Assembly: GCA_013360495.1 (NCBI GenBank)
Contig: JABWBM010000012.1
Coordinates: 1 to 36,272 of the forward strand
Reading direction: 5' to 3'
From: Planctomycetaceae bacterium
GTDB taxonomy: Bacteria > Planctomycetota > UBA8742 > UBA2392 > JABWBM01
Length of the DNA: 36,272 nucleotides
Position 1 is the first letter of the stretch. Each line of letters begins with the position of its first letter. Positions 1 through 36,272 of the stretch are shown one piece after another. A model generated the notes under the pieces. The model was not told the DNA's origin, ran no database searches, and was given only the letters and a program-made list of their open reading frames with translations. The translations under genes were made by a program, and so were the position numbers.

Positions 1-987
1 TGGTTGTGTGGGCGACGCGGGATTTGCGGCGAGCGGAAAGCGTTGGGCGTTGTCATTCTTTGTAATGATCGCATCCGCCACCGTGTCTTTATCTTCCTTG
101 ACGACGAATTGATCGTCTACCTTATTTTGCTGGGATGAGACGGCGTCCGTTACGGTCGTGGCTGCTGTATCGACGGGGTACACCTTTTGAACACCATTGG
201 GTTGAGGAAGTGGGTTGTTCGCCGGGACATTGAACAGGTATGGTGATCCGCCACCATACCCTCCTGGTACAGCCCCGTTCGATCGGCCCCATGCAAACGA
301 AACGGGAATGGACCGGAATTGGGCGCCATCATACTCGAAGGTTTCAGGGTTGTCCGTGTCGAGCGTGCCATCAACCAGACCATTGCCATCCGTCGTAACA
401 TTTGGGTCCGGAGCTTCGCCACCTTCAAAGCGAGGGATGCCGTCCACCGCCCGAAGGAACCACTGCGACATGATCGACGTCATGGCTCCGTGGTAAATAT
501 CGAACGTAGCCGAGAAGCCGGTAATAAAATACTCGCCATGGTCGGCGATACCATCCGGCGGGTTTTCTTTCCGGTCAAGCAGGCTATGAATAAAAACAAA
601 ACCGTCGGTATTGTTATGCACCCAAAAGGTGTTGTTCGCCGTGTTGGGAACCGGTGGGGTCACCGGATTGGCGAAGTCCGGGGCATCGCCCGGGAGATCG
701 TTGCTTTCGAGCGCCTGGTTTCCCCCACTAGGATCGTGAGAGCCATCCACGGATCTTCCAAAGTCGTAAATGTTTTCTGCATAGGAGTCATTGTCATAAT
801 CGAAGAAAAACGCATATTTATCCTCGGCAGAATCGAAAAGATAAATTGGCAACGGAAATATCGGGATCGGCGTCGAGCGCGGCGCGCTGTTGACCACCTT
901 TGCGGAATCACCGTTGAATTCGAGGCCGCTGCCACAGGCGCTCAAAACGACGCCGACGCCAATGAGTGTAAGAGCTGGTTTGATCAT
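1..987 (-). CDS. Putative secreted lipoprotein, C-terminus truncated by window edge
   Basis: Missing from the ORF track because no stop lies inside the window. Minus-strand ATG at 987 gives MIKPALTLIGVGVVLSACGSGLEFNGDSAKVVNS..., with a lipobox (LSAC). The frame stays open for about 329 codons to base 1. Family unknown. Confidence 0.75.
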   Translation of the reverse strand, partial: MIKPALTLIGVGVVLSACGSGLEFNGDSAKVVNSAPRSTPIPIFPLPIYLFDSAEDKYAFFFDYDNDSYAENIYDFGRSVDGSHDPSGGNQALESNDLPGDAPDFANPVTPPVPNTANNTFWVHNNTDGFVFIHSLLDRKENPPDGIADHGEYFITGFSATFDIYHGAMTSIMSQWFLRAVDGIPRFEGGEAPDPNVTTDGNGLVDGTLDTDNPETFEYDGAQFRSIPVSFAWGRSNGAVPGGYGGGSPYLFNVPANNPLPQPNGVQKVYPVDTAATTVTDAVSSQQNKVDDQFVVKEDKDTVADAIITKNDNAQRFPLAANPASPTQP

Positions 988-1331
988 ACATCTCGCCTTT
1001 TCATGCGCTTCTGGCTTCCTTGGCCGCGAGCCATAGTGATCTGCGGCTTAGGGCTGCAATGTCACCAACCGGGAGCAGAGAGCAACCGTCATGCCATAAG
1101 ATAAAACTATGCCTAATCGTGCCTAAAATGCCATTTCCTGCCGTTTTGCTTCATCACACTATCACATGCTGGAAACTTTGTTGCCAGCTTCGGAAAAGCG
1201 ATATCCGAGGAAGCGCAATGTAGAGAATCAAAATGGGATGCCATCCGCATGGGATACGTCGAGGAAAAAACAAAAGGGGGGCTCTCAAGAGGGGATACTG
1301 GGCTCCATGGTATGCGATAGGAACCGTGGCG

Positions 1332-1751
1332 TCAAGCCACCCGCGACGTTTCGATCAGCGGCTCAAGCGCGGCTCGAACGTAATCCGGGACGCGCACCGG
1401 ACGCATGCCCTGCTCTGCGGCAAGAAACGCATGGGTGGTATGGCCGTCGCAGAGAAGCTCGCCTGCGCGAAGAACCTGATAGCAGAGCTTGATGCGTGAT
1501 TTACCAAGTTCTTCGATACGCGTGCGAACAGTGAGCAGGTCGTCGTAACGCGCCGGTTTATGGTACGAAGCTTGGGCTTCGGTAACGGCGAGCACGATGC
1601 CTTTGTCTTCCATTTCCGTATACGGGAGCTTGAGCGAGCGAAGCATCTCGGAGCGGCCGACCTCGAAGTAGACGAGATAGTTCGAGTGATAGACCACCCG
1701 CATCTGATCGGTCTCTTCGTAGCGCACGCGAACGGTCGTTTCGTGAGGCAT
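1332..1751 (-). CDS. Acyl-CoA thioesterase, YbgC/4HBT (hotdog) family
   Basis: MPHETTVRVRYEETDQMRVVYHSNYLVYFEVGRSEMLRSL is the typical YbgC-like hotdog N-terminus. ORF opens at 1817, but the family start is the Met at 1751. Confidence 0.88.
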   Translation of the reverse strand: MPHETTVRVRYEETDQMRVVYHSNYLVYFEVGRSEMLRSLKLPYTEMEDKGIVLAVTEAQASYHKPARYDDLLTVRTRIEELGKSRIKLCYQVLRAGELLCDGHTTHAFLAAEQGMRPVRVPDYVRAALEPLIETSRVA

Positions 1752-1840
1752 GGCCGGGGATTGTAGCGAATGAATGGTATTTGCCACGGGAAAAGCCTTG
1801 CGTGTAGATGCCGTCATACCAAACTGCCCTCCTTGAGTAA

Positions 1841-2006
1841 CGTCACGCCACAGGCGTGACGGACCAACCAGAAGACAAATGTCATCCCCGCGAAGGCGGG
1901 GATCCAGAGTCCCAGAGTGGACTGTTGAAGGGCGTAAGACTGAAGACTGGATTCCCGCCTGCGCGGGAATGACATGAAAGACGTCACGGCACAGCCGTGA
2001 CGCTAC
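1841..2006. repeat. Composite nested hairpin repeat: family A palindromes (1841-1861, 1982-2006) flanking a family B inverted pair (1880-1907, 1947-1974)
   Basis: CGTCACGCC-ACA-GGCGTGACG; TGTCATCCCCGCGAAGGCGGGGATCCAG; CTGGATTCCCGCCTGCGCGGGAATGACA; CGTCACGGC-ACA-GCCGTGACGCTAC read directly. Confidence 0.9.
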
Positions 2007-2026
2007 CAGAGAACGGAAAATGTCCT

Positions 2027-2878
2027 ATGGCTATCGACACCATCGCCGTCATCGGTTCCGGCACCATGGGCCACGGCATCGCCCAGGTCGCGGCGCAAGC
2101 GGGCTACACCACGTTCATCTATGACATTGACGAAGGCCGCGTGCGAAAGGCCATCGATACTATCCGCGACAACCTGAGCAAAGGCGTGGAGAAGGGCAAA
2201 GTCGAGGCAGGCGTGCGCGATGCGACGCTCGCGAAGTTGAAGGGAACAGCGAATCTTAAGGAAGCGGTTGCCAGCGCCGATCTCGTGATTGAAGCGGTGC
2301 CTGAGCAACTCGACCTCAAGCGCAAGGTATTCAACGATCTCGATACTGTCTGCAAGCCGGGTTGCATCTACGCTTCCAACACGAGCTCACTCAGCGTTTC
2401 CGCTTTGGCAGACGGCGTCAAGCGCCCGGCGCAGTTCATCGGCATGCACTTCTTCAACCCCGTTCACATCATGGCGTTGCTCGAAATCGTCGTGGCGAAG
2501 CAGACCAGCGACGCGACGCTCGCGGCGGCCAAAGAAGCCGGCAAGCGCATGGGCAAGGAGTGTATCGTCGTCAAAGATTCGCCCGGCTTCGCCAGCAGCC
2601 GCCTCGGCATCGTGCTCGGTCTCGAAGCTATGCGTATGTTCGAGCAGGGTGTTGCGTCGGCGGAGGATATCGACAAAGCGATGGAGCTTGGCTACCGGCA
2701 TCCCATGGGGCCGCTCAAACTCACAGACTTGGTGGGCCTCGATGTTCGCCTTGGCATCGCGGAATACCTGCATCGCGAGCTGGCGAGCGAGGCGTTCAAC
2801 CCGCCGAAGATCCTGCGCGATATGGTCGCTCAGGGAAAGCTCGGCAAGAAGAGCGGCCAGGGGTTCTACAAATGGTAA
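2027..2878 (+). CDS. 3-hydroxybutyryl-CoA dehydrogenase (3-hydroxyacyl-CoA dehydrogenase family)
   Basis: MAIDTIAVIGSGTMGHGIAQVAAQAGY (Rossmann), HFFNPVHIMALLEIV and KDSPGFASSRLG motifs. GTG at 1997 lies in the upstream repeat, so ATG 2027 is preferred. Confidence 0.94.
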   Translation: MAIDTIAVIGSGTMGHGIAQVAAQAGYTTFIYDIDEGRVRKAIDTIRDNLSKGVEKGKVEAGVRDATLAKLKGTANLKEAVASADLVIEAVPEQLDLKRKVFNDLDTVCKPGCIYASNTSSLSVSALADGVKRPAQFIGMHFFNPVHIMALLEIVVAKQTSDATLAAAKEAGKRMGKECIVVKDSPGFASSRLGIVLGLEAMRMFEQGVASAEDIDKAMELGYRHPMGPLKLTDLVGLDVRLGIAEYLHRELASEAFNPPKILRDMVAQGKLGKKSGQGFYKW

Positions 2879-2932
2879 AGTCTCGACCATGGGCGTTCAT
2901 ATCTTGACTCCGCACTCCGTACTCTTCGAACT

Positions 2933-3385
2933 ATGCCCGAACCCTGGTACAGCGATGGTCTCAAGTTCAAGTGCGAGGGCGTCTCGTGCGGCGACTGCTG
3001 CTCTGGGCGCTGGGGAACCGGATACGTCTGGGTGAATCGCGCCGAGATGGAGCGTATTGCCAATCACTTGGGTATCGGCTTTGACGAATTCACGCGAAAT
3101 TACGTTCGTGGCGTTGGCAACCGCTTCAGCCTGATCGAAAAGCGCAACCTCGACTGTGTCTTCTACGTCGAGGGCAAGGGGTGTTCGGTCTACGAGGCCC
3201 GGCCCAACCAGTGCCGTACCTATCCTTTTTGGCCGTCCAATATTGAGAGCAAGGCCGCTTGGGAAGAGGAAGCCGATGCCTGTCCGGGTATCAATTGCAA
3301 GGGCTGCGACCACTATTCGCGCGAGCGCGTCGACCAGCTCAAGCAGGCGTCTCGAAGCGCCGCGCCACTGACCGACCCGGTGTAG
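2933..3385 (+). CDS. YkgJ-like cysteine cluster protein (CxxCxxCC type)
   Basis: FKCEGVSCGDCCSG ... CVFYVEGKGCSVYEARPNQCRTYPFWP is the characteristic Cys pattern of this family. Confidence 0.88.
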   Translation: MPEPWYSDGLKFKCEGVSCGDCCSGRWGTGYVWVNRAEMERIANHLGIGFDEFTRNYVRGVGNRFSLIEKRNLDCVFYVEGKGCSVYEARPNQCRTYPFWPSNIESKAAWEEEADACPGINCKGCDHYSRERVDQLKQASRSAAPLTDPV

Positions 3386-3454
3386 TTTCACCTTTCGACA
3401 CGTCACGTCAGCGGTCAACACGCGCTGTTCTTCTTATGGTAGTATGCGATTGTC

Positions 3455-4423
3455 ATGGCTTACTATGATCGCGATTACTACCGGGAGCAACCGCCCCGTT
3501 CGATGAACTGGCCGAAGCTTGGGGCGGTTGGCAAAGTGCTCCTTGCCTTGGTGGCCGGGGCATTCGTCGCTCTCTTTGTGGTCACACAGGAGTCGAATCT
3601 TGGGCCGTTGGCGGCGTCGGGCCAAGTTCCCTGGCTGAGTGAACTGGCCCTAACGCCCCATGCGCTGTTGCCGCTTGAAGACGGCTGGCCAGCGCCGTGG
3701 CAATTGCTAACGGCGGTTTTGATCCCCTTAGGTATCCTCGATGTTGCGTTGGTATGTATCTGCTTCGTCTGGCTCTTTGGCGCGACGATCGAGGCACCAT
3801 TGGGTTCGCGACGCTACGCTACCTTGTTAATCGCGGCAGCCTTGATCGGCAATGCAGCCTCTGCCTGTCTCGACCCGCTGTTGGTGAGATCGGGAGTGAT
3901 CAGCGTTGGCTTTGCGCCTTTGACCACGGCGATCATCCTCGCGAACGCGCGCATCAACGGCGAACGGCGGTCGTTTTTGGGGTTGAAGATATCCACCATC
4001 ATGTATGTCTTTGTTGCTATCGGAGCCCTTCTTGCGATCAATGGCTACATGCGCGAGTCGCCATTTCCCGGTCCGCGGGTGGTGTCATCGATTCCGGCCA
4101 TGGTAGGCGCGGGCGTATGGAGCGTGCTCTATACGCGCAGAGTTCGCGATACGCTTGTGAAGCCCGACGAAACAAATCAGGAATTTCTCGAATACGCACG
4201 CCAATTCAAGGTTGAAAAGGAGCGGACAGAATCCAGCCCGAACAAGGGCGAAGGACAAACCACTCGCCATCTGAAGAAGCTCGAATCGCGCAAGACGCAG
4301 GAAGAACAGAACGTCGACAAGCTTCTCGATCGCATCGCCAAAGAAGGCATATCGTCGCTCACGCGCAGCGAACGCGCGTTTCTCGAACGCGTCAGCCGCG
4401 AGAAACGGGAGGGCGGAAAGTGA
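3455..4423 (+). CDS. Rhomboid-like multi-pass membrane protein with charged C-terminal domain; catalytic motifs not evident
   Basis: Several TM segments in rhomboid-like order. C-terminus VDKLLDRIAKEGISSLTRSERAFLERVSRE resembles the C-terminal domain seen on bacterial rhomboid homologues. Confidence 0.65.
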   Translation: MAYYDRDYYREQPPRSMNWPKLGAVGKVLLALVAGAFVALFVVTQESNLGPLAASGQVPWLSELALTPHALLPLEDGWPAPWQLLTAVLIPLGILDVALVCICFVWLFGATIEAPLGSRRYATLLIAAALIGNAASACLDPLLVRSGVISVGFAPLTTAIILANARINGERRSFLGLKISTIMYVFVAIGALLAINGYMRESPFPGPRVVSSIPAMVGAGVWSVLYTRRVRDTLVKPDETNQEFLEYARQFKVEKERTESSPNKGEGQTTRHLKKLESRKTQEEQNVDKLLDRIAKEGISSLTRSERAFLERVSREKREGGK

Positions 4424-5799
4424 TCTCTCCGCGTTCCATGGCGATGTTTATGGCGCTGCCGCTGATCGCGCTGGTGTGCGTTTCGTTGATGTGGTGGAAC
4501 GAACGCACTCGCTCATTGCAAGGGACGAGAGAGCGCGAACGGGCGCTCTTTTCGGAGGTGATGGCGCTGCTCGAAGCGCACTATGACGGGCCAGTCGACA
4601 GGGAACAATTGCTGGCGGGCGGCCTGAGTGGAATCGCGGAAGCGGCCAAAGATCGCTACACAATCGTGTGGACGCCCGAGGAGGCAAAACAGGAAACCGA
4701 GCGCTCCGAAGGAAAGATCGTTGGCATCGGCGTTGTCATCGAGTGGCGTGAAGGCGCTTATCCCTTCGTTCGCTTTGTGGAACCCGGCGGCCCGGCGCAT
4801 AAAGCGGGCATTCGTTCGGGCGATCAGATCGCCGCCGTCGATGGAACGTCCACGAAGGAACTGGAAAACAAGACGCTCGTGGCGCTCGTGCGGGGGAAAC
4901 TTGGCACGGTGGTGAAACTGACCATCGATCGAGCAGGGCAGAGCCTTGAGTTTCCTGTTACAAGAGCAGAGGTCGAGCTTCGTTCTGTGCAAGGAACGCG
5001 CATGCTCGACGGTACGACCGTCGGCTATATGCGTATCGAGAATTTCAGCCTCGCAACACATGACCAGTTCGAACGCGCTTTCGCTGAACTCAGGCAAACC
5101 GGGATGACAGCGTTGATTCTCGATCTGCGCGACAATCGCGGGGGCGTCCTTGACGACGCGGTGAAAATCGCAGATGGATTTATTGAAAAAGATGGCTTAC
5201 CGATCGTTTCGACGCGTTCCACGGACGAAAAACTCGAGCGTTGCAAAGAACTTGGCATCGCAATCGACAAAAGCAGCGCGGGCGAGGTCTATCACTCCAA
5301 AGATGGCGGCTCTGTTGGCGATATCCCGCTCGTATTGCTCGTGAACGAAGCGAGCGCGAGTGCGTCGGAAGTGCTCGCGGGAGCGCTACAGGATTATGGC
5401 CGCGCCTTTCTCATCGGCACGAAGACCTATGGTAAGGGGAGGGTGCAAAAGGTTTTCCCGCTGCCGTCGAGCAAAGACGATCAGCCCTATCACCTGAAAA
5501 TTACGGTCGCCCGCTACTACACGCCCCTTGGCCGCGGCCTGAACCGGAGCAGCCCCCGCGACGAGCCTTCAGGTATCGAGCCGGACATCGATTATCCGGT
5601 GAGTGCCGCGCAAAAGCTCGCCATTCTCCGGCGTTTCGAGATCGAGAAGTACGAGACTCCCGCGAACGCCGATGCACTCTCTTTGGAAGAGGATCGAAAG
5701 GCGTGGGCAACCCCTGACCCACATATCGAAGCGGCGTTGCGCTACTTGCGCGGCGAGAAAATCTTTGTGCCAGCGCTTCCCGCCACGTCCGGAGATTGA
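4420..5799 (+). CDS. S41 family C-terminal processing peptidase with PDZ domain
   Basis: PDZ segment (FVEPGGPAHKAGIRSGDQIAAVDG), catalytic NEASASASEVLAGALQD and GTKTYGKGRVQ. GTG start overlaps the upstream stop (GTGA). Confidence 0.93.
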   Translation: MISPRSMAMFMALPLIALVCVSLMWWNERTRSLQGTRERERALFSEVMALLEAHYDGPVDREQLLAGGLSGIAEAAKDRYTIVWTPEEAKQETERSEGKIVGIGVVIEWREGAYPFVRFVEPGGPAHKAGIRSGDQIAAVDGTSTKELENKTLVALVRGKLGTVVKLTIDRAGQSLEFPVTRAEVELRSVQGTRMLDGTTVGYMRIENFSLATHDQFERAFAELRQTGMTALILDLRDNRGGVLDDAVKIADGFIEKDGLPIVSTRSTDEKLERCKELGIAIDKSSAGEVYHSKDGGSVGDIPLVLLVNEASASASEVLAGALQDYGRAFLIGTKTYGKGRVQKVFPLPSSKDDQPYHLKITVARYYTPLGRGLNRSSPRDEPSGIEPDIDYPVSAAQKLAILRRFEIEKYETPANADALSLEEDRKAWATPDPHIEAALRYLRGEKIFVPALPATSGD

Positions 5800-5868
5800 A
5801 GCTCCCCGCTGCGGCGTTCTTTGACGCGCGCCGGCGAGAATCGCTTTCCCATCACCGTCCGGAAAACG

Positions 5869-7032
5869 TCAACGCCATAACTTTGCGTGAGATTCGAGCA
5901 ACGCGAGTTGCTCCGCAAAGGCGTGGATTTTCGTTCCGGGAGGCGATTTGAAAAAACAGGCAAGATAATCCAGCATGCCGGATTCCCCCGCGCGCCGCGC
6001 ACGATCAACGAGCCGCGCAAGGTCAAGCACCAGCGGAGCCGCGAGCGCCGAATCGCATCCCTGCCAGACAAACTGCATGCTCATCTTCACGCCAAGGAAG
6101 CCCTCGAAGTGGATTAAGTCCATGGCGGTCTTCCAGTCGCCCATATCCGGTGCGTAACCGATATCCGTGCCCAGATGTGTACCGGTCCCGAGAATCGAAC
6201 GTAACGCCTCATCCTTTGATGCGAGCTTGGTCTTACGCGCTTCCGGTTCGCTCAATGTCTTGCCGTCGGCATTGCCGAGATAGTTGTTGGCGAGCCAACT
6301 CGTCACGTTAAGGTTGCGGCCGCGGAACATCGGCGCCAAGGTCGTCTTGACCAATGTTTCGCCGGTTTTGCCGTCCTTGCCCGCGTGCGGGAGCTTCTGC
6401 TTCGCCGCAAACATGGCGAGCGCGGAAACGTCATTGGCCTGACTGGGCGTGAAGTTGACAAAGGAGGCGTTCGCTGAAAACGCGCTCCAAGCATAGAGCA
6501 TCGACTGCGTCGCGATACCCGTGCGGTTGGCGCGCAACGCAACGGCAAACGAAACATCTTCCTTATGCACGTCGCTCAAAGGGATGGATGGCTCGGTGCT
6601 GGCGAGATTGATCACGACAACATGCTCCGCGCCGCTACGCTCCTTGAATGCCGCGAGCGTCGAACCGAATGTGTCCGCGAAACGCGCGTAGCCGCCCGGA
6701 GGCGCGCCGTTCCCATCGAATGGCACCGCACGATCTATTTTCGCCCCCGTCGCGCGCAAGTCATCGCGAAGCTTCTCCACCAGCGATGGCGGCAGCACGC
6801 CACGATCTTCGGCCAGCGCTCTCGCCTTGTCTTCGAGCGGCGTGGCGACGATATCGCAGCCGCCGATGGCAATGTCGTCGAGGTTGGCAAGTTCCGTCTC
6901 CGTAAACATCTCTGTGGCCGTGACAAGACCGGTGGCCGGGGCAAGACCGTGTTGAAGAGCATGCAACCCGGCGATGGTGCAGGTAGCGACGTTGCCGCGC
7001 GCGCCGATCAGATAGATGCCGAGCCGGGCCAT
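5869..7032 (-). CDS. Myo-inositol-1-phosphate synthase
   Basis: MARLGIYLIGARGNVATCTIAGL..., FVNFTPSQANDVSALAMFA, GKTGETLVKTTLAPMFRGRNLNVTSWLANNYLGN and FEGFLGVKMSMQFVWQGCDSALAAPLVLDL. Confidence 0.93.
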   Translation of the reverse strand: MARLGIYLIGARGNVATCTIAGLHALQHGLAPATGLVTATEMFTETELANLDDIAIGGCDIVATPLEDKARALAEDRGVLPPSLVEKLRDDLRATGAKIDRAVPFDGNGAPPGGYARFADTFGSTLAAFKERSGAEHVVVINLASTEPSIPLSDVHKEDVSFAVALRANRTGIATQSMLYAWSAFSANASFVNFTPSQANDVSALAMFAAKQKLPHAGKDGKTGETLVKTTLAPMFRGRNLNVTSWLANNYLGNADGKTLSEPEARKTKLASKDEALRSILGTGTHLGTDIGYAPDMGDWKTAMDLIHFEGFLGVKMSMQFVWQGCDSALAAPLVLDLARLVDRARRAGESGMLDYLACFFKSPPGTKIHAFAEQLALLESHAKLWR

Positions 7033-7034
7033 GC

Positions 7035-8132
7035 TTATTCCTCGTCGAACACTTTCGCGTAGCGATCCATCGCGGCCGCTACAATGGGCGGGACGCGCGT
7101 GGCGCCTTCTTTCGAGGGTACGTTGTCAGCCTGCCAAACGCCGGGCGCGATGGAAATACGCCCCCCACCGAGGGTATCCAATGTTCCAACCGGCCGAACA
7201 CCGCCTTCACCCCGGCCCGCCATCACGTTGTCCGTCGAAGTGTCCGGCGATACCAGTGTACGCGAAAGTAAAGCCTCCGCCACGGCGTTAGCTTCGGCCA
7301 AGTCGGCGGCGGTTTTCAATATTGTCGATGATTGTTCACGCAGTTCGTTCGGAGTTGGTTGAGCCTTCACCTCTGCGTCGCCGACATCGAGACCAGTTGC
7401 CCGCGCTGCGTTCACTGCGGCAACTTGACGTTCGGCCACAGTGTTTGTCCCATTCTCTGCCCCTGATGCGGCTTCAAGCCCGGCCTGACCCGCGGCGCGA
7501 AGCTCGTCGATGGCCGTGCCGCGTTGATCCCAAAGGGCCGCGTAGGCTTTCGCGGCCTCGCGACGCTGGTCTTCACTCGCTGAAAAGACAGAGCGGCGAA
7601 ACTCGTCGAGCACACCGCGCAATGCGGGCGGCGTCCCGGCGGCATGTGATGCCTGATCGTTTCCGTTCATGGAAAGGGTGGGAGATTGATCGTTGTGCGA
7701 GGTAGTGGCAAGCGCAGCGAGAATTCCCGTCAAGAGCACCAAGCCGAACACATCGCGCAAGCGAAGCAGCGGAGCGAACCGTTCTGATCTGACGGTATGA
7801 AGGGTCTTCAACGCATCGACGTGGGCCGTAGGGGTATCGGTAAGGAGCAGTTCAACCGCGCCAGATTCCTCGCCATAACGCTCGGCGAATAACGCAGCAT
7901 CGCGCACGTCCGGGCGTTGGAGCCTGCGCACTACGAGCGATAACACGATCACGCAAATCCCGATCGAAGCGAACGCCTGCAACGGCGACGCATGAAGCAC
8001 CGCCAACACCATGACGACGACGGCGAGAGCGACCGCAAGGGAAATCACGCCCGTACGAATCGCCCAACGCAGGCGCAATGTGCGGTGCAGCCGCAGCAAT
8101 TCGCGCATCGCCTCATTACTCTCGTGTGCCAT
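7035..8132 (-). CDS. Hypothetical membrane protein, two predicted N-terminal TM segments
   Basis: Long ORF between coding neighbours with hydrophobic segments VISLAVALAVVVMVLAVL and FASIGICVIVLSLVV. Start may be 8132 or 8171. Confidence 0.75.
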   Translation of the reverse strand: MAHESNEAMRELLRLHRTLRLRWAIRTGVISLAVALAVVVMVLAVLHASPLQAFASIGICVIVLSLVVRRLQRPDVRDAALFAERYGEESGAVELLLTDTPTAHVDALKTLHTVRSERFAPLLRLRDVFGLVLLTGILAALATTSHNDQSPTLSMNGNDQASHAAGTPPALRGVLDEFRRSVFSASEDQRREAAKAYAALWDQRGTAIDELRAAGQAGLEAASGAENGTNTVAERQVAAVNAARATGLDVGDAEVKAQPTPNELREQSSTILKTAADLAEANAVAEALLSRTLVSPDTSTDNVMAGRGEGGVRPVGTLDTLGGGRISIAPGVWQADNVPSKEGATRVPPIVAAAMDRYAKVFDEE

Positions 8133-8167
8133 AGAACATTCAACGTGTTCGGAAGCCGCCGGTTCGA

Positions 8168-8896
8168 TCATCCCTTGTGCGCCCGGAATACGAGCGTCAC
8201 GACGGTCTGTGGCGGCGGGAGCAATCCGGCTTCGGGGTTTGGGATGTACACATCGGGAATCGCGCCGTGTTCACGGGGGTTGTCGATCACGCACGAAGGG
8301 TCGCGCCACAGCCCGACGATCGAGTCGCGCGTATCGGCGGCGTATATCTCGCGGCCAAGGTCGTCGCGGAATTCACTCAGAGAACCGGTGAACGTCCAGG
8401 GACCGCGGGCAACCTTTGCGTCGTCGATGGTGTCGTAAAGCCAGTCCTCGACGGGGCAGCTCTCGGCCTTGCCGTCTTTGTCCTTCCATTGCACGGCGAT
8501 ATCGACGGCGGGACCGTCGGGCGTTTGATCATCGCCGCGAAAACGAAGTTTCTTCTGGCCGCAGCGTAAGCCGAGCAGTTCCAACCCTTGATGCAGATCG
8601 CGCGCCCGAGCGCCGGCAACGAAGAGCGCTTCATGCACCGGACCGCCCGCTCCGACGACCAAAAACTCCAACAGGCGCGTCTGGCCGCCGAGGACCTGAG
8701 CCTCGACCTCTATGCGCTCATCGCCTTCGAGAAAAACCGTTACGCCGTTATCAAACCGTACCACGTCCTTGCGCTGTTCGACGGTTATAGGTTTCGCTTC
8801 AGGTTGAGGCTGCGCGGGTTCGGCGGTAACGAAGTGCGTGAGCAGCGCGGCTGCCGGCAGGCCAATGCAAAAGGCGATGACCAATCCTTTGTTCAT
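8168..8896 (-). CDS. Secreted YdjY-like domain protein
   Basis: Signal peptide MNKGLVIAFCIGLPAAALLTHFVTA. LLEFLVVGAGGPVHEALFVAGARARDLHQGLELLG ... VDIAVQWKDKDGK fits the YdjY-like pattern. Confidence 0.72.
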   Translation of the reverse strand: MNKGLVIAFCIGLPAAALLTHFVTAEPAQPQPEAKPITVEQRKDVVRFDNGVTVFLEGDERIEVEAQVLGGQTRLLEFLVVGAGGPVHEALFVAGARARDLHQGLELLGLRCGQKKLRFRGDDQTPDGPAVDIAVQWKDKDGKAESCPVEDWLYDTIDDAKVARGPWTFTGSLSEFRDDLGREIYAADTRDSIVGLWRDPSCVIDNPREHGAIPDVYIPNPEAGLLPPPQTVVTLVFRAHKG

Positions 8897-8957
8897 ACCA
8901 CTTTCTGTGCGGACTCTTCATTTATAGTACGTTGGGGCACTTCAATCTGACTGGAAA

Positions 8958-9755
8958 TCATTGCTTCATCAGGTCAGGCGCCACCTCGGTCCGCCATGCT
9001 CGCCATACACCAAGCTGGCGCTCCCGAACGTCAGGCGCGGCTGCCGCATCGAACTCCGGCATGCGCGCCGCAGCGTTTGATCCCGGGGTCAACATCGCCC
9101 AGGCACGGCCCAGAAAATGCATGCCGTCAGAACGCATGTCCATATCTTCGGCGCCAAGCATGGCGACGATGCGCTCAAGTATCCCGATCGTGATGCGTTC
9201 ACGCGCGGCAAGCGTATGATTCGCCGCGAGCCAGCGTATGTCGCGCGACGCATTGTCCACCAATCCGGCGATCAGGTCGTTGTCGGCGGGATCATCGAGA
9301 GAGATCAGTGTCTTGAGCGCGTGAATACCGAAATCGTCGTCAGTTATTCCGCCGATGGTGACGAAGTCGCGCAGCTTATCCCGGTAGGCCGCGTATTCGG
9401 CTGGATTGCGTTCTCGGGAAAGCGGTGAGAGCGAGACCAGTTCGATGACCGCGAGTTTCCCCCGTAGCGTGGACGGGAAAGGCGAGGTAGCGAGGCGCAG
9501 GGCAACATGTTCTCCACCGTTGCGCAGGCGCGATTTGGCGGCGGCAAATCGCTCGACATTGTCGCTATCAAGCTCCGCCAGCAAGGTCGCAAGCTCGTCA
9601 TTCGCGACCGGCGTACTCGGGCGGACAAGCAGTCCGGGGCGAGCGGCCTCGAAATCTTTGACGATGCGATATTCGTCGTCAGGCATGCGCTCTGGCGCGC
9701 TCGTACACGCGGCGAAGAAGAGCACGACAATCGTGGTGGCGGGAAGACGTGCCAT
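8958..9755 (-). CDS. Putative lipoprotein with helical/HEAT-like region
   Basis: Met at 9755 gives MARLPATTIVVLFFAACTSAPERM, a lipoprotein signal (FAAC). The ORF extension to 10205 overlaps the acyl-CoA dehydrogenase and looks spurious. Confidence 0.7.
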   Translation of the reverse strand: MARLPATTIVVLFFAACTSAPERMPDDEYRIVKDFEAARPGLLVRPSTPVANDELATLLAELDSDNVERFAAAKSRLRNGGEHVALRLATSPFPSTLRGKLAVIELVSLSPLSRERNPAEYAAYRDKLRDFVTIGGITDDDFGIHALKTLISLDDPADNDLIAGLVDNASRDIRWLAANHTLAARERITIGILERIVAMLGAEDMDMRSDGMHFLGRAWAMLTPGSNAAARMPEFDAAAAPDVRERQLGVWRAWRTEVAPDLMKQ

Positions 9756-9910
9756 TGTGCGAATGATAGTTTGTGACAGAAAAACGTCGAGCGTCCACAC
9801 GACGCAGCGCGGATCAAGTGAGCACGGGAACGGCAAAAGCGCGCTGCCACGACCGGCATGATCGCACACCCGATTACCACCAGGAGAAAGCGCGGCTAGG
9901 ACCGCTCGCC

Positions 9911-11122
9911 CTACTTCTCCGCCCTCTCCGACGGTGTGCGTGTGAACGCCGGGATGCCCGTGATGTGTGAACCGATCGCGAGCGAGTGTACCTCGTTCGT
10001 GCCTTCGTAAGTTTTCACCGAGTGCAGGTTGCACATGTGGCGCATCACCGGGTATTCGAGGCTGATGCCGTTGGCGCCCATGATCTCGCGCGCGGCTTCC
10101 GCGATCTCGAGCGCGACGGCACAGCAATTCATCTTCGACATGCTCACCTGCCAGTGCTTCATCTCGCCTTTGTCCTTGAGGCGGCCAAGCTGCAGGTTCA
10201 GACACTGCCCCTTGGTGATCTCCGTTAACATCTTCGTGAGTTTGTGCTGTGTCGTCTGATAAGCCGAGAGCGGCTCGCCGAACACCATGCGCTGGTCGGC
10301 ATATTCCTTGGCCGCGTGATAGCAGGCAGCTGCGGCACCCAGCGCGCCCCAGGCGATGCCATAGCGCGCTTGCGTGAGGCAGCCGAGCGGGGCTTTCAGC
10401 CCCTTGCCCTCGGGCAGCATGGCCGAGGATGGGACGACGACGTCTTCAAAATAGAGTTCGCTGGTAACGGATGCGCGCAGCGAGAGCTTCATCTTCTGTT
10501 CCTGCGCGGTGAAGCCCTTGGTCTTGGTGTCGACGATGAAGCCGCGGATCGAATCCGGGTCGTCGCCCTTGGTCTTGGCCCATACGATGGCGATATCGGC
10601 GAGGTTGCCGTTGGTGATCCACATCTTGCTGCCGTTGAGTACCCAGGTGTCGCCCTTCTTCTCGGCGTGGGTGCGCATGCCGCCGGGGTTGGAGCCGGCA
10701 TCGGGCTCGGTGAGGCCGAAGCAGCCGATCTTCTTGCCGCTCGCCAGTTGGGGCAGCCATTCCTGGCGCTGCTCCTCGCTGCCATAGGCGAAGATCGGGT
10801 ACATTACGAGGGCGCCCTGTACGGAGACGAAGCTGCGGATTCCGGAGTCGCCGGCCTCGAGCTCTTGCATGACGAGTCCGTAAGCGACGTTGTTCATGGC
10901 GGAGCAGCCGTATTTCTCGGGCAGGTTGCCGCCGAGGATGCCGAGCTCGCCGAACTTCGGGATGAGTTTCTTCGGGAAGCTGCCTTTTTCGTAGTGCTCC
11001 GCGATGATGGGCAGGATGTGCTCGCCGACGAATTCGCGCACGGTGTCGCGGATCGTCTTCTCCTCGTCGCTCAGGAGCGAGTCGAGGTCCATGAAATCGG
11101 GCATCGCGAATGAATTGGCCAT
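9911..11122 (-). CDS. Acyl-CoA dehydrogenase, glutaryl-CoA dehydrogenase-like
   Basis: CFGLTEPDAGSNPGGMRTHAEKKGDTWVLNGSKMWITNG and C-terminal TYEGTNEVHSLAIGSHITGIPAF. Confidence 0.92.
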   Translation of the reverse strand: MANSFAMPDFMDLDSLLSDEEKTIRDTVREFVGEHILPIIAEHYEKGSFPKKLIPKFGELGILGGNLPEKYGCSAMNNVAYGLVMQELEAGDSGIRSFVSVQGALVMYPIFAYGSEEQRQEWLPQLASGKKIGCFGLTEPDAGSNPGGMRTHAEKKGDTWVLNGSKMWITNGNLADIAIVWAKTKGDDPDSIRGFIVDTKTKGFTAQEQKMKLSLRASVTSELYFEDVVVPSSAMLPEGKGLKAPLGCLTQARYGIAWGALGAAAACYHAAKEYADQRMVFGEPLSAYQTTQHKLTKMLTEITKGQCLNLQLGRLKDKGEMKHWQVSMSKMNCCAVALEIAEAAREIMGANGISLEYPVMRHMCNLHSVKTYEGTNEVHSLAIGSHITGIPAFTRTPSERAEK

Positions 11123-11209
11123 GTTCTATTGCTCCTGATGGTGAACGGCGAAGGTGGACCAGTCCGCGCCTCCCCCGCAAGGTCAAATGAGTCTAGCGGC
11201 CATTGCCCG

Positions 11210-12040
11210 TCAGGACAACACGGCGTTGATGCGCGCAATGATCTCGTCCAAAGGCTCGTCATGCAAGGTCGTAAGGCCCACGACCGGAGTTGAGGCTGCG
11301 ATAGCGTTCAATACTTTTGCCGCGTCGTCGCCGCGCGGAGAAAAGCACAATACCGTGGACAACGAGCGCTGAACCGCTTCCGCCCGTGGCAGTATCGAAC
11401 AGACACGCTTATCCTTCCCAGAAAGCAGACACAAGGCCGCGAGCCGCGCATCGGCTCCACATACCCCCTTGCTCATTTCTCCATAGAATGGCGTAGCGAA
11501 AGCTTTCGCGCCCCCTCCCTCGACAACCAGCGCCACCAGTTCGTCGCTGAGCACATTCGCGAGCTCAGCCTTGCGCGCCAGCGTGGTTTTTCCCGCGCCG
11601 GATTCGCCCGCGAAAACGAGCGCGCCGTCCCTTGTCAGCACGCCACTCGCGTGAAGCAAGACGCCCGTACCACGCCGCAGCAGTGCCTCACTCACCAGCG
11701 CGCGCAACAGGTTGTCGATCGGATGCAGTGTTTTGAACAATACCCGCGCATGGACGGTCTTGCTGCGCCAGTCGACTCGCGCTTCGAGACCGGGCATGGC
11801 GATCGCCGACTCATGCGCGCCTGTATTCGTAATGCGCGGCGGGCCTTGAAAGTCCTTCCCACCCGTTGCGGCATCCGCTTCGACATTAAACCCCTCGCTC
11901 GCACCTCTCTGAAACGACGCGTACTTTTCATCCGCGGCGGCGCAGATTGTGTGCGCGATGCCGCGCAGCGAGATATTGAAGCCGATACCGGCGATACGAA
12001 GCTGGAGCTGCTGCATCATTCCGTGCGGTGCTTGCTGCAT
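11210..12040 (-). CDS. HPr kinase-like P-loop protein
   Basis: Walker A in GALVFAGESGAGKTTLARKAELANVLSDELVAL with the HprK-like downstream context. N-terminus IAGIGFNISLRG. Confidence 0.7.
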   Translation of the reverse strand: MQQAPHGMMQQLQLRIAGIGFNISLRGIAHTICAAADEKYASFQRGASEGFNVEADAATGGKDFQGPPRITNTGAHESAIAMPGLEARVDWRSKTVHARVLFKTLHPIDNLLRALVSEALLRRGTGVLLHASGVLTRDGALVFAGESGAGKTTLARKAELANVLSDELVALVVEGGGAKAFATPFYGEMSKGVCGADARLAALCLLSGKDKRVCSILPRAEAVQRSLSTVLCFSPRGDDAAKVLNAIAASTPVVGLTTLHDEPLDEIIARINAVLS

Positions 12041-12762
12041 GAACTCCTGCCGCGTTGGGCATCGGTGATGGCCGTTTGAAGCGCGCCCACATCCGGGTAA
12101 CGGTCGGCAAGCGGGAGCAGTATCTCTACGGCTTTTTTGTATTGCTCGTCGGCCTGCTTGATCATGGCATCGGCGTCGGCTTGCGTCTTCATATTGCGTC
12201 GTTCAGCCCACAAACGGTCGCCTTCATCGATGTGCGTTTTCGCCTGACGATACAGTTCCCGATCTTCGGCGCTCAGGACTTCGAGTCCCGTTGGATCGGT
12301 CTGTGGCGGATCCTCCAGCGGTGGGTCTTCGATAGGCGGATCGAAAACCGGTGGATCGACGACAGGCGGCTGATAGGGCTGGTCCGTGCCGGGGTTTGGA
12401 AGCGGAGGCTCATCGGACGGGCGGCGCAGGGAAAGCTGATCGAGCGGGTTGTCCGTCAACGTGACGTCTTTGCCCGTCAGTTCTTTGAGTACGGCCGGAT
12501 CTCGCAGCGGACGCGAGGGCGCGCCGCGGTCCGATTGAGCGTGAGATGCGGGCAAAGGTTTCGCCGCCACCCAGGGGAGAGTCTCCGGCGCTTCCGTGAT
12601 AGGCGTTTCGTCAGCGCTGCCAAACGCGCCATCGGGCATGGTGATGAAGGCTGCTACGCCAGCAGCGATCAATCCACCAAGCACGATCAACAAATTGATG
12701 CGGTTGGAGAGCCGCACGGTTTTGGCCCGTTCACGAATCTTGATAATCGTTTGTTTCCCCAT
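12016..12762 (-). CDS. Membrane-anchored protein with proline-rich linker and C-terminal helical (TPR-like) region
   Basis: Met at 12762: MGKQTIIKIRERAKTVRLSNRINLLIVLGGLIAAGVAAFI (TM), then PPVVDPPVFDPPIEDPPLEDPPQTDPTG, then a helical tail. Confidence 0.7.
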   Translation of the reverse strand: MGKQTIIKIRERAKTVRLSNRINLLIVLGGLIAAGVAAFITMPDGAFGSADETPITEAPETLPWVAAKPLPASHAQSDRGAPSRPLRDPAVLKELTGKDVTLTDNPLDQLSLRRPSDEPPLPNPGTDQPYQPPVVDPPVFDPPIEDPPLEDPPQTDPTGLEVLSAEDRELYRQAKTHIDEGDRLWAERRNMKTQADADAMIKQADEQYKKAVEILLPLADRYPDVGALQTAITDAQRGRSSCSKHRTE

Positions 12763-12766
12763 ACGT

Positions 12767-13933
12767 TTACTTGCTCTCAAGCCGGCGCGAGACGTCGTTG
12801 AGCACCACCTGCTGGCGGCGCACGACGACGAAGAGCGCCGCGACGATGACTCCAAGCGCGATGGCGACAACGATAAAGAGCGTCGATGTTTGGCCACTAT
12901 TGCCGGATTGTATCGAGGATGTTTCAGTGATGACCGGCGAACCACCCGACGTCACAACGCTCGTTCCCTCGCTGGTGAGACCATCCGGGCTGCGCATCAC
13001 TCCTGCTGGCTGCGCGTATTCGGCCATGATTTTACGAAGAGCGGCTTCGAGATCGGCAAGCGAGCCGCTCCAGTTATCCGTTCCCTGCGCCTTGAAGTGA
13101 TTGAGTTGTGCTTCCTTGCCGCCGAGGTCCTGCGCCGCAACCTGACGGGCGAGAAATACGACTGGCGAGGGTATGGGCTTTATCTTCTTGACGTAGGTGT
13201 CGTAGATTTGCAGGGGCGGCGACGCCGTGATGATTTCCACGACGGGTTTCGGATTCGCGAAGTTCTGACCCTGCAAAGCAAGCCCCAATATGCGATCGGC
13301 GTTGTATGGCCCTTCGCCGAGCAAGCGCCTGCCGATGAATACCGCGGGTAACGCTTTCTCCACTTGGCCACCCGCCGCCCGGATGTCGGCGATCAACTGG
13401 TCATACTCGGTTTTATAGCGATCCTCATGCACGAAGCGCAGATCGACCTGATAGAGCATGTCGGGATACGCCGATGCGCCTCCCGCGCCTAAGGCCTGCG
13501 AAAGCGCCTTCAGGCCTGCCGATTCGCCTTCCTTCGCATACACCACCAGCGAACGAAGCAGCTCGGCGCTCGCAGCGGATGTCACCTCAAAACTGACGAT
13601 AAATTGTCCGGCGTCGATCTCATTGATGGTGACATCAATCGTGTCTTCGTATTTTCCCGGTTCGAGTTGTAACGGATTGATCAGAACATCAAAGCCCATC
13701 TTCCCCTTGGAATCGGGCAGGCAGGGCGCGGCGAACACGCCAACGCCCCGGCGCGTGTTGACCTTGAGTTGATCGTCACGCTTGGCCCCCTCGACACGCA
13801 CGGTCTCGCGAATGATCCCCGGCGTGTTTAAAACGCCAAGGTCAAGCCGCGAGGGAAGAAGGCGGTACTCCGCGAATAATGCGGGAGCCATGAGCGCCAA
13901 TAGGGAAACAGTCAATTCTGTGGTGAATCGCAT
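12767..13933 (-). CDS. Secreted or periplasmic hypothetical protein with C-terminal TM anchor
   Basis: Signal peptide MRFTTELTVSLLALMAPALFA and C-terminal TM TLFIVVAIALGVIVAALFVVV. Confidence 0.75.
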   Translation of the reverse strand: MRFTTELTVSLLALMAPALFAEYRLLPSRLDLGVLNTPGIIRETVRVEGAKRDDQLKVNTRRGVGVFAAPCLPDSKGKMGFDVLINPLQLEPGKYEDTIDVTINEIDAGQFIVSFEVTSAASAELLRSLVVYAKEGESAGLKALSQALGAGGASAYPDMLYQVDLRFVHEDRYKTEYDQLIADIRAAGGQVEKALPAVFIGRRLLGEGPYNADRILGLALQGQNFANPKPVVEIITASPPLQIYDTYVKKIKPIPSPVVFLARQVAAQDLGGKEAQLNHFKAQGTDNWSGSLADLEAALRKIMAEYAQPAGVMRSPDGLTSEGTSVVTSGGSPVITETSSIQSGNSGQTSTLFIVVAIALGVIVAALFVVVRRQQVVLNDVSRRLESK

Positions 13934-14095
13934 TCGGTCTCCTGTACGTCAAATGAGAGTCTACATACATATGGCCCCGCCTTCACCGCGATTTCGTCCC
14001 AGATGGACGCCTTTGTTTCGTATTCATTTACATGGGACTGCCTCTCGCCGCAGCTTCCCCTGTGCCTGCGGCCTTCAACCTGTTAAGGTAGCGAT

Positions 14096-17059
14096 ATGCG
14101 AAGAACCACCGACCGGAACCGGACCGTCGTGATAGCCCTTTTGGCGCTGATTCTTGGGCTTGGCGTTTTCACGATCACCACGCAGCCGCAGCTTGACGCA
14201 CAATCGGGCGCAGATGACGATGAGGAAAAGATCGATCTCGTTATCGCCGCCACGGAGGCGCTCTACCGCGGCAAGTACCGCGAAGCCCGCTCATACGCCA
14301 AGGACCTTGCCAGTGACGCGCAGGAGCGTGATCTGGCGCTGTGGATCGACGCGCGCTCGAGCCTCGAAGGACGCGACCCACACGAAGCCATAACGTTGCT
14401 CGAAGGAGCCAAGGTATCGAATGGTTCCAGCATCGTACTGCTGACTGAATACGGCTATGCACTGCAGACTGTGGGCCGCTATCAGGATGCCCTCACAATA
14501 GGCGAACAACTCATCACGATCGACGGCAAGGACCCGCGCGGATACTGGATTGCGGGCGAGGCGCTTGCCTCCACAGGCGAGCACGACAAGGCGAAGGCCC
14601 GCTTCACCGATGGCTCCGCCCACGGCGGGAACGTGCGCGAATACCAAAAGGGCATGGCCGAAAATTGGGAAAACGCCGAAAAGCTCTATGCCGCCGGCTG
14701 TTGCGCTTTTGCGCTCAACGATCTGCACAAGGCTCAGGATCATTTCGACAACGCCCGCACCTGGCACAAACGCCACACAGCAAGCTGGCTGCGGCTTGCG
14801 CGCCTCTTCTATGAAACCAACAAGGATGAAAGCGCGCGCGGCAACTACTGCCAGCCCGTTCTCGATTACAACCCCAATTCGGCGGGCGCGAATTTCTGGG
14901 CAAGCCTGACCTGGGCGTTCCGCTGGAATGGGCAGAAAGCGCGCGAATCCCTTGACCGCGCGATCCGCGCCAATCGCTACTATGTTCCGGCGCTTGCGTA
15001 TCGCGCAGGCTATTTCGTCAATAACCAGCAGTTCGACAAAGCCGCGAATGACGTGGCCGCCGCGCTGGCGGTCAACCCGAACTCGCTCGAAGCGCTGGCT
15101 GCGAAGGCCATGCTTGCTCACGTTTTGGACAAGAAAGAGGAGTTCACGGCGGTCGAGCAACACGTCGCCTCCTTCAATCCTCGCGCAGGCGTGTTCTATC
15201 AGGCACTGGCCGACGGCCTCGCCGGCATGTTCCTCTTCGACGACGCCCTGAGGTTTTATGAAAAGGCCGCGGCGCTGCAGCCCGACCTGTGGACGATTTA
15301 TCAGGGATGGGGCCGAACCTGCCTTAACCTTGGCGACATCGACAAGGGCAAGCAGCACCTCGAGACGGCGTTCAAGAACGATCTGTTACGCAACAATCTG
15401 TTCACCAACAATCTGCTCGAACTCCTGGGCAGTTACAAGAACTTCACGACCATCGAGGATCCGCAAGGGCGATACGTCCTCCGCCTGCATCACAGCGAGG
15501 TGCAGGTCATGGGCGAGTACTACAAACACTTCCTCGACAAGACCTTCGACGAATTGACCGCCAAGTACGACGGTTTCAAACCCGCCAAGGTCATGGTCGA
15601 AGCGTTCCACGTCCACCGCGACTTCGAGGTACGAACCGTCGGCATCACCGGCCTGCCGGCGCTCGGCGCATGCTTTGGAAAGCTCGTCACCCTCGACAGT
15701 CCGCTCGCCCGCGACCCGGGCAGCTACAACTGGGCCTCGACCTTGCGCCACGAAATGGACCACGTCTATCAGCTTCAGATTTCGCACGGGCAATGCCCAC
15801 GCTGGCTCGCCGAGGGCTGCTCGGTATATGAGGAGCGCCGCTGCCGCCCCGAATGGGAGCGGCACATGGAGCAGCAACTGTACGCCACCTACTCCATGAA
15901 CACCCTGCCCAAGGTGAAGGAATTCAACGAATGGTTCGGCGATAGCTCGCGCGTGCTCTTCGCCTATTACCTCGCCTCGATCATGGTGGAGTTCATCGTC
16001 GAGAACTACGGCGGCTATACGCCGGTGATCGCGATGATTCAGGAGTTCGCCCGCCATCGCACGCCGGACGAAGTGTTCTCGGGAACGCTCCAGATCGACA
16101 CGGACGAATTCGACCGCAAATTCCGCGAGCATGTCGGCAAGAAGGTCGGAAAGATCAAGCTCTTCCCCGCGATCGAAGTCGACCAGCTCGACGATCTCAA
16201 GGAAAAGGCCGAAGACGGCGACGCCTCGCCCGACGAATTGGTGAAGCTCGCACGCGCGCAATACCAGCAGGGCAATGCCTCCGACGCGCGCATCTGGTCA
16301 GGCATGGCAAAAAAATGGGGCATGGACACCAAGGAGTTGAGCTATCTGCTCGGGCGCCTCGCCCTCACCGATCCGCGTCTCTCGACGCCCGAAGAACAGG
16401 CAAAAGCCGAAAAGGAATACCTGACTAAGGCTCTCAATCAGGGCCTCGAGGACTACGATCTCTACATGCGCATGGCGCAGATTTCTCAAGCGGAACAGAA
16501 CGCCGCTGCCGTGATCTTCTTCCTCAACGAGGCGCGCCGCGCTTTCCCGACCAATCCGCAGCCCCTGCAGATGCTGATGCAGTTCTATATGCAGGAGCAG
16601 AACATGGAGCGTGCGCGGGAAATCGCCGAGCAACTGGTGATGCTCAACGAGAACGACCTGCGGACACGCGCCTGGCTGCTCCAGCGCTACGAGGCGCTCG
16701 GCGACCCGGTGAAGGCAGCCGATATGGCGCTGCAGATGATCTGGGTCGCGCCCTATGTTCCCGAGCCTCACCGCGCCCGGGCCGAGGCGCTGCGGGAGCT
16801 GGCCGATTACGCGGAATCCCTGCACGAGTGGGAGATGCTGCGCCGCGTTTACCTGAACTCGAACTATCAGGGCGATGATCGCGTCCCCGGCGAGATCAGC
16901 GCGCTGATCGGCATGGCGCGAACCTATCTCGACATGGGTGACACGGACAAAGCCCGTGAAAAGGCGCTCGATGCGGTAGCGCTCGACAAGAACAACACCG
17001 CCGCCAAAGCCCTGCTCGAAGAAATCGACGGCGACGATATCGAGGAACATTTCGAGTAA
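14096..17059 (+). CDS. TPR-repeat protein with embedded HExxH (gluzincin/peptidase-MA-like) metalloprotease domain
   Basis: N-terminal TM. TPR-like repeats at both ends. Central LRHEMDHVYQLQ plus PRWLAEGCSVYEE (HExxH plus downstream Glu). Confidence 0.88.
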   Translation: MRRTTDRNRTVVIALLALILGLGVFTITTQPQLDAQSGADDDEEKIDLVIAATEALYRGKYREARSYAKDLASDAQERDLALWIDARSSLEGRDPHEAITLLEGAKVSNGSSIVLLTEYGYALQTVGRYQDALTIGEQLITIDGKDPRGYWIAGEALASTGEHDKAKARFTDGSAHGGNVREYQKGMAENWENAEKLYAAGCCAFALNDLHKAQDHFDNARTWHKRHTASWLRLARLFYETNKDESARGNYCQPVLDYNPNSAGANFWASLTWAFRWNGQKARESLDRAIRANRYYVPALAYRAGYFVNNQQFDKAANDVAAALAVNPNSLEALAAKAMLAHVLDKKEEFTAVEQHVASFNPRAGVFYQALADGLAGMFLFDDALRFYEKAAALQPDLWTIYQGWGRTCLNLGDIDKGKQHLETAFKNDLLRNNLFTNNLLELLGSYKNFTTIEDPQGRYVLRLHHSEVQVMGEYYKHFLDKTFDELTAKYDGFKPAKVMVEAFHVHRDFEVRTVGITGLPALGACFGKLVTLDSPLARDPGSYNWASTLRHEMDHVYQLQISHGQCPRWLAEGCSVYEERRCRPEWERHMEQQLYATYSMNTLPKVKEFNEWFGDSSRVLFAYYLASIMVEFIVENYGGYTPVIAMIQEFARHRTPDEVFSGTLQIDTDEFDRKFREHVGKKVGKIKLFPAIEVDQLDDLKEKAEDGDASPDELVKLARAQYQQGNASDARIWSGMAKKWGMDTKELSYLLGRLALTDPRLSTPEEQAKAEKEYLTKALNQGLEDYDLYMRMAQISQAEQNAAAVIFFLNEARRAFPTNPQPLQMLMQFYMQEQNMERAREIAEQLVMLNENDLRTRAWLLQRYEALGDPVKAADMALQMIWVAPYVPEPHRARAEALRELADYAESLHEWEMLRRVYLNSNYQGDDRVPGEISALIGMARTYLDMGDTDKAREKALDAVALDKNNTAAKALLEEIDGDDIEEHFE

Positions 17060-17088
17060 ACAGAAACAACGCAAAGATCGCGTCGTCG

Positions 17089-17535
17089 TCACAGGCGCTT
17101 CGTTGAAGGCGTGATACAACCGCCCTCAACCCAGCCGATGCTGCCGTCCGAGAAGTATTCACGTTTCCAGATTGGCACGTCCTTCTTCAATTCGTCCACG
17201 AGCATCTGCGCTGCCGCGAAGGCCTGCGCCCGATGCGCCGACGATGCTGCTACGCCAAGACTCGCTTCGCCGATGTTGACGCGACCGATACGATGAACGG
17301 CATAGAGATGTTTGATCCCGTGGGTTTTCGCCGCCAATTCCGCCACTCGCAGGAATTCGGCCAGCGCCATGTCGCGGTAGCATTCGTACTCGAGATATTT
17401 CACCCCGCGGCCTTCGTGGTGGTTGCGCGTGATGCCGAGGAAGATCACCACCGCGCCATTCTCGTCGGCGCTGACCTTGCCCGCGAGGCTGTTGGTGTCG
17501 ATGGGTGAATCGATGATTTCGACGGCGATGGGCAT
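17089..17535 (-). CDS. moaE: Molybdopterin synthase catalytic subunit
   Basis: GAVVIFLGITRNHHEGRGVKYLEYECYRDMA ... AVHRIGRVNIGEASLGVAASSAHRAQAFAAAQMLVDELKKDVPIWKREYFSDG is the MoaE signature. Confidence 0.94.
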   Translation of the reverse strand: MPIAVEIIDSPIDTNSLAGKVSADENGAVVIFLGITRNHHEGRGVKYLEYECYRDMALAEFLRVAELAAKTHGIKHLYAVHRIGRVNIGEASLGVAASSAHRAQAFAAAQMLVDELKKDVPIWKREYFSDGSIGWVEGGCITPSTKRL

Positions 17536-17675
17536 ATACGAAGTATACCAAACGAAGACGCCCCGCGAGCGCGTGAGGCAAGCGCGAAGCGCGTTACGCC
17601 GAACGCATCTTGGGCGCTACGCCGCTGATGCGGTTCACGCGTCCGCAACGCCACGGCGCTATAGTCGCAACGGCA

Positions 17676-19733
<2,058 letters not shown>

Positions 19734-20504
19734 TCAAGTGGGCGTTGCGTCAAGTTCGCGCGCGATCAACGCATGAACCTTATCGCACAATTCGTTCGGG
19801 TCGGTTGCCTTCACCGTGGCGGCGTCGACCGGCTCCAAAAATGTCACACTGATATGCGAGCGCGCACAAAGGAGCGATCCCTTGGGCAAAGCTTGCGCCG
19901 TTCCGCGGATGACCACCGGAACAATGGCAACACCCGCATCATGCGCCAATTGAAATGCGCCACGTTTGAACTCACGCAGCTTCCCGTCGGGCGAGCGCGT
20001 GCCTTCCGGGTAGAGCAGCAGCGAGTCGCCGCGCGCAAGACGGCGGGCGCAGGTTTCTATCATGCGCCGGATCGATGCCATGTCGCCGCGCGCGAGTGGA
20101 ACGTAACCCGCGAACCACATGGCCCAGCCAAGGACCGGGAAAAAAAACACCGAGCGCTTGGAAACGAACTTGAACTGCTGCCCGGTTCCGCAAAGCGCAA
20201 AGATGTCGAGTTGAGAAGCGTGGTTTGCAACGTAGACGACAGGAATACCACGGGGGACAAACTCTCGTCCCGCCACCGAGAAGCGCCATAGTGGGTTGCT
20301 CTGAATTGTCAGCCAGCCCCATGCAATAGCTCCGGCATGAGCAATGCGGCCGCCCAAGCGCGGCGACCAGAACGTCAGAATGGCCACCACACACGAGCAA
20401 GCGCCGCACGCAACGCTGAGGAGAATAAACCACGGCCAGAAAAGGATAGACACAAGGAATAACTGGAGGCGGGACGCAGCCGAAGTAGAAGTCTGTGCCA
20501 TCAT
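19734..20504 (-). CDS. 1-acyl-sn-glycerol-3-phosphate acyltransferase (PlsC family)
   Basis: NHASQLDIF (NHx4D), FVSKRSVFFFPVLGWAMWFAG, LLLYPEGTRSPDGKLREFKRGAF and PVVIRGTAQALP. Longer ORF to 20735 runs through the repeat. Confidence 0.92.
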   Translation of the reverse strand: MMAQTSTSAASRLQLFLVSILFWPWFILLSVACGACSCVVAILTFWSPRLGGRIAHAGAIAWGWLTIQSNPLWRFSVAGREFVPRGIPVVYVANHASQLDIFALCGTGQQFKFVSKRSVFFFPVLGWAMWFAGYVPLARGDMASIRRMIETCARRLARGDSLLLYPEGTRSPDGKLREFKRGAFQLAHDAGVAIVPVVIRGTAQALPKGSLLCARSHISVTFLEPVDAATVKATDPNELCDKVHALIARELDATPT

Positions 20505-20537
20505 AGGCAATCTTACGCGGCAACAACCCAGGGTACA

Positions 20538-20708
20538 AGACGTCCCGCGAGGGCGCGGGGGTTGTTCAAAAGTCACTTTACCGCGCCCCGCCGTCATGCC
20601 GACGAAAGTCGGCATCCAGTCCTTATGCGGGCCACTGGATACCGGCTTTCGCCGGTATGACGTTTTAAGAGGACTATTGAACAGCCCCGCGAGGGCGCGG
20701 GGCGCTAC
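20538..20708. repeat. Composite nested hairpin repeat: family A arms (20538-20562, 20684-20708) flanking a family B pair (20593-20619, 20635-20662)
   Basis: AAGACGTCCCGCGAGGGCGCGGGGG; GTCATGCCGACGAAAGTCGGCATCCAG; CTGGATACCGGCTTTCGCCGGTATGACG; GCCCCGCGAGGGCGCGGGGCGCTAC. Confidence 0.9.
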
Positions 20709-20738
20709 AAACTTAAATCCCCGAAACTGTTCCACCCG

Positions 20739-21365
20739 CTATGCGAACACGGTTTGGCCGTTCTCGTAACGTACGCGGCCGTCAGCGATCATGTTGATGG
20801 CCTCCGGGTATGCTTCGCGCTCCACCAGCATCACACGATCCATCAATGTCTGCGGCGTATCGTTGGGCTCCACTGGCACAGTCTTTTGTAAAATGATCGG
20901 GCCGTGATCGTATTCGTTATCGACGTAATGGACAGTGCAGCCGCTGACTTTCTCGCGCGCCTTGATCACCGCCTCGTGAACGTGGATGCCGTACATCCCC
21001 TTTCCCCCGAACTTTGGCAGCAGGCCGGGATGAATGTTCACCGTGCGGCCAATGTAGCGGTCAGGGAGGTGAAGTAGGCACATAAACCCCGCCAACACCA
21101 GTAAATCGGGTTTGACGGCATTGATGCGCTTGAACACTTCGCGGGAAAACGAACGTGCGTCCATGAATTCCCTGCGTGGGACGACATTGGTTGGGACGTT
21201 GGCGCCGCGCGCGCGGACAAGCCCGAAAGCGTCAGGCCGCGAGGACAGCACGCCGCGAATATCAATGGCGAGGCTGCCATTGCGCATCTGTTCAAGCAGA
21301 TTTTGGAACGTGGTGCCGCCGCCGGAAAGGAGAATTACGGCGCTCAAAGGTTGCACGGCGCGCAT
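20739..21365 (-). CDS. purN: Phosphoribosylglycinamide formyltransferase
   Basis: AVILLSGGGTTFQNLLEQM, HPGLLPKFGGKGMYGIHVHEAVIKA and GCTVHYVDNEYDHGPIILQ. Confidence 0.94.
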   Translation of the reverse strand: MRAVQPLSAVILLSGGGTTFQNLLEQMRNGSLAIDIRGVLSSRPDAFGLVRARGANVPTNVVPRREFMDARSFSREVFKRINAVKPDLLVLAGFMCLLHLPDRYIGRTVNIHPGLLPKFGGKGMYGIHVHEAVIKAREKVSGCTVHYVDNEYDHGPIILQKTVPVEPNDTPQTLMDRVMLVEREAYPEAINMIADGRVRYENGQTVFA

Positions 21366-21385
21366 AGGGACTTTCAGGGGCAAAC

Positions 21386-21474
21386 GTAGCGCCGTGCGCC
21401 CTCGCATGGCGTCATCCCCACCAAGAACGCATCGCGCTCCAACCAATCCGTCACGCGAGGGCGCGTGACGCTAC
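21386..21474. repeat. Family A inverted hairpin pair
   Basis: GTAGCGCCGTGCGCCCTCGCATGGCGTC (21386-21413) and CGTCACGCGAGGGCGCGTGACGCTAC (21449-21474). Fills the purN/ileS gap. Confidence 0.85.
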
Positions 21475-21478
21475 GACG

Positions 21479-24463
21479 CTAACTCAGCGCCAGCTTGACG
21501 TCGCCTTCTTTGAGCACCTTGTAGCAGCGCTCGCACAGCCGCACGTCGAAGTCGTGGCTCAGGTGTACCGTCTCCCAATGATTCCAGCAGCGCTCGCAAC
21601 GTTCATAAGGCGAACGTTCGGGAAGAATCGCAAGGCCCTGAATTTCCCCTGCATCGGAAGCGCCCGCAGGACGGCTATCGACGACCTCGACTTCGCTTAC
21701 GCCGATGATCGAGGCAAGTTCTTTCGCCTCGAAGGAGTCGCGCAGCAGTGTCTTCAATTCTGGTACTTCCGTATAGAACGTGACCTTCGCCGTGGCAGAG
21801 CTACGCAGGGAACGGGTTTTACGCAAGGGGTCGAGCAAACGCTCAACCTCCGCGCGAATCATGGCCACGCGTTTGTAATTATCTTCCAGGGCGTTTTCGC
21901 GCTTGAAATCGCTGGCGAGCGGGAGTTTGGCGAGATGCACCGACCACTTCGCGCCGCCCGTGCCCGGCAGGAACGACCAGACTTCATCGGCGGTATGCGG
22001 ACAAATCGGGGCCAACATGCGCGCGATAGCGCTGGTGAGGTGATACATCGTCGTCTGGGCGCTGCGGCGCTCGTCGCTGTTCGGCGCGTCGCAGTACATG
22101 CGGTCCTTGGTCACGTCGATGTAGAAGGCCGAAAGCTCGACATTGCAGAAGTCCACCAGCGCGCGGATCGCGTTATGGAATTCGTACTTCTCCATGGCAG
22201 CGGTATAAGCCTCAACGGTGGCGCAGAGGCGTGAGAGCGCCCAGCGGTCAATCTCCACCATCTTCGATGAATCGATCGCGTTTTGCTCCGGGTTGAAGTC
22301 GTTGAGGTTACCGAGCATGACGCGCATGGTGTTGCGCAGCGTGCGGTACATGCCGCTGGTTTTGTCGCGGATCAAGTTGAGCGTGACAGGCACCGGCGAG
22401 GATGTGTCGATGCTCGCGAAGTAGAGGCGGAACAGGTCGCCGCCCACTTCGTTGCAGCCCTCGTCGATGGGGAACATGTTCCCCTTGGATTTGCTGGCTT
22501 TCTCGCCCTTTTCGTCGACGACGAAGGCGTGGGTGAGGCACTGCTTGAAGGGCGCTACGCCCTGCGTCGCGACGGAGAGTAGCAGCGAAACCTGGAACCA
22601 GCCGCGATGCTGGTCGTCGCCTTCGAGGTATATGTCCGCCGGGAAACGCAGTTCCGGCTCTTTCAACACGACGCTGCGGTGCGACGCGCCGGACTCGAAC
22701 CAGACGTCAAAGATGTCATAGAGCTTGTTGAGCTTCTTGCCTTTGAATTCGTCGGGGCGTGCGCTATCGGGCAGGAGTTTCTCCGCCGGCCAGTTGGCGT
22801 CGTCGAACCAAATGTCGGTGCCGTGCTCGCGCACGAGGCCGATGACATGATCAAGCGCTTGCTCGGAGATGCAGACCTTGCCGCTCTCCGGTTCGATGAA
22901 GGCCGGGATCGGGATGCCCCAGAAACGCTGCCGCGAGATACACCAGTCCGGGCGGCTCTCCACCATGCCGGAGATGCGTTTCTTGCCCCATGCCGGGAAC
23001 CACTTCACCTCTTCGATCTGGCTCACCGCATTCTTGCGTAACGTTTCGCTGGCACCCTGCCCCTTGACGTCCATCTGCACGAACCACTGCTCGGTGGCGC
23101 GGAAGATCACGGGCTGGTGCGTGCGCCAGCAGTGCGGATAGCTGTGGGTATATTCGCTCCATTGCAGCATCAGGCCGTCGTGTTCGAGACCGTCGATCAC
23201 GAGCTTGTTGGCCTTCAGATAGTGTTGTCCCTCGAGCCGTTCGATCCATGACAACTGGCGGGCGTCCTGCTGCTTGCGGCTAATCTGTAACTCGTCATCG
23301 AGACGCTGCCCCTTGTAATAGCACCCCTTCTCGTCCACGGGACAGATGACGGGCAGATTCAACTCGACGCCTAGATCATAGTCTTCGGCGCCGTGGCCGG
23401 GGGCGATGTGAACGACGCCCGTGCCGTCGGAGAGCGTAACAATGGTCGAACAGACCACTGGCTGCACGCCCGCTTCCGCCGACTTCCAACCCGGCGAGAA
23501 CTCGGCCATGTGACCAGCGAGATCGCGCTTCAGGAAAGGGTGCTCATAGGCAACGCCGAGCAAATCTTTGCCCTTGATCGTCAGCAGCGGCTCGAACTCC
23601 TTCTTCCCCGCAAGCCCGAACACCGTCGGCCCAAGTTGCGCCGCCATCAAGAGCGCCTCGTTCCCCACACCGTAGAGCGTGTAGTCCGCTTCGGCGGAGA
23701 CAGCGCACGCGACATTGGCAATCAACGTCCAAGGCGTCGTCGTCCAGATGACAATGTAAGGCTTGCGCTTGCCGGCAGCTTTCTTGATCTCGTCCCCCAC
23801 CGCGATGGGAAAGCGCACGTAAATGCTCGCGTCCTTACGATCCTCGTATTCAAGCTCGGCTTCGGCCAGCGCCGACTGCGCAGCCCAGCTCCAATGGACG
23901 GACTTGCGCGCGCGCTTGATGTAGCCCTTGGCGTAGAGATCCTTGAAGCATTCGAGGGTGGCCGCCTCGTACACCGGGTCGATGGTCAGGTAGGGTTTCT
24001 CCCAGCGGCCAAGCACCATGGCGCGCTTGAACTGCTGGCGCTGGATATCGATGTATTTGTTGGCCGTGTCGAGGCAGCGCTTGCGCACATCGAGAGCGCT
24101 CATACCTTCGGGGATCTTGCCGCCAAGTTCTTCGAGCACCTTGTTTTCGATCGGCAAGCCGTGGCAATCCCAGCCCGGGATGTAGGGCGAGTCAAAGCCC
24201 TGCATGGTGCGCAGCTTGACAACGATGTCCTTGAGAATCTTGTTCATGCCCGAGCCGGTGTGCGTGTTGCCGTTGGCGTAGGGCGGGCCGTCGTGCAGGA
24301 TAAATTTCTCGCCGCCCGAGCGCGCTTTGCGGATGGCGTCGTAGAGGCCCTTTTCCTCCCAGCGGGCGAGGGTCTGCGGCTCGCGGCTCGCGAGGTCGGC
24401 CTTCATGGGAAAATCCGTCTTCGGCGTGAGGACGGTTTCTTTCAATGATACGCTGTCGCTCAT
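21479..24463 (-). CDS. ileS: Isoleucyl-tRNA synthetase
   Basis: HDGPPYANGNTHTG (HIGH region), KSKGN, GWDCHGLPIENKV and C-terminal zinc finger ERCERCWNHW...LCERCY. Confidence 0.98.
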   Translation of the reverse strand: MSDSVSLKETVLTPKTDFPMKADLASREPQTLARWEEKGLYDAIRKARSGGEKFILHDGPPYANGNTHTGSGMNKILKDIVVKLRTMQGFDSPYIPGWDCHGLPIENKVLEELGGKIPEGMSALDVRKRCLDTANKYIDIQRQQFKRAMVLGRWEKPYLTIDPVYEAATLECFKDLYAKGYIKRARKSVHWSWAAQSALAEAELEYEDRKDASIYVRFPIAVGDEIKKAAGKRKPYIVIWTTTPWTLIANVACAVSAEADYTLYGVGNEALLMAAQLGPTVFGLAGKKEFEPLLTIKGKDLLGVAYEHPFLKRDLAGHMAEFSPGWKSAEAGVQPVVCSTIVTLSDGTGVVHIAPGHGAEDYDLGVELNLPVICPVDEKGCYYKGQRLDDELQISRKQQDARQLSWIERLEGQHYLKANKLVIDGLEHDGLMLQWSEYTHSYPHCWRTHQPVIFRATEQWFVQMDVKGQGASETLRKNAVSQIEEVKWFPAWGKKRISGMVESRPDWCISRQRFWGIPIPAFIEPESGKVCISEQALDHVIGLVREHGTDIWFDDANWPAEKLLPDSARPDEFKGKKLNKLYDIFDVWFESGASHRSVVLKEPELRFPADIYLEGDDQHRGWFQVSLLLSVATQGVAPFKQCLTHAFVVDEKGEKASKSKGNMFPIDEGCNEVGGDLFRLYFASIDTSSPVPVTLNLIRDKTSGMYRTLRNTMRVMLGNLNDFNPEQNAIDSSKMVEIDRWALSRLCATVEAYTAAMEKYEFHNAIRALVDFCNVELSAFYIDVTKDRMYCDAPNSDERRSAQTTMYHLTSAIARMLAPICPHTADEVWSFLPGTGGAKWSVHLAKLPLASDFKRENALEDNYKRVAMIRAEVERLLDPLRKTRSLRSSATAKVTFYTEVPELKTLLRDSFEAKELASIIGVSEVEVVDSRPAGASDAGEIQGLAILPERSPYERCERCWNHWETVHLSHDFDVRLCERCYKVLKEGDVKLALS

Positions 24464-24699
24464 GGCTTCGTCTTCATCTCCGCGCGCAACTTCGTGACCA
24501 GATCCTTCGCTGAACTTCCATCTTCCAATTCGGCTTCGTCAATCAATAACACCGGAATATCCGGTTCGTCGATACGATAGTGGAGGCCATTGGCGGCGCA
24601 ACGCAACCGTTGCTTCCCATCCTTGCCCGCGACCAGCGTGAGCGGCTGTCGGCTCAAGGGATCGACGAGAATATCGAGCAACTGCTGGCTCAGCGCCAT
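24460..24699 (-). CDS. Trm112-like small protein
   Basis: MALSQQLLDILVDPLSRQPLTLVAGKDGKQRLRCAANGLHYRIDEPDIPVLLIDEA. Overlaps the ileS start (ATGA). Confidence 0.82.
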   Translation of the reverse strand: MALSQQLLDILVDPLSRQPLTLVAGKDGKQRLRCAANGLHYRIDEPDIPVLLIDEAELEDGSSAKDLVTKLRAEMKTKP

Positions 24700-24777
24700 G
24701 GCGTCCTCCGGTTTTCCGAACCGGCGCACTATAGGAAGGAAACGGCGCTCGTGGTAGCGGAAGATGCTTCGTTGCTC

Positions 24778-25872
24778 CTACTTCCCGCGGATCTTCGCCA
24801 CCACCGCGTCGCCCATTTCCTTCGTCGAGACGACCTTGACGTTCGCTCCGCCTTGGGAGGCGATGTCCTTGGTGCGGTAGCCGTCGGCCAGCACCGCGTC
24901 CACGGCGTCCTCGATCGCTTTCGCCGCGTCGAGCTTGCCAGCCGAATAGGTGAGCAACATCCCAGCCGAAAGGATCGCGGCGAGCGGGTTCGCGATCCCC
25001 TTGCCCGCGATATCCGGCGCTGAGCCATGCACAGGTTCATACAGTCCAACGCGCCCGCCGATGCTCGCGGAGGGCAACATGCCGAGGGATCCGGTGATCT
25101 GCGCGCCGATGTCTGACAAAATATCGCCGAACATATTCTCCGCCAGCAGCACATCGAACTGGCGGGGGTACTGCACCAGTTGCATGGCGCAATTATCGAC
25201 ATACATATGGTTGAGCGCGATATCGGGATAGCTATCTTTGCCGAGCTTCGTGACCGTCTCGCGCCAGAGTTGCATCACTTCCAAGGCATTGGCTTTGTCG
25301 GCGGAGCACAGTTTCTTCTTGCGCTTCCTCGCCGCATCAAAGGCCACCTTCGCCACGCGCACAATCTCGGTTTCGTGATAACGCATTGTATTGAAACCAA
25401 AGCGGCCCTTCTCATCCGCGCCGTAGCCGCGCGGCGTGCCAAAATAGAGACCGCTGACCAATTCGCGCACGATGAGAATGTCCACACCAGTGAGCATCTC
25501 CGCCTTGATGCTGCTGGCACCGAGCAACGCGGGAACCGGACGCACCGGGCGCAGGTTGGCAAAGAGGTCCAGCCCCTTGCGCAGATGGAGCAGCGCGCGC
25601 TCAGGCAATTGATCAGGCGGCAGGTCGCCGAACGCTGGATCCCCCACCGCGCCGAAGAGAATCGCATCAGACGCTAGACAAAGCTTGAGTGTCTCGTCGG
25701 GCAGCGGCTGCTTTCCCGCGCGCACCGCCGATGCGCCAACCAAGGCGCTTTCAGACTCCACCTTAAAATTAAAACGTTCGCCCGCCGTCTTGAGCGCCCT
25801 CAACGCCTCGGCGGTCACTTCCGGCCCGATGCCGTCGCCGCCGAGTACGGCAATGTTGAGTGTGTCGGTCAT
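24778..25872 (-). CDS. leuB: 3-isopropylmalate dehydrogenase
   Basis: [46 protein letters not shown] and [30 protein letters not shown]. Confidence 0.96.
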
Positions 25873-25984
25873 TACATTCTCCTGAATGCGAGGAGACTAA
25901 CGTCTATGCCGCTGCGTTCAAGGATGGACGTGAAGACCTCCTTTTCCCGGCGGCTTGTTCGTATACTGTAGAGAAGGGAGTCCG

Positions 25985-27244
25985 ATGATCCTTCGTGGAA
26001 CAGCATTGACGTGCGCCATGATCGCTGTAGCAAGCAGCGTCGCCCGGGCGTCCATCGACGACAACCGGCCCTTCGTTCGAGTCCCCATATCCAATCCCGC
26101 GCCTGATCCCTTCCACGCTCCCGCGCCGACACCGGACGACCTCAAGGTGCGCGCAGCCGTGGATCGAGGCCTCGCCTTCATTGTATCGCTCCAGCAACCC
26201 GATGGATGCTGGCGGAACGACGCCGGCCAGAAGATCGGCGAAGGCTACGTGCGCAACGAACTTGATGTCCCGCATATCGGCGTCACTGCGCTGTGCTGCA
26301 TGGCGCTTGTCGCTGGCGGCAACGCCCCCGATCAGGGGCGCTACGCTTCGAACGTCCGCCTTGGCCTCGATTTTCTGATCCAGAACCAGGACCGCTCTGG
26401 CCAGATCAAGGTACTCGGCTCGCGCATGTACGACCACGCGTTCGCTACGCTTTTCCTCGCCGAAATTTTCGGCATGACCCGCGATTCTCGTATCAAGAAA
26501 GCCCTGCAGGAGGCGACTGCCTTTATCGTCCGCAATCAAGTCGGCGTCACCATCAAACCCGACGGTGGCGGCCCCGAAGACGGCAATCAGGCCGATCCCG
26601 AACGGGACAAGGCAAGAACCGGCGACAACTGGGGCGGCTGGCGCTATGAGCCCAAACAGCTCGACGCCGATATGTCGATCACCGTCTGCCAATTGCAGGC
26701 GCTGCGGGCTGCGCGCAACGTCGGCATCGCGGTTCCGAAGGTATCGATCGAAGCGGCCCGGGAGTACGTCGTCGGGAATTACAACGACGACGACGGCAGT
26801 TTCGCCTATCAGCCGCAGTTCAGATACAACCGCGTCAGCTTCGCGCTCTCGGCAGCCGGCATCGTGGCATTGCAGTCCGCCGGACGTTACGACAGCTACC
26901 GCGATGGCGACAGGCTGATCGACCTGCGCAAGGCGCTCAATTACCTCCATCAGCAGCGTCCGGATCAAGCCTCGAATTTCCAGCCGCGCAATTGCGCCTT
27001 TGGCTTCTGGTACGGCCACTACTACGCGGCCCAAGCAGTCCATCAATATAAGGAAGTCAATCCCAAGATGTGGCAGGTCTGGAACGACAAGAACCGCCGC
27101 CATTTCCTTGCCATGCAGCGCGGCAATGGCTCCTGGATCGACGAGATCGGTACATGGGACGAGAAGCGCAACGCCTATGCCACCGCCATGGCCTGCTTGA
27201 TCCTGTCCATTCAGAACAATTACCTGCCAATCTTCCAGGCGTAA
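25985..27244 (+). CDS. Secreted squalene-cyclase/prenyltransferase alpha-alpha barrel repeat protein
   Basis: Signal peptide MILRGTALTCAMIAVASSVARA. Repeats such as DRGLAFIVSLQQPDGCWRND and GVTALCCMALVAGGN. Typical C-terminal ATAMACLILSIQNNYLPIFQ. Confidence 0.85.
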   Translation: MILRGTALTCAMIAVASSVARASIDDNRPFVRVPISNPAPDPFHAPAPTPDDLKVRAAVDRGLAFIVSLQQPDGCWRNDAGQKIGEGYVRNELDVPHIGVTALCCMALVAGGNAPDQGRYASNVRLGLDFLIQNQDRSGQIKVLGSRMYDHAFATLFLAEIFGMTRDSRIKKALQEATAFIVRNQVGVTIKPDGGGPEDGNQADPERDKARTGDNWGGWRYEPKQLDADMSITVCQLQALRAARNVGIAVPKVSIEAAREYVVGNYNDDDGSFAYQPQFRYNRVSFALSAAGIVALQSAGRYDSYRDGDRLIDLRKALNYLHQQRPDQASNFQPRNCAFGFWYGHYYAAQAVHQYKEVNPKMWQVWNDKNRRHFLAMQRGNGSWIDEIGTWDEKRNAYATAMACLILSIQNNYLPIFQA

Positions 27245-27247
27245 GTC

Positions 27248-27270
27248 AAAAAACCCGTGTACGTCACGGG
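27248..27270 (-). terminator. Intrinsic-terminator-like hairpin on the minus strand
   Basis: Minus strand reads CCCGTG-ACGTA-CACGGG followed by TTTTTT. Confidence 0.4.
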
Positions 27271-27289
27271 CAAAGTCCTCGTTTCTTGC

Positions 27290-27371
27290 GTAGCGTCACG
27301 CCTATGGCGTGACGTCTTTGAGCCAACGCTTGATGTACGGACAAGACGTCACGGCGTAGCCGTGACGCTAC
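27290..27371. repeat. Family A inverted hairpin pair
   Basis: GTAGCGTCACGCCTATGGCGTGACGTCTT (27290-27318) and AAGACGTCACGGCGTAGCCGTGACGCTAC (27343-27371). Confidence 0.93.
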
Positions 27372-27479
27372 AAGAAAAGGCGACTTCGCATGTAACGTGA
27401 GAAATCACGTCCTGTCGTTGACGGCTTCCCCCCCACAATCCATACTCGCGAAGCTTAATCCGCTTACAAGGGGTGTCTC

Positions 27480-29363
27480 ATGGCCGAAGCGCCGACGTTG
27501 ATCGAACTCAAAGGCGTCAAAACCTACTTCCACACCGAGGGCGGCACCGTCAAGGCCGTCGACGACCTCACGCTTAACATTAAGGAAGGTCAAACCCTCG
27601 GCCTCGTCGGCGAGTCCGGCTCAGGAAAATCGGTCACCTCGCTCACCATCATGCGCCTGCTCCCCGAAGTCGGCGCCGCCATCGAAGCGGGCCAGATTTC
27701 CTTCCTTGGCCGCGACCTCGTGAAACTTCCCGAATCCGAGATGCGCAAGGTGCGCGGCAAAGAGATCAGTATGATCTTCCAAGAGCCAATGACCTCGCTT
27801 AACCCGGTGTTTACGGTCGGCGATCAGGTGATGGAAGCCATCCGCCTGCACCAGAAGACGAGCAAGGATGAAGCGCTCAAACGCACCATCGATCTGTTCA
27901 AGGAAGTCGGCATCCCCGACCCCGAACGCCGCGTCAGGAGCTACCCCCACGAAATGTCCGGCGGCCAAAAGCAGCGCGTGATGATCGCCATGGCGCTGAG
28001 TTGCAACCCGAAGCTCTTGATCGCTGACGAGCCGACCACGGCTCTCGACGTCACCATTCAGGCGCAGATTCTTGACCTGCTGCGCAAACTGCGCGACGAG
28101 CGCGGCATGTCCATCCTCTTCATCACCCACGACCTCGGCGTGATCGCCGAGATCGCCGACGATGTCGCGGTCATGTTCCGCGGCAAGGTGGTGGAGTTTG
28201 GCAGCGTGCGCCAGATCTACGCTAACCCGCAGCATCCCTACACCAAGGGTCTGCTTGCCTGCCGCCCGCGTTTGGAAACCAACTACCGCCGCCTCGTCAC
28301 CGTCGCCGACTACATGGACGTGAAGACCAATGAACAGGGCGACTTCGTCATCACCGAGAAGAAGCTCGATGAATCGCGCAAGCAGGCGCTGACCTCCAAG
28401 GGCCGCGGCCGATTGCTGCACCCGAAGTCGGAGCTCGAGCGCATCGGCCACCCTTATCGTGAGAGTGAACTTGCGCCGGGAACCACCTGTGTTCCCGAAA
28501 ACGAAAAACCCATGCTCGCGGTCGAGAATCTGAAAGTGTATTTCCCCATCAAGAAGGGCGTTTTCGCGCGCACCGTCGATCATGTGCGCGCCGTGGATGG
28601 CGTGAGCTTCAACGTCTATCGCGGCCAGACGCTTGGCCTCGTAGGCGAGTCAGGTTGCGGCAAGACCACTGCCGGCCGGGCGATCCTGCGCTTGATCGAG
28701 CCGACCGAGGGCAGAGTCCATTTCGACGGCTCAGACTTCCTCGCATTGAAAGGCGAGACGCTGCGCACCATGCGCCGGCGAATCCAGATTATTTTTCAGG
28801 ATCCCTATAGCTCGCTTAACCCGCGCATGACCGTGGAGGCGGCGCTCACTGAGCCGATGAAGGTCCACGGCATCGGCAATTCGCGTAACGACCGGCGCGA
28901 TCGCGCGGCGAACCTCTTGACCGAAGTGGGCCTCCTGCCCGAGCATCTGCGCCGTTACCCGCACGAATTCTCCGGCGGCCAGCGCCAGCGCATCTGCATC
29001 GCGCGCGCGCTCACCGTCGAGCCGGACTTCATCATCTGCGACGAATCGGTCTCTGCCCTCGACGTGTCGGTGCAGGCGCAGGTGCTTAACCTGCTCAAGG
29101 ACCTGCAGGAGGAACATGGCCTCACTTACATCTTCATCAGCCACGACTTGAGCGTCGTCAAATTCATGTCCGACATGATGGCCGTGATGAGCGACGGCAA
29201 GTTCGTCGAGTTCGGCCCGTCGGAGGCGATTTATGCTGCCCCCGCGCAGGACTACACGCGCCGCCTGATCAGCGCCATCCCGAGCGATTCGCTGGAGAAG
29301 ATCGAGAAACGCCAGCGCGACCGCGAAACCGCGCGCGCAAAACGCATATCGACGATCAGTTAG
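27480..29363 (+). CDS. Fused double-ATPase oligopeptide/dipeptide ABC transporter ATP-binding protein (DppD-DppF/GsiA-like)
   Basis: Two Walker A motifs ([16 protein letters not shown]) and two signature motifs ([16 protein letters not shown]), each with an oligopeptide-type C-terminal region. Confidence 0.95.
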
Positions 29364-29646
29364 AGAATCTTTACCGCAGAGAAAGATAGATCACGCAAAA
29401 ACGCCAAAACGCAAAGGAAGAGGAAAGAATTGGTTCAAAGCAAAGAAATGAAGATTCTGAAAAGTTCAATCTATTTAGCGGTTTGAATTTTTATTCCTGA
29501 AATCTTCGGAGTTCACATTCCAACAATCTTTCTTATCGGCGTTCACCACCTTCATCTCTGTTCCATAATCTTCCTCTTCCAAACACTGAGACCTCTATCC
29601 CTGCGCGGCTGCCAGCGTGGTAGGATGGTGCCAAATGGGAGGAGCG

Positions 29647-31524
29647 ATGAAACTTCGAACCCTCTTGTGCTTCGCGCTGGTCATATGCGTCGTGTCGAGC
29701 AGCGAAACGCCGCTCTTGCTCGCGCCGGCGGCGGAAAAACCTGCTACGCCCGCGTCGTCCGAAATGGTGTTGAGCTTGAGCGGCGATCCGCGAACGCTCG
29801 ACCCGCGAATGGCGGGAGACGTCGTGTCGATGACTCAATGCGGCATGGCGTACGAGACGCTCTATGAATACGACTACTTCACACCAGACAGGGTTATTCC
29901 CTGTCTCGCCCAAGACATGCCGAAGGTGAGTGCGGGAGGCAAGCAGCTTGAGATCACGCTCAAGCAAGGCGTACGCTTTCAGGATGACGTCTGCTTCCCC
30001 GATAGCAAGGGGCGGGTTGTCACGGCGGGCGATTTTGTATTCAGTGTTCTTTCGCTCGCGGCGCAGCCCGATCCGGTGGGCTGGTGGGCGCTCGAAGAGA
30101 AAATCGAAGGACTTGACGAGTGGCGTGAGCGCGCCGTGGAAAAGCCCGATCTTCCCATGAGCGTGTGGGGTGATGTGAAAGGACTAAAAGCCAAGGACGA
30201 GCGCACTATTGAGATCATCCTGACCGACCCGAACCCGCGTTTTCTCCACACGCTCTGCATGCTTTACCTTGCCGTCATCCCAAAGGAGGCCATCGAGCGT
30301 TACGGCGATGAGTTTGAAAGGCATCCTGTCGGTACCGGACCGTTCAAGCTTGAGGCGTGGGAAGCAGGACAGGGGATTGTCTGGAGGAAAAACCCGAACT
30401 ATCGCGAGGCACTCTTCCCCATCGCGCCCGCCGGACATACGGATAAGCGGCGTTACGAGCAGCTTGAAGGGCGGCGATTGCCGCTCCTCTCAAAGGTGAC
30501 ATACCGGATTCTCGCGGAGGAGATGACCGAGTGGCAGGACTTCCTCGCGGGACAAATCGACGTATGTTCCATTCCGATAGACAAATATGACGAGGTGTTC
30601 ACGAAGGATGGACGGCTTGGGCCGTTGCTTATGGGCGATGGCAAGTTTGTCAACTTGCACACACCTGATCGCCCGGTCATCGAATACATCTCGTTCAATA
30701 TGACGCACAAATCGATCGGGACTCCTGCCGGGGAAAAGGGGGCGGCGCTGCGTAAAGCCATTGGCTTGGCCTTCGACAGACAAAAGTATATCGATGAACA
30801 CCTCAAGGGCCGGGGAACGGTTGCAACGGGTCTGATTCCCAAGGGCATTGTCGGCTTCGACGAAAAGCAGCCTTACCCATGGTCAGTCTATTCGGAGGAG
30901 AAAGCCCGCGCCGTCCTTACCAAAGCCGGCTTCAAAGTCGAAAAAACCGGTTCGGGGTGGAAGACAACCGACCCCGACACGGGCGCGCAGCCGGAAGTGA
31001 CAATCTTGACGCGAGGAACGACTGCAGCTTCGAAAAACATGGCGGCATTCATTGACGATATCGGTCCGAAAATCGGCGTGAAAGTCGCCGGGGAGTGTAT
31101 GGACTTCGCGAAGTACCTTCGAATGCAAGAAGAAGGCAAAGGCCATGCCTATGATAGCGGGTGGATTCTCGATTACCCCGACGCCGAAAACATTTTGCAA
31201 CTTTTGTGGGGAGAGAACGCTAAGGAATTCGGCATCAATTCGTCCCGATATACATCGAAAGCGTACGACGAACTCTACATACGGATGCTCCCCCTCGACC
31301 AGACTATCAAATCCCAGTGCGCGAAAAAGATGGAGATCATTCAGAGCATGATGAAAGTGCTTGCGGACGACTGCCCGATCATCCCTCTCTATTTCGATCG
31401 CTCGAAAAGTCTTTCGCACGAATGGGTCTATCCCTACGAGTCATGCGATTTCTCTTTCGCTACAGCCAAGTACCGCTTCGTGGACGAAGATATACGCCTC
31501 AAAAAATCCATCCTCTGGAAATAG
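29647..31524 (+). CDS. Peptide ABC transporter substrate-binding protein (SBP_bac_5 family)
   Basis: Signal peptide. LSGDPRTLDPRMAGDVVS, HPVGTGPFKLEAWEAGQGIVWRKNPNYRE and AIGLAFDRQKYIDEHLKGRGTVATGLIPKGI. Confidence 0.92.
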   Translation: MKLRTLLCFALVICVVSSSETPLLLAPAAEKPATPASSEMVLSLSGDPRTLDPRMAGDVVSMTQCGMAYETLYEYDYFTPDRVIPCLAQDMPKVSAGGKQLEITLKQGVRFQDDVCFPDSKGRVVTAGDFVFSVLSLAAQPDPVGWWALEEKIEGLDEWRERAVEKPDLPMSVWGDVKGLKAKDERTIEIILTDPNPRFLHTLCMLYLAVIPKEAIERYGDEFERHPVGTGPFKLEAWEAGQGIVWRKNPNYREALFPIAPAGHTDKRRYEQLEGRRLPLLSKVTYRILAEEMTEWQDFLAGQIDVCSIPIDKYDEVFTKDGRLGPLLMGDGKFVNLHTPDRPVIEYISFNMTHKSIGTPAGEKGAALRKAIGLAFDRQKYIDEHLKGRGTVATGLIPKGIVGFDEKQPYPWSVYSEEKARAVLTKAGFKVEKTGSGWKTTDPDTGAQPEVTILTRGTTAASKNMAAFIDDIGPKIGVKVAGECMDFAKYLRMQEEGKGHAYDSGWILDYPDAENILQLLWGENAKEFGINSSRYTSKAYDELYIRMLPLDQTIKSQCAKKMEIIQSMMKVLADDCPIIPLYFDRSKSLSHEWVYPYESCDFSFATAKYRFVDEDIRLKKSILWK

Positions 31525-31563
31525 CGTTGCCAGCACTTCTCGCGCACGATGTTTCATCGCTGT

Positions 31564-33174
31564 TCAAGCGTTGGCGCGGTCGAGGGCGCGGTAGCCAATA
31601 GCCTCCAATAAATGTTCCGTAGTCACGCGCTCTGATCCCGCGAGGTCGGCGATGGTGCGCGAGAGCTTTTTGATACGTGTATAGGCGCGGGGCGACATGG
31701 AGAGCGTCTCCATCGCGTGTTCGAGCAAGCGCCGCGACTCGGCGTCAAGCTCCACAAACTTTTGCAACATCCGGTCGCTCATGCGCGCATTACAACTCAC
31801 GGCCATACCCGCGAAACGCTTTTGCTGGATCGCCCGCGCCTGCGCCACTTGCCGCGCCATAGTGGCAGTATCCGTCGTGCGATCGTTGCTTCCGAGCTGG
31901 CGGTAGTCCACTGCTGCAACCTCAATGTGTATGTCGATTCGATCCAGCAACGGTCCCGATATGCGATTGCGATAGGCCGCAATCTGGCGCGGCGTGTCTA
32001 AACACCGGCGGTGAGGGTGGCCAAGGTAGCCGCAGGGGCAAGGATTCATGGCGGCAACCAGCATCACCTGCGCCGGGAAGGTGACGGCGCCTGTGGCCCT
32101 ACTAATAGTGACGACGCCGTCCTCCAACGGCTGACGCATGACTTCGAGGGTCTTGCGGTTGAACTCCGGCAGCTCGTCGAGGAAGAGCACGCCGTTATGG
32201 CCAAGGCTCACCTCACCCGGGCGCGGCGTCGTGCCACCACCCACGAGACCCGCGTCACTGATGGTATGGTGAGGCGAGCGGAATGGACGCGTCGTGACCA
32301 GCGGCTGTTCCCTGGAAAGCTTGCCCGCGATGGAATAGACCTTGGTCGTTGCTAATGCTTCTTGAATGGTCAGGTCGGGCAGGATGCCCGGAATGCGCTG
32401 GGCAATCATCGACTTGCCCACACCAGGATTGCCGACCATGAGCAGGTTGTGGCCTCCGGCAGCAGCGATGACAATGGCGCGCTTGACGCTCTCCTGCCCC
32501 TTCACATCGCTGAAATCCGGGACTTGAGGCGTCTTGTCGCTCGCGAAGTAACTGGCGACGTCGGTGCGGTAAGGCTCGATGGCGTAGCTTCCATTAAGGA
32601 AGCCGACGACTTCGCTCAAGTGCGACACCGGGTAAATCTCAATGCCATCGACGACGCCAGCCTCGATAGCGTTGCCTTCTGGAACGATGATTCCTTTGTA
32701 GCGCCGACGGAGCAGCTCAAACACCATGGGCAATACACCCGCAACGGCGCGTACGCGCCCGTCGAGGGCAAGCTCACCGAGAACCGCGTAGCGGGAGGCG
32801 ACGTCGGCGTCGATCTGGTTGGAGACGGCGAGCAGACCCACTGCGATGGGCAGGTCGAAGCTCGCCCCCTCCTTCCGCAGGTCGGCTGGCGCAAGGTTGA
32901 TGGTCAATCGCTGGACGGGAAAATCGTAGCCGGAGTTCTCTATCGCGGTTCGCACGCGCTCTTTCGCCTCGTTCACCGCCTTGTCGGGCAGGCCGACGAT
33001 TTGAAGCGAGGCCAGCCCGCGCGTGCCATCAACCTCGACCTCGATGGGAACGGCCTCGATACCCTGGAATGCCGCCGATTTGATCTTCACGATCGTGCCG
33101 TTGGCGCGCGGCTTTGGCCGCTCGGCGGCTTGTTGCGCTCCATCCCGCACGGTTTCCTGCGTCGCGAATATCAT
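31564..33174 (-). CDS. YifB/ComM family Mg chelatase-like AAA ATPase
   Basis: LQIVGLPDKAVNEAKERVRTAIENSGYDFP, GNPGVGKSMIAQRIPGILP, RPFRSPHHTISDAGLVGGG and AAMNPCPCGYLGHP. Confidence 0.96.
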   Translation of the reverse strand: MIFATQETVRDGAQQAAERPKPRANGTIVKIKSAAFQGIEAVPIEVEVDGTRGLASLQIVGLPDKAVNEAKERVRTAIENSGYDFPVQRLTINLAPADLRKEGASFDLPIAVGLLAVSNQIDADVASRYAVLGELALDGRVRAVAGVLPMVFELLRRRYKGIIVPEGNAIEAGVVDGIEIYPVSHLSEVVGFLNGSYAIEPYRTDVASYFASDKTPQVPDFSDVKGQESVKRAIVIAAAGGHNLLMVGNPGVGKSMIAQRIPGILPDLTIQEALATTKVYSIAGKLSREQPLVTTRPFRSPHHTISDAGLVGGGTTPRPGEVSLGHNGVLFLDELPEFNRKTLEVMRQPLEDGVVTISRATGAVTFPAQVMLVAAMNPCPCGYLGHPHRRCLDTPRQIAAYRNRISGPLLDRIDIHIEVAAVDYRQLGSNDRTTDTATMARQVAQARAIQQKRFAGMAVSCNARMSDRMLQKFVELDAESRRLLEHAMETLSMSPRAYTRIKKLSRTIADLAGSERVTTEHLLEAIGYRALDRANA

Positions 33175-33255
33175 AGCACCCTCCCCACATGAATGCTGGA
33201 AGGATACACAATAGATATACTTTTGTCCAGTGGAAAAAGATGTTTTTGTGGTGCG

Positions 33256-34200
33256 TCAGGTTGCGAGGAGCAATCCCGCGAACCAGGCCGCCGTCATCAT
33301 CAGCACGTGCTGATACACGCCCTTACCCTCGCGCACGGTCTGCCCGTTGTTCCAGAGCCAGACCGCCATGCCGAATGCCCAGAGCATCAGCGCGCCGCAG
33401 AGAATCCACATGAGCGTCACATCGAACGCGGGCGACATCCCGCCGGGCAGAAGAAGCAACGCGGGCACGCTCAAGCCAGGCACAAAGAGAAATGGCACGA
33501 TGATTTTGGTCGCGCGGTCGGGGCCGTACTTCGAGGGCAGCGACGACACGCCGAAGTGCTCGTCGGCATCCATGTCGGTAAAATCTTTCGTCGCTGTCGC
33601 CCCGAGCAAAAAGATCAGCGCGGCGCCCCCTATGATCCACGGTGCGGCCACATTAAGCGCGCCCCACAGGCTCCAGCCCGCGACGACCATCAGCGCCGTT
33701 GGCAGCCCGTGGGTCAGGGTCGCGATCCAGTCAAAGCGCCGTAAGCGTAAGGGCGGCGCGGAGTAGATCACGGTCGCGAATCCGGCAGCGAAGAACGCGC
33801 CCATCGTCTCTGGCTTCGCGTCACTCGCCATGACTGCGAGCAGCAGCGCGCAGGCATAGCACGTTGCTGCAGCCACCGCGGCGCCTGTAAGCCCCATCTC
33901 GCCCATGGGCAACGGGCGCTTGGGTTTGGCATAGACGTCGATGGAGAAATCGCAAATCTGGTTGAGGGCGTTGCTCGCGGCCTGAAGCAACAGCGCAGCG
34001 CACGCGATCGAGACAAGTGTCACGAGTTGGTCCGGTTCGGGCAGCCGCGAAACTCCGGAGTTTCGTAGCGCGAGATAGCCGCCCATGAGAGTTGCCAGCG
34101 CCGGGGCTGGTAGCGTCGAAACACGCGCGAGCCGGATATACGAGCCGACGATGCGAGGAAGGCTCATGTCGGGCAGCGTGCGTGTGCGGTGAATGGTCAT
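33256..34200 (-). CDS. UbiA family prenyltransferase
   Basis: ASNALNQICDFSIDVYAKPKRPLPMGEM (first Asp-rich motif), TKDFTDMDADEHFGVSSLPSKYG (second) and multiple TM segments. Confidence 0.88.
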   Translation of the reverse strand: MTIHRTRTLPDMSLPRIVGSYIRLARVSTLPAPALATLMGGYLALRNSGVSRLPEPDQLVTLVSIACAALLLQAASNALNQICDFSIDVYAKPKRPLPMGEMGLTGAAVAAATCYACALLLAVMASDAKPETMGAFFAAGFATVIYSAPPLRLRRFDWIATLTHGLPTALMVVAGWSLWGALNVAAPWIIGGAALIFLLGATATKDFTDMDADEHFGVSSLPSKYGPDRATKIIVPFLFVPGLSVPALLLLPGGMSPAFDVTLMWILCGALMLWAFGMAVWLWNNGQTVREGKGVYQHVLMMTAAWFAGLLLAT

Positions 34201-34404
34201 AGGTTTAAGCGATGCCTGCCCGGATGTCTCCGGAAGCGTTGGGAACGATTGTATGGATTTTTGAGGCCACGGTGTGAAAAACTTGAAGCTGCGGACACCA
34301 AGGGGCCGTCGTGCATCACCACCACGAGGCTATTGGCCGTGGTTAGGCGTCCTTCCCAAGTGTGTCAATTCACTATGTCTATGACCATTCACGGCTAAAC
34401 GCCA

Positions 34405-34444
34405 AAACCCGCGTGGTTCGCAAACATAGGAACCATGCGGGTTT
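34405..34444 (-). terminator. Hairpin terminator downstream of tRNA-Val
   Basis: 15-nt arms AAACCCGCGTGGTTC / GAACCATGCGGGTTT with one mismatch. Minus strand continues GGGTTTTGGCGTTT. Confidence 0.7.
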
Positions 34445-34448
34445 ATGG

Positions 34449-34525
34449 TGGTGGGCGCACAGGGACTCGAACCCCGGACCCCATCCGTGTGAAGGATGTG
34501 CTCTAGCCAACTGAGCTATGCGCCC
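34449..34525 (-). tRNA. tRNA-Val (anticodon CAC), CCA encoded
   Basis: Minus strand GGGCGCATAGCTCAGTTGGCTAGAGCACATCCTTCACACGGATGGGGTCCGGGGTTCGAGTCCCTGTGCGCCCACCA folds as a full cloverleaf. Anticodon loop TTCACAC. Confidence 0.95.
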
Positions 34526-34629
34526 ACATGATTGTCAATTCGCTCGCTGCGAAGGATGGGCATGATACTTCAACCCGCCAATCGGTCTACGGGAAAGAGC
34601 CGCTCGCGTGCATTCCGCGTTGGTTGATC

Positions 34630-34699
34630 GTAGCGTCACGCGCCCTCGCGTGACGCTACGATCACGGACAAGACGCCATGCGAGGGCGCATGGCGCTAC
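34630..34699. repeat. Family A inverted hairpin pair
   Basis: GTAGCGTCACGCGCCCTCGCGTGACGCTAC (34630-34659, perfect 13-bp arms) and AAGACGCCATGCGAGGGCGCATGGCGCTAC (34670-34699). Confidence 0.92.
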
Positions 34700-34830
34700 G
34701 CCCCCTATGCCTTGTTCATCTTTCAACCAATGCGGAATGCGCCCGAGCGGCCCCAACCGGTCTTGCTATCTCAACATTTCAGCGTGCCTCCACCTTGCGA
34801 GCGCGCTATCATCGCCGCCGGAGGAATCAT

Positions 34831-36042
34831 ATGAACAAACAATGGCTGTTATCGGGCGCGTTACTCGCCGTTATGGCGGCGCCCACCCTCGGCGCCGAGG
34901 ACAAACCCGACGCCAACCCGAAAGCGCCCGCCAACGGCGAGGCATCTGACATCAAGAAAATCACGTGGAAGGACTCGCTCACCGACGCGCTCGCCGAAGC
35001 CAAGGCCCAAGACAAATGGGTCATGCTGATCGTCGGCAATAGCGGCTGAGGGCCCTGACGAAGCCTCGATAAAAGCGTCTGGTCAGACGCGAAGGCCGCC
35101 CAGAAATTTCACTCGCTCTTCGTCCCGCTGCGCGCCGAAGGCCGGGACATTTACACCAATGAGAAGTATAGCGACATCAAGGATCTCATTGGCGGAGCAA
35201 TGCGCTACTTGCTGATCGTCGATGCCGACAAGCGCAAGCTCGCAAGCACGAGCAGCGCTCCATTCAAGACCGTATCCGAGGCCATCGCCTGGGCCGACGA
35301 CATCGCGTCGAGCATCAAGAGCGTCGATGGACTTGAGGAGAAGGTCAAGCTCCACCCCGGCGACGTTCCCGCCACAAAAGCGTTGGCCGACGAGTGCTTC
35401 AAGCTCGGACGCTTCGAACGCGCGGTTGAACTGTATGAGCCGTTGATTCCGATGCTCCCGAAAGAAAGCGTCGTTGATACGCGCATCCGCTTCGTGCAGG
35501 CGGTCTGGGCTACCGAAGTCGGCAATGCCATCCACAAGGCTCAAACCGACAAAGACTTCCAGAACTTCGGGAGCCACCTCGAGAAAACTCGCGCGCACTT
35601 CAACGCACTGCTCGACGACCTGCTGGCGGCGAAGGATGAGCGCACGTTTGAACTCGTCGCCGATGACGACTATCCGATGATGATGATGCTTTTCGACGAT
35701 GCCGGATTGGATGCCGTCGAGAAGATACTCAAAGCATTCCCTGACCATAAGGACGCCGGGAAACTCCGTGTGCAAACGGCTTCTATGGCGATCTTTAACG
35801 AAGACGACAAGATCGCGGAACGCGGAAAGAAGATGCTTGAGGATTTCGTCAAGAACGGCAAGGCCGACGACCCTCAAGTGAAACAGGCTCAGCAACTCCT
35901 CTCTCAATACGACATCTTCCGCAAGATGCTCGATGACATGAAGAACGCCATGCCCAAGGAAGCGGACGATGGCGACCAGGAGAACAGCAACGTCGAACCG
36001 CCAGAAAACAACAGTGACGGCAAGGAAGAGAAAGATTTCTAA
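34831..36042 (+). CDS. Exported thioredoxin-like protein with two in-frame TGA codons (TGA 35047-35049 and 35056-35058) read as selenocysteine (UGPU), plus C-terminal helical domain
   Basis: GGAGGA Shine-Dalgarno at 34820-34825, ATG 34831, signal peptide MNKQWLLSGALLAVMAAPTLGA. Frame is open to TAA at 36042 except two TGAs. Translation KWVMLIVGNSG-U-GP-U-RSLDKSVWSDAKAAQKFHSLFVPL aligns with the thioredoxin WCGPC region. 403 residues, Sec at positions 73 and 76. Confidence 0.85.
35063..35096 (+). promoter_or_regulatory. Candidate bacterial SECIS element
   Basis: GCGTCT-GGTC-AGACGC (stem 35075-35080/35085-35090, loop 35081-35084) with a possible lower stem GCCT/AGGC (35063-35066/35093-35096). 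Loop begins 22 nt after the second TGA and 31 nt after the first. Confidence 0.72.
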
Positions 36043-36072
36043 CAGGGTGACCGGAATCCCATTCGTGGGGAT

Positions 36073-36152
36073 GTAGCGCCACAATTTATTGTGGCGTCTT
36101 CTGACAAAGTATCGATCTCTCGTGGGGCCGCCACGATAAATCGTGGCGCTAC
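36073..36152. repeat. Family A inverted hairpin pair with AT-rich stem
   Basis: GTAGCGCCACAATTTATTGTGGCGTCTT (36073-36100) and GCCACGATAAATCGTGGCGCTAC (36130-36152). Confidence 0.88.
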
Positions 36153-36206
36153 GGGGTTTCCGGTCCCCCTCTAATACCAAACCCAAAATGGTTGTTGGAT
36201 TTACCC

Positions 36207-36272
36207 GTCATGCCGACGAAAGTCGGCATCCAGCGACTATGAGAAATCGTTTGTCACGTCTGGATTCCGGCT
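36207..36272. repeat. Family B inverted hairpin pair, second arm truncated by window edge
   Basis: GTCATGCCGACGAAAGTCGGCATCCAG (36207-36233), identical to 20593-20619, and CTGGATTCCGGCT... at 36260-36272. Confidence 0.85.

Follow-up and report, generated by a model that had tools for sequence, protein, structure and literature searches.

The doublet at positions 27290−27371 of the window (the whole stretch of 36,272 nucleotides that was analysed) occupies a 235-bp gap between the end of an ORF at 27244 and the start of an ABC-transporter gene at 27480. It consists of two inverted hairpins exactly as described in the initial annotation, each made up of a GTAG tag, a perfect 9-bp stem and a TCTT tail (Table 1). 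The same design had been proposed to recur at five other sites in the window; all of these were found by hairpin scan and by covariance model, some of their arms being decayed or mismatched. At 1837−2006 and 20538−20708, copies of a second family of REPs, belonging to the CGTC-1 kind, break up the GTAG doublet. One tRNA was the only Rfam match in the window. A tRNA-Val (CAC) gene is located at 34449−34525, some 100 bp away from the 34630−34699 doublet.

Table 1. Repeat arms, spacer and nested doublets in the window, with the match or comparison on which each assignment is based
Feature	Position	Strand	Evidence
Left REP arm, GTAG-CGTCACGCC-TAT-GGCGTGACG-TCTT	27290..27318	+	model R1, 45.8 bits
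Doublet spacer, sharing partial homology (ATCAAGCGTTGG) with that of another same-type doublet	27319..27342		spacer comparison
Right REP arm, GTAG-CGTCACGGC-TAC-GCCGTGACG-TCTT (reverse strand)	27343..27371	-	R1, 43.0 bits
REP arm, tag decayed to GTAA	1837..1865	+	R1, 24.5 bits; sequence
CGTC-1-type REP doublet (TGTC-ATCCCCGC..CCAG / CTGG..GCGGGAAT-GACA), nested in GTAG doublet spacer	1880..1974		sequence
REP arm, partner of 1837	1978..2006	-	R1, 41.9 bits
Decayed REP arm, only partial model match	20538..20562	+	weak, E 0.086
CGTC-1-type REP doublet, nested	20592..20662		sequence
REP arm with one stem mismatch	20678..20708	-	R1, 25.7 bits
REP arm with one stem mismatch	21386..21415	+	R1, 38.9 bits
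REP arm, partner of 21386	21445..21474	-	R1, 43.5 bits
REP arm with GTAG at both ends	34630..34659	+	R1, 31.8 bits
REP arm CGCCATGCG-CCCT-CGCATGGCG, partner of 34630	34670..34699	-	R1, 46.0 bits
REP arm CGCCACAAT-TT-ATTGTGGCG	36073..36100	+	R1, 39.6 bits
REP arm CGCCACGAT-TT-ATCGTGGCG, partner of 36073	36125..36152	-	R1, 35.4 bits

The genome is a 3.42-Mb draft in 256 contigs and is 91.8% complete. For a tRNA synthetase encoded in the window, the best named relatives come from two Planctomycetota MAGs, at 50% identity, and on this basis the lineage is tentatively called planctomycete-like. The exact 11-mer GTAGCGTCACG was present in 199 copies in the 3.42 Mb, compared to one copy of the reversed control. 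Arms were read in 801 kb, comprising the window and 60 stretches picked for carrying the 11-mer. A total of 155 arms were identified there, 98 of them with the exact 11-mer, and based on this proportion and the 199 copies genome-wide, the genome is estimated to hold about 290 arms. A perfect 9-bp stem was found at 137 of 240 GTAGCGYC anchors and at 0−2 control anchors of similar make-up. The plan of the arm is GTAG, a 9-bp palindrome that is nearly always perfect, a loop of 2−4 nt and then mostly TCTT. As in GTAG-tagged REPs, with their palindromes of 20−40 bp, each short palindrome is ended by an unpaired GTAG, and sub-families are distinguished by complementary stem changes.

These changes were quantified on 35 distinct arms, where 99.0% of the cells were paired, compared to 79.4% after shuffling, and 62 cells had both sides changed, compared to 18.6. 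Sliding the partner by 1−3 columns cut pairing to 16−55%. Stem pairs 1, 2 and 4 were invariant, and the remaining six of the nine showed double changes. The stems were not always paired, as had been thought from the window: 137 of the 155 arms are perfect and 18 carry one or two mismatches. The C:G to G:C stem change noted at 27290−27371 was confirmed; rather than a mutation peculiar to this doublet, it is a fixed distinction between left and right arm that 11 doublets have in common. The covariance-model scan of the genome that had been suggested returned a large and strongly covarying family, and not the few copies without covariation named as the contrary outcome.

In 30 relatives, the 11-mer occurred at 0−5 copies per genome, and the occurrences inspected were not hairpins. 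Model R1 gave at least 154 matches in the own genome and 0−18 in 40 relatives, all of these counts being lower bounds. The GTDB-220 contigs (own genome left out) contained no copy of the commonest exact 29-mer. Hairpins of the form GTAGCGCCACGGC..GCCGTGGCG, similar to the GTAG family but sparse (12−18 model matches per genome), were observed in two relatives (L108 and L109; genomes G014 and G006) and look like a related sparse family. Both genomes carry 24−28 Y1 transposase genes; no link between the GTAGCGCCACGGC hairpins and a Y1 gene was found in the two.

Neighbouring arms no more than 150 bp apart formed 44 doublets with GTAG outward, none with the tail outward and five tandem pairs (2+3), such that inverted pairs with a short spacer are over-represented (44 head-head versus five others), as in REPINs and BIMEs. 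Placement is mainly intergenic and not strictly so, as had been claimed: 142 of the 155 arms are intergenic, with about 18% expected (82% of randomly drawn positions being genic), and 12 lie inside the crude ORF predictions of a simple codon-based gene finder. High copy number, dispersal and mainly intergenic placement are likewise features of GTAG-tagged REPs. Gaps between convergent genes were enriched (29 of 97 units versus 54 of 330 gaps, Fisher P = 0.005). A pyrimidine (T or C) immediately preceded GTAG in 76 of 86 cases, 101 of 155 arms had a CT no more than 6 nt beyond the 3′ end of the stem, and none of 43 GTAG doublets showed a target-site duplication. The pyrimidine before GTAG, the nearby CT and the lack of target-site duplication fit the TnpA-REP rules (PMC8266576). 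Some spacers of doublets of the same type were homologous, with identities up to 0.81−0.86, which points to copying of the whole unit. The spacer of one GTAG doublet (L075:4151-4303) contained a long imperfect palindrome (CGAGGCAAGC..GCTTGCCTCG), possibly a further nested repeat.

The second family, GTCATNCC..GGNATCCAG, was present in 409 strict copies genome-wide, with none for the reversed controls. It exhibits a CGTC or TGTC tag, an 8-bp stem starting with AT, a 4-nt loop, a CCA tail and head-head dimers, all of which are shared with CGTC-1 REPs and the Neisseria dRS3 element (PMC3733652). Its sequence is unrelated to that of the GTAG family, within whose doublets it is inserted, the spacers being occupied at several sites; for 18 of 158 CGTC-1 arms, a GTAG arm lay no more than 40 bp away. 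CGTC-1 elements were seen in the window at 1880−1974, 20592−20662 and 36206−36233, and also at L049:504-610. Published CGTC-1 elements are mostly homodimers (PMC3733652), whereas 44 of 45 doublets here are heterodimers.

A RAYT/TnpA_REP gene had been predicted to lie elsewhere in the genome. None was found in the assembly, where the REP_Tyr_transpos model NF047646 had no match even at E≤10; no intact cognate RAYT, as is typical of REPINs and BIMEs, was thus detected in this 91.8% complete assembly. The sole Y1_Tnp match was a 73-residue IS200-like N-terminal fragment that retains the HUH motif and lacks the catalytic Tyr region. The gene for this fragment (L010:6192-6520, own contig C16) is bordered on both sides by inverted copies of a third palindrome, AAGAACATGGCCCACGGCTTTAGCCGTGGG, which differs from the GTAG palindrome and whose downstream copy coincides with the cut-off end of the gene. 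As the assembly is incomplete, a RAYT could be encoded on a missing contig; otherwise, the gene has been lost. E. coli provides known examples of REP populations that lack a RAYT (PMC8049555; PMC3733652). Many Y1 transposase genes were present in sister-family relatives, and several of their IS200-like Y1 loci had inverted GTAG hairpins with different sequences on either side, as expected for such systems. No strong R1 match was found beside any of the relatives' 29 Y1 loci, and thus no REPtron was identified.

The closest known systems, besides the CGTC-1 REPs matched by the second family, are of three kinds. With the GTAG-tagged REPs (PMC3733652, 2013), the family shares the GTAG tag, a short perfect stem with complementary variants, a loop of 2−4 nt, head-head dimers (mostly 20−100 bp apart) and an intergenic location with convergent or unidirectional placement; it differs in its own CG[TC]C-led stem, in the TCTT tail and in the absence of a REPtron. 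GTAG REPs have also been reported from the PVC superphylum, their heterodimers have been described, and they have been divided into 24 numbered families (PMC3733652); the assignment made here is to the GTAG class and not to a numbered family. REPINs (PMC3116915, 2011) and the BIMEs of E. coli are alike in being inverted REP doublets of about 55−110 bp with a variable spacer and two alternative folds, a long hairpin or a two-hairpin ‘clover’, the latter proposed as the form likely recognised by the transposase (PMC3116915). The ends of P. fluorescens REPINs are described as symmetrical (PMC3116915), whereas 43 of 44 doublets here have unlike arms and no RAYT was detected. In the TnpA-REP systems, GTAG serves as the guide and cleavage occurs at CT, with perfect short stems in group 3 (PMC8266576). 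The S. maltophilia REP and other group 3 substrates resemble the arms described here in the short perfect stem directly after GTAG and the CT by the hairpin (PMC8266576), but the family here has no known cognate enzyme.

Identical stems were found in only one of the 44 GTAG doublets, with 6.3 expected by random pairing (P = 0.006), and identical arms in one of 45 CGTC-1 doublets, with 6.4 expected (P = 0.007), the permutation tests taking no account of kinship among doublets. A preference for unlike arms in REP dimers had been reported before; here it applies to two families in a single genome in which SbcD was not detected. The commonest GTAG pairings were CGTCACGGC with CGTCACGCC in 11 doublets and CGTCACGCG with CGCCATGCG in 14. 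A code of left and right arms was considered and dropped, since in each family three stem types pair in every combination, giving triangles in the pairing graph; the rule is ‘different’ and not ‘left plus right’.

DNA folding was performed in silico on 37 perfect GTAG doublets, either natural or with one or the other arm duplicated. For the natural doublets, the minimum-energy fold was two separate hairpins in 25 of 37, and this fold was favoured over an explicit long hairpin by a median of 4.1 kcal/mol. With either arm duplicated, all 37 doublets folded into a single long hairpin, favoured by 13.7−14.0 kcal/mol. The longest unbroken arm-to-arm duplex was 6−11 bp in 42 of 44 doublets and would be 24−26 bp were the arms equal. 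Type-1 doublets, including the one at 27290, fold as an interrupted long hairpin (−27.1 versus −25.2 kcal/mol at 27290, a weaker case), and 31 of 45 CGTC doublets likewise fold in silico as a long hairpin, so the two-hairpin preference is not universal.

The preference for heterodimers among REPs ‘has no obvious explanation’, and escape from SbcCD has been suggested (PMC3733652). SbcD (TIGR00619) was not detected in the own draft genome, and no match above the cut-off was obtained in 16 relatives of the same order; the model matched in 13 of 14 control genomes. SbcCD is therefore disfavoured as the cause of heterodimers in this lineage, as far as a draft and one model can indicate. Tentatively, a general rule may be put forward that the arms of inverted REP pairs must differ, compensated changes keeping each hairpin perfect while abolishing arm-to-arm pairing. 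Such a rule could stem from the need for a two-hairpin fold in recognition or from an SbcCD-independent loss of perfect palindromes; it is a suggestion that may well prove wrong. There is a somewhat better, though still less than even, chance that the difference reflects mere descent of each doublet type from two unlike arms, with no selection. Two types, apparently copied as units, make up 25 of the 44 GTAG doublets, as descent would have it. Nevertheless, 16 of 17 GTAG and 13 of 14 CGTC stem-pair types are heteromeric, the triangles leave no simple left/right code to be inherited, and the same rule appears in two unrelated families.

The doublet at 27290−27371 very probably belongs to a GTAG-tagged REP family whose arms form REPIN/BIME-like head-head doublets, which is a known kind of element. 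The original proposal of a mobile REP/BIME-like element or a selected structure is in keeping with inverted pairs that are high-copy, mainly intergenic, strongly covarying and lineage-specific among 40 relatives. The arms might instead be host regulatory structures (mRNA 3′-end protection, attenuation, nucleoid or gyrase sites) that spread long ago and are immobile today. This is rather unlikely as the whole explanation, even though the spacers of type-1 doublets are near random (identity 0.46 versus 0.44 shuffled) while the stems are perfect and covary, convergent-gene gaps are enriched and the draft contains no transposase. Some 290 lineage-specific arms, doublets with fixed arm types and nested insertions point to a mobile origin, and the tag and tail motifs match the substrates of Y1 transposases. 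Domesticated use and mobile origin are compatible, and both can be true.

Intrinsic transcription terminators of a shared type would also appear as GC-rich intergenic hairpins, often between convergent genes. However, a terminator scan of 26800−27800 placed no site at either arm of the 27290 doublet, the stems are followed by TCTT and not by a T run, and a tag and stem sequence fixed over about 290 copies is unlike terminators; this explanation was discarded as highly improbable. A MITE-like element, mobilised by a DDE transposase acting on terminal inverted repeats, could similarly account for a short, high-copy inverted-repeat element without coding capacity. It was rejected as having almost no chance of being correct, since target-site duplications were absent from all 43 doublets and arms that each form their own hairpin next to an unpaired GTAG follow the pattern of Y1 and not of DDE enzymes.

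For the REP family, as no RAYT was found, the case for mobility is one of analogy rather than demonstration. By that analogy, each arm would fold into a hairpin in single-stranded DNA and be recognised by a Y1 (HUH) tyrosine transposase of the RAYT/IS200 type, with GTAG as the putative guide and the CT dinucleotide beside the hairpin as the cut site. The doublet might then be excised or copied as one unit by an enzyme that is presumably now lost, or missing from the draft. Less certain is the postulated need for the arms to differ by stem changes that are compensated, since two matching arms would pair with each other to give a single long, perfect hairpin. Such a fold could mask the two hairpins to be recognised, favour deletion of the locus, or do both.

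If true, the arm rule would answer why REP heterodimers predominate. That REPs are abundant in an uncultured lineage, planctomycete-like and without a detectable RAYT, is useful for understanding how REPs persist after loss of the enzyme. The 89 doublets in two families provide quantified material on the preference for unlike arms, together with a prediction on folding that is amenable to in vitro testing.
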